Source: Antrihabitans stalactiti (GTDB lineage: Bacteria; Actinomycetota; Actinomycetes; Mycobacteriales; Mycobacteriaceae). Taken from it: a stretch of DNA of 64,000 bases. Both the position numbers and the translations under genes were made by a program. Each line of letters starts with the position of its first letter. Position 1 is the first letter of the stretch. Shown here in pieces: positions 1 through 64,000 of the stretch. The stretch lies in assembly GCF_012932915.1 (NCBI RefSeq), contig NZ_VCQU01000002.1:620001-684000 (forward strand), read 5' to 3'. Under the pieces are notes generated by a model. It was given only the letters and a program-made list of their open reading frames with translations. It did no database searches and had not been told where the DNA came from.

Positions 1-181
1 CTGATGAGCGAATCCAAGCGTTGCCTTGGGTGAACGGGTCGCAGGCAACACTCAGAGCGACTGGTGGCGAGTCGCACGGCAGACGAGCGGCTATTCCGAT
101 TCTCCTTTAAGAGGCTTTTAATTTGCAATGCGTCGCGATGTCGGCTGTTCGGTCGACTGTCGAATTGCGGTTCGCTGCACG

Positions 182-187
182 TAGCGT
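182..187 (+). promoter_or_regulatory. -10 box TAGCGT of the first VWA lipoprotein gene
   Basis: TAGCGT fits the actinobacterial TANNNT -10 form and ends 8 bases before the ATG at 196, so the mRNA is probably leaderless or nearly so. The same hexamer at the same distance precedes the paralogous gene at 15796 (15782-15787). No -35 element is evident. Bases 1-181 show nothing else that I recognise. Confidence 0.45.
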
Positions 188-195
188 CGATATTT

Positions 196-1773
196 ATGCG
201 TCGTACGGGATCGTTCGTTATGACTCTCTCTGTCACGTGCGCCCTGTTGGCAGGCTGTGGTTCGGACGGTGCCGATTCAGCAGAGTCGTCCGGCTCAGCG
301 ACGGCATCCTCGGCGTCGGCGAAGCCGGCGACGGTACCGACGGTGTTGATTTTGGATGCGTCGGGGTCGATGACGGCCGACGATGCGCCCCGTCTGCGGA
401 TCGACGCAGCGAAGCAGGCCGCGTTGGGGTTGGTCGATTCGTTGCCGGACGAAGCGATGCTCGGGCTGGTGACCTATGGAACAAGGACAGGAAGTTCCGA
501 CGCAGAGATGGCGGCCGGATGTCAGGACGTGACAAAGTTGATTGAGTTTGGTCGTCTGGCTCGTGAACGAGTTCGCGGTGAGGTCCTTGCTCTGCGGCCG
601 TCTGGCTATACGCCGATCAGTTTGGCTCTGCAGCAGGCGGTTTCGATGTTGCCGACCGATGGTGGCAAGCAGGCTGTGGTGTTAGTGTCCGACGGCGAAG
701 ATACGTGTGGTTCTCCGCCGTGCGAGGTGGCGAAACAGTTGCGCGCACAGCATCCGGGTCTGTCGATTTCGACGGTGGGTTTCAAGACGGACGGCGCGGC
801 GAGAGAGCAATTGAATTGTGTCGCAACGGCAACTGACGGGTTGTTCGTTCAGGCCGCAAACAGCAAGCAGCTCGCCGCGCGCCTGATGGCGACCCAGGAC
901 ACCGAGACTGCGCGAGAGTCGTTGTCACCTAACGGAATAGCAGGAGTTGAGGTGCGATCTGCTGTCGGCGACATTAAACGCAGCCACTCCGAGTTCCCGG
1001 ATGTCGGGTCGTCGGGCCGGGTCGTAGTGGTGTGGCGTGAGTGCGAATTAACTTTCGTGGACGGAGTTCTCGACTCCATCGCACCACATGGGGGAGGACG
1101 AACGATCGATGGGATTGCACCAGGTACTCCCGTCGCCAAAGCGACTGAACTGTATGGTGATCCGCTGGAAACGGTCGACAATAGAAACGGTACGTACAGC
1201 CTTACCTACACCGCGGACGAAGCACGCGGCAACGCATACCGCATGGCCGTCACCGACTTCTCCGCAACAGCAGGCACTATTTCGGGTCTGATCAAGACGA
1301 TCGTGTTGTGCCACTGCCTCCCAAAGAAGCCGACCGCTTGGGTTGCCACGACCGATTCCTACGGGCCCTTCCGGCTTGGTATGTCGTTGCCGGACGCTGC
1401 CGGTGCCCTCGCACCGATTTCTGTGACGCGAAACCATTACTACAATTGCTCTGTGCTTGGGGAAAACCGGCAGTACGCATTGACCCTTTGGATTAAGGAC
1501 GATAAAGGTGTCGTCACCGGGATAAACACACCTGCAGGTACGGTCACTGACCGCGGAGTCGGTGACGGATCGACAGTGGATCAGATTCGCGCGGTCTATG
1601 CGCGTGACCACGACGTCGATGTCGGTAACAGTGCCGGTCAGGGCAGTCCCGGTGTTGTCGTCAAGCCAACGGGCAGCGCCAAGCCCGGGGATTATTTAGT
1701 GTTCCCAATCGAAAACAACGGGACCGTCGGACCGCCAAGTGTCGGTCGAGGTCCGGCAAACGAAGGTTGTTGA
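196..1773 (+). CDS. von Willebrand factor A domain lipoprotein (525 aa)
   Basis: The ATG at 196 was chosen because it gives an N-terminal signal peptide ending in the lipobox LLAGC (Cys about residue 21); upstream in-frame codons would bury it. A Ser/Ala-rich linker leads to a VWA domain (about 48-230) with an intact metal-ion-dependent adhesion site: DASGS near residue 54, Thr in GYTPIS near 139 and Asp in VSDGED near 166. The C-terminal half carries an ELYGDP-type module and a second module starting YGPFRLGM with paired cysteines. It should be an outer-leaflet lipoprotein binding a protein or ligand through Mg2+. Its first 390 or so residues closely match the protein at 15796, but the C-terminus differs. 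The partner is unknown and no operon partner is visible. Confidence 0.85.
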   Translation: MRRTGSFVMTLSVTCALLAGCGSDGADSAESSGSATASSASAKPATVPTVLILDASGSMTADDAPRLRIDAAKQAALGLVDSLPDEAMLGLVTYGTRTGSSDAEMAAGCQDVTKLIEFGRLARERVRGEVLALRPSGYTPISLALQQAVSMLPTDGGKQAVVLVSDGEDTCGSPPCEVAKQLRAQHPGLSISTVGFKTDGAAREQLNCVATATDGLFVQAANSKQLAARLMATQDTETARESLSPNGIAGVEVRSAVGDIKRSHSEFPDVGSSGRVVVVWRECELTFVDGVLDSIAPHGGGRTIDGIAPGTPVAKATELYGDPLETVDNRNGTYSLTYTADEARGNAYRMAVTDFSATAGTISGLIKTIVLCHCLPKKPTAWVATTDSYGPFRLGMSLPDAAGALAPISVTRNHYYNCSVLGENRQYALTLWIKDDKGVVTGINTPAGTVTDRGVGDGSTVDQIRAVYARDHDVDVGNSAGQGSPGVVVKPTGSAKPGDYLVFPIENNGTVGPPSVGRGPANEGC

Positions 1774-2309
1774 GAACAACGTCGTACTTGCGGATGTGTG
1801 TGCCGGGCACATTTCTGGGTCTCCCGTTTCGAGCAGAGCAAACGAGCGCTCAACGGAATCCGCCTACGGCGATTTGTTGCTCTTCGAGGCGTTGGCGTCG
1901 TCCGTCGTCCGTCACGATCCTCGTGCAGAGTCGGCCAGGGGAAGCAATGAGAGCGCGGCTCGCGAGAGCGTAGTTTGCCAGTGCCGACGGACAAACTTCC
2001 CGCGCGAATTGTTGTTCGGAAAAAGGGCGAGCCGTCGAGGCGGTTAGAACCGGCTAGCCGGTTCTAAGTTGGTGGAAGCGCCGGCGCGAGCAGTTTGCGC
2101 TGGAGCGACGGGCTGACCTGCTGCAGGGGGACTCGCAGCGCAATAGCCCCGGAAATCAGCTGACCTAAACGGTCTCCGTCCCCGGCGTTGCCCGACTGGT
2201 GTTCACTGGCACGTCGCATTGGCGCGCGGCGTCAATTGAGAACAGGATTCGTCTCTCGCTGGTCAGCGGAGGCGCGGGAGCATCGGATAGCCAAGTGGTG
2301 ATCGGCGGG
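1774..2309. other. Gene-poor interval with one perfect palindrome
   Basis: About 535 bases between the VWA gene and the LuxR-type gene. Reading frames here are short and unlike known proteins. The only clear structure is the palindrome at 2044-2067, listed separately. Confidence 0.5.
2044..2067. promoter_or_regulatory. Perfect 24-bp palindrome, possible operator
   Basis: The arms TTAGAACCGGCT and AGCCGGTTCTAA form an uninterrupted 24-base dyad with no loop. That favours a protein-binding site for a dimeric regulator over a terminator, and no T-tract follows. It lies 243 bases downstream of the convergent LuxR-type gene's stop, in otherwise empty sequence. A TetR-family operator is one possibility. 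Confidence 0.45.
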
Positions 2310-2681
2310 TCACCAGTCTTCGATGTCGGTGTAACCGTCTTGCAGGGCTCTCGCGAATAGCGCTGCTTTGGTCGTGGCGGGGCGTCCGACGGCCGCGTAT
2401 TTCGCCCGAATCCGGGTGAGGTGTGTGTTAAGCGTTCCCGGCGAGATGTAAAGACGCCGAGCCGCGTCCGGTTTGGTGTCTGCCCTTAGCCACGCAAGCA
2501 AAACCTCGCTTTCACGACTACTCAGCATTGGTCGTGACAGCGTTCTCTTATCGACGGTTCTGCTTCTCTCCGTAGACACCGCGGATGCGGAGGATTCGCC
2601 GATCTGAGTGAGATCTTCACCGGTATTGTGGCGTAGCCCAATGTTATTACTGACGAGTTGTCTCTGAAAGATTTGACTCAT
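2310..2681 (-). CDS. Receiver-less LuxR/NarL-type DNA-binding protein (123 aa)
   Basis: The C-terminal 70 residues form a LuxR-type helix-turn-helix (LSSRESEVLLAWL through the TLNTHLTRIRAKYAAVGR recognition region). They are strikingly similar to the C-terminus of the full response regulator at 63285-63947, which has TIDTHLARIRTKYAAVGR and the same PTTKAAL-type tail. The first 50 residues are not a receiver domain: they are short, polar and without a phosphorylatable Asp. It therefore looks like a detached output domain, either constitutive or a modulator of the full-length paralogue, or a remnant of a once longer regulator. Shine-Dalgarno-like AAAGGA lies a little far upstream. No sensor kinase is adjacent. 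Confidence 0.7.
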   Translation of the reverse strand: MSQIFQRQLVSNNIGLRHNTGEDLTQIGESSASAVSTERSRTVDKRTLSRPMLSSRESEVLLAWLRADTKPDAARRLYISPGTLNTHLTRIRAKYAAVGRPATTKAALFARALQDGYTDIEDW

Positions 2682-3011
2682 CGGTGCCGAATTCCTTTAC
2701 TCCCCGACCCAAGGTATCGCCTTCTGGAAAGTGGTGAGATTGCTCAGTGCATACCAATCGAGTTCCTGCGGGAGTGCGCCGTTTAGAACGACAGGTGTCG
2801 TGTGTGCCCTTTCCAGAATTCTCCCTACAGGCGCAGCCGAACAGGAAACCCCTCGCATGCCTGTTCATTCCTAACGTCAGCGACCAAGCGGAGGCGTTCC
2901 AACAGGTTTAGTGGTAGCGACTTGTGCCGTTATCTCAGCACGGGAACGCCCCTAATTGCCATATGGAGAGGCATTCCCGGCAGCACCATTCCCGTACCCG
3001 AGTCCGGGCTG

Positions 3012-3031
3012 GCTTGACTTCTGAGTCAAGC
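3012..3031. promoter_or_regulatory. Dyad upstream of the double TetR gene
   Basis: GCTTGACT-TCTG-AGTCAAGC is a perfect 8-bp inverted repeat with a 4-base spacer, ending 41 bases before the ATG at 3073. TTGACT inside it could also be the -35 element, so binding would block transcription. This is a typical place for a TetR autoregulatory operator. The rest of 2682-3072 shows no gene. Confidence 0.5.
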
Positions 3032-3072
3032 ACGGTCACTGTTGCCGAATCGAGAGTCGAGACGGAGGGGCG

Positions 3073-4431
3073 ATGGCTGTGCCAGAACAGTCCAAATCAG
3101 CGAGGCAGCGGTTTCTGATGGCGGGTCGAGACGCTCTCGCGAGCGCTGGACCGGATGTTCTCATCAACGGTTTGTTGGTTGAACGGGACGTTGCTCCGAG
3201 GGCGGGGTTGTCGAAGCAGACCTTTTCGACGACCTATCCGACGCGAACGCGAGGTGGTGGCGGTAAGGCGCAATTCATCGACGACCTACTCGCATCGATC
3301 ATGCATGACAGTGAGTGGCGCCGGCGGGCGGTGGTCGATGCAGAGATAGCGCGTCGTAATGTGACGGCGGATGGCGATCCGCGTCAGTCGATACGCGAGA
3401 TGTCGAGGTGGGATTTCGAGCAGGCCCAAACAGATCCTGGAACTCAACTACGTCTCGTCGTTGCCGCTCTGGGTAGCAACCATCCCGGTGCTGTGAACGC
3501 CGTTCGAGCAACATATAACGACATCACGACCTCGTCCGCGGATGCTCTAATCGGTGAGTTCGCACGATGGGGGGCGAATCTTCGCCAGCCGTTCACGTTT
3601 CAAAAGCTGGGTGTACTTGTGACGGCACTCGCCGAAGGATTACAGCTCAGGGCCAAGCTGGACCCTGATGCCGTGTCTGCAGAACTCTTCGGTGATGCAG
3701 TCGTTGCTCTTATCGGCGCGGTCGCCGACGTCGAGCAAACTCACTCGCATATCGACGATGTCATCGGGCCCTTGGTGGACAAGGCGATTGGCAGTTACAG
3801 ATTCGCGCAGGCAGATGATCTTCCTGACGATCCCGCCCAAGCGATCATCGATGCCGCCGCCGGCGAATTCTCCAAGCGGGGATACTTCAATACGACTCGT
3901 ACGCAGATTGCAATAGCATCGGGAGTTCCGCCGTCGATCTTGGATAAGCTGTTCCCGACATCAGTCGATATCGTTGCCGCAGCTCTCAGACCGCCGTTCG
4001 AACGTCTCAAGCAACGTACCAGTACCGATTCGATACTTCGAACCCCCGACGAGGCGTTGCGGCGGTATCTGGAGCAACTCGCAATCCTGTTGTGCGATAA
4101 CCGATCAATGGCCGTGGCGATGACGATGATCCTCAGCATGGAGCGATTTCAAACCCCTGTATCAGCGACCGAGCTGCTTAAGGATTTGCACTTTCCCAGC
4201 TTGATCATCGATCCGGTGGAGGCAGGCCAGCGCGACGGCATCATCGTCAACGATATTCCCGCAACCACAATCGCAGCGACGCTCGTCAACAACGTGTTGT
4301 TTCTGTCCTTGCGCGATCCGACCGCGTTGCCTGGATCGATTGCGGCGACGGTGGAAAGGCTCTGTTTGCGTGGGTTGATCTGCGCGCCTGGTGCCGGCAA
4401 CCAGGACACTGGTCCGACCGCAAGCAAGTGA
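3073..4431 (+). CDS. Tandem double TetR-family transcriptional regulator (452 aa)
   Basis: Two TetR-like units are joined in one chain, so it is about twice the usual 190-220 aa. Unit one has an N-terminal HTH (about 10-60, ending LSKQTFSTTYP). Unit two has a clear second HTH (about 255-300: IIDAAAGEFSKRGYFNTTRT then QIAIASGVPPSILDKLF). Each HTH is followed by a helical ligand/dimer region. The first HTH is degenerate where the canonical FYxxF turn should be, with a Gly-rich insertion. Start chosen at ATG 3073 behind GGAGGGG. The dyad at 3012-3031 suggests autoregulation. It is convergent with the adenylate-forming enzyme gene at 4519. A single chain could act as a pseudo-dimer. Confidence 0.85.
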   Translation: MAVPEQSKSARQRFLMAGRDALASAGPDVLINGLLVERDVAPRAGLSKQTFSTTYPTRTRGGGGKAQFIDDLLASIMHDSEWRRRAVVDAEIARRNVTADGDPRQSIREMSRWDFEQAQTDPGTQLRLVVAALGSNHPGAVNAVRATYNDITTSSADALIGEFARWGANLRQPFTFQKLGVLVTALAEGLQLRAKLDPDAVSAELFGDAVVALIGAVADVEQTHSHIDDVIGPLVDKAIGSYRFAQADDLPDDPAQAIIDAAAGEFSKRGYFNTTRTQIAIASGVPPSILDKLFPTSVDIVAAALRPPFERLKQRTSTDSILRTPDEALRRYLEQLAILLCDNRSMAVAMTMILSMERFQTPVSATELLKDLHFPSLIIDPVEAGQRDGIIVNDIPATTIAATLVNNVLFLSLRDPTALPGSIAATVERLCLRGLICAPGAGNQDTGPTASK

Positions 4432-4518
4432 TTAGGTGACGGCTGGGTCTCTATTGGACAGTTGCACACAACTTCCGCTGTCGAATGCTGGGTAGCCGTG
4501 GGGGCGTCGAATTGCTCG

Positions 4519-5994
4519 TTATGTCGACGCAACACTCGGCGTTGGATCAGCCGGGGCTACTCGTCGTTGCTTGGCGCCCGGGATGAATGCTTCCGATCCG
4601 TACTGTTCGAAGACGACGATCGGATCAGTGAAGGAACCGAGCTTTTCACGCAGTACTCGGTACTCGCTGTTGGTTCGGACGAGGCGATCGACGACCGACT
4701 TGGCGAGGTGGTCTGCCAACTGTTCGTCGTAGACCGCGTCGCGACGCAATTCGACGCGGAGATGCAATTGCTCTCGCTGATTCGCGTCGTGAGTTACTGT
4801 GACGAGAAATTTGCCGGTCACAGTCTCGGAAAACGTCGGGTCGTCGACGACGGTGCGAATAGGGTCAGGATAAATGTTGGCCGAACAGAAGATCGCTGCA
4901 ACATCGGTGCGCCCGTACATGACCAAGTACCACGCGGATGTGTCAACCATGTCGGCCAACCTGGTGTTGCCCGTCGCGCGCAGCAACGTGAAAAGCTCCT
5001 GACCGCAAATCAACCTGCCTTGATCGTTCACTCGGTACCGGACCATCGGAATCGTGCCATCGACGGTGAACAAAAGGTATCCGTTCTCGTCGGTCTCGAC
5101 GTAGCACAGGTGTGGGTCGTATTCGATCAGAGTCGGCTGAATTGCTTCGGTGTCGGTGACGATGAAGCTGGCTGGGTGCTGTCCTCCGAAGAGCGCAGTT
5201 GAGAGGGCGCTGTCCTTCTGTGCCGCCCGCCGCGCCGCGATCGTTAGTGCCGTCTCGTTACCGACGAAGCCAATCTCCGACGAACCGTATACCGACACGA
5301 CACGCGCGGGCTCATGAACTCGCTTCAGTCGGTTCAACACGTAGTCACGCCAATCCTCGCTCATCGGCTCGCCGCCGACGAGTAGCCAAATATCCTGGGC
5401 AAGTGCGGCTTCCGGTGCTTGATCGAGCACGTCCCGAACATATGGCGGGTACCCAGCAAGTACGATTCGATCGAACATGGGCCCCAAATCAGCCAGCACG
5501 TCTTGGACTGCCCGCAGGTCGACCCCCGGTGTGATCACGGTGATCAGGTGACCGCGGGAGCGTAAGCCGAGCATCGCAAGCAATGTGTAGGTGCCACCGG
5601 TCCACGTGCCCATCGCGAAGCAGACGACGACGAGTGTCCTGCGTTGTTGAGTCTGGAACTGTGTGCGAAAGAGCCGATCGAAGTGGTCTTCGGCCTTGGC
5701 GAAGGACGTTGTCCCGCGAGCCCAGAAGGTGGGTTGGCCCGACGACCCCGAACTGGCAACCAGCATCGCTGCAGGGTCATGGCCTTGATCGCTGACGACT
5801 TCATGCAACGGCCAATTCGCCATCACGTCTGGCTTGGTCATCGCCGGCACCAAATCGAAGTCGTCGTGCGTGGTGACCATTTCCGGACGCATCCCGTGGC
5901 GAACCAGAAATGCGCAATAGCCAGGAAATTGACTGGCTCTGCGAAAGATCTCAAGTGGCGAAGCCGGACCACGTGTATCGACTATCTCGTTCAT
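4519..5994 (-). CDS. Phenylacetate-CoA ligase (PaaK)-like adenylate-forming enzyme (491 aa)
   Basis: Acyl-adenylate/CoA ligase superfamily, PaaK-like branch. The Ser/Gly-rich phosphate loop SSGSSGQPTFW is at about 81-91, the adenine-binding VYGSSEIG in mid-protein, and a C-terminal hinge YGRTDVAAIF is followed by a small mobile domain. It would activate a carboxylic acid with ATP to the acyl-adenylate and pass it to CoA or another thiol. The substrate cannot be read from sequence. Length is slightly above PaaK (about 430-440). It stands alone, convergent with the double TetR gene, and no phenylacetate-degradation genes are nearby, so a role in lipid or secondary metabolism is equally possible. 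Confidence 0.8.
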   Translation of the reverse strand: MNEIVDTRGPASPLEIFRRASQFPGYCAFLVRHGMRPEMVTTHDDFDLVPAMTKPDVMANWPLHEVVSDQGHDPAAMLVASSGSSGQPTFWARGTTSFAKAEDHFDRLFRTQFQTQQRRTLVVVCFAMGTWTGGTYTLLAMLGLRSRGHLITVITPGVDLRAVQDVLADLGPMFDRIVLAGYPPYVRDVLDQAPEAALAQDIWLLVGGEPMSEDWRDYVLNRLKRVHEPARVVSVYGSSEIGFVGNETALTIAARRAAQKDSALSTALFGGQHPASFIVTDTEAIQPTLIEYDPHLCYVETDENGYLLFTVDGTIPMVRYRVNDQGRLICGQELFTLLRATGNTRLADMVDTSAWYLVMYGRTDVAAIFCSANIYPDPIRTVVDDPTFSETVTGKFLVTVTHDANQREQLHLRVELRRDAVYDEQLADHLAKSVVDRLVRTNSEYRVLREKLGSFTDPIVVFEQYGSEAFIPGAKQRRVAPADPTPSVAST

Positions 5995-7079
5995 TGCAAC
6001 GCCTCACGTTTCTTACGGCTCGAGCGATATCGAATTGACAGTCCAAAATGGATCTGCGCGCCGGTTTGGAGACAGCATCGAACCTCGTGCGCATCGGTAT
6101 TGACGGCAACGAACTGAAGTCCAATTGTGAGAGAAGCAGTTCCTTTCAATAAACGCTTCGGAATACCCTCCGGCCCTCACCGTGAGTCCAAACTCGATAG
6201 GCACAACGCTATTTGGCATGGGGCGCTTTGGCGAGGTTCGACTTTGTTGACCCAGGAAATAGGGTCACCGTTAGCAAAGGAAATTCTCCTCGGCGTTTTC
6301 TAAAGAAAATTCATGCGGCAAGGTTCTGTTGGCCGAGCATATCGTCGAAGCCGAAGTCTAGTTTCGCCGTCGGTGTGGCAATCGCTGCTTTAGCAGGTGT
6401 GGTGATTGGAGGCCGAGCGCAAATCTGTTTACGCAGGATCCGCGCGATTGTCGAATTTGTCGATGGAGTCCGATGAAGCCGGCGATTCGACATTGAATGC
6501 CGAGCGCGTCCGCTAGTTTGGTCGGTGACCCTTTCCCGAATTGTCCGGGTTCCTTTCGAGGCATCAAACAGCAACATCTCAGCACGGAAATATTAATCGG
6601 GGCCAGTCGAAAGACCAAGCCGTCAAGCCCCCTTCGTTCGTTGCCAACGCTAAATGCGAGGCTTGAAATGAATCGGGTGCCCGCAATGATCGCGGGATAA
6701 TGTTGCTGGCAACATCTTTGGCGGGACTCCTGCCCTACGACGCCTATGGCGAATGAATGGTGACGCGAGACCCGTGTGATCTGAGCGGATTTCAAGTCCT
6801 GAACCGCGCGAGTCCTACTTTGTTGCTTGACCCGGAATCCCCTGACAGACGGCTAGGTTCGTGTGGCCTGCGCCACGGTTACTCAGCACTGGAGCCTGCC
6901 AGCGAGCAAGGTGTCGTCTATCCCACATTCGAAGGACAAAAGCATCGGCCGAGCACGGATAGGCGGTCCAGGTCGACCCGGTCAGGGGCCGGGACCTGTT
7001 GGGTCTCTGAGTCGAGGAGGGGACTCAGAGACCTGCGCGGTGGTGGAATGCTCATTTCGCGCCGAGAGACAGGTCAATT
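5995..7079. other. 1.1-kb interval without a recognisable gene
   Basis: Reading frames are short, overlapping and not protein-like, and the DNA looks less GC-rich than the flanks. I recognised no transposase, integrase or RNA. The one clear structure is the hairpin at 7002-7033, listed separately. Confidence 0.5.
7002..7033 (-). terminator. Strong hairpin downstream of the 7080-7514 gene
   Basis: GGTCTCTGAGTC and GACTCAGAGACC form a perfect 12-bp stem with an 8-base loop, 47 bases beyond the stop codon of the minus-strand gene. It lacks a T-tract, so it may be a 3' stabilising structure or factor-assisted terminator. Confidence 0.5.
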
Positions 7080-7514
7080 TCAGAGATGAATCGTGTGGTT
7101 GATCTCGTCTGCAGCGAGCACTGCCGCGGTCTGAGTCGCCAGAAATCGCGCCAACTGCGTCGAACGCCCAGTCGTATCGCTCTCTCCGCCGCGTGCCCCA
7201 CCGAACCGAGCGGTCGCGGTCGTTGCGTCCAACCAGAACAGCACGTCGACTGACGCGGCTGTCTTTATGATGACGACTCCGGCGACGACGCGTGGCTCGA
7301 CAACGTCAACTTTTGATGGACGAAACCCGGACAGATCTAGGTCAGCGACTCGCGCTCGCGCTATGTCGATGACGTTGTCATATTTCCAGGGATGCGGTCG
7401 GGGTGCCTCCGCTCCCTCGGAACCTTCGTGTACCGCAAGCAACAGCGCAGCAAGATGCTCAGCCGCCACCTGGACTTCGGTGACGACCCCGTCGTTCTCG
7501 GCATCGCTCAACAC
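7080..7514 (-). CDS. Hypothetical protein, unrecognised (144 aa)
   Basis: I recognise no family. The sequence is protein-like: acidic, with alternating hydrophobic strands (KVDVVEPRVVAGVVIIK, SVDVLFWLDA) and no signal peptide or membrane segment, so it is probably cytoplasmic. The GTG start at 7514 lies one base after the stop of the 49-aa gene at 7516, which indicates translational coupling. A strong hairpin follows the stop. The two genes probably form a small operon. Confidence 0.5.
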   Translation of the reverse strand: MLSDAENDGVVTEVQVAAEHLAALLLAVHEGSEGAEAPRPHPWKYDNVIDIARARVADLDLSGFRPSKVDVVEPRVVAGVVIIKTAASVDVLFWLDATTATARFGGARGGESDTTGRSTQLARFLATQTAAVLAADEINHTIHL

Positions 7515-7515
7515 C

Positions 7516-7665
7516 TCATTGGTGTCGATTCGGCGAGGCTTCAGGTCGCCCGTTTCTTGTGCCGCGGGACTTCGGCGTGCTGTCGTCCTCAGGCGTGGCG
7601 TCGTCGTTGTTATCGTCGCGTTTCAGGCGGTAGCGTGCTGGGTCGGAACCGGTAAATACTGACAT
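7516..7665 (-). CDS. Small hydrophilic protein (49 aa), first gene of a two-gene unit
   Basis: The ORF begins ATG at 7665 (MSVFTGSDPARYRLKRDDN) and continues as a highly charged, Asp/Arg/Pro-rich, probably disordered tail ending PEASPNRHQ. Its stop is one base from the GTG of the following 144-aa gene. Support comes from codon choice and the tight junction rather than homology. It could be a regulatory or chaperone-like partner of its neighbour. Confidence 0.45.
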   Translation of the reverse strand: MSVFTGSDPARYRLKRDDNNDDATPEDDSTPKSRGTRNGRPEASPNRHQ

Positions 7666-8240
7666 TTGTTTTTGGTTGTCGCACGTTCGGATAATGCTCG
7701 CGCCTCCCTCCGATGGCCGCTTTCAATTATCGGCACAATCCAACGAGCCCGACAATCGATTATTCGGCGTACACCTGGGAATTGCCCAAGATGGTTTCGA
7801 CACTTCTGCGTGATCAGCGAGGAATCAATCACCGCACTTCATAGATTTACCCACCAAAGTAAATGAGGTCGCGGCTTACCTGGATCCGGCTCTGGTTGGG
7901 ATGGACTAATAGCGCGAAGTGCTCGCATGTTCGAAGACACGTTCGTCCCTGTTGGACTCGAATCTCCGGAATGAAAACGGTCGGGTACGTAGTCGGACGC
8001 ACAGATTTCCATTCGCGTCGGAGGATGTATAGGAGCCAAATCCACGATCCCGCCAGAATCTGGGCTCGACAAGGGACCGCGACGTCTCCTTCATGTCCGG
8101 GTGCAGTATCCGGCGCCGGAGCCGTGGCGCGGCGAGGCGCCTCTTCCGAGCACTGCCGGTCGTGGGGGCCGATGTCACGCCCGTTCGACTTAGGGCCTGC
8201 ACGGATAGTTTCGTAACGACCCGAGCAGTCTGGCCAAGCG
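7666..8240. other. 575-base interval, no gene seen
   Basis: It separates the ends of the secreted-protein gene (8241) from the start region of the small two-gene unit. No frame on either strand resembles a known protein. The promoter of the 49-aa gene should lie at its left end. Confidence 0.45.
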
Positions 8241-8867
8241 CTACCTGGGGCAATGGACGGTGTACGCCCATAAAGTGCCACTCGGCCCGGTGACTCGGAC
8301 GGTGACAGTGGACGCGCCACCAGGCGGGACGTTGACACTGATCACGCCGGTTTCTGTGCCCTTTTGACCACCGACATAGCCGGTGTCGGCAATCGGAACG
8401 CCCTCATAAATGACTACGATATCGTCCGGCACGTCCTCGGTGTCCCACGACAAGTCGAACGATGTCGGTCCACTTCTGCCGATCGAATGCGTTGTGGTGG
8501 TGACCCCGGGGCCGCCCGACTTGGTCGACTGATTGCACGGCTGCGAGTTCTGAAGCCCGCCGTTGCTGCTGCCACCAAAAAGGACGCCGACGCCGGCGCC
8601 GAGGGCGCTGCTGCCACCGTCGATGATCCTGCCGACGCAGCTCCCGGGATCCTGTACACAGGCATTCATGATGCCGCTACCGCCATCGATGACGCTGCTG
8701 CCGAAGTCGACGGCACTGCTTCCGCTGTTGCCGATCGGCTTCGGATCCGGAGCGGATTCCGGATCTGCAGACGCAGCGTAGGGAAAGGCGACGGCTGCGG
8801 CTGTAAGCATTACGCCAACCGCTGCGAATTTACGGCTGCCGCTGTTACGAGCTCCTGATTTGCTCAT
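8241..8867 (-). CDS. Secreted Gly/Ser-rich protein (208 aa)
   Basis: The ATG at 8867 follows a good ribosome site (GAGGG) and gives a Sec signal peptide: basic MSKSGARNSGSRKF, hydrophobic core, cleavage near AASADP. The mature protein has a Gly/Ser-rich segment (SSAVDFGSSVIDGGSG and related) with several cysteines, then a beta-rich C-terminal domain (about 125-208) starting SGPTSFDLSWDTEDVPDDI and containing VTVRVTGPSG. That domain resembles fibronectin-like extracellular modules only in general character. Function is unknown; it is likely released or cell-wall associated. Confidence 0.65.
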   Translation of the reverse strand: MSKSGARNSGSRKFAAVGVMLTAAAVAFPYAASADPESAPDPKPIGNSGSSAVDFGSSVIDGGSGIMNACVQDPGSCVGRIIDGGSSALGAGVGVLFGGSSNGGLQNSQPCNQSTKSGGPGVTTTTHSIGRSGPTSFDLSWDTEDVPDDIVVIYEGVPIADTGYVGGQKGTETGVISVNVPPGGASTVTVRVTGPSGTLWAYTVHCPR

Positions 8868-9202
8868 CAATTTTACCCTCGTCGCTTCACTGGCGGGAAT
8901 ACTCTCAATCGTGATCTTCCGCCCGGCCGGGTTGCCCAGGTATCCGCCGATCGCATGACACGGGCATGAAGGAATGTCGCAGCATTCTCGTGTCTCAAAT
9001 GGGGCGAGACGATGCATTACTTCGACTCCCGACTCGCCCGGGTCTATCGCGATGATTCCGCTCTGCACGAAACGCGCAAGCCATAGAAATCGGTTCCGAC
9101 CGACACGCGATCCGTCGGCTGAACGTCGGACAGACAGCTCAGGCATCCGAGTGGGATGTTCTTTGCTATCGCTAGTTTCGCCGACGAGCAGAGGTCCGTT
9201 CG
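8868..9202. other. Divergent intergenic region
   Basis: About 335 bases between the secreted-protein gene (leftward) and the membrane-protein gene (rightward). It should hold both promoters. No gene or strong dyad is evident. Confidence 0.4.
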
Positions 9203-9949
9203 ATGTCAGGATTGTCGTATCACACTCTCGACGCCGCGAAGGCATGGTCCGTCGCCTGGATTGTGTTGTCGAGCCTCGGAGTTCTGTTGATGTTTTCGGG
9301 AAGGTCGAACCGCGGAAAGGCATCGTCGAATCTGGGGATGCTTGGAGTCTTGCTTACGCTTCCGGCGGAGATCATCGAAGCAAAGCTGATTTTCGGTCAG
9401 CTCACGACAGTCGCCAATCTGAAAATGGTGAATGATTTCGGACCATGGTTCTCAGGGATGCGGTTCCTCGGTTGGGCCCTTTTAATACTGGCGCTTGTCG
9501 TCGCACGGACGCCAGCCAAGCAGCCACGCCCGCTGGCGCACAGTCGCCCGGTTCCGTCCGAGCGCTCGAATGCGCCAGCTCCAACACAGACTGCGGCCAA
9601 TACCGCAAAACGCCCGCTTCAGCAGCCAGCACTGGCCAACGTGCAGGTTGGCGGACGCCCGCAACTATCGAACCTGCCCTTGATCCTCGCAAAGTGCGCC
9701 GGGGGTGCGTTCGTTTTGACCTGCGTAAGTGCCCTTTTCGCGCCGACGGTCGTGGTTGCGTTGTATGTGGTCGTCACTTTGGTGCTCGCGACCGCGGCCA
9801 TCTTTGCCCTGTATGCGAGCAAGGCAGACCCTGTTCAGCGAAATGCCGCACCATCGACTCCGCACTATTCAGGCGAAGTGTCCTACTCCAAGGATCGCCT
9901 GACGGGACCTATTCCGAACCCGACCTCGTTTCCCAGCCCTGATCGGTAA
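9203..9949 (+). CDS. Hypothetical four-helix membrane protein (248 aa)
   Basis: Two hydrophobic hairpins flank a soluble linker. Membrane segments lie at about 15-32, 82-100, 160-178 and 180-200. The middle (about 103-152) is Pro/Ala/Gln/Arg-rich and probably cytoplasmic, and the C-terminal tail is polar (SKDRLTGPIPNPTSFPSPDR). No family is recognised. The ATG at 9203 has AGAGG upstream. Its divergent neighbour encodes a secreted protein, so both may act at the cell envelope. Confidence 0.6.
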   Translation: MSGLSYHTLDAAKAWSVAWIVLSSLGVLLMFSGRSNRGKASSNLGMLGVLLTLPAEIIEAKLIFGQLTTVANLKMVNDFGPWFSGMRFLGWALLILALVVARTPAKQPRPLAHSRPVPSERSNAPAPTQTAANTAKRPLQQPALANVQVGGRPQLSNLPLILAKCAGGAFVLTCVSALFAPTVVVALYVVVTLVLATAAIFALYASKADPVQRNAAPSTPHYSGEVSYSKDRLTGPIPNPTSFPSPDR

Positions 9950-10853
9950 CCGCACCATCGCGCGCAATTCGAATGCAACGCCGCACGATTGTGTCGTGGC
10001 CGAAAGAACTCACGGTCTCACGCTACCGACGAGCTCTTTACCCCCTGCAGAAATCGCCCTTGTCAGCGGCGCCCCTGATGTCCCGAAGCCCGTTCCACAA
10101 ACAATAATTCTCGGAACGTGATGCGGACGACCCCTTGCTAGCGTCGAGATCTCGTTTCCCATAGAGCGAGGCAGCCGACTTATGTCCGCGAAAGATACCG
10201 CTACGGCCAGCAGGCCTTCGGTCTCGGACCTCGACGATTGCTTAGCACGCTGTCTCGCCATCTAGGCGTTGCGAAACCTCCGCTGACGTCTTCAAAGCCA
10301 GCAAGATTGACGCCCTCGAAACGGCGCCAACGAGCAACCCGCTTCCTGTAAGTAATCGGTTCCACGTCACGAACCGGCCTGGTGCACACTCGACGCCGGC
10401 GATCACGCGCCGAACATGCTCACTGAGGCGACAGTGCGATTTGGGAATCGCAAGGCACTCTTCGGTCCCTCGAATACTCGTTCATGGAGCGGCTGCCGGA
10501 TCGAAAATGGCGGACTGCTCTGGTCTAGATGGCGGGCTCGGCTCCCAGCACTTCGACTTTGTTGAGCAATCGATGGTGACGCCATTTGTGTTCGATCGGC
10601 GTGTGTACTCGACGGACGAGTGCTAACTACTTCGCAAGTCTCTCGGTGGATGTCCACTGTCCGTCGTTGCGGTCTTCCGGTTTGCCGATGCGCTCGGCTT
10701 TCCGGTCGTATGCGACGAACCGTGCGCCTGAGGTGTCAGCTGAATGGATGAAACTTCCGTGATGCACCAACGGTTCCGGCGTATCGCTGGGACCATAGCC
10801 AGAACTTGTGCATCGGCCCAGTCGGGTCGAGGATGAACCGTTCGGAGGCTTCG
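9950..10853. other. 0.9-kb gap with one possible small ORF
   Basis: No convincing full gene. The only protein-like stretch is on the minus strand at 10627-10767, listed separately. Confidence 0.4.
10627..10767 (-). pseudogene. Possible small ORF or gene remnant (46 codons)
   Basis: The minus-strand frame reads HHGSFIHSADTSGARFVAYD and ends QWTSTERLAK then stop. This is more protein-like than anything else in the gap. The same frame is open further upstream without a convincing start, so it may be the C-terminal end of a decayed gene. No family is recognised. Confidence 0.25.
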
Positions 10854-12668
10854 ATGGGTGCTCGATTGTCGTGTGGCGCTATCGGTGTGACGATCGTTCT
10901 CGTCGCGGCGCTCGTGGGGTGTGGTGAGTCATCACCGGACAAAGCTGTGACGCCGCAATCGACGAGTTCGACATCTGGCTCTGAGGTTGCGTCCGGCGTG
11001 GTCGGCGATTCGGGTGTGACCGTTTCTGGGGTTGTCGACGGTGTCTCTGTTACTGCGACGGCGCCGAACGGTGTCGCCGATGCGGGGACACAGCTGTCGT
11101 TGTCAACCGTGAACTCTGCCGCTGACAAGCCGTTCACCGCCGCGGTGGCAACGACCCCGGCGATCGGATTGGCCCTGGGGGACGGTGGGCAGCCGAAGAA
11201 GCCGATCACCGTCACCTTCGACCTGGCCAAGTCCGACGTCGCCGGCAAGATCAGCGACACTGTCCGCCCGATCGTCGCCGTCAACTCTGGGACGGCCGAG
11301 GCGGATCTTCTCGAGGCCGAATGGGATGCGAAGAGCAAACTGGTTACTACGACCACCGACCATCTGTCGAACTTCCAAATCGGGCTGGTCGACATCAACA
11401 CCGTGCTGTCCGACGCCGCGAAACAAGCGTGGAAAGCGCTCGGTAGCAACAACACCGACAGCGCCTGCAATGGGAAACCTGAATTGCAGGTCGCTGGCGC
11501 GACCTACAAGATCACCGCCTCGAAACCGAGGATCGTGACCGCTTGCCTACGACAGGCTGGGAACGGCATCACCGTCGACATGACGTCGAAGTCCTCGCAG
11601 TTCTACCAAGTCGCCCCCGACCCAGCCGGTACATTCACCAACACCCAACCCTTACACGGATCCGACCAGCTCGCGGCGATGCTGCACGCATCGTTCGCAC
11701 ACGGGAAAACCGGTCTGCTCACCCCGAACGGGGGAGCGAGCATCGCGTTCGACGCGAGTCAGACCCCTCGAAAGATCAGCCTCGACATCGACCCTGCGGC
11801 CTTGCAGCTGGAAACGATCCTGACTGGTATCGATATGCTCGGCGTCTCCGGCGACGACCTGGTCGACGCGTTCCAGAACACCAAGTCCGCCTACGACTGC
11901 CTCGTTACCGCCTACGAGTCCTGGACCAAACCGGGCAAAGGTTCCCCGACCGAACTCGCGAACGCGCTCGGTGACCTCGCCCAATGCGGCCTCGCCGGCG
12001 CCCAAGCCGCTGTCGGCAAACTAGACACCACCCGGGTCCTGCATAAGCTGAGTGTTGCAACGTCGCTGTTCACGACTCTGCCGAAGCAACTGTTCGCCAA
12101 CATCGACGGCATCGCCGCCGAATTCAAAGGCGAACAACACCTCGAGTTCGAGATAGCTAGCTCGACCTCCACATCCACCGGGTCCCCGACCACGTCGGCG
12201 ACCTCGTCGAACACTCCCACCGATACCGGTCCGCGGTGGTTCACCCTCGACGAGATCGGCTCGTTGTCCACCGGCAACGGATACGACTGCTGCAGCACCG
12301 AAATCATCAATAACACGTCGTTTCCGAAAAGTGCGACCGGCTACTACCAAACCGGCGACGCGCCCGGTGACGACAACAACCACGTCAATCTGCTCCTCGC
12401 CGGGAAATGCGACCAACTCGACGTCTTCATCGGACAATCCGCCAAATCGGGCAGCCCCACTGGACCCGGCCGATTCCGCGTCTACCTAAACGACACCCAA
12501 CTTGTGTCCGATCAGACCATCGGCATCAACGAGGAAGCCATCCACCTCACGATCGACCTCAACGGCGCTTCCAGGCTCAAACTTCGCGACGACCGCCACT
12601 CCACTGACGCCATCAATGTCTGGGGCACGCCCCGACTGCACTGCACCACAAACCCCAACCCCAAATAG
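10854..12668 (+). CDS. Large lipoprotein with C-terminal NPCBM-type carbohydrate-binding domain (604 aa)
   Basis: ATG 10854 follows GGAGG and gives a lipoprotein signal ending LVAALVGC; in-frame ATG 10833 is the alternative. A Ser/Thr linker is followed by a beta-rich N-terminal region (about 45-170), an all-helical middle (about 270-420) and a second Ser/Thr-rich linker (about 425-450). The C-terminal 140 residues resemble NPCBM/galactose-binding-like modules: NHVNLLLAGKCDQLDVFIG, then GRFRVYLNDTQLVSD, then ASRLKLRDD. NPCBM domains usually bind glycans, so attachment to cell-wall polysaccharide is inferred. It stands alone, about 320 bases from the IS21 element. Confidence 0.7.
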   Translation: MGARLSCGAIGVTIVLVAALVGCGESSPDKAVTPQSTSSTSGSEVASGVVGDSGVTVSGVVDGVSVTATAPNGVADAGTQLSLSTVNSAADKPFTAAVATTPAIGLALGDGGQPKKPITVTFDLAKSDVAGKISDTVRPIVAVNSGTAEADLLEAEWDAKSKLVTTTTDHLSNFQIGLVDINTVLSDAAKQAWKALGSNNTDSACNGKPELQVAGATYKITASKPRIVTACLRQAGNGITVDMTSKSSQFYQVAPDPAGTFTNTQPLHGSDQLAAMLHASFAHGKTGLLTPNGGASIAFDASQTPRKISLDIDPAALQLETILTGIDMLGVSGDDLVDAFQNTKSAYDCLVTAYESWTKPGKGSPTELANALGDLAQCGLAGAQAAVGKLDTTRVLHKLSVATSLFTTLPKQLFANIDGIAAEFKGEQHLEFEIASSTSTSTGSPTTSATSSNTPTDTGPRWFTLDEIGSLSTGNGYDCCSTEIINNTSFPKSATGYYQTGDAPGDDNNHVNLLLAGKCDQLDVFIGQSAKSGSPTGPGRFRVYLNDTQLVSDQTIGINEEAIHLTIDLNGASRLKLRDDRHSTDAINVWGTPRLHCTTNPNPK

Positions 12669-12827
12669 GTCCCGGCAATCCACGCCACGCCAATGGATTA
12701 ATCCGGGAAGAGGGCGAATTGTGCTGTCAGCTGTTCGTTTCTCTACTGATTGCATCGGGTCCAACACTTCTAGTGACCGGCTTTACGTCAGCTGGCAGAT
12801 CCGAGGCCGCGGCGCTGGGCTGGATGC

Positions 12828-12951
12828 CTACTCACCACCCTTCGACGGTGCTGGCCGGATCACCGTCAGCAGGTAGTCGTTGGCGGCAAACAACCAACCG
12901 ACCCGACTCGGGTCGACTGTCTGCGACCCCGCTGGCGGACTGAAGCTCTGT
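12828..12951 (-). pseudogene. Short coding-like remnant beside the IS21 element
   Basis: The minus-strand frame reads SQTVDPSRVGWLFAANDYLL and ends RPAPSKGGE then stop, with an in-frame TGA at 12952-12954 upstream. It has the look of a real protein end but no start, so it is probably debris. The rest of 12669-12989 holds nothing recognisable. Confidence 0.25.
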
Positions 12952-12984
12952 CAGTCGAATGAAGCACTTTGGGCGACGTGCTCG

Positions 12985-12989
12985 CCAAC
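12985..12989. repeat. Left target-site duplication of the IS21 element (CCAAC)
   Basis: CCAAC directly precedes the TG end of the element and recurs at 15510-15514 directly after its CA end. A 5-bp duplication is within the 4-8 bp typical of the IS21 family. Confidence 0.8.
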
Positions 12990-13153
12990 TGTCCGTGGCC
13001 ATGAAAAAGTCCCCACTGGTGGCCAGTTCTAGGTCCCCACGGGTGGCCAGATAAAAGTCCCCACCCGTGTTCGTCGTGTCGTACGGGAGCTCGAGGCCTG
13101 GGCGGTGACGGTGAAGGTGCCAACCAGTCACCACACCGCCCAGGGAGTTTCCA

Positions 13154-14664
13154 TTGAAGTCTGCGAGGGACCGCATGGACATCATTTCTGCGTATCGAGA
13201 AGTCGGAACCTATCGTGGTGCCGCCGATTTGTGCGGCACCACCCACAAGACCGTGAAGCGAGTCGTCGAGCGGTTCGAAGCCGAACAGCACGGTCACGAC
13301 AGCACCGAACGCGTCGAACGGCCACACAACTACGACGCCGTGACCGAGCTGGTCACCGAACGAGTCGCCAAATCCAAAGGCAGAATCTCGGCGAAACGGT
13401 TGCTGCCGATCGCCCGGACCGCCGGATACGAAGGCTCTGACCGCAACTTCCGTCGCCTGGTCGCGGAGGCGAAAGCGTTGTGGCGCAAAGACCATCACCG
13501 TGGACGACGCCCCGCAGTCTGGACCCCGGGTGAGTACCTGGTGACGACTGGGCGACCGTCGGTGGCGGGTTGCACCTGTTCTGCGCCGTACTCGCGTTCT
13601 CTCGATGGCGGTTCGTCGCCTTCGCCGACAACGAACGCGCCACCACCACCCTCGGCTTCATCGCTGCGGCGATGGACGCGGCCGGTGGTGTCCCGTTGAA
13701 AGTGCTCGCCGATCGGATGGGCTGCCTCAAAGGCGGTGTGGTCGCCAACGTCGTCGTTCCGACACCCGAATACGTGCGTCTGGCAACCCATTACGGATTC
13801 CGCCCAGATTTCTGTCACGCCAACGACCCGCAATCGAAGGGCATAGTGGAGAACCTGGTCGGCTACGCCCAACGCGACCTGGTCGTCCCGTTGCTCACCG
13901 ACGCCGACATCACCGGTAAACCGGTCGATATGCATGCCGCCAACGCCGCAGCGAAGGCGTGGTGTGTCGAGGTCAATGCCAGGTTGCATTCGGAGATCGC
14001 CGCGATCCCCGATGAACGGCTGATCACCGAACGTGTCCTGCTGCAACCGTTGCCGTCGCTGCGTTTGCAGATCGGGCCGGCACCGGTGACCCGCAAGGTC
14101 GACCGCCTGTCCTGTGTCCGGTTCGCCTCGGCGCGGTATTCGGTGCCGACCCGACTGATCGGCACGACCGTCACCCTGCTCCAGGACGGCGGGCGATTGC
14201 TGATCATCGAGCCCGGCACCGGCGAGGTCGTCGCCGACCACGAACTCGCTGCACCGGGGACGGCGTCGGTCCACGACGACCATTACGACCGACCACGCCC
14301 GGCACCCGATCGGGGACCACGCCCCAAAACGACTGTCGAGCAGCAGTTCTGCGCGCTCGGCACCCACGCGGAAGCGTTCCTCGTCGGTGCCGCCGCGATC
14401 GGCAACACCCGCCTCGGGTCCGAACTGGAAATCCTGCTCGCCCTCGGCGCCGCACACGGACACGATGCATTGCTCGGTGCGGTGGCGCGGGCGGTGGCGT
14501 TCAAACGGTTCCGTGCTGCCGATGTCCGCTCGATCTTGGCTGCCGGTGCCGGCACCCCGCACCCCCGTCCCGCCGGTGATGCGTTGATCCTGGCCCTGCC
14601 CACCAGTGCGACCCGGTCACTGGATGCCTACAAATTCACCCCACCGGACACGGCGATGCCATGA
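13154..14664 (+). pseudogene. istA: IstA transposase, disrupted by a 1-base deletion
   Basis: TTG start at 13154 (MKSARDRMDIISAYREVG) behind GGGAG. An N-terminal HTH region is followed by GEYLV at about 13530-13543. There the frame breaks, and the remainder (from about 13550, GGGLHLFCAVLAFSRWRFV) continues in the -1 frame to 14664. Family members read GEYLVIDW here, and inserting one T between 13544 and 13545 restores exactly that. The lost base therefore falls in the codon before the first catalytic Asp of the DDE site. No slippery heptamer is present, which argues against programmed frameshifting. Confidence 0.85.
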
Positions 14665-15449
14665 CCACCACCACGCAGGCAACGCCACCGGCGGCACCGG
14701 CCTTGCCGGCAGATCTGGACGCCGCGCTGCGGCGACTCAAACTCGGCACCATTCGCCGCACCGCCCCGGACGTGTTGAGCAGAGCCAAGATTCAATGCTG
14801 GACACCCGAAGAAGTGCTGCGCACCCTCATCGAGGCCGAGATCGCTGCGCGTGATGCCTCCAACGCCGCCGCCCGGCTCAAGGCCGCGGCGTTCCCGGTC
14901 GCGAAAACGCTCGACACCTTCGACGTCGCGGTGTCGTCGATCCCGGCAGCGACGTTCTCCTACCTGTCGAGCCTGGAATGGGTTCGTACACATGCCAATT
15001 TGGCGATGATCGGTCCGCCGGGCACGGGCAAGAGCCACACCCTGATCGGGCTCGGCATCGCCGCGGTGCACGCCGGGTTGAAGGTCCGATACTTCACCGC
15101 CACCGACCTGATCGACACTCTCTACCGTGGCTTGGCCGACAACACCGTCGGCAAAATCATCGACACCCTGCTGCGGGCCGACCTGATCGTGCTCGATGAG
15201 ATCGGCTTCGCCCCGCTCGATGACAGCGGCACCCAGTTGTTGTTCCGGCTTGTCGCCGCCGCCTGCGAAAGACAGTCCTTGGCGGTTGCCTCGCATTGGC
15301 CGTTCGAGCAATGGGGCCGCTTCCTACCCGAACACACGACTGCCGTCAGCATTCTCGACCGGCTCCTGCATCACGCCACCATCGTCATCACCGACGGTGA
15401 GTCCTACCGAATGCGAGACGCCCGACAACAACGTAAAGACCAGAACTAG
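14661..15449 (+). CDS. istB: IstB ATPase helper of the IS21 element (262 aa)
   Basis: AAA+ ATPase related to DnaC, with Walker A GPPGTGKSH (about 115-123) and Walker B LIVLDEIGF. It loads on target DNA and activates IstA for transposition. Length is normal for the family and the frame is intact. Its ATG overlaps the istA stop in the usual ATGA arrangement. Confidence 0.9.
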   Translation: MTTTTQATPPAAPALPADLDAALRRLKLGTIRRTAPDVLSRAKIQCWTPEEVLRTLIEAEIAARDASNAAARLKAAAFPVAKTLDTFDVAVSSIPAATFSYLSSLEWVRTHANLAMIGPPGTGKSHTLIGLGIAAVHAGLKVRYFTATDLIDTLYRGLADNTVGKIIDTLLRADLIVLDEIGFAPLDDSGTQLLFRLVAAACERQSLAVASHWPFEQWGRFLPEHTTAVSILDRLLHHATIVITDGESYRMRDARQQRKDQN

Positions 15450-15509
15450 CCCACCACCGTGGGGACTTTCACCTGGCCAAAAACGGAGACATCAAACTGG
15501 CCATTGACA

Positions 15510-15514
15510 CCAAC
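15510..15514. repeat. Right target-site duplication of the IS21 element (CCAAC)
   Basis: Second copy of the 5-base duplication. Between here and 15795 no gene is recognised. Confidence 0.8.
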
Positions 15515-15781
15515 TACGATTACTGAGCGCGCGAGGCCCCGGTCCGTCGAGGCAGGCTGCAAGACCATCGTCGTGCATCGACTCAAACTGTCCGGCATGC
15601 TGTAAATCCCCGGCGCCACCGGCATTTTCAGCCCGCGCTACCAGCGCGCCAGCGCTAGGGCTCGGCACATCGCCGCAGTCTCAACGATCCACCAACCGCG
15701 CGACATTATGGCCCAGAGTGGGATTTTCGGACTACGGATGTCGGCCGTTTGTCTGACTACCCAGATTGATGCCGAGAACCG

Positions 15782-15787
15782 TAGCGT
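15782..15787 (+). promoter_or_regulatory. -10 box TAGCGT of the second VWA lipoprotein gene
   Basis: Identical hexamer and identical 8-base distance to the ATG (15796) as in the first VWA gene, which suggests a shared promoter type and a leaderless mRNA. Confidence 0.45.
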
Positions 15788-15795
15788 CGGGTTTC

Positions 15796-17595
15796 ATGTC
15801 GCGTCTGGGATCGTTTCTTTTTGCTTTGGCTGTAGTCGCGTTGCTGGCGGCCTGTAGCTCGGATGCTGGCGATTCAGCAGTGTCGTCTGAATCGGCTTCG
15901 TCGGCGCCCGCAGCGATAATCGCGGTTCCCACAGTGTTGATTTTGGATGCGTCAGGATCGATGACTATTGAGGATGCTCCGGGCTCGCGGATCGACGCGG
16001 CGAGAATTGCGGCGGTCGGTTTGATCGATTCATTTCCTGGAGATGCGATGGTCGGGCTGGTGACCTACGGAATCGGGACAGGCAGCTCGGATGATGAGAA
16101 GGTCGCCGGATGTCAGGACGTGAAGTCGCTGGTAGGTCTGGGCCGGCTGGATCGGGACAGAGTCCGCGGAGAGATCGATGCGCTGCGGCCGTCGGGATAT
16201 ACGCCGATTAGTTTAGCTATGCGACGCGCAGCGTCGATGCTGCCGACGGACGGTGGCAACCAGGCGATTGTGTTGGTGTCCGACGGAGAGGATACCTGCG
16301 GCGTTCCGCCATGTGAAGTGGCGAGAGAATTGCGCCTACAGCATCCAGGATTGTCCATATCGACGGTCGGTTTCAAGACCGACGGCACGGCGAGTGAGCA
16401 GCTGAATTGCGTCGCAACCACGACTGATGGTTTGTTCGTGCAGGCAGCGAACAGTCGTCAACTCGCTGCGCGGCTGCTCGCGACCCAGGACACTAAGAAA
16501 GCGCGAGAATCGTTGTCGACGAAGGGATTAGCCGGAATCGATCTCGGATTGACGGTCGGTGAGGTCAAACGCGGACACTCAGACTTCCCGGACGTCGGGC
16601 TGTCCGGTCGGGTCGTTGTTGTCTGGCGGGATTGCGATTTCACATTCCAAGACGGTGTGCTCGATTCCATTGCACCGCATGGCGGGGGACGCACGATCGA
16701 CGGCATCGCACCAGGCACGCCAATCGCGAAAGCGATTGAACTGTACGGGGATCCGCTCGAAACGGTGGACAACAAAGACGGCACCTACAATCTGACCTTG
16801 ACAGCCGATGAGGCCAGACGGGCAGGCTACAAGTTTCTCGTCAAGGACTACACGGAATCGAAGGGAAGCATAGCCGGGACAATCGCGACGATTGCGCTGT
16901 GTCGTTGTCTTCCACCAGCCCCGAGTCGCGCGCCTGATCCGTGTGCAGGTGTGGCCACCGGTTGCGCGCAAGTTGCGGAAGTCGATGTCGACGGCGACGG
17001 GACGTACGACCGGGTTGCGGTTATCGCTACCGCCAATTCGGGAAAGGGCAATCCGACCGCGTCTGTGACGGTCAAGGTGGCGACAGCGCGAGAGGTCGAG
17101 GAAATCCTAATCAAGGTCGAGGGCCCGCTTCGGTCTAGTTCTGATTGCCCGGGGAAGCGCGACCAGCATTCGGAACCGTGTGCCTACGATGGCGCATTCT
17201 TGATTAGCCGGCCGCGCGGCGCGGATCTCGTGGTGACAAAATGTGTTTGTGCCGGGGGCGTACCCACGCACACGGTGATCACTTGGACGGGGAACCATTT
17301 ATCGATCCTGGCTTCCCCGGGCGACCGCAACTGGCCAACGGTCAATTACGAAGGCTCGTACGAATGGCTCAGTTGCGAGCGACCGGGTGAGGTCACCGAA
17401 TCGCGGCTCTCGCCAACCTCGTACGCTGGCATGCCGAATCCGGCAGGAGGAATCCGCAAGTCCGAACGATTCACCTACGCAGACGGTAGGTGGACGTCTG
17501 TCGGTGCCGAAAGTGTGCCCGACCTGAGCGCAGATATTCCGGATTTTTGGAAAACGCTGGTCGCTTTCAAATGCACCGATCAAGCGCGACGCTGA
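15796..17595 (+). CDS. von Willebrand factor A domain lipoprotein, paralogue (599 aa)
   Basis: ATG 15796 gives a signal peptide with lipobox LLAAC. The VWA domain carries DASGS, GYTPIS and VSDGED as complete metal-site motifs. Residues up to about 370 match the protein at 196 almost position by position, including GGGRTIDGIAPGTP and the ELYGDPLETVDN module. The last 200 residues are unrelated to the paralogue: a DVDGDGTYD calcium-loop-like motif, several cysteines (CVCAGG, CPGK) and a beta-rich region. It is probably a surface-exposed binding lipoprotein. The pair arose by duplication followed by exchange of the C-terminal module. Confidence 0.85.
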   Translation: MSRLGSFLFALAVVALLAACSSDAGDSAVSSESASSAPAAIIAVPTVLILDASGSMTIEDAPGSRIDAARIAAVGLIDSFPGDAMVGLVTYGIGTGSSDDEKVAGCQDVKSLVGLGRLDRDRVRGEIDALRPSGYTPISLAMRRAASMLPTDGGNQAIVLVSDGEDTCGVPPCEVARELRLQHPGLSISTVGFKTDGTASEQLNCVATTTDGLFVQAANSRQLAARLLATQDTKKARESLSTKGLAGIDLGLTVGEVKRGHSDFPDVGLSGRVVVVWRDCDFTFQDGVLDSIAPHGGGRTIDGIAPGTPIAKAIELYGDPLETVDNKDGTYNLTLTADEARRAGYKFLVKDYTESKGSIAGTIATIALCRCLPPAPSRAPDPCAGVATGCAQVAEVDVDGDGTYDRVAVIATANSGKGNPTASVTVKVATAREVEEILIKVEGPLRSSSDCPGKRDQHSEPCAYDGAFLISRPRGADLVVTKCVCAGGVPTHTVITWTGNHLSILASPGDRNWPTVNYEGSYEWLSCERPGEVTESRLSPTSYAGMPNPAGGIRKSERFTYADGRWTSVGAESVPDLSADIPDFWKTLVAFKCTDQARR

Positions 17596-17910
17596 CGACC
17601 TATCGCGTTTCGGGCCTTCGCTGGTAACCGTTGGTGCTCGCGATGTCGGGCGGCGGGCGTGACGCATTCCATTCAAACGACCAGGATCTATTGGTCGCAT
17701 GTCAGTCATGCCATTTGGACGTGAAACGTAACGGATTCATGCGATCCGCACACTATTTGCTCCGGTCAAGAGTCGATCGTCCTGTCCGCGCACGGCAGTC
17801 GCTGGCCGACGGGAAAGTGTCGATTATTCGAATGATATCAGCGCGGTAAGTGTCGTGGGAAAATAATGGCCCGCTAGGGGATGGGTTCAGGCAAGAATTG
17901 GAGACACGCA
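17596..17910. other. 315-base interval, nothing recognised
   Basis: Short frames only. The promoter and ribosome site of the small membrane protein at 17911 lie at the right end. Confidence 0.4.
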
Positions 17911-18144
17911 GTGGGCAGAATGATAAATGCGGCATGCTTTGTCGTGACAGGTATTGCAATTATCGTCTTTGCTGCCAATGGCAACGGAGTCGGGGTCGGC
18001 GGCTGGTTTGCCGCGCTTGCGTTGATCGGATATGGCGGATATATCGCATTTACGAAGCGAAGCTACTGGGTTTCGAGCTACATCTACCTGGTACCGATTT
18101 TCGGCATAGGCTACATGTATTTCAAAGCCTCAGGCAAGGCATAG
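17911..18144 (+). CDS. Small membrane protein (77 aa)
   Basis: Three hydrophobic segments (about 5-25, 28-45, 55-72) with few charges; no family is recognised. The GTG at 17911 is preferred because GGAG sits 7 bases upstream; an in-frame ATG at 17881 would add 10 residues but has its purine tract immediately next to it. The gene end lies next to decayed transposase sequence. Confidence 0.5.
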   Translation: MGRMINAACFVVTGIAIIVFAANGNGVGVGGWFAALALIGYGGYIAFTKRSYWVSSYIYLVPIFGIGYMYFKASGKA

Positions 18145-18189
18145 CCTGTGTGCGAGTAGGACCCGACTAGGTCCATCAGGAGTTGTCGT

Positions 18190-18794
18190 CTGCGGGCGTT
18201 GGACAGGCCGGTCCCGATCGCGAGGATCATCGGTTCCTGCCACGATTTGATGGTTTCGGAGAGCGTGTGAAACTCGGGCACCGAGCATGCTGCGCAGAAT
18301 GCGTAGAACGAGTATGAAACTCGAGATCTCGTACCGCGGCCGCCACGGGCGCTGCACGCCAACACATCTCGCAGGAGTTTCTTCGCGATCCACGCGGCGG
18401 CGATGTCGCAGTTCGGATCCGCCGAGGTCAGTCGCTCGAACAGTTTGTACTGTGTTTGTCGGTCAGTCGTTCGACAGCACGAAGCAGTCGGCGCCGGTTG
18501 ATGCATTCCGGGTCGCCCGCATTACCAGGCCGACCATCTCGTTTGACTCATTTGGCCAGATGTGGAACTGGTCTGACGATCAGCCTCGCGTGGGGCCTCG
18601 CGCGCGGCCTTCGCGTTCGTCACCGACAAATCGATCGCCACGAACGCGACGTTCGACCTCCACTGCGCGGGCCGAGTGTCGAGCCAATCGATCACCGGTT
18701 TCGCCGAACGGCCGTTGACCTGGACCAATATTCCACCGCTGCCGGTGGTGTCGTGGCGGCGACGCCCCTTGGGCAATTTGCGAAATTCCAGCAC
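18190..18794 (-). pseudogene. ISL3-family transposase remnant
   Basis: Pieces of an ISL3 transposase occur in the right order but different frames. First comes LVQVNGRSAKPVIDWL with RPAQWRSNVAFVAIDLSVT (18794-18590), then FHIWPNESNEMVGLVMRA near 18560, then IAAAWIAKKLLRDVL with YAFCAACSVPEFHTLSETI and the start of the SNAR motif (18446-18190). The N-terminus, the middle linker and everything after SNAR are missing. No terminal repeats were found. Confidence 0.75.
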
Positions 18795-19290
18795 CAGCGC
18801 GATCGGGATGTGTCACAGGGCCGCGCGTCGGGTAAGGATCATGCGCACCAGATCGCGTTTGTCGTGTCGAAACCATCTCATCCGCCCCACTTCGCGTGTC
18901 TCCAACAACGGAGAGAAGTCCGAGAGCAGAAATACGCGTGGCTACCTGATCGCTGTCCACGCGCGATGCCTTGCGCATTGCCTTAGTGTCGTCGTTGGAT
19001 TCAACGTCGTGCAGCCGATTCGAGAGCACAGATAATCCGCGATTACCTCGGGAGCGCCCGTCTCGGATTACGCCCCGACGACACCTCGCGCGCGTGGCAA
19101 CAAGACATATCCGTCGGAATGGCTTGCACCACAGGGTGCCTGGAATCGAGCAGCGCATTGACCAAATTTGCAACTGCCGAGATTGTCGGACGTTCAGGGG
19201 ACACCAGGTGTCCCACTTCGAAAGTAGCGTAACCCGTAACGATCATATTCATATATCGAGATCGTCGTTCTCGAAGGGACTGGTGTTGCG
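18795..19290. other. About 500 bases without a gene
   Basis: Probably further debris of the ISL3 remnant's upstream side, but no frame could be matched. The promoter for the secreted protein at 19291 should be at the right end. Confidence 0.35.
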
Positions 19291-20115
19291 ATGAGGTCTT
19301 GTATGTCGTCAGCTTCGATTTGCACCAGGCTGCCGCACAGCGTCCTGAGGATCGCGTTAGCAACCCTCGTCAGCACGGCGTTGGCATCAACGGTCAGCGC
19401 GCCCGTTGCCAACGCAACGCCCACGGCCACTGTCAAAGCAAAGACACAACGGATGACCGACGCAAGTCTCCAATCGCGCCAAGAGGGTTGGTACAACGTC
19501 GGCGATCAATTAACGCTCAGCTGCTCGAAGCACGGGCAGAAGGTGAAGGGATACTTCAGTTTCAACATCCCCGGGGGCTGGGACGATCTCTGGTATCAGA
19601 CGTCTGACGGCCACTTTGTCGCCGACGTCGACATTGAGACCGGAACGTTGAGCAACGTCGCCCCAGCGTGCGGTTCTGGAGCGCAGTCGAGTCCTGCCGC
19701 GGCACCCCAGTCGGCTCCGTCTTCGAAGGTGGACGCCGCGCTGGCCAAAGCTAATGCGCATGTCGGAACCGATGATTTCGGCCCGCGCGGTTGCATGCTC
19801 CTTGTCGCTGACGCTTTCAGTGTCCGGGCGACGGGCTACAACACTCCCAACGAGTTCAGAGCGGCACTGGCAGCCAAGAACCAGTTTCACGCAGACACGG
19901 CATTTCCCAAAGGAGTCTTGGTGTTCTCCGAGAGTTCATGGGACGGCGGGGGAGGTCATATCGACATTGCGCGCGGCGACGGCACTTTTGTCTCAGGTGG
20001 CGTCGACAAGAGCGTGAAGGGAACGGTCGGGGCCGGGCATTACGTTCAAGTACTCTCCAATCCGAATCCCGGAAGAGGTTCGAAAATATACGGGTGGGCG
20101 TATGCGCCGTGGTGA
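19291..20115 (+). CDS. Secreted CHAP/NlpC-P60-like protein (274 aa)
   Basis: Start ATG 19291 behind GAAGGGA. The signal peptide is long (about 1-42, ending VANATPTA). The mature N-terminal part (about 55-120) is beta-rich with a Cys pair; an Ala/Ser/Pro linker follows. The C-terminal domain (about 150-274) has a Cys-containing GPRGCMLLVADAF near 168 and His in GGGGHIDIARGDG near 223, the order seen in papain-like CHAP/NlpC-P60 peptidoglycan hydrolases. If active it would cleave peptide cross-bridges of the wall. Assignment rests on motif order only; a cysteine-less relative with another function is possible. Confidence 0.6.
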   Translation: MRSCMSSASICTRLPHSVLRIALATLVSTALASTVSAPVANATPTATVKAKTQRMTDASLQSRQEGWYNVGDQLTLSCSKHGQKVKGYFSFNIPGGWDDLWYQTSDGHFVADVDIETGTLSNVAPACGSGAQSSPAAAPQSAPSSKVDAALAKANAHVGTDDFGPRGCMLLVADAFSVRATGYNTPNEFRAALAAKNQFHADTAFPKGVLVFSESSWDGGGGHIDIARGDGTFVSGGVDKSVKGTVGAGHYVQVLSNPNPGRGSKIYGWAYAPW

Positions 20116-20298
20116 AAGTATCGGCGACAAACTGACTGATGTGCACGCAGATGAACTAGGGCCAAACCCCCAATCCGTTTGGTTCTCATCACAGCCATCA
20201 TGTAGTGAAGCAAGATATTGAGCGCGACCGAGGAGATTCTCGGTCGCGAGAGCGGCAGTGCTCATCAGCCTTGCCCCGACCGGGGCTGTCCACAGACC

Positions 20299-20600
20299 CG
20301 CAAGGGACCCGGCTGCGTCTGGTCAAATACGGCATCACCAACCGGGACTGAGATGGCGGAACACGATCGGCTGATCACCACCATCATCGACCCCGACATC
20401 GCCTCGGCGGCCGAGCTCGCGGCCGTCCATCACCAACGCTGGGGATTCGAATCCGCCTCGCCGAGAACGAACCCCGCAACGGGGAAGCCTCCGAGTCCCG
20501 CGCTCGCACGGCCCCGATCTGGTCCGTCAAGTGATCTGGGCGCTGCCGCTGACCCTTCCGCGATCCGCGGCAGGCGAGCTTTTCCCCCTGACCGCTCGGC
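20299..20600 (+). pseudogene. IS4-family transposase remnant
   Basis: The segment LITTIIDPDIASAAELAAVH followed by HQRWGFES is the C-terminal catalytic-Glu region of actinobacterial IS4-type transposases. The frame then shifts and residual RARTAPIWS- and WALPL-like sequence can be made out. The N-terminal three quarters are absent. Confidence 0.7.
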
Positions 20601-20607
20601 AGCCAGT

Positions 20608-20745
20608 ACTATCCCGGTCGGCCGGGGCGCAGAGGGTGTGGCCGTCGATTTGGTCAGCCAAACCGCCTTAGTAGTCAATCGCGACGACAAATTAGTGTCA
20701 GTGATCGACACCGCCAAGACCGAGCGAAGCGGGAACGTCGGCCGT
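20608..20745 (+). pseudogene. Fragment of a YVTN-type beta-propeller protein
   Basis: The frame reads IPVGRGAEGVAVDLVSQ, then TALVVNRDDKLVSVIDTAKT, which is one clear YVTN propeller blade. Only a single blade survives, with no start or stop of its own, directly after the IS4 remnant. Confidence 0.5.
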
Positions 20746-20784
20746 ACAGAGCTAGCCGACAGGGAGCAGAAGCGCTCGATTGGT

Positions 20785-20949
20785 TTATGTGTCAGTGACG
20801 TATACGTCTCCGCTCGCGGAGACCGCCACCCCGTCGGGGCTGTCGAGTCCGACGAACGGGAGTTCGGTTTGGGTGTTGGATCCGCGGCTAACATCGAAAC
20901 CCGGTCGTTGTTTGAGTCAGCGACGTAGACTTCGCCGCCGTCGGTGACC
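20785..20949 (-). pseudogene. Fragment of an NHL-repeat beta-propeller (PknD-sensor-like)
   Basis: The minus strand reads GGEVYVADSNNDRVSMLAA. After a one-base frame change it reads GSNTQTELPFVGLDSPDGVA and then SGDVYVTDT with a stop. These are two NHL blades of the type in mycobacterial PknD extracellular sensors. The remainder of the gene is missing. Confidence 0.55.
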
Positions 20950-21170
20950 GTTAACCGTGCGCTGCGTCAAGGCCAGTGAAGGGAGTTCGATCTGCGACAA
21001 GTACATCGCCGATGCTACTGAGACTTGCCCGCGTTTCGAATCGGTGTGCTCGTTTACGTATACCGTGACGGCGGTTATGACCGCGCAGTAATCATGGCCG
21101 CAAACTTGAATATCATCCTACGATTTCTAGATTTGCGCCGAAACTCCAGCCCTGCATGATTCTCCATTTG

Positions 21171-21318
21171 TCACTGCTGCTGGCCGCCGACCAATTTGTT
21201 GTTCGGCATCCAGAATTGCCAACCAGCGGGCGCCGGCGGCCATGCCGGATCAGGCTGCCACCCCGAGGGAGGGCCTCACCTGTCCTCGGGACCGCCAGTT
21301 GGGTGGCGGATTGAATCG
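21171..21318 (-). pseudogene. Fragment of an actinobacterial Pro/Trp-motif protein
   Basis: The minus strand carries RFNPPPNW, then in a second frame VPRTGEALP, then in a third SGWQPDPAWPPAPAGWQFWM. These are the successive parts of the NPPP..W..GWQPDPSWPPAP.GWQFW motif found before membrane domains in many actinobacterial proteins. Two single-base deletions explain the frames. It ends GGQQQ and stop at 21171. Confidence 0.5.
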
Positions 21319-21506
21319 CATATTCTGATCCCTCTTCGAATCGAGCGCCCCGCACGCGACTTTCTGTCACCCGCATCCGACTGCGAGAGCAGCCGAATGA
21401 TGCAGTCTTCGGCTGCAGGAAGTCGGCAAGTCTTCCTGTGTGCAGAACGGCTGTGATTGGCTGACTTCGGCAGCAGTACGCATCGCGGCAAAGCAGGAGG
21501 CCCACA

Positions 21507-21897
21507 TGGTGGCAACACCTGTTGGCAGCCGCGACGTTTATCCGCCGGGCAAATCGAGTGCGGCCGCAGAGGTGCGCGGCGTTCGGCTGCACGACCTACG
21601 TCATACCTTCGCAACGATGCAGCTGTTGCCGGGGTGCATTTCCTGCAAGTGTCGAGATGGCTCGGGCACGGCCAACCGAGCCTTACCCTAGACGTCTACG
21701 GCGACTGGATTCCTGCCGAAGACCGCGGCGCAGGCAACCAGCTACCGGAACCAACTGCGCCTACTCTCGTTGCTCCGCCGGACGTTCTTTCGAATGTGGT
21801 GCCGCTGTTTGGTCGCACGAAAATCCGGCTAAACAGCTGGAAGAGCTCGATTCGGTCCGCGCCGACCCGTCCACCAAAGGGCGCCGCCAACCAATAG
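21507..21897 (+). pseudogene. C-terminal remnant of a tyrosine integrase
   Basis: Catalytic half of a phage/island-type tyrosine recombinase. VRLHDLRHTFATMQL (Arg-His..Arg box) is followed, after a frame change near 21625, by AGVHFLQVSRWLGHGQPS (second His) and LTLDVYGDWIP (nucleophile Tyr). The N-terminal arm-binding and core-binding domains are gone. The tail NQLPEPTAPT is repeated at 22421. Orientation is toward the tRNA gene at 23664, as expected if an element once integrated there. Confidence 0.75.
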
Positions 21898-22275
21898 CAA
21901 CGCCAAAGCTGTTCCGCCCAAGACGGACAGCAGCACCTTCCGATCGTGGTGCATAACTTGACAGTGCTCGTAGGCGGCCGCACCCACGTTTGCGTCGGCC
22001 ATCATCGCGTTGAGCGCGGCTTCGGCTGACGCCTCTGGCGATCTATAGCCGTTGAAGTAACCGGCTGGTCCGTCGTAGGTGGACTTGTATGTCCACGTGT
22101 CGGACGACGCCCAGACCGTTCCGCAGTCACCAAACTCGTCACGCATTGTGGTGGCCATCAACGGAATCGTGATGATGACGAGGACCAGGGCAGCGACTGC
22201 CGCTAGCATCGCCCACACTCGACGACCGGGAACCGAAACGACGATGGTCCGCTGCGCGGGTTGTTGCTCGGACAT
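21829..22275 (-). CDS. Two-helix membrane protein (148 aa)
   Basis: ATG 22275 follows AAGGAGG. Transmembrane segments at about 22-44 and 118-140 enclose an extracytoplasmic loop with two cysteines (GDCGTVWASS, YEHCQVMHH) and Tyr/Ala-rich stretches. No family is recognised. Its 3' end overlaps the integrase remnant on the other strand by about 70 bases, so the present C-terminus may be secondary. Confidence 0.55.
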   Translation of the reverse strand: MSEQQPAQRTIVVSVPGRRVWAMLAAVAALVLVIITIPLMATTMRDEFGDCGTVWASSDTWTYKSTYDGPAGYFNGYRSPEASAEAALNAMMADANVGAAAYEHCQVMHHDRKVLLSVLGGTALALLLVGGALWWTGRRGPNRALPAV

Positions 22276-22420
22276 GGCCGTGGCCCTCCTTAAGAATGCA
22301 CACCCCCCCGAGCGCTGATGCTGATCCCCGGCGGCGAGCTTTTGGGAAGCGCTTTACTTGCAGGAACGTAGCATTATTCGTCCGTATGGCGCGGTTAGAC
22401 GACAGTATTGTTAGCCGGGC

Positions 22421-22492
22421 AACCAGCTACCCGAACCCACTGCGCCTACTCCGTTGAAACTGGTGCAACTGTTTTGTCGACGCTCTGGTTAG
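22421..22492 (+). pseudogene. Second tyrosine-integrase tail
   Basis: The frame reads NQLPEPTAPTPLKLVQLFCR and three more residues, then stop. Its first ten codons match 21736-21765 at 28 of 30 bases. It then aligns to the end of the first integrase with about ten residues deleted. This is the vestige of a second related integrase. Confidence 0.6.
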
Positions 22493-22508
22493 GTGACGGC
22501 AAATTGCA

Positions 22509-22928
22509 TCAGGTGGGCTCACCGATTTGGCGTACGGGATCGCCAATATTCACCGTGACGACTCGTTTCGAAGGCGACTCTGACTCGCTCGGTTGGTTGG
22601 CGATTCGTTCACGCCCGGGCACAATGCCCTCCATAACTTCCGCCAGCGACGCCGTGGTCGTGAACATCCCGAGGCCGGCAGTCATCCGATAGGTTGCCGC
22701 CCTGCTAAACCGCGGATACACATCGATGATCTTGACTCGCAAGCGCTCGATTGGCCGCTTTCCAAGCTGGTCGCCGGTGTCGGGATCAACGACAGGAACT
22801 CCATCGGGATCCATTACTGAGAAGATCATTCCGAGTTCGACCCCGTCGTCCTCGCCCTTGTTGATGACTAGAACATAACGATCTTCGATGTCGGCAACCT
22901 TGCCTCGAATCTGATTCTGCTCAAGCAT
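22509..22928 (-). CDS. Small FlgT_C-like domain protein (139 aa)
   Basis: Start ATG 22928 (MLEQNQIRGKVADIEDRYV) lies inside the end of the upstream membrane-protein gene and is preceded by GGAGG. An in-frame ATG at 22949 would add seven residues. The core (VLVINKGEDDGVELGMIFSV, VVDPDTGDQLGKRP) resembles the FlgT C-terminal beta-barrel domain found in scattered bacterial proteins. It has no signal peptide, so it acts in the cytoplasm, probably with its overlapping partner. Function is unknown. Confidence 0.55.
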   Translation of the reverse strand: MLEQNQIRGKVADIEDRYVLVINKGEDDGVELGMIFSVMDPDGVPVVDPDTGDQLGKRPIERLRVKIIDVYPRFSRAATYRMTAGLGMFTTTASLAEVMEGIVPGRERIANQPSESESPSKRVVTVNIGDPVRQIGEPT

Positions 22929-23523
22929 TGCCGTTACTGCCTCCGCCACTGTTGTTACTTCCGCCGCGCTGGATCTGCTGCCGCTGGCCGATCCGCGCTC
23001 GATCCTCGTCGTAAGCTGCCTCTGCCTCCTGCGCCGCCGCGTCGGAAAGATCCCGCCACTGACGCAGCGCTTGATAACCCTGACTCATCGTCCCCTGGAT
23101 GGAGGCAATTGCGCCGTAGAGCTCCTGCAATGCGCGCTGCTGATTACCTTCATTGAGTCGGTTCGCGGACTGCGCAACGTACTGGTTGATGTCGAACACT
23201 CGCTGAATCATCACGTTGATGGTGTACGCGGCACTTTTCACGTCCCGATGGAGTTTCTTATTGGCGTCGCGGCGGTAATAGAGGTCTGCCGCCCAGAGTC
23301 CGAACAGCGTGCCGAGAACGGGATTAAGACCCTGCGAGACCTTTCCGCGGGTGCCGTCGATGGCGAATCCGCAAATGGCGCTTACGATCACCAGCACCAA
23401 CAGGACGACGCCAATTGCGTAGTACCACCACGGCTGCCTTTGCGGAAGCGGTTGATTTGCCACGTCGTCGGGAACTCCATCAGGGGCTTGCTGCTGTACG
23501 GTTGGCCGGCACGATCGTCTCAC
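22921..23523 (-). CDS. Hypothetical membrane protein (200 aa)
   Basis: A Gln/Pro-rich N-terminus is followed by WWYYAIGVVLLVLVIVSAIC (one clear membrane helix) and a second weaker one (VLGTLFGLWAADLYYRR). A long helical cytoplasmic region (about 90-185) then contains QSANRLNEGNQQRALQELYG, and the tail is Gly/Asn/Ser-rich. The start is uncertain: GTG 23523 and GTG 23463 (GGAG 11 bases upstream) are both possible; the open frame further upstream runs into the tRNA gene. It overlaps the next gene by 8 bases, so they are one operon. Confidence 0.5.
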   Translation of the reverse strand: MRRSCRPTVQQQAPDGVPDDVANQPLPQRQPWWYYAIGVVLLVLVIVSAICGFAIDGTRGKVSQGLNPVLGTLFGLWAADLYYRRDANKKLHRDVKSAAYTINVMIQRVFDINQYVAQSANRLNEGNQQRALQELYGAIASIQGTMSQGYQALRQWRDLSDAAAQEAEAAYDEDRARIGQRQQIQRGGSNNSGGGSNGNA

Positions 23524-23614
23524 GTCGGTATTGGGGTGACGGCGAGGCGCGCCCGGCAGGCTATCCCGACGACGCCGCGCGTTGGATGGCACGGGGGTGG
23601 GGCTGTGAATGACG

Positions 23615-23658
23615 AAACCCCCAGGTCCGCGGGCTAAAAGGCCGCTAGCTGGGGGTTT
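23615..23658 (-). terminator. Hairpin directly after the tRNA gene
   Basis: AAACCCCCAG and CTGGGGGTTT are perfect 10-base complementary arms spaced by 24 bases, beginning 5 bases past the tRNA 3' end. On the minus strand the stem ends in TTT. Likely terminator or 3'-processing signal for the tRNA. Confidence 0.6.
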
Positions 23659-23663
23659 ACCTG

Positions 23664-23737
23664 TGCCCTCGGTGAGACTCGAACTCACACTGGACGGGTT
23701 TTGAATCCGTTTCCTCTGCCAATTGGGATACGAGGGC
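23664..23737 (-). tRNA. tRNA with CAA anticodon (Leu by anticodon), short variable loop
   Basis: Acceptor stem GCCCTCG/CGAGGGC has 7 perfect pairs; T-arm GTGAG-TTCGAGT-CTCAC is perfect. The D-arm holds GG, and the anticodon stem-loop is ACGGA-TTCAAAA-CCCGT with anticodon CAA and an A-C mismatch at the loop end. The discriminator is A and CCA is not encoded. The variable loop is only 5 bases (CCAGT), whereas leucine tRNAs normally have a long variable arm, so this is a class-I-shaped molecule with a Leu anticodon. The strand runs toward the integrase remnants. Confidence 0.8.
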
Positions 23738-23780
23738 GTTTGCGAGCGGGCCCGTGGAGCGGGCGGTGCTGCGGAACACG

Positions 23781-23808
23781 ACTATAGAGAATGCGCTTCC
23801 AGCCGCAA
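23781..23808 (-). promoter_or_regulatory. Promoter of the tRNA gene
   Basis: On the minus strand TTGCGG (23808-23803) and TATAGT (23786-23781) are separated by 16 bases. Transcription would start near 23774, about 37 bases before the mature tRNA 5' end. Confidence 0.55.
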
Positions 23809-23876
23809 CCACCGGTACCCTGCGTACAAAGCTTCGGGGCGATGTCCCGCATTGCCAATGAGGGGACAAGGAACCG

Positions 23877-24479
23877 ATGAGTACAGCTGAAGTGCGCAGC
23901 AGTGGCCCGCGACGTGTTGTGGTTGCCGAGGACGAGGCGTTGATCCGTATGGACCTCGTCGAGATGTTGTCGGAGGAGGGGTACGAGGTCGTCGGGGAGG
24001 CGGGCGACGGTCAGCAGGCTGTGGACCTGTCGATCGAGCACCGCCCGGATCTCGTGATCATGGATGTGAAGATGCCGCGCCGTGACGGCATCGATGCGGC
24101 GGCGGAGATTGCGACGAAGCGGATCGCGCCGGTCGTGATTTTGACCGCGTTCAGCCAGCGTGACCTGGTGGAACGGGCCCGCGACGCGGGTGCGATGGCG
24201 TATTTGGTGAAGCCGTTCTCCAAGTCGGATCTGGTTCCTGCGATCGAGCTGGCGGCGAGCCGGTTCTCGGAGATTTCGGCGCTCGAAAAAGAGGTGGCCG
24301 GTCTCAACGACCGTCTGGAGACGCGCAAGTTGGTCGAACGGGCCAAGGGCGTGCTGATGAAGACGCAGGGGCTGTCGGAGCCGCAGGCGTTCAAGTGGAT
24401 CCAGCGGACCGCAATGGACCGCCGGACGACGATGAAGGCCGTCGCCCAAGTTGTGATCGACAACCTCAAGAGCGAGTAA
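23877..24479 (+). CDS. pdtaR: ANTAR-type response regulator PdtaR (200 aa)
   Basis: Receiver domain (about 10-125) with acidic pocket AEDEA, phospho-acceptor Asp near 63 (VIMDVKMPRRDG), Thr in ILTAF and Lys in VKPFS. A short helix leads to an ANTAR RNA-binding domain (about 140-195: RKLVERAKGVLMKT, AFKWIQRTAMDRRTT). In mycobacteria the homologue (Rv1626) is phosphorylated by PdtaS and binds RNA to control antitermination. ATG 23877 follows AAGGA. The kinase PdtaS is not in this window, as is usual. It is divergent from the tRNA gene and upstream of the liv operon. Confidence 0.93.
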   Translation: MSTAEVRSSGPRRVVVAEDEALIRMDLVEMLSEEGYEVVGEAGDGQQAVDLSIEHRPDLVIMDVKMPRRDGIDAAAEIATKRIAPVVILTAFSQRDLVERARDAGAMAYLVKPFSKSDLVPAIELAASRFSEISALEKEVAGLNDRLETRKLVERAKGVLMKTQGLSEPQAFKWIQRTAMDRRTTMKAVAQVVIDNLKSE

Positions 24480-24630
24480 AACCGGCTGCGCAGCACTACA
24501 TCGACGCGAATGTGACGAAATCGCACCCAATGTGATGCATCGGTAACGCGACGAGGTTATGTTCTCTCCGGGCTGGCGCAGTCGGCCCTCCGGTCAACAG
24601 CCGGAGAGCAATGAACTCGGAGGTGAAAAC

Positions 24631-25857
24631 GTGCATCGTCGTGCAGCGAGGGGCGCGTTAATCGTTGGAGTCGCGGCCACGCTCGTCTTGGCCGGCTGTG
24701 GCGACAAGAAGACCGACAGCAAGTCGAGCAGCGAATCGGGGTCGGAGACTTCAACTGGGCTCAGCATCCAGCCGGAGCTGCAGGTCGACCTCGAAGGTAA
24801 GGAAGTTCCGGCGACGAACGCATCGTCGGCAGCGAACCCTGCCGGCGACGGCACGGCGAAGTGCGATCCAGTGTCCATCGCCATGGCTGGCGCGCTGACA
24901 GGTGAGGATGCCGCACTCGGCATCAACATCATCGACGGCGTGAAGCTCGCGCTCGATCAGCACAACAAGGCCAATCCGGGCTGCCAGGTGGAGCTGAAGA
25001 AGTTCGACACCGAAGGCAACCCGGAGAAGGCCACCCAGGTCATCCCGAACGTTATCAACGACAAGTCGGTCATCGGCCTCGTCGGCCCCGCCTTCTCGGG
25101 TGAGACGAAGGCAACCGGCCAGACGCTGAGCGACGCCGGCCTCGTGTCGGTGACGTCGTCTGCGACGAACGCCAAGCTGACCCAGAACGGGTGGAAGACC
25201 TTCTTCCGCGGCCTTGCCAACGACGACATCCAGGGTCCGGCTGTTGCCAAGTACCTGACCGGCACGCTCGGCTACAACAAGGTGTGCGTGGTTCAGGACA
25301 ACACCGACTACGGCACCGGTCTGGCGAAGGCCGTGACCGAGGCGCTCGGCTCCGCAGCCGATGAGAACTGTGCGGCGAGCATCAAGAAGGGTGACAAGGA
25401 CTTCAACGCCACGGTCACCAAGCTGAAGAGCGCGAACGCGCAGGCCATCTTCTACTCGGGCTACTACGCCGAGGCCGCCGCGCTTGCCGCGTCGCTCAAG
25501 AAGAACGGCGTCAACGCGGTGTTCGTCTCCGCTGACGGCTCGAACGACCCGGAATTCGTCAAGCAAGCAGGCAGCGCGTCCAAGGACGCAATCCTGTCGT
25601 GCCCCTGCGGTCCGGCACCGGATAAGTTCAAGGCCGAGTACAAGGCTTTGAACGGTCAGGACCCGGGTGTTTACTCGGTCGAGGCGTACGACTTGACGAC
25701 CATTCTGCTCAAGGGAATCGACTCGGGTAAGGTCACCCGCGCCGACCTCCTCGAGTTTGTTCGGTCCTATGACGGCCCGGGCCTGGCCCGTCAGTACAAG
25801 TGGAACGAGAACGGCGAGCTTTCCACGGCACTGATCTGGGTCTACAAGGTCAAGTAA
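24631..25857 (+). CDS. livK: LivK-type branched-chain amino-acid binding lipoprotein (408 aa)
   Basis: GTG 24631 follows GGAGG and gives a lipoprotein signal ending ATLVLAGC. A type-1 periplasmic-binding fold (Peripla_BP_6) starts at CDPVSIAMAGALTGEDAA; ligand-loop motifs include GPAFSG and VTSSATNAKLT. It would capture branched-chain or similar amino acids outside the membrane for LivHM. It heads the operon livK-H-M-G-F-kinase. A strong hairpin after its stop probably gives more LivK than permease. Its whole mature sequence is paralogous to the sensor domain of the kinase at 29951. The exact ligand is not determinable. Confidence 0.92.
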   Translation: MHRRAARGALIVGVAATLVLAGCGDKKTDSKSSSESGSETSTGLSIQPELQVDLEGKEVPATNASSAANPAGDGTAKCDPVSIAMAGALTGEDAALGINIIDGVKLALDQHNKANPGCQVELKKFDTEGNPEKATQVIPNVINDKSVIGLVGPAFSGETKATGQTLSDAGLVSVTSSATNAKLTQNGWKTFFRGLANDDIQGPAVAKYLTGTLGYNKVCVVQDNTDYGTGLAKAVTEALGSAADENCAASIKKGDKDFNATVTKLKSANAQAIFYSGYYAEAAALAASLKKNGVNAVFVSADGSNDPEFVKQAGSASKDAILSCPCGPAPDKFKAEYKALNGQDPGVYSVEAYDLTTILLKGIDSGKVTRADLLEFVRSYDGPGLARQYKWNENGELSTALIWVYKVK

Positions 25858-25878
25858 TTCCAGCGACGGCTGACTGTG

Positions 25879-25908
25879 GGTGCGGGGGTCCTGCTGGACC
25901 CCCGCACC
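25879..25908 (+). terminator. Hairpin between livK and livH, partial terminator or stabiliser
   Basis: GGTGCGGGGGTCC-TGCT-GGACCCCCGCACC is a perfect 13-bp stem with a 4-base loop followed by TGTTGTCTT. Such structures after a binding-protein gene commonly protect its mRNA and let only part of transcription through to the permease genes. Confidence 0.7.
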
Positions 25909-25937
25909 TGTTGTCTTGATATTGCGAAAGTGCAGGC

Positions 25938-26960
25938 ATGACCGCAACCACCGACATCTTGGCCGCCTCGATCGATTTCAACTTCTCAGGGGTCGCGGAC
26001 AACTTCTGGCAGCTGACGATCGACGGCTTGGCGTACGGCTCGATCTACGCGCTGGTGGCGGTCGGATACACGCTGGTCTACGGCGTGCTGCGCTTGATCA
26101 ACTTCGCACACTCCGAAATCTTCATGCTCGGAATGTTCGGCCAATACGTCGGTCTGGAGCTGCTCGGCTTCGCCCCGGCCGGTGACGCGTACAGCGTCGG
26201 CGTCTTCCTGACGGTCTTGTATCTGGGTTTGGCGGTGCTGATCGGTATGGCCGTGGCCGGCGGAGCCGCCGTGGGCCTCGAGCGAATCGCGTACCGACCG
26301 TTGCGCAAGCGTGGCGCAAAGCCACTGATCTTCTTGATCACCGCGATCGGTATGTCGTTCATCATCCAAGAATTCGTGCACTTCGTGCTCCCGAAGATCA
26401 AACCCGGCCTCGGCGGATCGACCGCCCAGCAACCGATTTCTTTGGTCGAGCAGAAGGATCAGTTCTCGATCTTCTCCGGCGTCGTCAACAACATCACGAT
26501 CATCATCATCGTGTCCGCGCTGGTCCTGGCCTTTGCGACCGAAGTGCTGATCAACCGCACGAAGTTCGGTCGTGGCATTCGCGCTGTCGCGCAGGACCCG
26601 AACACCGCCACACTCATGGGTGTATCGCGCGAACGAATCATCATGCTGACGTTCCTGATCGGCGGCGTTCTGGCCGGCGCGGCAGCACTGCTCTACACGA
26701 TCAACTTGCCGTCGGCGATCATCTACTCCGGCGGCTTCATTCTCGGCATCAAAGCCTTCAGCGCGGCGGTTCTCGGGGGAATCGGAAACTTGCGCGGCGC
26801 GCTCCTCGGTGGCCTGTTGCTGGGGCTGATCGAGAACTACGGTCAGATCTTCTTCGGTTCGCAGTGGCGCGATGTCATCGCATTCGTGCTGCTGGTCCTC
26901 GTTCTGATGATCCGCCCCACCGGCATTCTGGGTGAAAGTCTCGGAAAGGCACGCGTGTGA
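25938..26960 (+). CDS. livH: LivH branched-chain amino-acid permease (340 aa)
   Basis: Multi-spanning permease of the LivH family with the hallmark GSIYALVAVGYTLVYGVLRL near the first helices and NFAHSEIFMLG, GIRAVAQDPNTATLMGV and FSAAVLGGIGNLRGA motifs. It forms the membrane channel with LivM. N-terminus about 30 residues longer than usual. The ribosome site before ATG 25938 is weak. It overlaps livM by 4 bases. Confidence 0.93.
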   Translation: MTATTDILAASIDFNFSGVADNFWQLTIDGLAYGSIYALVAVGYTLVYGVLRLINFAHSEIFMLGMFGQYVGLELLGFAPAGDAYSVGVFLTVLYLGLAVLIGMAVAGGAAVGLERIAYRPLRKRGAKPLIFLITAIGMSFIIQEFVHFVLPKIKPGLGGSTAQQPISLVEQKDQFSIFSGVVNNITIIIIVSALVLAFATEVLINRTKFGRGIRAVAQDPNTATLMGVSRERIIMLTFLIGGVLAGAAALLYTINLPSAIIYSGGFILGIKAFSAAVLGGIGNLRGALLGGLLLGLIENYGQIFFGSQWRDVIAFVLLVLVLMIRPTGILGESLGKARV

Positions 26961-28225
26961 CCAACCTGACCAAGGGAGCAACCCCGCCGTCGGAGCCCCC
27001 GCCGCCTGCGGTGCCACCGACGCCCGCGGTGCCGCCAGTCCCACCGCCGGTGCCGCGACGCGGCGTGGGCGACTCGGTCCGTACGTGGTGGGACGGGCTG
27101 TCCCGGCCGGCCCAGTGGGCGTTCGGCGCTGTCGTCGTCGTATTGATCGCGATCGTCCCGGTGTATCCACCGCCGTTCCTCGATACGCCGAGCACGTCGT
27201 TCTCGGCTGTGATGGCGCAGTTCGCGATGATCGCGTTGCTGGCAATCGGCCTCAACGTCGTCGTCGGGCAGACCGGATTGCTCGATCTCGGTTATGTCGG
27301 CTTCTACGCCGTCGGCGCGTACACGGTCGCAATCCTGACCAGCCCGGACAGTCCGTGGAACCAGACGGGACCGGACGGATTCTTGAGTTCCGGCTGGGCG
27401 TGGTTGGCGTGCTTGCCGTTGGCGGTTGCGATCACCGCAGTGTCGGGTCTGATTCTCGGGACGCCGACCCTGCGCTTGCGTGGTGACTACCTGGCCATCG
27501 TGACCCTCGGGTTCGGTGAAATCGTGCGACTGCTCGCCGACAACCTGCCCGAAATCACGAACGGCAGCCTCGGCCTGAACCGCGTCGAATATCCGCATAT
27601 CGGCGAGTCGGCGTCGGATCCACAAGGCGTGTTCTTCAAGGGCAACATCTACGACCGGCTCAACGTCGGCGTGTGGTGGTTCTGGTTCGGTCTCGTGATG
27701 ATCGTCATCGTCCTGCTGCTCGTCGGAAACCTCGAGCGCAGCCGGGTCGGCCGCTCCTGGGTCGCCATTCGTGAAGACGAGGACGTCGCCGAGATCATGG
27801 GTGTGCCGACCTTCAAATTCAAGCTCTGGGCGTTCACGATCGGCGCGGCGATCGGTGGCTTGTCGGGTGCCATGTACGCCGGTCAGGTGCAGTTCGTCAC
27901 CCCGACGAACTTCAACATCATCAACTCGATGCTGTTCATCTGCGCTGTCGTGCTCGGCGGCCAGGGCAACAAGCTCGGCGTGATCGTCGGCGCGTTCATC
28001 ATCGTGTATCTCCCGAACCGCTTGCTGTCGGTGGAGGTCGGCGGGCAGTCGCTGGGCGAATACAAGTACCTCTTCTTCGGCCTGGCTTTGGTCGCGCTGA
28101 TGATCTTCCGGCCGCAGGGTCTGTTCCCCGCGCGCCAGAAACTGCTCGCGTACGGCAGGCAGATCTATCAAGCGGTCCGCCGCCCAGTCGCCAAGCCCGA
28201 AGACGCGATCGGAGCGTCGAAATGA
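26957..28225 (+). CDS. livM: LivM branched-chain amino-acid permease (422 aa)
   Basis: GTG start overlaps the livH stop (GTGA). A cytoplasmic Pro-rich N-terminus of about 45 residues precedes roughly ten membrane helices. Family motifs include [29 protein letters not shown]-like [30 protein letters not shown] and ALREDE-type [14 protein letters not shown]. Partner of LivH. Confidence 0.93.
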
Positions 28226-29175
28226 CGAACCCAGGCGACGCGCTGTTCGGCAACGAGGACATGGCTGCGAAGTCCGCGCCGGAAGTACCCGTCGAGGAAG
28301 CCGGAATTGTCGACGTCTCGGCGATCGATCCAGCTCTGGCGGATCCGGACGCGGTTGCCGACGTTGTGGCACCGACTCGCACCATCGAGACTGCAGTCGG
28401 CGACGCGCTCATGCGAACCGAGGACCTGACCGTCAAGTTCGGTGGCCTCACCGCGCTCGACGCCGTCAGCTTCGAAATTCGCCGCGGCGAAATTCTCGGT
28501 CTGATCGGTCCGAACGGTGCGGGTAAGACGACGTGCTTCAACGCGATCACCGGCGTCTACCGGCCGTCCTCAGGGACTGTCTTCTTCGACGGGAAGCCGT
28601 TGACCAAGACGAAGCGCAATGCGATCACCCGGCTCGGGATCGCGCGGACCTTCCAGAACATTCGCTTGTTCAACGAGATGACCGCGCTGGAGAATGTCGT
28701 CGTCGGCACGGACGCTCGGCACAAGACCTCGGTGCCCGGCGCGATCTTCCGGACCCCGCGCCACCGCCGCGAGGAGCACGACGCGGTCGAGCGTGGCATG
28801 GCGTTGCTGGAGTTCGTCGGCATCGCTCCCCGCGCGGTCGAGAAGGCGAAGAACCTCTCCTACGGCGACCAGCGCCGGCTCGAGATCGCACGCGCGCTCG
28901 CGACCGAGCCGAAGCTGCTGTGCTTGGACGAACCCGCTGCAGGGTTCAACCCGAGCGAGAAGGCCGCATTGATGGACCTGATTCGCAAGATCCGTGACGA
29001 CGGTTTCACGGTGCTGCTGATCGAACACGACATGCGGCTGGTCATGGGAGTGACCGACCGTATCGTGGTTTTGGAGTTCGGCAGAAAGATCGCCGACGGA
29101 CTGCCGGCCGAGATTCGCGAAGATCCGGCCGTAATCGCTGCTTACTTAGGGGTGCCAGACGATGTCACGGCATAG
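28222..29175 (+). CDS. livG: LivG ATP-binding protein (317 aa)
   Basis: ABC ATPase of the LivG family: Walker A GPNGAGKT, signature [15 protein letters not shown], Walker [12 protein letters not shown] and switch HDM. An acidic N-terminal extension of about 60 residues (rich in Asp/Ala/Pro/Val) before [12 protein letters not shown] is unusual; a shorter start at the ATG near 28411 is conceivable, but the ATGA overlap with livM supports 28222. Confidence 0.92.
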
Positions 29176-29935
29176 AAAACCGGATACCGACGAATTTCCG
29201 GTCGTGCAATCCGGAGCGCCGATGCTCGAAGCAATCGACCTCGTCGTCAATTACGGCAGAATTCAAGCACTTCACGGGATTTCGCTGCAGGTTCAAGCCG
29301 GTGAGCTGGTCACGCTGCTCGGTGCCAACGGTGCGGGCAAGACGACCACGATGCGCGCGCTGTCCGGCTTGCTGCCGCTGACGCGCGGCAAGATCATGTT
29401 CGACGGTCGCGACATCACGCACATGAAGGCCCACGATCGCGTCAAAGCCGGCATGATCCAGGCTCCTGAAGGGCGTGGCATTTTCCCCGGCATGACCGTG
29501 CAGGAAAACCTCGACATGGGTTGCTATGCGCGCAAGTTCGAGTCGAAGGCCAAGTACAACGAGACGTTGGAGTGGATCTTCGAGCTGTTCCCGCGGCTGC
29601 TCGAGCGTCGCACCCAGGTCGGTGGCACGTTGTCCGGCGGCGAGCAGCAGATGGTTGCCATCGGCCGGTCGCTGATGGCGCGCCCGAAGCTCCTGCTGCT
29701 CGACGAACCGTCGATGGGCTTGGCGCCCATGATCATCCAGCAGATCTTCCGCATCATCGCCGAGATCAACGCGCTGGGAACGACGATTCTGTTGGTCGAG
29801 CAGAACGCTCAACAGGCGCTCACTCGCACCCACCGCGCGTACATACTGGAAACCGGCGAGGTCACCAAGGACGGGACCGGTAAGGACCTGCTCGCGGATC
29901 CGGCCATCAAGGCGGCGTACCTCGGCGTCGGTTAG
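29162..29935 (+). CDS. livF: LivF ATP-binding protein (257 aa)
   Basis: Second ABC ATPase of the importer: Walker A GANGAGKT, VPEGRGIF-type APEGRGIFPGMTV, signature LSGGEQQMVAIGRSL, Walker B LLLLDEPSMGL. Start ATG 29162 overlaps livG by 14 bases; ATG 29222 (MLEAIDLVVNYG) is the family-length alternative. The kinase/binding-protein fusion gene follows after 15 bases. Confidence 0.92.
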   Translation: MSRHRKPDTDEFPVVQSGAPMLEAIDLVVNYGRIQALHGISLQVQAGELVTLLGANGAGKTTTMRALSGLLPLTRGKIMFDGRDITHMKAHDRVKAGMIQAPEGRGIFPGMTVQENLDMGCYARKFESKAKYNETLEWIFELFPRLLERRTQVGGTLSGGEQQMVAIGRSLMARPKLLLLDEPSMGLAPMIIQQIFRIIAEINALGTTILLVEQNAQQALTRTHRAYILETGEVTKDGTGKDLLADPAIKAAYLGVG

Positions 29936-29950
29936 CTGAAGGGGGAGCGG

Positions 29951-32071
29951 TTGCCGTTCGAGCCAGGCACGACGTTCGCGGGCTACGTGATCGAGCGCGC
30001 CATCGGCGCGGGCGGCATGGGGACCGTCTACGTCGCCCATCAGTCGCAGTTGCAGCGTCGCGTGGCGCTCAAGCTGCTCAACGAGCAGCTGTCCGCCGAC
30101 ACAGATTTCCGTCGCCGATTCACCCAGGAAGCGATTCTGGCTGCGCGGCTTTCGCACCCGAATATCGTGTCGATCCACGATCAGGGGCAGGCGCAGGGCC
30201 AGCTCTGGATCGCGATGCAATACGTCGACGGGACGGACGCCGCTGGTGCGCTTCGTGCGGCGCGCGGTCAGCTCGACCCGAGCCGCGCAGTGGGGATCAT
30301 CGAGCAGATCGGTTCCGCGTTGGACTACGCGCACCGGGCCGGACTGGTTCACCGTGACGTCAAACCGGCCAACATGTTGCTGGCGCACGATGATTCAGAA
30401 CGCGCACTGCTGACCGACTTCGGGATCGCGAAGGCGGCAGACCTCGCCGGGCTGACGCAGACGGGCGGCGTCGTCGCGACGTTTGCGTATGCGTCGCCCG
30501 AGCAGATCGACGGGCGGCCGGTCGACGGTCGATCCGATCAATATTCGCTGGCCTGCAGCGCTTTCGAACTGCTGACGGGTGCGCGACCGTTCGTCGGCGA
30601 CAGTGCCGCGTCGGTGATGTTTGCCCACATGCACAAGCCGCCGCCATCGGCGAACGCGCTGGCGCCGCATCTGCCTCCTGCCGTGAACGACGTGTTGGCG
30701 CGGGCGATGGCGAAGAATCCCGCCCAGCGATTTGCGACGTGCGCCGAGTTTGCGTCGGCATTGCGCCAGGCGATCACGGCACCGGCCCGGACCGCTGTCG
30801 ACTATCAGACATACGAGCCGACTGTCGTTGCCTCCCGACCACTGATCGTCCCGCACCGCTCGCGACGCCGTCCGCTGCTGGTGGGTGCAGTAATTGCTGT
30901 CGTTGTCGCGCTCACTGCCGGCCTGGCCGTGTGGAAGTGGCCGAGCGACAAGGGCGGCGGCGACACTCGCGCTGACGGATTCCCGATCGCCCAGAACACT
31001 GCCGCCCACTTCCTGATCGACAAAGACGGCAAGACGGTCGAGCGAACGGCCACGCACGCGGTCGATCCCGCCGGTGACGGCCGGGCAGAGTGCAGCGGCC
31101 TCTCGATTGCTGTCGGGGTATCCGTGGTGTCGACCGATGGCGCGGGCTCGATCAGTGACGGCGTTTTCAATGGCACGAGCCTGGCCGTCCGCGCGCACAA
31201 TGCCGCGAACCCCGGCTGCCAGGTCGGGCTCCAGAATGTCGATATCGCAGGTGCAGGCGGACTTCCGGTCGCGTCCGGCGCCGTCACGTTGATTTCCGCA
31301 GACACGTCGATCATCGGACTCGTCGGCCCGGTGTTTTCCACGGTCGCCGAGCAGGTCGGGGGCCAATTCGACAGCGCCGGTTTGCCGTTCGTCACACCGT
31401 CGGCAAGTCGGCCGGGTTTGACTGCATCGCATTGGGATTCGTTCTTTCAAGCGACAACCAACGACCCCGCGCAGGTACCTGCGATGGCGGGCTATCTGAA
31501 GAACGTTCGCCGCGTCGCAAAGGTGTGCGTCGCGAGTGATGGATCCGATGTCGGCAACAACCAGTTGCGGGTAATGAACGAGCGGTTGGGCGCGGTCGCG
31601 GATACGAGTTGCTCCGGTTCGGGCGCGACCGTCGAGAACATCAAGAGGTCGGCGCCGGATGCCGTGTATTTCGGCGGTTACACCGAGCCTGCGAAGACGC
31701 TGTGGCGACAGCTCGACGTCGCGGGGGTGCGGTCGCTGTTCACGGCGAGCGACGGCGTCTATACAAAAGATTTCGACGGCGACTTCACGCCAGGTCCGGC
31801 GGTCGTGACGTGCGGGTGCGGACCGGGTTCGCAGGATTTCACAGCTGCGTATGCCAAGGAGTTTCGGTCGCAGCCGCCGTTGTGGGCGGTCGAGGCCTAC
31901 GACGTCGCCACGATCATGCTGACCGGCATCGATTCGGGCGCACACGACCGCGCGGCACTGACCAAATTCCTGCGCAACTACTCCGGACCAGGCATTGTGC
32001 GCGACTACCGCTGGACCGGTCCGGGTGAGCTCGCGGAGCAGAACGTGTGGGCTTACGCCGTCGGGAAGTGA
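29951..32071 (+). CDS. Transmembrane Ser/Thr kinase fused to a LivK-type ligand-binding sensor (706 aa)
   Basis: TTG start behind GGGGGAG. Residues 1-275 are an intact Hanks-type kinase: glycine loop GAGGMG (19-24), catalytic Lys 41 in VALKLL, HRDVKPAN (134-141), DFG (156-158) and ASPEQ. It is an RD kinase. A juxtamembrane linker leads to one helix (about 308-328). The extracellular part (about 370-706) is a type-1 binding-protein domain aligning along its length with the LivK of the same operon. Shared features are PAGDG before the first strand, ANPGCQV, IIGLVGP-FS, the S-A-x-x-x-LT ligand loop, EAYD, and the end GELxxxxxWxY. It probably phosphorylates cytoplasmic targets when the amino acid is bound. 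NCBI uses a bifunctional name for such proteins, but I know of no functional study. Confidence 0.93.
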   Translation: MPFEPGTTFAGYVIERAIGAGGMGTVYVAHQSQLQRRVALKLLNEQLSADTDFRRRFTQEAILAARLSHPNIVSIHDQGQAQGQLWIAMQYVDGTDAAGALRAARGQLDPSRAVGIIEQIGSALDYAHRAGLVHRDVKPANMLLAHDDSERALLTDFGIAKAADLAGLTQTGGVVATFAYASPEQIDGRPVDGRSDQYSLACSAFELLTGARPFVGDSAASVMFAHMHKPPPSANALAPHLPPAVNDVLARAMAKNPAQRFATCAEFASALRQAITAPARTAVDYQTYEPTVVASRPLIVPHRSRRRPLLVGAVIAVVVALTAGLAVWKWPSDKGGGDTRADGFPIAQNTAAHFLIDKDGKTVERTATHAVDPAGDGRAECSGLSIAVGVSVVSTDGAGSISDGVFNGTSLAVRAHNAANPGCQVGLQNVDIAGAGGLPVASGAVTLISADTSIIGLVGPVFSTVAEQVGGQFDSAGLPFVTPSASRPGLTASHWDSFFQATTNDPAQVPAMAGYLKNVRRVAKVCVASDGSDVGNNQLRVMNERLGAVADTSCSGSGATVENIKRSAPDAVYFGGYTEPAKTLWRQLDVAGVRSLFTASDGVYTKDFDGDFTPGPAVVTCGCGPGSQDFTAAYAKEFRSQPPLWAVEAYDVATIMLTGIDSGAHDRAALTKFLRNYSGPGIVRDYRWTGPGELAEQNVWAYAVGK

Positions 32072-32101
32072 CGGCACCCGGAACGTGTCGGAGCCGTTCC
32101 C

Positions 32102-32107
32102 TAGACT
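32102..32107 (+). promoter_or_regulatory. -10 box TAGACT of polA
   Basis: TAGACT ends 7 bases before the GTG at 32115, placing the transcript start on the start codon (leaderless). It supports GTG 32115 over longer in-frame starts that would overlap the kinase gene. Confidence 0.55.
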
Positions 32108-32114
32108 CACTGGC

Positions 32115-34847
32115 GTGAGCCCCGCAACCGTTCAACGGTCCTTACCGACATCCGCTGAAGAAACGCCGAAAAAGCCGGTGTTAATGCTGCTCGACGGGCA
32201 TTCGCTGGCATTCCGGGCGTTCTTCGCGTTGCCTGCGGAAAACTTCAAGACGGTCAGTGGGCAGACGACGAATGCGGTCTACGGGTTCACCGCGATGCTG
32301 ATCAACATTCTTCGTGACGAGGGGCCGACGCACATCGCCGCAGCGTTCGACGTGTCTCGCCAGACGTTCCGCGCGGAGGCGTTTCCCGAGTACAAGGCAA
32401 ACCGGAGCAGGCCGCCGGACGAGTTCAAGGGGCAGGTCGAGCTCACCAAGGATGTGTTGGGCGCCTTGGGTATTCCGGTGATGGCGCAGGCGGGCGTCGA
32501 GGCCGACGACATCATCGCGACGCTCACCACCCAGGCGGTCCCGCTGGGGTTCAAGGTGCTGATCGTGACAGGTGACCGCGATGCGATTCAGCTGGTCAAC
32601 GACGACGTGACGGTTCTCTATCCCAAGCGCGGCGTCTCGGAGATGACGCGGTTCACTCCCGAAGAGGTCGAGGCGAAATATGGCCTGACGCCGAAGCAGT
32701 ACCCAGATTTTGCAGCGCTGCGCGGCGACCCGAGCGATAACCTCCCCGGCATTCCCGGGGTTGGGGAGAAGACCGCCGCGAAGTGGATCAGGGAGTTCGG
32801 CGACCTGAATGCGCTCGTCGATCGCGTCGATGAGGTTCGCGGCAAGGTCGGCGATGCGCTGCGGGCGAACTTGTCCAGCGTGGTGATGAACCGGCAGCTC
32901 ACAGAATTGCTCAAGACGGTCCAGCTGCCGTACACGCCCGACCAGCTCGAGCACGGTCCATGGGATCGCGACAAGATTCACCAGCTCTTCGACGATCTCG
33001 AGTTCCGGGTACTCCGCGATCGGTTGTTCGAGACTTTGGCGTCCGCAGAACCCGAAGCCGAAGAAGGCTTCGAGATCAGCGGTGGCGCAATTCCGGCCGG
33101 CGAGGTAGGCGCGTGGCTTGCGGCGCACGCGTCGGGCGGCGTGCGGCACGGGATTTCGATCGTCGGAACGACGACGCCGTATGGCGGCGATGTCAAAGCA
33201 ATCGCCATTGCCGCGGGCGACGGCGAGGGCGGATATATCGAGACGACGGCACTCACCCCTGCCGACGAGAAAGCTCTAGGGGAGTGGCTCGCCAACCCGG
33301 CCGAGCCGAAGGTCATCCACGAGGCGAAGGCCGCGATGCACGCGCTGCGCGGTCGCGGGTGGGAGCTCGGCGGGCTGACGAGTGACACCGCACTCGCGGC
33401 TTATCTGGTTCGGCCCGGGCAACGCAGTTTCTTCCTCGACGACCTCTCGTTGCGCTATCTGAAGCGCGAACTTCGGGTGGAAAAGTCTGACCAGGGCCAA
33501 CTTTCGCTGCTCGACGACGAAGAGCAACTCGGTGCCGACACTGCCGAAGCCGAGATCCTGCGTGCCCAGGCGGTGGCCGATCTTGCGACCGCGTTCGACG
33601 AAGAGTTGGAGCGCATCGAGTCGACGGCACTGCTCACCGAGATGGAGCTGCCGCTGCTCACGGTGCTGGCGGATCTCGAGACCGCAGGCATCGCGATCGA
33701 CACCGATCACCTCAACGACCTGCACAGCCGCTTCTCCGAAGAGGTGAACCGCGCAGCGAACGAGGCGTACGAGGTGATCGGCGAGCAGATCAACCTCGGC
33801 TCGCCCAAGCAATTGCAGGTCGTGCTGTTCGAGAAGCTCGACATGCCGAAGACGAAGCGCACCAAGACGGGTTACACCACCGACGCCGATGCGCTGGAAG
33901 GGCTGTTCGAGAAGACGCAGCACCCGTTCCTCGAGCATCTGCTTGCTCACCGCGATGCGACGCGGCTCAAGGTCACTGTCGAGGGGTTGCTGAAGGCAGT
34001 CTCCGACGACGGCCGGATCCACACCACGTTCAACCAGACGATCGCCGCGACCGGGCGGTTGTCGTCGGTCGAGCCGAACCTGCAGAACATCCCGATCCGG
34101 ACCGACACAGGCCGGCAGATTCGGGACGCGTTCGTTGTCGGCGAGGGCTACGACACGCTGATGACCGCCGACTACAGCCAGATCGAGATGCGGATCATGG
34201 CGCACCTCTCCAAGGACGAGGGACTGATCGAAGCCTTCAACACCGGCGAGGATCTGCACAGTTTCGTTGCGTCGAAGGCGTTCGGTTTGCCCATCGACGC
34301 GGTCACGCCTGAGCTGCGGCGTCGAGTGAAGGCGATGTCCTACGGGCTCGCGTACGGCTTGAGTGCATATGGCCTCTCGGTGCAGCTCAAGATCAGCACC
34401 GAAGAGGCGAAAGAGCAGATGGACGTGTACTTCGCACGGTTCGGCGGGGTGCGCGATTACCTGCGTGAGGCCGTCGAAGTAGCCCGCAAGGTCGGCTACA
34501 CGCAGACGCTGTTCGGTCGTCGGCGCTACCTGCCAGACCTCGATAGCAGCAATCGTCAACGCCGTGAGGTTGCCGAGCGCGCAGCGCTCAACGCACCGAT
34601 TCAGGGCACGGCGGCCGACATCATCAAAGTCGCGATGATCAACGTGCAGAAGGCGCTGGCCGCGGAGAAGTTGAAATCGCGAATGTTGTTGCAGATCCAC
34701 GACGAATTGCTGTTCGAGGTCGTCGACTCCGAGCGCGAGCAGGTCGAGAAGTTGGTGCGCGAGAACATGGCATCGGCCATCGAACTGTCCGTGCCCCTGG
34801 ATGTGTCGGTCGGCACTGGTCGTAGTTGGGACGCGGCAGCGCACTAG
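32115..34847 (+). CDS. polA: DNA polymerase I (910 aa)
   Basis: The N-terminal 5'-3' nuclease (about 25-320) starts LMLLDGHSLAFRAFFAL and has the helix-hairpin-helix GIPGVGEKTAAKW. The middle (about 330-510) corresponds to the proofreading fold, which is degenerate in actinobacteria. The polymerase domain (about 530-910) has motif A TADYSQIEMRI, O-helix RRVKAMSYGLAYG and motif C QIHDELLFE. It fills gaps and removes RNA primers in repair and lagging-strand synthesis. A bidirectional-looking terminator follows at 34853. Confidence 0.95.
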   Translation: MSPATVQRSLPTSAEETPKKPVLMLLDGHSLAFRAFFALPAENFKTVSGQTTNAVYGFTAMLINILRDEGPTHIAAAFDVSRQTFRAEAFPEYKANRSRPPDEFKGQVELTKDVLGALGIPVMAQAGVEADDIIATLTTQAVPLGFKVLIVTGDRDAIQLVNDDVTVLYPKRGVSEMTRFTPEEVEAKYGLTPKQYPDFAALRGDPSDNLPGIPGVGEKTAAKWIREFGDLNALVDRVDEVRGKVGDALRANLSSVVMNRQLTELLKTVQLPYTPDQLEHGPWDRDKIHQLFDDLEFRVLRDRLFETLASAEPEAEEGFEISGGAIPAGEVGAWLAAHASGGVRHGISIVGTTTPYGGDVKAIAIAAGDGEGGYIETTALTPADEKALGEWLANPAEPKVIHEAKAAMHALRGRGWELGGLTSDTALAAYLVRPGQRSFFLDDLSLRYLKRELRVEKSDQGQLSLLDDEEQLGADTAEAEILRAQAVADLATAFDEELERIESTALLTEMELPLLTVLADLETAGIAIDTDHLNDLHSRFSEEVNRAANEAYEVIGEQINLGSPKQLQVVLFEKLDMPKTKRTKTGYTTDADALEGLFEKTQHPFLEHLLAHRDATRLKVTVEGLLKAVSDDGRIHTTFNQTIAATGRLSSVEPNLQNIPIRTDTGRQIRDAFVVGEGYDTLMTADYSQIEMRIMAHLSKDEGLIEAFNTGEDLHSFVASKAFGLPIDAVTPELRRRVKAMSYGLAYGLSAYGLSVQLKISTEEAKEQMDVYFARFGGVRDYLREAVEVARKVGYTQTLFGRRRYLPDLDSSNRQRREVAERAALNAPIQGTAADIIKVAMINVQKALAAEKLKSRMLLQIHDELLFEVVDSEREQVEKLVRENMASAIELSVPLDVSVGTGRSWDAAAH

Positions 34848-34852
34848 AACTA

Positions 34853-34886
34853 CAACAGCCGCACCCGAAAGCGGGTGCGGCTGTTG
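34853..34886. terminator. Bidirectional terminator between polA and the YCII gene
   Basis: CAACAGCCGCACCCG-AAAG-CGGGTGCGGCTGTTG is a perfect 15-bp stem located between two convergent stop codons. T-tracts are weak on both sides. Confidence 0.75.
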
Positions 34887-34892
34887 CGAGAT

Positions 34893-35252
34893 CTAGAAGT
34901 CTTCCGGCCTGTACATCTGCCGGACCTCGACCTCGCCCTCCCACCCGGGCCACAGGTCCTTGTGCAGCTGGAGCAACCAGACTGCGCCTTCCCGGGCCTC
35001 TTCGAGGGAGTTGTAGTTCTGGATCGCGTAGCCGCCGACGAGTTCTTTGGCTTCGCTGTACGGACCGTCGACGATGGTGCCGCCGGACAACCGTAGTTTT
35101 GCGCCACCTTCGCGGAGGGTGCTCAATCCGCCCATGTCGACCATGGTGCCGTTCTTGAACGCTTCTTCTCCGGCCTTGGCCATGGCGTCTGTGAGCGCCT
35201 GTGGCGGTGCGCCGTATTCCTTGTCGCTTCGTACCCAGCTGATGTAGCGCAT
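34893..35252 (-). CDS. YCII-family protein (119 aa)
   Basis: ATG 35252 follows GAAGGGAAA. The single YCII domain contains MRYISWVRSDKEYG, GTMVDMGGLSTL, SGGTIVDGPYSEAKELVGGY and the terminal VEVRQMYRPEDF, the pattern of YCII/DGPF-type proteins often encoded near ECF sigma factors. No sigma factor is adjacent. Probably a small soluble enzyme or binding protein; activity unknown. Confidence 0.8.
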   Translation of the reverse strand: MRYISWVRSDKEYGAPPQALTDAMAKAGEEAFKNGTMVDMGGLSTLREGGAKLRLSGGTIVDGPYSEAKELVGGYAIQNYNSLEEAREGAVWLLQLHKDLWPGWEGEVEVRQMYRPEDF

Positions 35253-35337
35253 CGGCTTTCCCTTCGTGTCGGACCGGGTTGTCCTCACTACCGCGTCGAA
35301 CAACCTAACGGGATTTCGACACGAAGGGACGAGCTTT

Positions 35338-35703
35338 CTACTTCGCTTCGTTCTCGGCGATCTGGCGACGGACGTCGTCCATGTCGAGGGCCTTGATCTG
35401 GGTCACGAGGTCCTCGAGTGCCGGTGCGGGGAGCGCGCCGGGCTGTGCGAACACGAGTACGCCTTCGCGGAAGGCCATGATCGTCGGGATCGACCGGATG
35501 TTGGCGGCCTGTGCGAGCCCTTCCTCGGCCTCGGTATCGACCTTGCCGTGCACTACGTCGGGGTGTGCCGCGGATGACTTCTCGAAGGTAGGAGCGAAGG
35601 CACGGCACGGACCGCACCACTCGGCCCAGAAGTCGACCAGCACGATGTCGTTGCCGGTGACGGTCTCGTCGAAGTTCTCTTGGGTCAGGGTCTGAGTGGC
35701 CAC
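35338..35703 (-). CDS. trxA: Thioredoxin (121 aa)
   Basis: GTG 35703 behind AAAGGA. The thioredoxin fold has active site WAEWCGPCR and cis-Pro in SIPTIMAFREG, so both redox cysteines are present. It reduces protein disulfides in the cytoplasm. The C-terminal ten residues are longer than in E. coli TrxA. It may share a transcript with the 2H phosphoesterase upstream (31-base gap). Confidence 0.9.
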   Translation of the reverse strand: MATQTLTQENFDETVTGNDIVLVDFWAEWCGPCRAFAPTFEKSSAAHPDVVHGKVDTEAEEGLAQAANIRSIPTIMAFREGVLVFAQPGALPAPALEDLVTQIKALDMDDVRRQIAENEAK

Positions 35704-35734
35704 TGCATTCCTTTCGCTTGGATGTCTAAGCCAT

Positions 35735-36271
35735 TCAACGCCGAGGGGGCGTCGATTCTTCCGCGATTGTCCACGCTCGTCGTTGTTCGCCGTCCCACCG
35801 CCGAATCCCGACTGCCGTCGCCCGGATATCGCCGCCGGTCAGCACGGTGTTGATCGCGGCACCGAGCTGGTCCGGCTGGACTCGCCGTGCGAGCGTCACA
35901 TGCGGGGTCCATGCGTCGGGTGCAGTGTTCGTGGCGATGCCGGGCGAACCAGCGACGATGTGATGTATTCGGTGCTGCAGGTCGAGCAGATGAACTGTGG
36001 GGACGACGAGCCGAACCAGGATCGGCCGTCGATCGCCGAACACCATCACAGCGCCGATTCGAAGCGGAAACGGTGTGAAGTCGAGGTCGTGCTCGAGGCG
36101 TCGTTCGATGCGGGGCCAGATCTCTTGCGCGACGGCGAGTGTGACGTGTGGCCGATGGGGTTCGTGCAAGGCCGGCAATCCAGCGTCGGCCAACGACTGC
36201 CATTGCCGACTGATTGCGGCCTCGGCTTCGGCGTCGAGGAGCAACTCCACCGACTGGACCATGATCGCCAT
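35735..36271 (-). CDS. 2H phosphoesterase / 2'-5' RNA ligase-like protein (178 aa)
   Basis: Two H-x-T motifs, HVTLAVAQ near residue 40 and HVTLARRV near 125, are the twin catalytic histidine signatures of the 2H phosphoesterase superfamily (LigT/ThpR group). Such enzymes open cyclic phosphates or join RNA 2'-5' ends; the substrate here is unknown. ATG 36271 was chosen because longer starts run into the divergent gene, whose GTG is 14 bases away, so the two promoters must overlap. Confidence 0.8.
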   Translation of the reverse strand: MAIMVQSVELLLDAEAEAAISRQWQSLADAGLPALHEPHRPHVTLAVAQEIWPRIERRLEHDLDFTPFPLRIGAVMVFGDRRPILVRLVVPTVHLLDLQHRIHHIVAGSPGIATNTAPDAWTPHVTLARRVQPDQLGAAINTVLTGGDIRATAVGIRRWDGEQRRAWTIAEESTPPRR

Positions 36272-36285
36272 GGTAGTGATAGGGC

Positions 36286-37353
36286 GTGATTCGACTAGGC
36301 GTGATCGAAGGCGACGGCATCGGCCACGAGATCGTGCCACCGACGCGGCTCCTCGTGGACGAAGCGCTCGCCGTAGTGGGGGCGCCCAAGGTCGAGTGGG
36401 TGCCGCTCGCCATGGGGCACAGTGCGATCGAGGAGTTCGGCGCGCCGCTGCCGGAGCAGACGCTGACGGCACTCGACGACGTCGACGGCTGGATTATCGG
36501 ACCGCACGACAGCGCCTCCTACCCGCAGGAGCATCGCCGCGGCACGCCGCCGGGTGGTGTGGTGCGCAAGCGGTTCGGTCTGTTCGCCAACGTCAGGCCA
36601 GCCCGGACCTTCACCGGGCTGCGGTCTGTCGCGTCGCAGATGGACCTCGTCATCGTCCGCGAGAACAGCGAAGGGCTCTACGCAGATCGCAACATGTTCG
36701 CGGGAGCGGGGGAGTTCATGCCGACTCCCGATGTTGCGTTGTCGGTCGGTGTGATCACCCGGGCGGCGTCGGAACGTATCGCGCACACGGCGTTTCGGCT
36801 GGCTCGCGGTCGGCGAAAGCACGTCACCATCGTGCACAAGGCAAACGTTCTGCCGATGACGACGGGCCTGTTCCGCGATGTGTGTTTCGAGGTCGCGCAG
36901 GGGTACCCGGACGTGCGCGTCGACGACGAACACGTCGACGCGATGGCAGCGCATTTGGTGCGCGATCCATCGAAGTTCGACGTCGTCGTCACCGAGAACC
37001 TGTTCGGCGACATCTTGTCGGATCTGGCGGGGGAGTTGAGCGGATCGCTCGGTCTCGCCGCGTCTTTGAATTGCTCGGACACGACTGCGATGGCGCAAGC
37101 CGCGCACGGTGCGGCACCGACGATCGCGGGCCACAACCGGGCGAACCCGTCAGCGCTGTTTCTCTCTGCGGCAATGCTTTTGGAGTGGCTCGGTGATCGC
37201 CGCAGTGACTTTCTCCTTACCCGCGCAAGCCATCGAATCAGCGCTGCTGTTGCTGGCACCTTCGAGGCAGGCACCGCGACAGCAGACCTCGGCGGTTTGG
37301 CATCGACCAGCACCTTCACCGAGCACGTACTTGCCCGGATTCACCGGCGCTGA
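36286..37353 (+). CDS. Isocitrate/isopropylmalate-type dehydrogenase (355 aa)
   Basis: Beta-decarboxylating dehydrogenase family: GVIEGDGIGHEIV at the N-terminus, substrate region VRENSEGLYADRN, and NAD site with TENLFGDILSDLAGELSGS and AGHNRANPSA. It oxidises a 2-hydroxy-acid such as 3-isopropylmalate, tartrate or a related compound with NAD+ and releases CO2. The SGRANP-like tail and GAGEFMP loop differ from canonical LeuB, and no leucine-biosynthesis genes are adjacent, so tartrate dehydrogenase/decarboxylase-like specificity is equally likely. GTG start. Confidence 0.85.
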   Translation: MIRLGVIEGDGIGHEIVPPTRLLVDEALAVVGAPKVEWVPLAMGHSAIEEFGAPLPEQTLTALDDVDGWIIGPHDSASYPQEHRRGTPPGGVVRKRFGLFANVRPARTFTGLRSVASQMDLVIVRENSEGLYADRNMFAGAGEFMPTPDVALSVGVITRAASERIAHTAFRLARGRRKHVTIVHKANVLPMTTGLFRDVCFEVAQGYPDVRVDDEHVDAMAAHLVRDPSKFDVVVTENLFGDILSDLAGELSGSLGLAASLNCSDTTAMAQAAHGAAPTIAGHNRANPSALFLSAAMLLEWLGDRRSDFLLTRASHRISAAVAGTFEAGTATADLGGLASTSTFTEHVLARIHRR

Positions 37354-37433
37354 GCGGCTTTGCGAAAGGTTCCGCGGATTCTCAATTGGGATTAATGTTC
37401 GGTTACGACCTAGCAGGCGCGGTCTCCGTGATC

Positions 37434-37461
37434 TACATTGCCACGGCAGGGCAACGTTGCC
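37434..37461 (+). promoter_or_regulatory. -10 box and palindrome before the amino-acid importer operon
   Basis: TACATT at 37434-37439 is a good -10 box. The perfect 12-bp palindrome GGCAACGTTGCC at 37450-37461 begins about where transcription should start, as expected of a repressor operator. The ABC operon begins at 37492. Confidence 0.4.
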
Positions 37462-37491
37462 TGGGTGCCGACCAATCATTGGAGGACGTCC

Positions 37492-38427
37492 GTGTCTGAT
37501 CGATCTGTATTTTCCCGCAGTCGATTTGTCCGCTCGATAGTTGCGGTCGCCGGAGTCGGCGTCCTTGCGCTGGCCGGGTGCGCAAACAACGATGAGGACA
37601 CGGGCAGTGCGGCGTCAGGATCATGTCCGACCACCACGGCCGCCCCCGACCCGGCTAATCCCGACGCACCGGCAGGCTCCCTTCCCGAGAAGATCAAGAG
37701 CTCGGGCAAGTTGGTCGTCGGCGTCAACATCCCGTACGCCCCCAACGAGTTCAAGGACAGCTCGGGGACGATCGTCGGCTTCGACGTCGACCTGCTGGAC
37801 GCCGTCGCGGGAGAACTCGGACTGAAGACGGACTACAAGGAGTCCGACTTCGACAAGATCATTCCTGCGATCCAGGCGTGTTCGTACGACGTCGGTATGT
37901 CGTCGTTCACCGACTCGAAGGAGCGCGAGAAGCAGGTCGACTTCACCACCTACTTCAGCGCAGGCATTCAGTGGGCGCAGCAGACCGGTAAGCCGATCGA
38001 CCCGAACAACGCCTGCGGCAAGAAGGTCGCCGTCCAAGCCACGACCGTCGAGGACACCGACGAGATCCCGGCAAAGAGCGATAAATGCGTGAAGGAAGGC
38101 AAGCCCGCGATCGAGAAGGTGAAGTACGACCGGCAGGACGACGCCGCAACCAATCTCGTTCTCGGCAATGTCGACGCGATGTCGGCCGACTCACCTGTCA
38201 CCGCATATGCCATCAAGCAGAGCGGCGGCAAACTCGAACCGGCAGGTCCTGTCTTCGATTCCGCGCCGTACGGCTGGCCGGTTGCCAAGGGATCGCCGCT
38301 GGCGACGGCGTTGCAGAAGGCTCTGCAGAAGCTGATCGACAACGGCCAGTACAAGACGATCGCCGAGAAGTGGGGCGTGGAGGCCGGTCTGATCGAGAAG
38401 CCGGTCATCAACGGCGCGACCAGCTGA
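37492..38427 (+). CDS. Polar amino-acid ABC transporter binding lipoprotein (311 aa)
   Basis: GTG 37492 behind GGAGG; signal with lipobox LALAGC. SBP family 3 fold: KLVVGVNIPYAPNEFKDSSG, GFDVDLLDAVAGELGL, MSSFTDSKEREKQVDF. It delivers a polar amino acid (glutamine, arginine or similar) to the permease encoded next. First gene of a three-gene operon (38429 permease, 39340 ATPase). Confidence 0.88.
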   Translation: MSDRSVFSRSRFVRSIVAVAGVGVLALAGCANNDEDTGSAASGSCPTTTAAPDPANPDAPAGSLPEKIKSSGKLVVGVNIPYAPNEFKDSSGTIVGFDVDLLDAVAGELGLKTDYKESDFDKIIPAIQACSYDVGMSSFTDSKEREKQVDFTTYFSAGIQWAQQTGKPIDPNNACGKKVAVQATTVEDTDEIPAKSDKCVKEGKPAIEKVKYDRQDDAATNLVLGNVDAMSADSPVTAYAIKQSGGKLEPAGPVFDSAPYGWPVAKGSPLATALQKALQKLIDNGQYKTIAEKWGVEAGLIEKPVINGATS

Positions 38428-38428
38428 C

Positions 38429-39339
38429 ATGGACCCGGTAGTCGACGAGCCTGTTCCGATCAAGGCGATACCGCTTCGTCGGCCGGGCAGGGTGATCGCC
38501 GCTGTCGTCGTGCTCGTGCTTGCTGGGCTGTTCATCTACGGCGCGGCGACCAACAAGGCGTACGGCTGGGCGACGTATCGCAAGTACCTCTTCGACCAGC
38601 GGATTTCGGCGGCCGCATGGACGACGATCCAGCTGACGGTGCTCGCCATGGCCATTGCCGTCGTCCTCGGTGTACTGCTTGCGGTGATGCGGTTGTCGCC
38701 CAATCCTGTTCTGCGGTCGGCGTCCTGGGTGTACCTGTGGATCTTCCGCGGCACCCCTGTCTATGTGCAGCTCGTGTTCTGGGGGCTGTTCCCGTCGCTG
38801 TACAAGACGATCGTGCTCGGTATTCCGTTCGGTCCACAGTTTGCGCACTTCGACATCCAAGGGCTAAGCGCCGCTTTTGCTTTCGCCGTGATCGGGCTGG
38901 GGCTCAACGAGGCCGCGTACATGGCGGAGATCGTGCGTGCCGGTATCAACTCGGTCGACGAAGGCCAGACGGAAGCGTCTGTTGCACTGGGTATGTCGTG
39001 GTCGTTGACGATGCGACGAACGGTGCTGCCGCAGGCGATGCGGGTCATCATCCCACCGACCGGCAACGAGCTGATCAGCATGTTGAAGACGACATCGCTG
39101 GTCACCGCGGTGCCGTACAGCAAGGAGCTCTACGGCGTCGCCCGCGATATCTCGGGTACCAATTTCCAGCCGATCCCGCTGCTGCTCGTGGCGGCGACCT
39201 GGTACCTCGCAGTGACGAGTGTGTTGATGGTTGGCCAGTTCTACCTCGAGCGGTATTACTCGAAAGGCGTGTCCCGCAAGCTGACAACCAAACAACTCAA
39301 GGCGATGGCCGGCATGGCCGGTGGCGGCGGTGACGCGCA

Positions 39340-39343
<4 letters not shown>
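38429..39343 (+). CDS. Polar amino-acid ABC transporter permease (304 aa)
   Basis: HisM/GlnP-type permease: about five to six helices, [19 protein letters not shown] and the EAA loop [20 protein letters not shown] with [11 protein letters not shown]. It starts one base after the stop of the binding-protein gene and overlaps the ATPase gene by 4 bases. Confidence 0.9.
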
Positions 39344-40134
<791 letters not shown>

Positions 40135-40136
40135 CG

Positions 40137-42458
40137 TCAGCGCAGTTTTGCGCGCGGCGCGGAGGCCAATAGGAAGAGCAGATCGCAGTCCGTGACCGGC
40201 GCGCTGTAGTAGTTGCCTTGCGCTACGTCGCAGCCGTAGCCGGCGAGTGTCTTCGCGGTCTCCGTGTCTTCTACACCCTCGGCGACCGTGGTCAGCCCCA
40301 GAGTGTGAGCGAGGTCGATGACGGCACGCACGATCGACGCCGCACGGGGATCGTGCGTAATGGGGGCGATGAACGAACGATCCAATTTCACCTCGTCGAT
40401 CGGCAGTTCGCGCAGGTAGGACAAGGCGGAGTAGCCGCTCCCGAAGTCGTCGATCGCGATGCGGATCCCGAGTTCGCGTAGTCCGACGAGTACGGTGCGG
40501 GCTCGGTCGAGGTTGCCCAAGAGGAAATCTTCGGTGATTTCGACCATCAACGTCGTCGGAGCAAGATCGCGATGGGCCAGAGCCTGCGTGATCCGGGTCG
40601 GCAGATCCACATCGCCCAAGGTCGGTGGAAACAGGTTGACCGCAACCGGCAGCGGATGTCCGCCGGCGTGCCATGTGGCCGCGTCGTCGAGGGCTCTGTC
40701 GAGGACCAAGTCGGTCATCGCGTGCATCAGTCCGTGCTGCCGGACCAGGGGTAGGAATTGGTCCGGATAGAGCATGCCTCGGTCGGGGTGGAGCCAGCGG
40801 ACCAAGGCCTCCGCGCCGATGAGGCTGCCGGTGCGAAGGTCGACCTTGGGCTGGTAGTGCACGGCAAGTTCGCCGTCGCCGATCGCGCGGCGTAGCTGCC
40901 CGAGCAGTTGTATGCCAGCCCGGGTCGTCTCTTGTCCGTCGGACTCTTGGCTGTACACCGCGTGGCGGGTTTGGGTTCGTTTGGCCCGGTACATCGCCAC
41001 GTCGGCGCGGCGGAGCAGTGTGCCGATATCGCGACCATGGTCGGGACTCAGCGCGATACCGATGCTTCCTCCCGTCGCCACCGGCAGCCCGTCGAGGTCC
41101 ACCGGCGTGTCCAGGGCGGCGACGAGGGCGGCAGCCGCCCGTAGCGCAGCTTCTGATTCGGCGTCCGAAAGCAGCAGGGCGAATTCATCGCCACCGAGCC
41201 GGTAAAGCAGGTCGCCGTCCTGCAGTGTGGTCGTCAAGCGGGCCGCAACGACGCGAAGTAACTCGTCGCCCGCAGCGTGTCCCAGCGAGTCGTTGACGTC
41301 CTTGAAATGGTCGAGATCCAGCAGCAATAGCGCGACCGGTCGTTCGTTAGCTGCGCCCGCGAGTAGGAGATCGGCGTTGCGCAGCAGTTTCCTGCGGTTC
41401 CCCAAGCCGGTCAGGTCATCGGTGATCGCATCATGTTCGGTCTCCTGGATCATGGTCAGATGTGCGCGGAAGGTCAGTGCGAAGCGCACGACGACGGCGA
41501 CGAGCGTCAGCGTGGTCAACGAGACGGCCAGGGTGTTGTGGCGGTTCGTGAGCCCTTCGTACGCCGCGAGACAAACCGTGGCGAGAGCGAAAACGAACGG
41601 AAACGCGACGACGCTCCTCGGCGTCACGGCATGAGTCAGTTGGCGTGCCGACGGCGCCCACGCAGCGGCTGCAGCGACGAGCAACACGGCCAGGACCCAG
41701 TACGAATCCAGCCCGCTGGCGGGGACAAAGGTCCCTTTCACCTGTGCCGACAGGTACAGGGTGTCGTCGAGCCCCAGCGCGGCGAAGCCGATGATGACAC
41801 CGACAAGTGCACGCGACGGGCGCCAGCCCAGCAACGCGCAGGAGCCGATCCCGAATCCGACCACGAGCAGATCGCCCAGGACGTACACCACGTTTCCCGG
41901 TGAGCCCGCCAGCGCGGCTTGTGGATCGATGATCACGTCGAAGATGACGACCACACCGATCGAGGCAACCGCCAAACCACCGATCACGCCGTCGAGCCAG
42001 AGGTCCGCGCGTGCGCGACTGCGTTGAGAGCGCACCAGCAGGGCAATCGCGACGAGCACCAACGGATACATCGGCCACGCGACGACATCGGAGGCCGCGG
42101 GAAATCCTCGTGGGCTGTCCGACTGTGCCGCCACTGCCACGCACGCTGCGCTCACGGCGTAGAACCCGAGCCCGCACGCGAATACCAGCCAGGTCGCGCG
42201 ATCTCGTCGGTCCGACAGTGCGCGCGCTGCGGACGCGGCAGCGCAGAGGAGGAAGACGACGAACGGCGTCCATTGGCTGACGACGAAGTCCCAGTGCCCG
42301 CGTCCGATATTGAACGTTGTGTATGCGCCGTGCCAAGCGAAGACGACGAACCCCAGCGTCCACAGCACCCGCGAAACGGTGACCGCATGGGTGACACCCA
42401 CGGGCGCGAATTCGCCCCCCGTTCGCCTGTCGGCCGTCGGGTCGAGACTGAACCTCAT
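40137..42458 (-). CDS. Membrane GGDEF-EAL cyclic-di-GMP protein (773 aa)
   Basis: The N-terminal third (about 25-320) has eight to ten membrane helices without a named sensor domain. A GGDEF domain (about 345-505) has an intact LGGDEF site, and an EAL domain (about 525-765) has AEALVRW, DDFGSGYSALSYL, EGVE and QGNYYS. Both halves keep catalytic residues, so it can in principle make and degrade c-di-GMP. The Asn loop reads AVNLFPPTL rather than the usual NxS form. It may balance c-di-GMP in response to a membrane signal. Confidence 0.92.
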   Translation of the reverse strand: MRFSLDPTADRRTGGEFAPVGVTHAVTVSRVLWTLGFVVFAWHGAYTTFNIGRGHWDFVVSQWTPFVVFLLCAAASAARALSDRRDRATWLVFACGLGFYAVSAACVAVAAQSDSPRGFPAASDVVAWPMYPLVLVAIALLVRSQRSRARADLWLDGVIGGLAVASIGVVVIFDVIIDPQAALAGSPGNVVYVLGDLLVVGFGIGSCALLGWRPSRALVGVIIGFAALGLDDTLYLSAQVKGTFVPASGLDSYWVLAVLLVAAAAAWAPSARQLTHAVTPRSVVAFPFVFALATVCLAAYEGLTNRHNTLAVSLTTLTLVAVVVRFALTFRAHLTMIQETEHDAITDDLTGLGNRRKLLRNADLLLAGAANERPVALLLLDLDHFKDVNDSLGHAAGDELLRVVAARLTTTLQDGDLLYRLGGDEFALLLSDAESEAALRAAAALVAALDTPVDLDGLPVATGGSIGIALSPDHGRDIGTLLRRADVAMYRAKRTQTRHAVYSQESDGQETTRAGIQLLGQLRRAIGDGELAVHYQPKVDLRTGSLIGAEALVRWLHPDRGMLYPDQFLPLVRQHGLMHAMTDLVLDRALDDAATWHAGGHPLPVAVNLFPPTLGDVDLPTRITQALAHRDLAPTTLMVEITEDFLLGNLDRARTVLVGLRELGIRIAIDDFGSGYSALSYLRELPIDEVKLDRSFIAPITHDPRAASIVRAVIDLAHTLGLTTVAEGVEDTETAKTLAGYGCDVAQGNYYSAPVTDCDLLFLLASAPRAKLR

Positions 42459-42519
42459 CGTTGCTTCTTTCGCAGTCCTCGACGCGCTGCACTACACCAG
42501 ATCATCGCACTGGTATCGT

Positions 42520-42531
42520 AGTGATATCACT
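42520..42531. promoter_or_regulatory. Palindrome AGTGATATCACT upstream of the SPFH gene
   Basis: A perfect 12-bp palindrome lies between a TATCGT -10-like element (42514-42519) and the start of the SPFH gene, about 20 bases ahead of ATG 42551. It overlaps the likely transcript start, so a bound repressor would block transcription. The ribbon-helix-helix protein encoded in the same unit is one candidate binder. Confidence 0.5.
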
Positions 42532-42550
42532 TTGGTAGCACGAGAAGGGC

Positions 42551-43411
42551 ATGGAAATGGAGCGGCAAGCGTTTCGGTTGAACGGATTCCTGGTGCTGTT
42601 GGTGCTGGTGGTCCTGTATCTCGCTGTCGTAGGGGCAGGGGCGGCAGCGGGCGGGGCTGCGGGCGCGAGCGGTGGACTCGTCGTCGGCGGCATCTTCTTC
42701 CTGCTTCTGATGACGGGGTTCACGATCGTCAACCCCAACGATTCGCGGGTCGTTCAGTTCTTCGGCCGGTACATCGGTTCGGTCAACCAGCCGGGGTTCT
42801 CCTGGGTTGTTCCGCTATCGTCTCGTCGGCGAATCACCCTGCGGGTCCGCAACTTCGAGACTGCGAAGCTGAAGGTCAACGACGCCGACGGTAACCCGGT
42901 CGAGATTGCAGCAGTCGTCGTCTACAAGGTCACCGACAGTGGCAAAGCGGCATTCGCGGTCGACGACTACGAGGAGTACATCGCGATTCAGTCCGAGGCG
43001 GCGGTCCGGCATCTGGCGACGACGCATCCCTACGATTCACACGACGAAGGACGGACCAGCCTTCGCGACGGCACCGAGGTGGCCAACGAGTTGACCATCG
43101 AACTTCGCGAACGCACCGAACTCGCCGGCGTCGAGGTGCTGGAAGCGCGGATCACCCACCTTGCTTACGCACCCGAGATCGCGCAGGCGATGTTGGTCCG
43201 GCAGCAGGCCTCCCAGGTGGTCGCGGCACGCAGGCAAATCGTCGAAGGCGCGGTCGGCATGGTCGGACTCGCGCTCGACCGTCTCGCCGAACAAGGCATG
43301 GTCGAACTCGACGAAGACCGCAAAGCGTCGATGGTGTCGAACTTGTTGGTGGTGCTCTGCGGCGACCGTGCCGTCCAGCCCGTCGTCAACACCGGCACCA
43401 TCTATGGGTGA
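42551..43411 (+). CDS. SPFH/band-7 (stomatin-like) membrane protein (286 aa)
   Basis: Two N-terminal membrane segments (about 10-30 and 38-57, Gly/Ala-rich between) lead to an SPFH domain (about 58-210: TIVNPNDSRVVQFFGRYIGS, VRNFETAKLKVND, EVANELTIELRERTELAGVE). A helical oligomerisation tail follows (QQASQVVAARRQIVEGAVG). SPFH proteins organise membrane microdomains and often partner with proteases or other membrane proteins. ATG 42557 has better ribosome-site spacing. The tiny RHH gene follows after 9 bases. Confidence 0.88.
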   Translation: MEMERQAFRLNGFLVLLVLVVLYLAVVGAGAAAGGAAGASGGLVVGGIFFLLLMTGFTIVNPNDSRVVQFFGRYIGSVNQPGFSWVVPLSSRRRITLRVRNFETAKLKVNDADGNPVEIAAVVVYKVTDSGKAAFAVDDYEEYIAIQSEAAVRHLATTHPYDSHDEGRTSLRDGTEVANELTIELRERTELAGVEVLEARITHLAYAPEIAQAMLVRQQASQVVAARRQIVEGAVGMVGLALDRLAEQGMVELDEDRKASMVSNLLVVLCGDRAVQPVVNTGTIYG

Positions 43412-43420
43412 TGCGGCGCC

Positions 43421-43573
43421 ATGGCTGAGCGCAAAAAGATTCTGTTGCGGTTGGACCCGGCGGTCCACGATGCGATTGCGAAGTGGGCCGCCGACGACCT
43501 GCGCAGTGTCAACGCCCAGATCGAATTCGCATTGCGACTGGCGCTGACCGAGGCGGGTCGCAAGATTCGCTGA
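43421..43573 (+). CDS. Ribbon-helix-helix (Arc-type) protein (50 aa)
   Basis: The whole protein is an Arc/MetJ-type motif: basic N-terminal strand ERKKILLRLDPAVHDAIAKW, then helices with DDLRSVNAQIEFALRLAL. It binds DNA as a dimer of such strands. It is encoded 9 bases after the SPFH gene, a pairing I have seen repeatedly in actinobacteria, so it may autoregulate through 42520-42531 or act as an antitoxin-like partner. No toxin gene is visible. A strong terminator follows. Confidence 0.8.
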   Translation: MAERKKILLRLDPAVHDAIAKWAADDLRSVNAQIEFALRLALTEAGRKIR

Positions 43574-43620
43574 CCGTGCGCGCGTCTCACCCCCACAGGG
43601 GTGAAACTCGCGCACGGTTG
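43574..43620. terminator. Bidirectional terminator after the RHH gene
   Basis: The outer stem CCGTGCGCG/CGCGCACGG and inner stem TCACCCC/GGGGTGA form one long hairpin between two convergent genes, followed on the plus strand by TTGTTCT. Confidence 0.75.
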
Positions 43621-43622
43621 TT

Positions 43623-44411
43623 CTAGCCCAGCGGGTTCAACACCCGATCGAGGAATCGAATGGTCCGCTCGTTCTGTGGGTTGCCGATCACGTCGTCCGG
43701 CGGGCCGGTTTCGACGACCAGTCCGCCATCGGTGAACAACACCTGGTCGGCAACCTGGCGCGCGAACTGCAGTTCGTGCGTGACGACGACCAAGGTCCAG
43801 CCGCTGGAGGCGAGGTCTTTGATCACCTTCAGCACCTCACCGACGAGCTCCGGATCCAGCGCCGAGGTTGGCTCGTCGAACAGAATCAGCTTGGGGCGCA
43901 ACGCAAGTGCCCGCGCGATCCCGACCCGCTGCTGCTGACCGCCCGACAATTGGCTCGGATAGGCATTCTCTTTGTGCCCCAGGCCGACTCGCTCCAGCAG
44001 TTCCCGGGCCTCGGCGTAGACCTCGTTTTTCGGCCGCTTCTGAACGACGATCGGACCTTCGACAAGGTTCTCGATCGCAGTCTTGTGCGGGAACAGGTTG
44101 TGCGACTGGAAGACGAACGCACTCTGCGCTCGATACGCCTTCAGCACCGCCTTGGTCGGTTTCGTGCTGAAGTCGATTTCGACGTCGCCGACCCGGACCA
44201 CGCCGCCGTCCGGCGCATCGAGGGCGTTGAGTGCGCGCAGCAAGGTCGTCTTGCCGGAGCCGGACGGTCCGATGATCGTCGTCACGGACCCACGCGGCAC
44301 CCGAATATCGATGCCGCGCAACACCTTGTTGTCACCGAACGACTTGGTGATGCCGGTGGCCTCGATGAGCGGCCGGGCGTCGGACTTCGTGACGTGCTCG
44401 TTGCTGGTCAT
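43623..44411 (-). CDS. Amino-acid ABC transporter ATPase (262 aa)
   Basis: GlnQ/TcyN-type ATPase with Walker A GPSGSGKTT, signature [17 protein letters not shown], Walker [15 protein letters not shown] and switch VVTHELQFARQ. It energises the fused binding protein/permease encoded just upstream, with which it overlaps by 4 bases. Confidence 0.92.
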   Translation of the reverse strand: MTSNEHVTKSDARPLIEATGITKSFGDNKVLRGIDIRVPRGSVTTIIGPSGSGKTTLLRALNALDAPDGGVVRVGDVEIDFSTKPTKAVLKAYRAQSAFVFQSHNLFPHKTAIENLVEGPIVVQKRPKNEVYAEARELLERVGLGHKENAYPSQLSGGQQQRVGIARALALRPKLILFDEPTSALDPELVGEVLKVIKDLASSGWTLVVVTHELQFARQVADQVLFTDGGLVVETGPPDDVIGNPQNERTIRFLDRVLNPLG

Positions 44412-45835
44412 TTCGCGATGTACCTATCCAGTCGATGTTCGAGCTTGCCCTGGCCGAAGGACAACACCAAGCAGATCACCCAGTAGTAGAGCGCCGCGGT
44501 GCCGTAGAGCGCGAAGAATTCGAAGCTCGGCGCGGCCGCGATCTGCGCGGTCCGCAGGATTTCGGTGACGAGGATCGTCGATGCCAGCGACGTGTCCTTG
44601 ACCAATGAGATGAGCGTGTTGGACAGCGGTGGCACCGCGGTCCGTAGCGCTTGCGGAAGGATGATGCGCCGCAACGAGGTTCGGTAATCCATGCCGATCG
44701 TCTCGGCGGCCTCCCATTGCCCGCGCGGGATGCTGAGAATCGCCGCGCGGATGATCTCTGCCGCGTAACCGCCGACGTTCAAGGAAAACGCGATGACCGC
44801 GGCTGGGAACGGATCGATCGTGATTCCGGCCTGGGGGAGTGCGAAGAAGATGATGAAGAGCTGGACCAGCAGCGGCGTGCCACGAATCAATGAGATGTAG
44901 ACCCGGGCGAGCCAGGACAGTGGCTTGATCGGCGACAACCGCGCCAACGCCACAGCCAGCGCAATCACCAGTCCGAGGACGAAGCTGATGGCAGTCAGCG
45001 GGATCGTGCCCTTCAGGGCCGACTTCGCCAGTGGCCACAGGGTGTCTTTGACCAGTTGGAGTGTGCTTCGCGTCTGCTTCGGCTCGGGATTGAAGTACTT
45101 GTCGCCGATCTCTTCGAGGGTGCCGTCGGCGCGAATGTCCTCCAGGCCCTTGTTGATGTCGGCGGTGAGCGGGCTGTTCTTGCGCAGTGCAAACGCCTGA
45201 GAGCTCTGCTCACCTACGACGCCGACGGTCTTCAACCCGCTGTCCGGGTGCTGGGCAAGGTAATTCAGCACGGCGAGGTTGTCGTTGATGATGAAGTCGA
45301 TCCGGCCGTCTTTCAGGATCTGGACCGCTTCGGTGAAACCGTCGACGTCCTCGACCTTTGCGCCTGCCCCACGGGCGGAATCGGCCCAGTTGGAGGTTGA
45401 CGTCTGGCCCGCGGTCTTTCCGCTCAGATCTGCGACGCCTTTGATGCGGTCGTCGTCGGCGCGGACGACGATCACGCCGTCGGTCTGCACATAGACATCG
45501 GTGAGGTCGTAGCGAGCCTTGCGCTCGTCGTTGACCGACACCTGATTCGCGACGACGTCGAATCGATCGGTCTCGAGGTTCTGGAAGATCGAGCGCCACG
45601 GGCTCTCGACGAATTCAACGCGCCTGCCGAGCTTCTCGGCAATCGCTTTGATGACGTCGACGTCGTAACCGGTGAGGTCGCCGGTCTCGGGATCGTGGTA
45701 GCTGAACGGCGCGTACGTCCCCTCGGTCCCTACGCGCAGCACGTTCGAATCGGAATCGTCCGGACCGCCGCACCCGCTCAGCAATGCCGTGCCCAGGAGG
45801 ATCGCAAGGACCGCTGATACGTGGAACCTTCGCAT
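44408..45835 (-). CDS. Fused amino-acid binding lipoprotein and permease (475 aa)
   Basis: Signal peptide with lipobox LLSGC. Residues about 30-255 are an SBP family 3 domain (VLRVGTEGTYAPFSYHDPET, GYDVDVIKAIAEKLGR). Residues about 265-475 are a HisM-type permease with LARVYISLIRGTPLLVQLF and a GGYAAEIIRAAILSIPRGQW EAA loop. Binding protein and channel are thus tethered, one per permease subunit. With the ATPase at 43623 it forms a complete two-gene importer, probably for cystine or a polar amino acid. Confidence 0.9.
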   Translation of the reverse strand: MRRFHVSAVLAILLGTALLSGCGGPDDSDSNVLRVGTEGTYAPFSYHDPETGDLTGYDVDVIKAIAEKLGRRVEFVESPWRSIFQNLETDRFDVVANQVSVNDERKARYDLTDVYVQTDGVIVVRADDDRIKGVADLSGKTAGQTSTSNWADSARGAGAKVEDVDGFTEAVQILKDGRIDFIINDNLAVLNYLAQHPDSGLKTVGVVGEQSSQAFALRKNSPLTADINKGLEDIRADGTLEEIGDKYFNPEPKQTRSTLQLVKDTLWPLAKSALKGTIPLTAISFVLGLVIALAVALARLSPIKPLSWLARVYISLIRGTPLLVQLFIIFFALPQAGITIDPFPAAVIAFSLNVGGYAAEIIRAAILSIPRGQWEAAETIGMDYRTSLRRIILPQALRTAVPPLSNTLISLVKDTSLASTILVTEILRTAQIAAAPSFEFFALYGTAALYYWVICLVLSFGQGKLEHRLDRYIAK

Positions 45836-45880
45836 TCGGGGAACCCTAGAGGTGATTACCCGACGAAAGAACCTTTTCGC

Positions 45881-46750
45881 TCACAGGGGTTTTGCGGTGA
45901 CAAAGATTGCGGTGCCGGGAAAAAGCGCCCCGCGCAGCGGACTCCACTGGCCCCATTCGCGGTCCAGCCATTCGGGCCAATCGGGTTCGACGACGTCCTC
46001 GAGAACGAGTCCGGCCGCGACGATCTCCCGTACCCGGTCACCGAGCGTCCGATGATGCTCGACGTAGGTCGGCGTGCCCTGCGCGTCGACCTCTACATAG
46101 GGGCTGCGATCGAAATAGGAAATCGTCGCGATCAGCCCGGCCTCACCGGGGTCGTCCGGGAAGATCCACCGCATCGGGTGGTTGACCGCAAACACCCAGC
46201 GCCCGCCGGGTCGAAGAACTCGGGCAACTTCGCGCATCAGCAACGCAGAGTCGGCGACGAACGGAACGGCACCGAACGCCGAACATGCGATGTCGAAACT
46301 CTCGTTCGCGAACGGCAGGTACTCAGCGCCTGCTTGGACCAAACTGACCCGGTTTCCCGTGCGTTCCATCGCCGCGAGACCGCGCGCGAGCATGCCCATC
46401 GAGAGGTCGAGCCCCACTGGACGGGCACCTTGGCTCGCCAACCAGCGCGAACACGGGGCCGATCCGCACCCGACCTCGAGAATTGCCTTGCCCTCGACGT
46501 CACCCAGTAGGTGCATGTCGCCCTCGTGCAGACCCTCGGGACACCAGACGAATTCGCCGGCGTCGGAGTCCACACCCAAGAATTCACCGTGCGTTAAGTG
46601 GTAGGCATCGGCGTCGGCGTCCCACCAGGAGCGGCTGGCTCGTTGGCTCGTGGCGGAATCGAGCCGCGCCCGACTGACGCCCACGGTCCCTAGCTGGGCG
46701 TTTGCGTCGGCGTGACGGTCTTGCGACGCGCCAGGTGCGGGCTCAGGCAT
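45881..46750 (-). CDS. Class I SAM-dependent methyltransferase (289 aa)
   Basis: Methyltransf_11-like domain: motif I ILEVGCGSAPCSRWLASQG, acidic loop VGLDLSMGMLARG, AEYLPFANESFDIACSAFGA and VLRPGGRWVF. The N-terminus (about 1-50) is disordered, and a C-terminal substrate region contains SPYVEVDAQGTPTYVEHHRT. The target molecule is unknown. A TAGAGT box (46757-46762, reverse) ends 6 bases before ATG 46750, suggesting a leaderless mRNA. Divergent from rpsA. Confidence 0.85.
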   Translation of the reverse strand: MPEPAPGASQDRHADANAQLGTVGVSRARLDSATSQRASRSWWDADADAYHLTHGEFLGVDSDAGEFVWCPEGLHEGDMHLLGDVEGKAILEVGCGSAPCSRWLASQGARPVGLDLSMGMLARGLAAMERTGNRVSLVQAGAEYLPFANESFDIACSAFGAVPFVADSALLMREVARVLRPGGRWVFAVNHPMRWIFPDDPGEAGLIATISYFDRSPYVEVDAQGTPTYVEHHRTLGDRVREIVAAGLVLEDVVEPDWPEWLDREWGQWSPLRGALFPGTAIFVTAKPL

Positions 46751-46786
46751 GCGATTACTCTAGGGTCGCGACACACTGCGTCCGGT

Positions 46787-46816
46787 TTGCCCCGCTCAAC
46801 CGCAGTCGCGTACCCT
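46787..46816 (+). promoter_or_regulatory. rpsA promoter
   Basis: TTGCCC (46787-46792) and TACCCT (46811-46816) are separated by 18 bases. Transcription would start near 46823, leaving a leader of about 100 bases before ATG 46927. Confidence 0.5.
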
Positions 46817-46926
46817 GTTCCCCGCGAGTGTGTTTGTGCTGCGCCTGTTCAGGTGCGGTACGCCGCGCGCGTGTCCGACAGAACACCCATCGACCGACCT
46901 ACAACCCGTCCGGAGCAACTCAACAC

Positions 46927-48411
46927 ATGCCCTCATCCACCGTCGCCTCGCCGCAGGTAGCCGTAAACGACATCGGCTCCGCCGAGGACTTCCTCGCCGC
47001 CATTGACGCAACAATCAAGTACTTCAACGATGGCGACATCGTCGAGGGCACGATTGTGAAGGTCGATCGCGACGAGGTTCTGCTAGACATCGGTTACAAG
47101 ACCGAAGGTGTCATCCCGTCCCGTGAGCTGTCCATCAAGCACGACGTCGACCCCAACGAGGTCGTTTCCGTCGGTGACTTGATCGAGGCGCTCGTCCTCA
47201 CCAAAGAGGACAAAGAAGGCCGGCTGATCCTGTCGAAGAAGCGCGCGCAGTACGAACGCGCTTGGGGCACCATCGAGGAGCTCAAGGAAAAGGACGAGGC
47301 CGTCAAGGGCACCGTCATCGAGGTCGTCAAGGGTGGTCTCATCCTGGACATCGGCCTCCGTGGCTTCCTTCCCGCGTCGCTCGTCGAGATGCGTCGTGTC
47401 CGCGATCTGCAGCCGTACGTCGGCAAGGAGATCGAGGCCAAGATCATCGAGCTCGACAAGAACCGCAACAACGTGGTCCTGTCGCGTCGCGCATGGCTCG
47501 AGCAGACCCAGTCCGAGGTCCGCAGCGAGTTCCTGCACCAGCTCCAGAAGGGGCAGGTCCGCAAGGGTGTTGTCTCCTCGATCGTCAACTTCGGTGCCTT
47601 CGTGGACCTGGGTGGCGTCGACGGCCTGGTGCACGTCTCCGAGCTGTCTTGGAAGCACATCGACCACCCGTCCGAGGTTGTCGAGGTCGGCACCGAGGTC
47701 ACCGTCGAGGTTCTCGACGTCGACCTGGACCGCGAGCGCGTGTCGCTGTCGCTCAAGGCAACGCAGGAAGACCCGTGGCGTCAGTTCGCCCGGACCCACG
47801 CAATCGGCCAGATCGTGCCCGGCAAGGTCACGAAGCTCGTCCCGTTCGGCGCCTTCGTTCGGGTCGAAGAGGGCATCGAGGGCTTGGTCCACATCTCGGA
47901 GCTGGCCGAGCGCCACGTCGAGGTCCCGGACCAGGTTGTCGGCGTTGGCGACGATGCGATGGTCAAGGTCATCGACATCGACCTCGAACGTCGTCGGATC
48001 TCGCTGAGCCTCAAGCAGGCCAACGAGGATTACCACGCCGAATTCGATCCGTCGAAGTACGGCATGGCCGACAGCTACGACGAAGCGGGCAACTACATCT
48101 TCCCCGAGGGCTTCGACTCCGAGACCAACGACTGGATCGAAGGTTTCGACAAGCAGCGTGAAGAGTGGGAAGGCCGTTACGCCGAGGCCGAGCGTCGTCA
48201 CAAGATGCACACCGCTCAGATGGAGAAGATGGCCGCCGACGCCGCAGCCGAGGCTGCAGGGTCGTCGAACTACTCCTCCGAGTCCGGTGCTTCGTCCGAC
48301 GAGGCCGGCGCCAGCGCCGGGTCCTCCGCTCCTGCCGAGTCCGCAGGCGGCTCGCTCGCCAGCGACGCTCAGCTCGCCGCACTTCGCGAGAAGCTTTCGG
48401 GCAACTCCTGA
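46927..48411 (+). CDS. rpsA: 30S ribosomal protein S1 (494 aa)
   Basis: Four S1 RNA-binding domains (about 35-105, 125-190, 210-280, 295-370), for example GDIVEGTIVKVDRDEVLLDI and GQVRKGVVSSIVNFGAFVDL. An acidic then Ser/Ala/Gly-rich tail ends LREKLSGNS, as in actinobacterial S1. It helps mRNA binding to the 30S subunit and trans-translation. ATG 46927 fits the conserved N-terminus. Length is near the mycobacterial 481 aa. A strong terminator follows. Confidence 0.96.
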   Translation: MPSSTVASPQVAVNDIGSAEDFLAAIDATIKYFNDGDIVEGTIVKVDRDEVLLDIGYKTEGVIPSRELSIKHDVDPNEVVSVGDLIEALVLTKEDKEGRLILSKKRAQYERAWGTIEELKEKDEAVKGTVIEVVKGGLILDIGLRGFLPASLVEMRRVRDLQPYVGKEIEAKIIELDKNRNNVVLSRRAWLEQTQSEVRSEFLHQLQKGQVRKGVVSSIVNFGAFVDLGGVDGLVHVSELSWKHIDHPSEVVEVGTEVTVEVLDVDLDRERVSLSLKATQEDPWRQFARTHAIGQIVPGKVTKLVPFGAFVRVEEGIEGLVHISELAERHVEVPDQVVGVGDDAMVKVIDIDLERRRISLSLKQANEDYHAEFDPSKYGMADSYDEAGNYIFPEGFDSETNDWIEGFDKQREEWEGRYAEAERRHKMHTAQMEKMAADAAAEAAGSSNYSSESGASSDEAGASAGSSAPAESAGGSLASDAQLAALREKLSGNS

Positions 48412-48426
48412 TCTGTAGCTGAAGAA

Positions 48427-48458
48427 AGGCCCCGATCCGTATGGATCGGGGCCTTTTT
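48427..48458 (+). terminator. Rho-independent terminator of rpsA
   Basis: AGGCCCCGATCC-GTAT-GGATCGGGGCCT stem followed by TTTTT, 16 bases after the rpsA stop. Confidence 0.92.
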
Positions 48459-48489
48459 CGTTGGCGGGATGCCTGCGCCGCTAAAACAC

Positions 48490-48518
48490 AAAAGGCCCAA
48501 CCCCAGTGGGGTTGAGCC
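48490..48518 (-). terminator. Rho-independent terminator of the small gene at 48537
   Basis: On the minus strand GGCTCAACCCC-ACT-GGGGTTGGGCC is followed by TTTTGTGTTTT. It is a separate structure from the rpsA terminator and lies 19 bases after the stop of the minus-strand gene. Confidence 0.85.
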
Positions 48519-48536
48519 GCTTGTGCAGTGAGGGGT

Positions 48537-48749
48537 TCAGCTGGCAGTGGCGGGAACCCAGTGCGTTGCCGCTGATTCGGTTCGCTTGCGCATCGCTGCA
48601 AAGCTGTGACGGGCAGGGCTGATCAGCGAGGTGAACCAATTACGACGGTGCTCCGCAAGCGCATTTGCCACTGAGGGAATCAGAATGCAGTGCACCCCGT
48701 TCACCATGCCCAGGCGGTGCCGACCGGCCTGGTGTTGATTGCTTCGCAT
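48537..48749 (-). CDS. Small conserved-looking basic protein (70 aa)
   Basis: ATG 48749 (MRSNQHQAGRHRLGMVNGVH) is preceded by AAAGGA at good spacing, and a TATGTT -10 box lies about 40 bases further upstream. The protein is basic, His/Arg-rich, with one short hydrophobic stretch (CILIPSVANAL) and no signal peptide. No family is recognised. The dedicated terminator directly downstream is the best evidence that it is expressed. It lies between rpsA and coaE on the opposite strand. Confidence 0.55.
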   Translation of the reverse strand: MRSNQHQAGRHRLGMVNGVHCILIPSVANALAEHRRNWFTSLISPARHSFAAMRKRTESAATHWVPATAS

Positions 48750-48870
48750 GGAATTCCTTTGTTCGAGATGGTTGGCCTGGCACACCACGTGCAACATAAC
48801 CGACATATTGATGAACCTGATGCATTTGGGACTGGTGCTCTATCGGCGTGTTGAATGAGAGACTGAGCAC

Positions 48871-49788
48871 GTGTTGAGAATTGGGCTCACGGGTGGAATG
48901 GGCGCAGGTAAGTCGACAGTGTCGAAACTGTTGGCTGATCACGGCGCGGTCATAGTCGATTCGGATCGAATTGCGCGCGAAGTGGTCGAGCCTGGGACGC
49001 CGGGTCTCGCGTCGCTGGTCGACGCATTCGGTCCCGAGATATTGCACGACGACGGCAATCTCGACCGGGCAGCGTTGGCAGCCAAAGCTTTCGGCAGCGA
49101 CGACGCCCGAAAGCAGCTCAATTCGATCACTCATCCATTGATCGGCAAGCGAACTGCCGAGCTGATCGAATCCGCACCTGCGGATGCAATTGTGGTGCAG
49201 GATATTCCGCTGCTCGTCGAAGGCGGCTTGGCACCGTTGTTCAACTTGGTGATCGTCGTGTGGGTCGATGCCGAGGAACGGGTCCGGCGACTTATGCAGT
49301 ATCGCGAGATCGCCGAAGATGATGCGCGAGCGCGTATTGCGGCGCAGGCAACCGACGATCAGCGCCGCGCGGTCGCCGATGTGTGGCTCGACAACAGCGG
49401 TCCGGTGGGATCGCTGGACGACGAGGTGGGTCGGCTGTGGGACGAGCGCCTAGTGCCGTTCGAGCGAAATGTGCGTGAGGGCAACGTCGCAGCACCGGCT
49501 CGAGTGGTCGTGCCCGCAAATCCGGAGTGGCCCAGGCAAGCTCAGCGGCTCATCGCTCGCCTGTGGGTGTTGGCCGGTGAAAAGGCCGCAGCCATCCATC
49601 ATGTCGGCCCGACCGCACTCGGCGACGATGCAATCGACGTCATCGATCTGACGATCACGGTCGCGGACAATTCGTCGTCGGAAGCCTTGTCGCAATCGCT
49701 TGCAGCGGGCGGTTTTCCTCGTGCTGACGGCGTCAGGCGCCACGGCTCTGCCGATCCCGGACGTCCAGCGCGGCTGCAGATGAGCTGA
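48871..49788 (+). CDS. coaE: Dephospho-CoA kinase with truncated GrpB-type tail (305 aa)
   Basis: Residues 1-195 are a normal CoaE: P-loop GLTGGMGAGKST, IVDSDRIAREVVEPG and VVQDIPLLVEGGLAP. It phosphorylates dephospho-CoA with ATP, the last step of CoA synthesis. GTG 48871. Residues about 205-305 correspond to the C-terminal GrpB/UPF0157 domain of mycobacterial CoaE but are cut short: after LAAGGFPR the sequence jumps to a HGSADPGRP-like piece and stops. About 100 residues of the usual tail are therefore missing, while the catalytic kinase part is complete. Confidence 0.92.
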   Translation: MLRIGLTGGMGAGKSTVSKLLADHGAVIVDSDRIAREVVEPGTPGLASLVDAFGPEILHDDGNLDRAALAAKAFGSDDARKQLNSITHPLIGKRTAELIESAPADAIVVQDIPLLVEGGLAPLFNLVIVVWVDAEERVRRLMQYREIAEDDARARIAAQATDDQRRAVADVWLDNSGPVGSLDDEVGRLWDERLVPFERNVREGNVAAPARVVVPANPEWPRQAQRLIARLWVLAGEKAAAIHHVGPTALGDDAIDVIDLTITVADNSSSEALSQSLAAGGFPRADGVRRHGSADPGRPARLQMS

Positions 49789-49793
49789 GCGGG

Positions 49794-50297
49794 TCACCGC
49801 CAGGTGATCGGCATATCCAACGATTCGAGCCAGGCCTCGCAGCTGTAACCATGCGCCGCGATGCCGTCGACTGCAGCGACCGCCTTCGCCACGGCATCTT
49901 CGGCGGTGGCTGCGCTGAGCAATCCGGCGGAGTTGGCGGCGATCAGTTCGTCGACGTCGAGTAGCTCAGTGCTTTCGCCGGTCAGGACGACGAGGTCGAG
50001 GTAATGGTCCACCGAGGTCCAGACGTCGGGTCCGGAGGTGAACTCACCGATGTCGATATAGATCCGCCCGACCGTCATGTCTTCGCGCATGTGAAAGATC
50101 GAGGCGCGGAGTCCGACGGACGGCAACAGCCACGATTCGAGGTAGTGGAAGCGTTGGTGGTCCGACGGCCGCGCCATGTACAGGCCCCACGGCTCGACCC
50201 GGTAGGAGTCGACGAGGCGGACGAAGCCCTTCGGGTCGGTGTTGGTGCGGCCGGGAACGTCGAAGTACTCCACCTTCGGCTTATGCACATCGACCAC
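49794..50297 (-). CDS. DUF402 domain protein (167 aa)
   Basis: DUF402 family, recognised by [53 protein letters not shown] and [14 protein letters not shown]. Relatives are nucleoside-phosphate hydrolases with bound metal. GTG 50297 is placed 7 bases after a TAACTT box (50305-50310, reverse), so the mRNA would be leaderless; GTG 50288 is the other candidate. Divergent from uvrB with overlapping promoters. Confidence 0.8.
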
Positions 50298-50336
50298 ACT
50301 GAAGAAGTTAGCCGAGAACGTGTCGGTGCGTCCGCT

Positions 50337-50342
50337 TACTCT
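50337..50342 (+). promoter_or_regulatory. -10 box TACTCT of uvrB
   Basis: TACTCT ends 7 bases before ATG 50350, so the uvrB transcript probably begins at the start codon. No LexA box is evident immediately upstream. Confidence 0.5.
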
Positions 50343-50349
50343 GGTTAGC

Positions 50350-52506
50350 ATGGCGTTTGCAACCGAGTATCCCATCGCTCATTCGGAGCACCGACCGGTC
50401 GGCGAGCTGATCGAGCGGACCGAGGGTGTTTTCAAGGTCGTCAGCGATCATCAGCCTGCCGGTGATCAGCCTGCGGCGATTGCCGACCTGGAGCGTCGCA
50501 TCAGGGCGGGAGAGAAGGACGTCGTCCTGCTGGGTGCTACCGGAACCGGTAAGTCGGCGACGACGGCGTGGCTGATCGAGAAGTTGCAGCGGCCGACGTT
50601 GGTGATGGCGCCGAACAAGACTCTGGCCGCCCAGCTGGCGAACGAGCTGCGCGAGATGCTGCCGCACAATGCGGTCGAGTACTTCGTCTCGTACTACGAC
50701 TACTACCAGCCCGAGGCGTACATCGCCCAGACCGATACCTACATCGAAAAAGACAGCTCGATCAACGACGACGTCGAGCGCCTGCGGCACTCGGCGACGT
50801 CGAGCCTGCTGTCGCGCCGCGACGTCGTGGTGGTTGCGTCGGTGTCGTGCATCTACGGTCTCGGCACGCCGCAGTCGTACCTGGATCGGTCCGTGCAGCT
50901 GGAGGTCGGGGCACAGATCGACCGGGACGCGTTGCTTCGGTTGCTCGTCGACGTTCAGTACACGCGCAACGACCTGTCGTTCGTCCGCGGATCGTTCCGG
51001 GTGCGTGGCGATACCGTCGAAATCATCCCGTCGTATGAAGAGTTGGCGGTCCGTATCGAGTTCTTCGGGGACGAGATCGAGTCGCTGTACTACCTGCATC
51101 CGCTGACGGGCGACGTCGTCCGCGAGGTCCAGCAGCTGCGCATCTTCCCTGCGACGCACTACGTCGCAGGGCCGGAGCGCATGGAGCGCGCGGTGCGCGA
51201 CATCGAGGCCGAACTCGCCGACCGGCTCGCCCAGCTGGAAAAGCAGGGCAAGCTCCTCGAGGCTCAGCGGCTGCGGATGCGCACGCAGTACGACCTGGAG
51301 ATGATTCGTCAGGTCGGGTTCTGCTCCGGCATCGAGAACTATTCACGCCACATCGACGGGCGCGCGGCGGGGACGGCCCCCGCGACCTTGATCGATTACT
51401 TCCCCGAAGACTTCTTGCTGGTCATCGACGAATCGCACGTGACGGTGCCGCAGATCGGCGGCATGTACGAGGGCGATATGTCGCGCAAGCGCAACCTCGT
51501 CGAGTTCGGGTTCCGGCTACCGTCAGCGGTCGACAACCGGCCGCTGACGTGGGAGGAGTTCGCGGACCGGATCGGTCAGGCGGTCTACCTGTCCGCAACG
51601 CCGGGCAACTACGAGCTGGCGCAGGCCGGCGGCGAGTTCGTCGAGCAGGTCATTCGCCCGACCGGCTTGGTCGACCCGCACGTCATTGTGAAGCCGACGA
51701 AGGGCCAAATCGACGACTTGGTGCACGAGATCCGCATCCGTGCCGAGAAAGACGAGCGCGTCCTCGTGACGACGCTGACCAAGAAAATGTCCGAGGATCT
51801 CACCGACTACCTGCTCGGGCTCGGCATCAGGGTTCGGTATCTGCACTCCGAAATCGACACCCTCCGACGCGTGGAGCTGCTCCGTCAGCTCCGCCTCGGT
51901 GAGTACGACGTTCTGGTCGGCATCAACTTGCTTCGCGAAGGCCTCGACCTGCCGGAGGTCTCGCTCGTCGCGATTCTTGACGCAGACAAGGAAGGCTTCC
52001 TGCGCAGCAGTACCAGCCTGATTCAGACGATTGGCCGCGCTGCCCGAAATGTTTCCGGCGAAGTGCACATGTATGCGGACAAACTCACCGATTCGATGAA
52101 GATCGCCATCGGCGAGACGGAGCGGCGACGCGAGAAGCAAATCGAATACAACAAGAAGATGGGCGTCGACCCGCAGCCGCTGCGAAAGAAGATCGCCGAC
52201 ATCCTCGACCAGGTCTACGAGGAAGCCGAAGATTCGGTCGGCGTCGGTGGGTCCGGTCGCAACCAGAGCCGCGGCCGACGAGCGCAGGGCGAACCGGGCC
52301 GCGCATCGACCAGTTCGGGTGTCTTCGAGGGCCGCGACGTGAAGTCGATGCCGAGGGCCGAACTCGCTGACCTGGTCAAGTCACTGACCGATCAGATGAT
52401 GAACGCCGCGCGCGATCTGCAGTTCGAACTCGCAGGCCGGTTGCGCGACGAAATCCAGGACCTCAAGAAGGAACTGCGCGGAATGGACGCAGCTGGGCTG
52501 AAGTAA
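50350..52506 (+). CDS. uvrB: Excinuclease ABC subunit B (718 aa)
   Basis: DEAD-like helicase of nucleotide-excision repair: Walker [16 protein letters not shown], beta-hairpin [20 protein letters not shown], Walker [14 protein letters not shown], motif [13 protein letters not shown]-terminal UVR domain (about 680-715) binds UvrC. It verifies DNA lesions with UvrA and recruits UvrC. Full length and intact. Confidence 0.97.
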
Positions 52507-52510
52507 CCCG

Positions 52511-53359
52511 CTAGCTCGTGATGTCCTTGCGGACGAAGTGGATCCAGCCGACCACACAGAAGACGGACGCGTAAGCGAGCGCGGAGAACGAGCCGATGGC
52601 GATGTCGTGCCAGTCGATGGATGGCGCGAGGGTCCGGGTCCAGCTGTACGCGAAATGCCCGGGCAGCAGGTTTCGCAGCGAACCGAGCGCGGTGATCTGG
52701 TCGAGAATCTGCACGAGTATCGCGACCATCACCGTGCCGCCGACCGCGCCGAGGGGAGCGTCGGTGAGAACGGACAACAACAAGGCGAGGCCTGCGACCC
52801 ACGTCAGGTTGATGGCAATGTAGCCGAGCGCCAGCACGAGCCGCATTGCTGCCGTCTGGTACGGCAATGAGTCGCCGAACGGCGTGACCAGTGGGTCCGC
52901 GCCGTACAGCAGAGTGCCGAGACTCAACGCCGAGACGACGAGCACAACCAGGGCCACCAAGGAAAGCGCTGCCGCGACAAGAGCTTTCACCGCGAGCATC
53001 CGCGACCGTGGAATCGGGATCGTCAGCAGGTACCGCAGGCTCGACCACGCAGCTTCGCTCGCGACCGAGTCGCCGAAGAACAACGACACCACCACGACCA
53101 GTAGGAAGCCGACCGACATCAAGAGCGTGAACACGGTGAAGTTCACGCCACCGCGCGTCGCCAATTCGATGAGGCCGGAACCAGATCCCGCGTCCGCGCC
53201 GCCGATCGCGAACGCGGCGGCCAGGATTCCCGGCAACAGCGCGACGAATCCGATCGCCAGCTGGGTGCGTCGGCGGCGAAGCTGGCGTTCGAACTCGACG
53301 CGGACCGGCAGGGTCCGGGCGGGCCGGTAGCCCACTGCGCGACCGTCGGGATGAGTCAT
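52511..53359 (-). CDS. ABC exporter permease (282 aa)
   Basis: ABC-2-type permease with six predicted helices (for example LAIGFVALLPGILAAAFAI, GGVNFTVFTLLMSVGFLLVV). The SEAAWSSLRYLLTIPIPRSR segment is typical of the family. It overlaps by 4 bases the upstream gene that encodes its ATPase fused to a hydrolase. Substrate unknown. Confidence 0.85.
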   Translation of the reverse strand: MTHPDGRAVGYRPARTLPVRVEFERQLRRRRTQLAIGFVALLPGILAAAFAIGGADAGSGSGLIELATRGGVNFTVFTLLMSVGFLLVVVVSLFFGDSVASEAAWSSLRYLLTIPIPRSRMLAVKALVAAALSLVALVVLVVSALSLGTLLYGADPLVTPFGDSLPYQTAAMRLVLALGYIAINLTWVAGLALLLSVLTDAPLGAVGGTVMVAILVQILDQITALGSLRNLLPGHFAYSWTRTLAPSIDWHDIAIGSFSALAYASVFCVVGWIHFVRKDITS

Positions 53360-56139
53360 CGGGCGGGCTCCTTTTCGCTCGCGCCGTCCACGGCTCGCGG
53401 GTCGTGCACCAGCGCGAGGAACACATCCTCTAGCCGGGTCGACGAGGTGACCCCGCTGACCGCGACGCCTGCGTCGACCAACGCCCGGACCACGTCCGCC
53501 GGCGCTGCGGTGCCCATGTCGATCCGCAGGCGAGGGTTGTCGCCGTCGGTCGCGACCACCCGCCCGAGGCCGACCAAGCCCTTGAGAGCGGCCGCCCCGC
53601 GAGCGGAGTCGTCGACCCGAATCTCGGTCGGTCCGCCTGCGGAGACGAGGTCGCGGACCGAGCCGGAGCTGATCACCTTGCCCTGATTCATCACGACCAC
53701 ATGCGTGCAGGTCTGCTCGACCTCGGCCAGCAGGTGGCTCGACACCACGACGGTCCGGCCGCGTTTGGCGTACGAGATCAACACATCACGCATCGTCCGA
53801 ATCTGCGGCGGGTCGAGACCGTTGGTCGGCTCGTCGAGAATGAGCAGGTCAGGCAGGCCGAGCATCGCTTGCGCGATCGCGAGCCGCTGCCGCATGCCGT
53901 GACTGTACGACCGAACCTTCCGATCGATGGCCGCGCCGAGATCGGCGATTGCGACGACTTCGTCGAGGTGCGCGTCTTCCGCCGGACGACCTGTCGCGAG
54001 CCAGAACAAGCGCAGGTTCTCCGCGCCGGACAGATGGGGGAGCAGACCGGGCCCATCGATGAATGCGCCGAGCCGAGAAAGGACGGGCGCTCCCGCAGTG
54101 ATCTTGTGACCGAACACCCGGACCTCGCCCGCGGCGGGCTTGATCAGGCCCATCACCATGCGCAACGTCGTCGTTTTCCCTGCGCCATTGGGTCCGAGCA
54201 GGCCGAGCACTTGACCGTGCTCCACGCGGAAGCTCACGCCGTCGACTGCGCGGAACCCGTTCGAATAGGTCTTCGCGAGGTTGGTGACCACGAGAGGAAC
54301 GTGCGCCAACTCGGGATCGGCGTCGGCGGTTCCGCGCCTGCGGGTCCACACCTTGACGGCGATGAACGCGACAACGAAGAAGGCCACGATTGCACCGATG
54401 CCGATCAGCGGCGACAACGGCACCGCGCGAGCAGTCGGTGAGCCATCGACGGTCGGGATCTGCACCTGCGGGTCGGCGAGCTCGACGCTGAAGACCGCGG
54501 GATTCACGGGCACCGCATAGGCCTGATCGGTTGTGCCTACGGCGATTTCGATGTGGTGGCCCTCTGCCAGCTGATACGCGATGCCCGGCAAGGTGATCCG
54601 CGCGTTCTGCGGGGCTCCGTCGGGGGAGTCGGGCAGGCGGATTGCCGACACCGCGCCGCCTGGCAGTGTGCGGCGACCGTCGGGGCTGACGTCGTAGAGC
54701 TTGGCAAAAAGTACGGATTCACCAGGGGCGGCGAAGGATTGGATGCGCAGATCGACGGTCGCCGACCCGGTGATCGTGAGTGGTGACGTCACCGGCTGAG
54801 TACTGAACGTCGCGGCCTGACCAGGCGGGTCGGTGCCGATGATGTCGAGACCGGGTAACGCCACCGACAACACCGAGCCGAGCCCCGGCACACTCGACAC
54901 AGCGGACGGTGCGGCCCCTGGCGGTCGAATGATGTTCTGCGGCACGGGGGACTTCGCCAACAGCGGCAGCGCCCGGACCTCGGCGGCGTCGGTCCCCTGC
55001 AAACCGGGGTAATTCGGTGCCGCCATCCGGCGGCTCGGAATTTCGCCCTGCTCGTTGGCGGTGCCAGGCAACGCGTAGTTGAAGGGCGCGTCGCTGGTCG
55101 GACGCAGCTTGCCGTCGATCAGGGTGTCGTGCAGGAAGGCCCGCATCGCCGAATCGCCTCGAGCAGCGTCGCCGTCGTGACCACCGTTGAACCACCGAAC
55201 CTCGACCGGCGTACCGGCAGCAGCGATTTGATGGGCGGTGGCGTCAGCCTGATCGAGACCGAAGAGGGTATCGCGCTGACCTTGGACAAGAAGGGTCGGT
55301 GCCTTGATGTTCGACGCGTAGGCAACCGGCGAGTGAGATCGGAAGAGCGCCAGCAGTTCCGGTGTCGGCGTTCCGGAGACGAGCGACTGGACGCTCGCAC
55401 GGCACAGGGCTTCGTCGAACCGGCCACAGATCTGCTCGCCGACGCTGGCAGGTGGTCCGGTGTCGGTCGGCGCGTCCTCGTCGGGGGCACTGCCCGTGCC
55501 AAAAAATACTCCGGCCCAGCCGCGTTTGAGCACGCCGGGCGCCGCGACCCCCGTGCCGGACAAGGGTGTCGCATAATTCGGAAAGAACGCTTGGCCCAGG
55601 TCGTTCCAGGTGATCGCGGAGGCGATGGCGTCGATTCGCGGATCGGTGCCGCCGAGCATCAATGCGAGTGCGCCGCCGTACGATCCACCCGTGACTCCGA
55701 CGTGTGGGTCGCCGGGCGCGTCCAGCGCGACCTCGGGGCGAACGGCCAGCCAGCTCACCAACTCTCTTGCGTCCGCGACCTCGCGGTCGGGGTCGTTGAT
55801 CGAGATGGTGCCGGTGCTCTTGCCGAATCCTCTTGCACTGTAGGTGAGTACGACGAACCCGTCTCTAGCGAGCCGCCGCGCCTGATTGTCGACCGATTCT
55901 TTGCTCCCACCGAAGCCGTGGGCAAGCAGGACGGCGGGGGCAGGCGTCGACTCCGGCTCGTACACGCGTGCGTCCAGCGCTATTGTTGCCGCGTCGCCTG
56001 GTCCGGCGGGCACGGTGATGGAGACGTCTTCGGTGGGAACCGACGGCGCGTCATCGGATTTCGATGCCGCGAAACCGAGCACAACGACTATCGCGGCGGC
56101 ACCGGCGATCGCAGTTGCGCGCCGCCACCGAATTCGCAT
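53356..56139 (-). CDS. S15-type alpha/beta hydrolase fused to an ABC ATPase (927 aa)
   Basis: N-terminal membrane anchor (about 5-22), then an extracytoplasmic alpha/beta hydrolase (about 45-355) with nucleophile motif GVTGGSYGGALALM and a GHDGDA histidine region. A beta-sandwich follows (about 420-590), as in CocE/X-Pro dipeptidyl peptidases. One helix (about 600-620, LIGIGAIVAFFVVAFIAV) crosses the membrane. The cytoplasmic ABC ATPase (about 640-850) has Walker [12 protein letters not shown], signature SYSHGMRQRLAIAQAML and LLILDEPTNGLD. The permease gene follows directly, so one polypeptide couples export to a surface hydrolase. ATG 56139 lies 6 bases after a TACATT box (56146-56151, reverse). 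Confidence 0.92.
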   Translation of the reverse strand: MRIRWRRATAIAGAAAIVVVLGFAASKSDDAPSVPTEDVSITVPAGPGDAATIALDARVYEPESTPAPAVLLAHGFGGSKESVDNQARRLARDGFVVLTYSARGFGKSTGTISINDPDREVADARELVSWLAVRPEVALDAPGDPHVGVTGGSYGGALALMLGGTDPRIDAIASAITWNDLGQAFFPNYATPLSGTGVAAPGVLKRGWAGVFFGTGSAPDEDAPTDTGPPASVGEQICGRFDEALCRASVQSLVSGTPTPELLALFRSHSPVAYASNIKAPTLLVQGQRDTLFGLDQADATAHQIAAAGTPVEVRWFNGGHDGDAARGDSAMRAFLHDTLIDGKLRPTSDAPFNYALPGTANEQGEIPSRRMAAPNYPGLQGTDAAEVRALPLLAKSPVPQNIIRPPGAAPSAVSSVPGLGSVLSVALPGLDIIGTDPPGQAATFSTQPVTSPLTITGSATVDLRIQSFAAPGESVLFAKLYDVSPDGRRTLPGGAVSAIRLPDSPDGAPQNARITLPGIAYQLAEGHHIEIAVGTTDQAYAVPVNPAVFSVELADPQVQIPTVDGSPTARAVPLSPLIGIGAIVAFFVVAFIAVKVWTRRRGTADADPELAHVPLVVTNLAKTYSNGFRAVDGVSFRVEHGQVLGLLGPNGAGKTTTLRMVMGLIKPAAGEVRVFGHKITAGAPVLSRLGAFIDGPGLLPHLSGAENLRLFWLATGRPAEDAHLDEVVAIADLGAAIDRKVRSYSHGMRQRLAIAQAMLGLPDLLILDEPTNGLDPPQIRTMRDVLISYAKRGRTVVVSSHLLAEVEQTCTHVVVMNQGKVISSGSVRDLVSAGGPTEIRVDDSARGAAALKGLVGLGRVVATDGDNPRLRIDMGTAAPADVVRALVDAGVAVSGVTSSTRLEDVFLALVHDPRAVDGASEKEPAR

Positions 56140-56268
56140 CACACCAATGTATGCGGCAATTTCGATCACTGACGGTGCGCAGTTGTGTGTTTAGCCGCAA
56201 ATGCGCCTCATCCAGGGCCGATAAGGCTAGGGTCAGCACGAAGGTCTACTGCACCCCTGGAGGAACGA

Positions 56269-56721
56269 ATGACCGCGTACCGGACCATAGTCGTCGGGAC
56301 TGATGGCTCCGACTCGTCGTATAAAGCCGTCGAGAAGGCCGCATCGCTCGCTGGTGACGAATCGGCGAAGCTCGTCATCGCTTGCGCGTACTACCCGACG
56401 GACGAGCGCGACCTCGGCGCCGCGGCGGACGTGTTGAAGGGCGACGCATACCAAGTACGGGGTTCCAGCCCAACGGACGAGATTCTGCGGACGGCGAAAG
56501 AGAAGGCCACTGCCGCCGGCGCCACCACCGTTGTGCTCCGCCCAGTCGTCGGCGCGCCCGTGGATGCGCTGCTCGGGTTGATCGACGAAACACAGGCAGA
56601 TCTGCTGGTTGTCGGAAACCGGGGTTTGAACTCCCTTACCGGCCGCCTCCTCGGGTCCGTGCCATCCGACATCGCGCGCAAGACGGCGTCCGACGTTCTG
56701 ATCGTGCACACGGTTCGCTGA
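56269..56721 (+). CDS. Universal stress protein (150 aa)
   Basis: ATG 56269 behind GGAGGAA. Single UspA domain: TIVVGTDGSDSS at the N-terminus and the ATP-binding pattern VVGNRGLNSLTGRLLGSVP near the end. It binds nucleotide and is thought to help survival in stress or stationary phase. Convergent with the DUF732-like gene. Confidence 0.93.
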   Translation: MTAYRTIVVGTDGSDSSYKAVEKAASLAGDESAKLVIACAYYPTDERDLGAAADVLKGDAYQVRGSSPTDEILRTAKEKATAAGATTVVLRPVVGAPVDALLGLIDETQADLLVVGNRGLNSLTGRLLGSVPSDIARKTASDVLIVHTVR

Positions 56722-56731
56722 CGCTTTCGTC

Positions 56732-57106
56732 TCAGCAGTACCTGGACCGTGCCGTGTCCAGGTACAGCTGCGCAACCTGGGCGCCGGTCAGCTTGCCTGC
56801 TGACATCATTGCCGCGTAGTCCGCAAGCGGACGAAGGTTGGCGACAATCTCGGTCTCGGGGGTGCCGTCCGAGATCTGGCGGCAGATGCCCTGCACCATC
56901 GCCAGGGTGGTCGAATCGGGCTGGCTCGCGGGCACTCCCGCCGCGAGCAGCGCGTCCTTGTAGCCCTGGGCTTTGGCGTCGAGCCCGCTGAGCGCAACGG
57001 CGCTCAGCGTTGTCGTCGATGTCGGTGAGGTATCCGACGCCGGCGACGAGCAGCCGAGCAGCACCAACATGGCTGCTGAGGCGCCGACGGCGACCTCGAT
57101 CCTCAC
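56732..57106 (-). CDS. DUF732-like lipoprotein (124 aa)
   Basis: Signal peptide with lipobox LVLLGC. The mature domain (about 45-124) has two cysteines (VQGICRQISDG and terminal RSRYC) and a helical pattern YKDALLAAGVP..DSTTLAMV, as in the small DUF732 proteins of mycobacteria. Function unknown. Its GTG start overlaps the stop of the helicase gene upstream by 4 bases, so both are on one transcript. Confidence 0.75.
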   Translation of the reverse strand: MRIEVAVGASAAMLVLLGCSSPASDTSPTSTTTLSAVALSGLDAKAQGYKDALLAAGVPASQPDSTTLAMVQGICRQISDGTPETEIVANLRPLADYAAMMSAGKLTGAQVAQLYLDTARSRYC

Positions 57107-59367
57107 CGCGTGACCGCATGGACTCGTTCGAGCACTGCGGGCAGTTCCTGCGAATGAATAACGCCCAGACGTTGCGTTGCGCGAGTGAGTGCAACATAAA
57201 GATCGTTCATCCCGCGGGGTGATTCATCGAGAATGTGTTGCGGGTCGACGATGAACACCGAATCGAATTCCAGCCCTTTCACGTCTCGAACGGTCAGGAC
57301 GCTGACGGTGTCGGACTCCAGACCGGCGAGCCGGGCGCGCAGGTCGTGCCCTGCAATGACCGCGCTGATACCGGGCCCGGTTTCGGCGGCGACGTGACGG
57401 CGAACCGCTGCCTCCAAATCATCCTCGTCGACGCGCTCGACCCATGGCGGTGCGCCCGAGTTGCGGATCGAGCGAGGAATCGTCGCCTCCGGATCGATCG
57501 CGGCCAGAACGTCTTCGGCAACATCCATGATCTCCGCGGGAGTGCGGTAGTTGACCGTCAACTCGGCAAGCTTCCAACGTCGCGCGACGTAGGGTTCCAA
57601 AATCCGCTGCCACGACGATGTGCCCGCCGGATCACCGGTTTGCGCGACATCGCCGACGACCGTGATCCAGCGATTCGGGATGCGGCGCATCACCATTCGC
57701 CACGCCAACTCCGACAACTCCTGCGCCTCGTCGACGATCACGTGACCGTAGGTCCAGGTTCGGTCGCCTGCGGCACGCTCGGCCGTCGTGAGCCGGGTGC
57801 CCGTCGACTGACGTTGCGCGAGCTGACTGGCGTCGATCAGGTCGTAGGCCATCAGAATCTCGGGATCGACCTCGTCTTCGAGATCCTGTGGCGCGGAACC
57901 CGTCAGAATGTCGAGTGCGCCCTGGGCATCCGCGATCTGTGCACGCCACCGTCGGTCCGCGCGTTCCTTCTCCTCGGCGTCGTCGACGCCCAGCAGTTCG
58001 GCAAGTTCGTCCAGCAGGGGAGCGTCCGCAGCGGAGAAACTCCACTCGTCGCCGAGCAGCAGGCTCGCTCGGTCGTCGTCGGTGAGGTCCGGCGCTGCGG
58101 TCGCAAGTCGGGTAGGCGACGACAGCAGCTCGATCAGGACGTCCTGTGGCGACAGCTCCGGCCACAGCCGACCGATGGCACCCATGACCTCGGGGTCGGA
58201 CCGCAATTCATCACGGATGTCGGCGATGTCGTCGCGGCTGAGCAGATTGGCGCCCCCGACGACGTTCTCGCCGAGTGCGATCACGACCTGATCGGCCAGT
58301 GAATCGATGATGCTGGACACGAAGATCGGTCGCGCGAGGTTGTGCGGTCGGCGAGATGATCGGGCCCGGCCACGCGCCCGCGTCACGATGCGACGGTCGA
58401 GAAGCACGGTGACCGAATCGAAGCGCAAAGGCACGGCTGTCTCGGGCAGTTCCTGCCGATCCCGGACCGCGTTGCGCAAGATGTCGATCATGGCAAGCGA
58501 ACCCTTGAGCTCGCCGCCGCGAATCGTGTCCTCGCGCGACGCACGCACACCGGGGTACAGATCGCCGATCGTGGACAGCAGCACGCCGGTCTCGCCGAGC
58601 GAGGGCAGCACCTGACCGATGTAGTCGAGGAACGTCGCATTCGGACCAATGATGAGCACGCCACTCTTCGCCAGCTGCTGACGGTAGGTGTAGAGCAGGT
58701 AGGCCGCGCGGTGCAGAGCGACCGCAGTTTTGCCGGTGCCTGGACCGCCTTGGACGACCAGAACGCTCTTGTGGTCGGACCTGATGATCGCGTCCTGCTC
58801 GCCTTGGATCGTCTCGACGATGTCGTTCATGTGCCCGGTGCGGGCGGCGTTGAGTGCGGCGAGCAAGGCGCTTTCGGTGCCGACGCTGCCGCCGTCGATC
58901 CGACCCGCCGATTCGGCGGCGTCGAGGTCCAGATACTCGTCGTTGATCGACGTGACGCGACGACTGCGGGTCCGGATATGCCTGCGCCGCGTGACGCCGT
59001 CGGGTGCCGCGGTTGTCGCCAGATAGAACGGTCGAGCGAGAGGCGCTCGCCAATCGAGTAGGAGCGTTTCGAAGTCGTTCTTCTCGTCCAAGACCCCGAT
59101 GCGGCCGATGTAGCGCTCTTCCAAATCATCGAGGTCGATCCGGCCGAAACAGAGACCGTTTTCCGCAGCGTCGTACTTCGCCAAATCCTCGGCATACATC
59201 TGGCTGAACGATTCGCGCTCACTTCTCGCCTGCGGCGTTCCGCCCGTCTCGAGCAGGACTTTGCTCAAGCGAGTGGACGCATACGCGCGCATCGTGTCGA
59301 GCTGTTGGTACAGCATCGACACGTACGCCTGCTCACGGTCGAGTGCACTCTGGCCGTCCTCAGGCAA
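57103..59367 (-). CDS. HelD/HelR-type superfamily 1 helicase (754 aa)
   Basis: N-terminal coiled-coil (about 5-60), Walker A QGGPGTGKTAVALHRAAYLL near 205, a helical insertion (about 330-510), Walker B VIVDEAQELSELAW, and C-terminal VLTVRDVKGLEFDSVFIV and NDLYVALTRATQRL. HelD proteins bind RNA polymerase and release stalled complexes; HelR members in actinobacteria give rifamycin tolerance. The presence of the coiled-coil and insertion favours HelD over UvrD. TTG start behind GAGGAGA. I see no rifampicin-associated element in the 100-base upstream region. Confidence 0.85.
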   Translation of the reverse strand: MPEDGQSALDREQAYVSMLYQQLDTMRAYASTRLSKVLLETGGTPQARSERESFSQMYAEDLAKYDAAENGLCFGRIDLDDLEERYIGRIGVLDEKNDFETLLLDWRAPLARPFYLATTAAPDGVTRRRHIRTRSRRVTSINDEYLDLDAAESAGRIDGGSVGTESALLAALNAARTGHMNDIVETIQGEQDAIIRSDHKSVLVVQGGPGTGKTAVALHRAAYLLYTYRQQLAKSGVLIIGPNATFLDYIGQVLPSLGETGVLLSTIGDLYPGVRASREDTIRGGELKGSLAMIDILRNAVRDRQELPETAVPLRFDSVTVLLDRRIVTRARGRARSSRRPHNLARPIFVSSIIDSLADQVVIALGENVVGGANLLSRDDIADIRDELRSDPEVMGAIGRLWPELSPQDVLIELLSSPTRLATAAPDLTDDDRASLLLGDEWSFSAADAPLLDELAELLGVDDAEEKERADRRWRAQIADAQGALDILTGSAPQDLEDEVDPEILMAYDLIDASQLAQRQSTGTRLTTAERAAGDRTWTYGHVIVDEAQELSELAWRMVMRRIPNRWITVVGDVAQTGDPAGTSSWQRILEPYVARRWKLAELTVNYRTPAEIMDVAEDVLAAIDPEATIPRSIRNSGAPPWVERVDEDDLEAAVRRHVAAETGPGISAVIAGHDLRARLAGLESDTVSVLTVRDVKGLEFDSVFIVDPQHILDESPRGMNDLYVALTRATQRLGVIHSQELPAVLERVHAVTR

Positions 59368-59469
59368 TAGATCTCCTCGGTTTCGGACGCGACGAAAACT
59401 GTCGCGAAAACGGCCTTGAGGAGTCTAGTGCGACATTGCAATCCGCGCCGAAGTGCGGGGTCAGAGGGC

Positions 59470-60213
59470 CTAGCGGTCGCGAAGGTCCGCGGCGCGCTCC
59501 CGAGCAGCTTCGGCGAGCTCGGCGCCTCTGGTCTTTGCGGCATCGGCGAGGACCGGACCGCGTTCGCGAGCGATATCGGCGAGTTCGGCGCCCTTGCTCT
59601 TGGCGGCTTCGGCCAACACCGGTCCGCGTTCGCGAGCAATGTCGGCCAGTTCGGCACCGCGATGCTGCGCAACGTCGGCAAGCGAACGCCCGCGCTCGGC
59701 TGCGATGTGCAGACCGTGGCTGACCTTTTCGCCCACCGCGTGGTCGGAGGAGCTTTCTCCGATAGGCAGCGCAGCAGACACAGCAGCGGCGGCCGCTGCT
59801 GCGGCCTTCCTGCCGCGCCAGCCGAGGGACGGCTTACCTTCGGTGTCGACGGACGCAATCATCAAGCCGCCGAGCAGGCTGAGGCCGGTCAAGAACTCGG
59901 TCCGCTCTTGGGCCTTGCGGTCCGGATCGGTCTCGGTCCAGAAGGCGTGCTGGCCGAGCTGGCCTGGAAGTAGCGTTCCCGCAAGGACAACCGATGCCAG
60001 CCGCGGCACCCGTCCGGATGCCAGGAGTGCGCCACCGGCGATTTGAGCTGCGGCGTTCGCGCGGATGATGGTCTCGGCGTCGGCCTGGACACCGGACTTC
60101 TCGAGCATCGGCCTCGCGGCGTCCGCGTTCAGTTTGGTGTTTCTCAGTGCGTCGACGCCCTTGGCGATGAAGATGGTCGACAGGAGTGGTCGGGCAATTC
60201 TGCGAATCAGCAT
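59470..60213 (-). CDS. DoxX-family membrane protein with 11-residue repeats (247 aa)
   Basis: DoxX domain (about 1-125): IRRIARPLLSTIFIAKGVDA, IAGGALLASGRVPRLASVVL, with about four helices. After a Lys/Ala-rich stretch the C-terminal 70 residues are near-perfect 11-residue repeats of the type RGAELADIARE / RGPVLAEAAKS (about six copies). These should form a long amphipathic or coiled helix. ATG 60213. A much longer open frame upstream is only the shadow of the plus-strand genes. Confidence 0.8.
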   Translation of the reverse strand: MLIRRIARPLLSTIFIAKGVDALRNTKLNADAARPMLEKSGVQADAETIIRANAAAQIAGGALLASGRVPRLASVVLAGTLLPGQLGQHAFWTETDPDRKAQERTEFLTGLSLLGGLMIASVDTEGKPSLGWRGRKAAAAAAAAVSAALPIGESSSDHAVGEKVSHGLHIAAERGRSLADVAQHRGAELADIARERGPVLAEAAKSKGAELADIARERGPVLADAAKTRGAELAEAARERAADLRDR

Positions 60214-60248
60214 GCTTCGAGAGTTCCCAGCCGCCCAGATTCGAAACG

Positions 60249-60254
60249 TAAGGT
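60249..60254 (+). promoter_or_regulatory. -10 box TAAGGT of the LigD-type polymerase gene
   Basis: It ends 7 bases before ATG 60262, consistent with a leaderless transcript and with that start codon. Confidence 0.5.
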
Positions 60255-60261
60255 TGCGTGC

Positions 60262-61239
60262 ATGGCGACCAGCAAGAGCAAGTCTCCTGCGATCGAACTC
60301 GAAGTCGGCGACCGCACGGTCCGGATTTCCAATCCCGACCGGGTTTATTTCCCTGCGACGGGTGCGACGAAGCTGGATCTGGCGAATTACTACATCAGCG
60401 TCGGCGACGGCATCGTCCGGGCGCTGCGCGAGCGTCCGTGCATGCTGCACCGGTTTCCAGATGGCCTTGCCGGCGAGAAGGTGCACCAGAAGCGGTTGCC
60501 GCACGGTGCGCCGGACTGGGTGCAGACGGTCCGTGTCCACTTTCCGCGCTACAACCGGAATGCGGACGAACTGTGCGTCACGCACATCGCCGATGTGGTG
60601 TGGGCGGTGCAGATGTCGACTGTGGAATTCCACCCGTGGAACAGTCGGCGCGCTGACGTCGAGCGACCCGACGAATGGCGTATCGACCTCGACCCGATGC
60701 CCGATTGCGGTTTCGACCGCGTGCAGCGCGTGGCAGGGGTGGCGCATGAAGTGCTCGATGAACTCGGCGCCGTCGGCTGGCCGAAGACATCGGGCGGCAA
60801 GGGCATGCACATCTACGTCCGCATCCGGCCGGACTGGAGTTTCGGCGATGTCCGAAGGGCCGCACTGGCATTCGCGCGCGAGGTCGAGCGTCGGGCACCA
60901 GACGACGTGACCACCACGTGGTGGCGCAAAGACCGTGACCCAGCCAAGTTGTTCGTCGATTACAACCAGAACGCCCGCGATCACACCATCGCCAGCGCGT
61001 ATTCGGTCCGCGGTGTTCCCGATGCGACCGTGTCCACGCCCATTGCGTGGGACGAGGTCGACGACGTGAATCCGCACGACTTCACGATCGCTACGGTGCC
61101 AGCGAGATTCGCCGAACTCGGCGACCTGCACGCCGGCATCGACGACGCGGTGTTCTCGATCGAACCGCTTCTCGAATGGGCCGAACGCGACGAGCACGAC
61201 GGCGCCGCCGATCCCGGTGGAACCGACCTGGACGACTGA
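60262..61239 (+). CDS. Stand-alone LigD-type polymerase/primase (325 aa)
   Basis: AEP/PrimPol domain of the LigD polymerase family: catalytic WRIDLDPMP (two Asp), nucleotide-binding SGGKGMHIYV and KLFVDYNQNARDHT followed by ASAYSVR. It lacks the ligase and nuclease domains, like the separate PolD/Prim-PolC proteins of mycobacteria, which add ribonucleotides or fill short gaps in end joining and excision repair. The photolyase gene follows after 3 bases, so the pair forms a repair operon. Confidence 0.92.
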   Translation: MATSKSKSPAIELEVGDRTVRISNPDRVYFPATGATKLDLANYYISVGDGIVRALRERPCMLHRFPDGLAGEKVHQKRLPHGAPDWVQTVRVHFPRYNRNADELCVTHIADVVWAVQMSTVEFHPWNSRRADVERPDEWRIDLDPMPDCGFDRVQRVAGVAHEVLDELGAVGWPKTSGGKGMHIYVRIRPDWSFGDVRRAALAFAREVERRAPDDVTTTWWRKDRDPAKLFVDYNQNARDHTIASAYSVRGVPDATVSTPIAWDEVDDVNPHDFTIATVPARFAELGDLHAGIDDAVFSIEPLLEWAERDEHDGAADPGGTDLDD

Positions 61240-61242
61240 AGG

Positions 61243-62601
61243 ATGGCTGTGAAACGTAGCGCGATCGTGTGGTTTCGGCGCGACCTCCGCCTTGGTGATC
61301 TCCCGACCCTGCTGAGCGCTGCCGATGCGGCGGACCACTGCCTGGCATTGTTCGTCCTCGACGAGAAGTTGCTTGGACCATCGGGTCCGGCGCGGCGGAC
61401 GTATCTGTACCGCTGCCTGCGAGCGCTCGATGAGCAGCTCGGCGGGCGGCTGCTGGTCGTGAAAGGCGACCCCGTCGACGTCTTGCCGAAAGTCGCGTCG
61501 TCGATCGACGCCGAGACGGTCCACATCAGCGCCGACTACGGACCGTACGGCACCCGACGGGACACCGAGGTCGGCGAGGCGCTCGGCTCGGTCGAACTCG
61601 TCGCGACAGGGTCGCCGTATGCCGTCGCGCCCGGTCGAATTCGCAAATCCGACGACACACCGTACAAAGTCTTCACACCGTTTCGGCGCGCGTGGTACGA
61701 GCACGGGTGGCGCGCTCCGGCGCAGACCGATGCGAAGACGGTCCGTTGGCTCGAGCCCGACCTGCCCGACCGCATCGCTATTCCCGACGACGAAGACCTC
61801 GGCGAGACAACGCTGCCAGCAGCGGGCGAGGCCGCCGCGCTCGCACGGTGGAAGGAGTTTCTCGCCGAGGATCTCGGACAATACGACGACGCACGCAACC
61901 GCCCGGACCTCGATGCCAGTAGCCGGTTGTCACCATTTCTGAAGTTCGGTTGCGTGCACCCGCGGACGTTGCTCGCCGACCTTCGTGGCGACGAGCCGAG
62001 CACGGCGACACTGCGAAGCGAACTCGCGTGGCGCGATTTCTACGCCGATGTTCTGCACAACCGACCGGATACCGCCAGGAAAAACTTCGACCGGCGATTC
62101 GATCGGATCGAGTACGCCAGCGGACGAGAAGCCGACGAAAATTTCGCGGCGTGGTGTGAGGGTCGCACCGGCTTCCCGATCGTGGACGCCGGCATGCGCC
62201 AGTTGCTCGGTGAAGGGTGGATGCACAACCGCGTCCGCATGATCACCGCGTCCTTTCTCACCAAGGATCTCCACTTGCCGTGGTGGTGGGGCGCACGTCA
62301 TTTCATGAGGCACCTCGTCGACGGTGACCTTGCGTCCAACCAGCACGGCTGGCAATGGACTGCGGGGTCCGGCACCGATGCCTCGCCGTATTTTCGCGTC
62401 TTCAACCCGACAACCCAGGGCGAGAAGTTCGATCCCAACGGCGACTACGTTCGGCGCTGGGTGCCGGAACTCGCCGGGGTCGCGGGAAAAGCGGTCCACA
62501 CGTTGAAGGATTCGCGACCGGACGACTACCCGGAGCCGATCGTCGACCACGCGCATGAGCGGGTGGACGCATTGCGCCGTTACGATGACATCAAGGCGTA
62601 G
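61243..62601 (+). CDS. phrB: Deoxyribodipyrimidine photolyase (452 aa)
   Basis: Cryptochrome/photolyase family: N-terminal antenna domain starting IVWFRRDLRLGDLP, and FAD domain with GRTGFPIVDAGMRQL, WMHNRVRMI and DGDLASNQHGWQWTAGSGTD. The Trp residues and CPD-recognition motifs are those of class I CPD photolyase. Uses light to split cyclobutane pyrimidine dimers. GTG 61249 has better ribosome-site spacing than ATG 61243. Confidence 0.95.
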   Translation: MAVKRSAIVWFRRDLRLGDLPTLLSAADAADHCLALFVLDEKLLGPSGPARRTYLYRCLRALDEQLGGRLLVVKGDPVDVLPKVASSIDAETVHISADYGPYGTRRDTEVGEALGSVELVATGSPYAVAPGRIRKSDDTPYKVFTPFRRAWYEHGWRAPAQTDAKTVRWLEPDLPDRIAIPDDEDLGETTLPAAGEAAALARWKEFLAEDLGQYDDARNRPDLDASSRLSPFLKFGCVHPRTLLADLRGDEPSTATLRSELAWRDFYADVLHNRPDTARKNFDRRFDRIEYASGREADENFAAWCEGRTGFPIVDAGMRQLLGEGWMHNRVRMITASFLTKDLHLPWWWGARHFMRHLVDGDLASNQHGWQWTAGSGTDASPYFRVFNPTTQGEKFDPNGDYVRRWVPELAGVAGKAVHTLKDSRPDDYPEPIVDHAHERVDALRRYDDIKA

Positions 62602-62618
62602 ACAAATTGCCTATGTTT

Positions 62619-62626
62619 GTCTAGAC
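62619..62626. promoter_or_regulatory. GTCTAGAC palindrome upstream of the TetR gene
   Basis: A perfect 8-bp palindrome lies in an AT-richer patch between the photolyase stop and the TetR start; weaker symmetry continues outward. Possible half of a TetR operator. Confidence 0.3.
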
Positions 62627-62689
62627 GCAAGACATCAAGACGGGTAATGTCCACGTCACTCCCGAACGGAAAGAACTGCTGGACAGCCC

Positions 62690-63280
62690 ATGATTTCGCC
62701 GAAGATCCCGTACGTCACAGCCGCGCACAACCTGTTGCGCGAAACCGTTCTCAGCGCAGTCGACGAGCTCATCCGCCACAACGGGTGGGCGGCAACGAGT
62801 ATCGCGACCGTCGCGCAGGCCGCCGGAGTGAGCCGGCAGACGGTCTACAACGAGTTCGGCTCGCGCAGATCACTCGGCGACGCATACATCCTGCATCGGT
62901 TGGACGAGCTGACCGCGGGAATCACGAAAGCGATGGAATCGGCAGAGACCGAGGTAGGGCTCCGCGCAGCGTTGGAACTGTTCTTCGACATGGCCGACGA
63001 GCCGTTGATTCAGACGATCCTGTCCGGCTGGTCGAACCAGGAGGATTTGATCGCGCTCATCCGGATGGCGAACGAGCGGGCGACTGCGCGGCTGGCCGAG
63101 CTGTTTCGAGCACGGCGACCCGGGCTGTCAGAGGAACAGGCCGTCGTCGTGTCGGACGCGGTGGCTCGAATCGCTTCGTCGCACGCGGTCGCGCCGACGC
63201 TGCCGAGGGAAGTCGCGATCGATCGGATCGTCCAATTGGTCGCGATGATCCTCACGGACGCGCCGATCTCGATCGGATGA
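62690..63280 (+). CDS. TetR-family transcriptional regulator (196 aa)
   Basis: Classic TetR HTH at about 18-65 (AVDELIRHNGWAATSIATVA, QAAGVSRQTVYNEFGSRRSL) and a ligand/dimerisation region typical in length. The domain resembles regulators near alkane or fatty-acid genes, but none are adjacent. It could control itself or the photolyase operon upstream. It is convergent with the response-regulator gene, 4 bases between stops. Confidence 0.9.
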   Translation: MISPKIPYVTAAHNLLRETVLSAVDELIRHNGWAATSIATVAQAAGVSRQTVYNEFGSRRSLGDAYILHRLDELTAGITKAMESAETEVGLRAALELFFDMADEPLIQTILSGWSNQEDLIALIRMANERATARLAELFRARRPGLSEEQAVVVSDAVARIASSHAVAPTLPREVAIDRIVQLVAMILTDAPISIG

Positions 63281-63284
63281 TGCG

Positions 63285-63947
63285 TCAGAGTTCGTCCGCC
63301 CGGACCAGACCGTCCTGAATCGCGCGGACCACTAGCGCGGCCTTGGTCGGCGCTGGTCGGCCGACGGCTGCGTACTTGGTCCGGATGCGGGCAAGGTGCG
63401 TGTCGATCGTTCGGACCGTGATGAACAGGCTCTTGGCTACCAACGCTTTCGATTCGGTCTGGAACCAGCTCAGCAGCACTTCGCGTTCCCGTTGCGACAA
63501 GCGCGGCTGTGTTTGTGCGTCGTCGGCACTCATCGCCTTCGCCATGGTCGGGCTCAAATACGAGCGGTCCGTTGCAGCAGCTTCGATCGCTGCGACGAGG
63601 TGCGCGCGACCTTCTGCTTTCGACAGATACGTCACGACGCCGAGGTCCAGGCATGCGAGAACGAGCGATGAGTCGGTGTGCTGGGAGTAGATGATGACTC
63701 GATAGCCTCGCTCGCAGATGATGCGCACAGCCTCGAGATTCGGCGCTTGCCGGTCGAATTGGAGGTCGAGGATCACAACGTCGATCGGCTGCGGTGCCAC
63801 TGATTCGGCGATGAACTCCGCCGGTTCGGTGTAGGTCGCGACCAGCGATATCGGTGTCTCGGCGGCCTGACACCAGGCTTGGATGCCGTCGTGAATGACG
63901 GCGTGATCGTCGATGACCGCGATCCGCACAGCGTCGGTTTCCGGCAC
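63285..63947 (-). CDS. NarL/LuxR-family response regulator (220 aa)
   Basis: GTG 63947. Receiver (about 5-125) with acidic pair in VIDDHAV, phospho-acceptor Asp near 61 (VVILDLQFD) and a YLSKAEG Lys. HTH (about 150-215) with LSQREREVLLSWF and TIDTHLARIRTKYAAVGR. The HTH is the paralogue of the receiver-less protein at 2310. The upstream partial gene ends one base before the ribosome site, so a sensor kinase gene probably precedes it. Confidence 0.9.
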   Translation of the reverse strand: MPETDAVRIAVIDDHAVIHDGIQAWCQAAETPISLVATYTEPAEFIAESVAPQPIDVVILDLQFDRQAPNLEAVRIICERGYRVIIYSQHTDSSLVLACLDLGVVTYLSKAEGRAHLVAAIEAAATDRSYLSPTMAKAMSADDAQTQPRLSQREREVLLSWFQTESKALVAKSLFITVRTIDTHLARIRTKYAAVGRPAPTKAALVVRAIQDGLVRADEL

Positions 63948-63950
63948 CGC

Positions 63951-64000
63951 TCAGGTCCTTTTCGAGAGCTCGGCAAGTGGATGACGGACCTTCAACCACG
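63951..64000 (-). CDS. C-terminal end of a gene cut by the window edge, probably a sensor kinase
   Basis: In the minus strand the frame WLKVRHPLAELSKRT ends with a stop at 63951-63953, three bases before the GTG of the response regulator. The arrangement suggests a two-component pair. Only 15 codons are visible, so identity is inference from position. Confidence 0.4.
   Translation of the reverse strand, partial: WLKVRHPLAELSKRT

Follow-up and report, generated by a model that had tools for sequence, protein, structure and literature searches.

In a 64,000-nucleotide stretch of the Antrihabitans stalactiti genome (the window in what follows; family Nocardiaceae, genome size 6.76 Mb) we found, directly behind the genes of a Liv importer, a kinase gene whose product is probably a receptor Ser/Thr kinase with one membrane pass, produced jointly with that importer, and whose flytrap domain most likely reads an amino acid or amino-acid analogue other than, or wider in range than, the ligand of LivK. 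The receptor-kinase part of this reading is supported by intact kinase motifs, by a sensor model of LIVBP fold whose best structural relative holds leucine, and by an intact orthologue at the same site in A. stalagmiti. The amino-acid part is weakened by the loss of a pocket tyrosine (Tyr150 of the leucine-binding protein), by the replacement of the first ligand loop and by a change of Tyr202 to Asp in the A. stalagmiti sensor; the link to the importer is weakened by the absence of the kinase from 67 of 68 named liv loci and from two of the four genomes of the genus.

The kinase gene (29951..32071, + strand) starts with TTG and encodes 706 aa without an internal stop; upstream of the TTG the frame stays open for just five more codons. 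The TTG lies 15 bases past the livF stop, and a probable ribosome-binding site, AGGGGGAG (29940..29947, +), is located between the two. By its sequence the protein is a Hanks-type kinase. Residues 12-262 (29984..30736, +) matched Pfam PF00069 (4e-43), and by motif reading the glycine loop, the catalytic lysine K41, HRD (134-136), DFG (156-158) and SPEQ (182-185) are all intact. One strong hydrophobic segment was found in the hydropathy profile (19-residue windows starting at residues 306-314, peak 2.76 at 309) and was assigned to a single membrane helix at residues 309-328 (30875..30934, +), while two weaker hydrophobic windows, at 440 and 444, fall within the sensor domain. The basic stretch RSRRR precedes the helix, which would put the positive side inside and the sensor outside the cytoplasm. 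LivK carries the lipobox LAGC, whereas the WKWPSDKG that follows the helix in the kinase protein contains no cysteine, and the kinase sensor therefore does not resemble LivK as a secreted lipoprotein. The extracytoplasmic LivK-type sensor was placed at residues 352-706 (31004..32068, +), based on a Peripla_BP_6 match, a structure model and Foldseek. Scanned alone, this part reached 57.9 bits for Peripla_BP_6 against a cut-off of 31.7 (57.0 bits in the genome search); the Pfam scan of the whole protein gave for it ANF_receptor alone, below threshold (23.1 of 25.4 bits), and no Peripla_BP_6. The layout of an intact Hanks-type kinase, one membrane helix and a binding-protein domain, as proposed in the preliminary description, was thus borne out. 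A PASTA kinase or another named kinase subfamily was ruled out, since NCBIfam cut-offs were not reached (311.4 of 450 bits for the PASTA-kinase model NF033483); PASTA repeats gave no Pfam match in the window kinase.

The window protein fits a fusion type, with a kinase and Peripla_BP_6 in one protein, that carries the RefSeq name 'bifunctional serine/threonine-protein kinase/ABC transporter substrate-binding protein' and is found in Streptomyces (e.g. WP_331752712.1, WP_331752709.1, WP_112443064.1). Because these Streptomyces proteins carry the same two domains, the type itself is not new. A literature search with narrow terms, most subscription journals being uncovered, returned no paper on an architecture of kinase plus LivK-type sensor. 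S. coelicolor SCO3821 was ruled out as a described example, a PASTA motif being reported for it in PMC9600765. The five Streptomyces-type proteins scanned share the N-terminal kinase and the C-terminal Peripla_BP_6 domain with the window protein, but Streptomyces-type fusions often come as adjacent pairs, form clades of their own for both sensors and kinases, lack the PAGDG and GELxxxxxWxY motifs (0/7 ORFs) and lay outside liv operons in the six loci examined. Compared with them, the window protein is unusual in its place inside an importer operon and in its altered binding pocket.

A draw of 101 genomes from the Streptomyces-type genus (g122) gave 71 fusion matches with E no higher than 1e-120, spread over 33 genomes, 25 of which had at least two. 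Adjacent pairs (L135, L170, L171, L130, L131) were seen on large plasmids, those of S. chartreusis, S. anthocyanicus and S. cadmiisoli, as well as in Streptomyces-type genomes, and the paired proteins may act as heterodimers. At one of these loci (L130, 5950-8349) the upstream pair member lacks the first half of its kinase domain, by a frameshift or a sequencing error. In another genome (G754; L174, 4865-14582) the fusion has a liv-type importer about 2.6 kb away on the opposite strand, with one large ORF between them. This importer, with matches to LivF, LivG, LivH and LivM followed by a Peripla_BP_6 protein, was seen at one of the six Streptomyces-type loci examined and speaks to some extent for a broader connection between such fusions and liv genes. 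A binding-protein fusion of another kind was noticed elsewhere in the window, where a 475-aa ORF (44408-45835, -) joins a family-3 binding protein to an importer permease (SBP_bac_3, BPD_transp_1) and adjoins an ABC ATPase ORF (43623-44411).

The importer genes all lie on the + strand and comprise livK for a lipoprotein-type binding protein at the operon head (24559..25857), the permease genes livH (25938..26960) and livM (26957..28225), and the ATPase genes livG (28222..29175) and livF (29162..29935). An ANTAR response regulator gene is encoded upstream of livK (23877..24479, +), assigned by Pfam and synteny, and polA (32115..34847, +; Pfam, GTG start inferred) is the next gene downstream of the kinase. 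The block of ANTAR regulator, livKHMGF and polA recurs across the Nocardiaceae, Gordoniaceae and Mycobacteriaceae loci surveyed. No terminator-like site was found between livF and the kinase gene, nor between the kinase gene and polA, in a scan of little power, since it picked up 10 sites in the region where shuffled sequence gave 8.3 on average. As had been proposed from the 15-base spacing, the kinase is probably co-transcribed with the Liv importer. Within the block, the window LivK is nearest to the LivKs of Aldersonia (75-79%) and of the genus member G002 (74%), while those of A. stalagmiti and A. cavernicola share only 59-63% identity with it and cluster with LivKs of Rhodococcus (loci L172, L173, L025, L055). 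No such split is seen for the ANTAR regulator, LivG or PolA, and an exchange of livK within the operon may explain it. Two tandem livK genes ahead of livH were observed in some actinobacterial loci (L027, L033, L034, L046, L090).

The full-length kinase protein was detected at E 1e-180 or better in two of the four Antrihabitans genomes, that of the window and that of A. stalagmiti. The A. stalagmiti orthologue is intact, 53% identical, and sits between livF and polA, 39 bases after livF. A. cavernicola and G002, the other two of the genus, gave no kinase match even at E 1e-110, and there polA directly follows livF. Between the two kinase-bearing species the sensor is 45% identical, against 63% for the kinase domain and LivK, 88% for LivG and 85% for PolA, and the A. 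stalagmiti sensor alone reaches no Pfam cut-off. A. stalagmiti also carries a further kinase gene, which lies upstream of the ANTAR regulator gene in its liv block (L025, 5608-6477). Outside the window, a kinase at most 2.5 kb after livF on the same strand was found in one of 68 named liv loci, again A. stalagmiti; the 68 are those with more than 2.5 kb of sequence after livF among 80 loci, taken from the top 80 of 228 matches. The proposed survey of liv-kinase adjacency therefore showed it to be real in two species, but rare. In draws of genomes that overlap with each other, at a strict E-value that would miss distant fusions (1e-110 or better), matches came from four of 401 genomes of the family (the window's own, A. 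stalagmiti, G320 and G330), and from the window's own genome as the sole match in the order (1/397) and class (1/394) draws.

G320 and G330 belong to another genus of the same family and have genomes of 8-9 Mb. Their LivK-sensor kinases have the same layout as the window protein and their sensors group with its sensor in trees, but the kinase domains are of another lineage and the first pocket loop is largely kept. Searches by tblastn and of ORFs found no liv genes within 16-18 kb of these kinases beyond the sensors themselves. This absence, like the presence of the kinase in just two of four Antrihabitans genomes and one of 68 named loci, would fit a chance neighbourhood, in which the kinase gene landed between livF and polA and shares nothing with the importer except transcription. 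Against this, the gene occupies the same site in the same orientation, closely behind livF (15 and 39 bases), in two species although their kinases are just 53% identical, and the sensor comes from the LivK family and not from another receptor type. We regard such a coincidence as possible though somewhat unlikely.

The sensor has the sequence and, according to its predicted structure, the fold of the LivK family. An AlphaFold2 model built with 55 rows gave an LIVBP fold with a pLDDT of 89.6 and a pTM of 0.89, and the top Foldseek matches were LIVBP-type binding proteins, the best being 4n0q with bound leucine (1.2e-20); class C receptor domains followed from 2.6e-13. The structure prediction that had been suggested as a check thus agreed with a binding-protein sensor. 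Pocket positions were numbered by sequence alignment to the leucine-binding protein (LBP) 1usg, with 53 LivKs and the two kinase sensors of Antrihabitans aligned. A literature search on the LBP pocket residues found nothing, and the ligand contacts named here are those we take these residues to make in 1usg. Ser463 (31337..31339, +) is equivalent to LBP Ser79 and is kept, with serine at this position in both Antrihabitans sensors and in all 53 LivKs. Asp601 (31751..31753, +) is equivalent to LBP Glu226, a position occupied by aspartate in both Antrihabitans kinases and, again, in 53/53 LivKs. Tyr577 (31679..31681, +), the equivalent of LBP Tyr202, is shared by the window sensor with every LivK of the 53 and is Asp in A. 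stalagmiti. The ligand loop Ser484-Ala485-Ser486 (31400..31408, +) corresponds to LBP 100-102, where the Thr102 position is Thr in 53/53 LivKs and Ser in both Antrihabitans kinases. At Val534 (31550..31552, +) the tyrosine equivalent to LBP Tyr150, present in 48 of the 53 LivKs, is lost; A. stalagmiti has Leu there. Two residues past the LBP 276 position, a tyrosine found in all 53 LivKs is Trp in both Antrihabitans kinases. The first ligand loop is also changed, the LivK motif LTGxxAALG being replaced in the Antrihabitans sensors, and the window protein has two inserted residues there. The region of this loop scored low in the sensor model (59 for block 41-50 and 62 for block 81-90), whereas all blocks of the LivK model reached at least 86.

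The pocket is therefore half kept as judged from the alignment, in that the residues expected to hold the amino-acid backbone persist, with one Thr-to-Ser change, while the side-chain part is remodelled. Retention of the pocket, which the preliminary description claimed for the ligand-loop serines, holds for most of the backbone-holding residues and fails at the Thr102-type position (Ser), the Tyr150-type position (Val) and the first loop. The altered side-chain pocket and the further change in A. stalagmiti weaken the proposal that the sensor binds branched-chain amino acids, and a changed ligand appears likelier. Since the backbone-holding residues are mostly kept and the side-chain pocket is remodelled, the ligand is most likely other or wider than that of LivK.

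The same observations bear on whether the sensor binds a small ligand at all, as it might instead report transporter occupancy or protein contacts (e.g. by docking LivHM or LivK) or merely drive pairing of the kinase. The replaced first loop, the loss of the Tyr150-type residue and the fast divergence of the two Antrihabitans sensors would agree with such a role, as would the loss of seven LivK-conserved columns (at least 94% identical) in all five LivK-sensor kinases compared, two of these columns being LivK K276 and F282 in KKGDKDF. However, the window protein still has the residues that anchor the backbone, and it keeps 70 of the 114 columns with at least 94% identity across the 53 LivKs (63 in A. 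stalagmiti; 81, 81 and 88 in three G320/G330 sensors). We consider a sensor without a small ligand quite unlikely. The six LivK cysteines are also kept in the sensor.

The sensor descends, on the evidence of sequence comparison, from the actinobacterial LivK family. BLASTP aligned the window protein to the LivK of its own operon (24559-25857) with 35% identity over 425 aa (E 7e-73), a likeness that is not due to chance, and the claimed alignment with this LivK is therefore confirmed. The motifs quoted in its favour are present in both proteins, but across the 53 LivKs and the two kinase sensors most proved common to the whole actinobacterial LivK family. Against the 53 LivKs the window sensor showed identities of 35.9 to 42.6%; these values are biased upward, since the LivKs, apart from the window's own, were chosen among the top 80 of 228 matches in a search made with kinase sensors. 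The own-operon LivK ranked 44th with 38.5%, and in A. stalagmiti the own-operon LivK was also at rank 44 (36.5%). The sensor trees paired the Antrihabitans sensors with no Antrihabitans LivK, joining them instead with the G320/G330 sensors, a grouping that was not strongly supported either in the 74-row tree (74/93) or in the 81-row tree (89/99), in which five outgroup rows were mistranslated (L106, L107, L124, L128, L129). The 74-row tree leaves out these five and two other binding proteins of the window's own genome; ten further rows from the phylum were left out of the sensor trees for stops, contig-end cuts or short length. In AU tests a clade of the two Antrihabitans sensors with the window's own LivK cost 7.7 log units and was not rejected (p 0.097). 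Three other constrained groupings were not rejected either: the Antrihabitans sensors with the LivKs of A. stalagmiti and A. cavernicola (p 0.117), all kinase sensors together (p 0.119), and the Antrihabitans sensors with those of Streptomyces type (p 0.233). It is thus improbable in our view that the sensor arose by duplication of the LivK of its own operon, as the preliminary description had it, and responds to the same branched-chain amino acids as that LivK, given the low rank in both species, the tree placement with kinase sensors of another genus and the differing side-chain pocket, even though the 35% identity, the kept pocket Ser, Tyr and Asp and the unrejected joint clade speak for it; a recent duplication in particular is unsupported.

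The kinase domains gave a different picture. In a tree of 38 rows, which leaves out the upstream pair member of L130 (half of its kinase domain is missing; its sensor stays in the sensor trees), a single clade of Antrihabitans and G320/G330 kinases was rejected (AU p 0.00044), and a clade of Antrihabitans with Streptomyces-type kinases was not (p 0.105). The first of these tests speaks against a single origin of all fusions. The clash between sensor and kinase trees could reflect repeated fusion, exchange of domains or long-branch attraction of fast-evolving sensors. One tentative and fairly unlikely scenario is that LivK-type flytraps joined Hanks kinases repeatedly in Actinomycetota, and that the Antrihabitans receptor was built into the importer operon. 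Uptake and sensing of one nutrient class would then be produced as a unit, their pockets having drifted to different amino acids.

For a single-pass receptor made with the importer, the most likely mode of action, by analogy, is that of a ligand-paired receptor kinase. The flytrap would close outside the cell on a small amino-acid-like ligand, and closure would alter the pairing of two receptors, which would allow trans-autophosphorylation of the kinase and, once it is activated, phosphorylation of cytoplasmic proteins. In PASTA kinases, peptidoglycan binding at the outer domain induces dimerization (PMC6213207). These kinases (PknB, PrkC) share with the window protein a Hanks kinase, one membrane helix and an extracellular ligand domain, but their ligand domain is unrelated to the window sensor. 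An amino-acid binding protein also governs a Ser/Thr kinase in Corynebacterium and Mycobacterium; in C. glutamicum GlnH, which binds Asp and Glu, controls PknG via the membrane protein GlnX (PMC9769921). Unlike the window protein, the GlnH-GlnX-PknG system consists of three separate proteins.

Two further points of comparison concern the receptors themselves. An LIVBP-type flytrap has likewise been recruited as a receptor domain in the class C GPCRs (mGluR, CaSR, GABA-B), whose ligand domains sit on animal seven-helix receptors and not on kinases; PknG, for its part, is not a single-pass receptor. Many bacterial receptor kinases lack a known ligand. A kinase with a sensor from a family with solved amino-acid complexes, encoded beside a matching importer, offers a short list of candidate ligands, and the Antrihabitans protein would parallel, in bacteria, the way in which the class C receptors of animals acquired their ligand domain.
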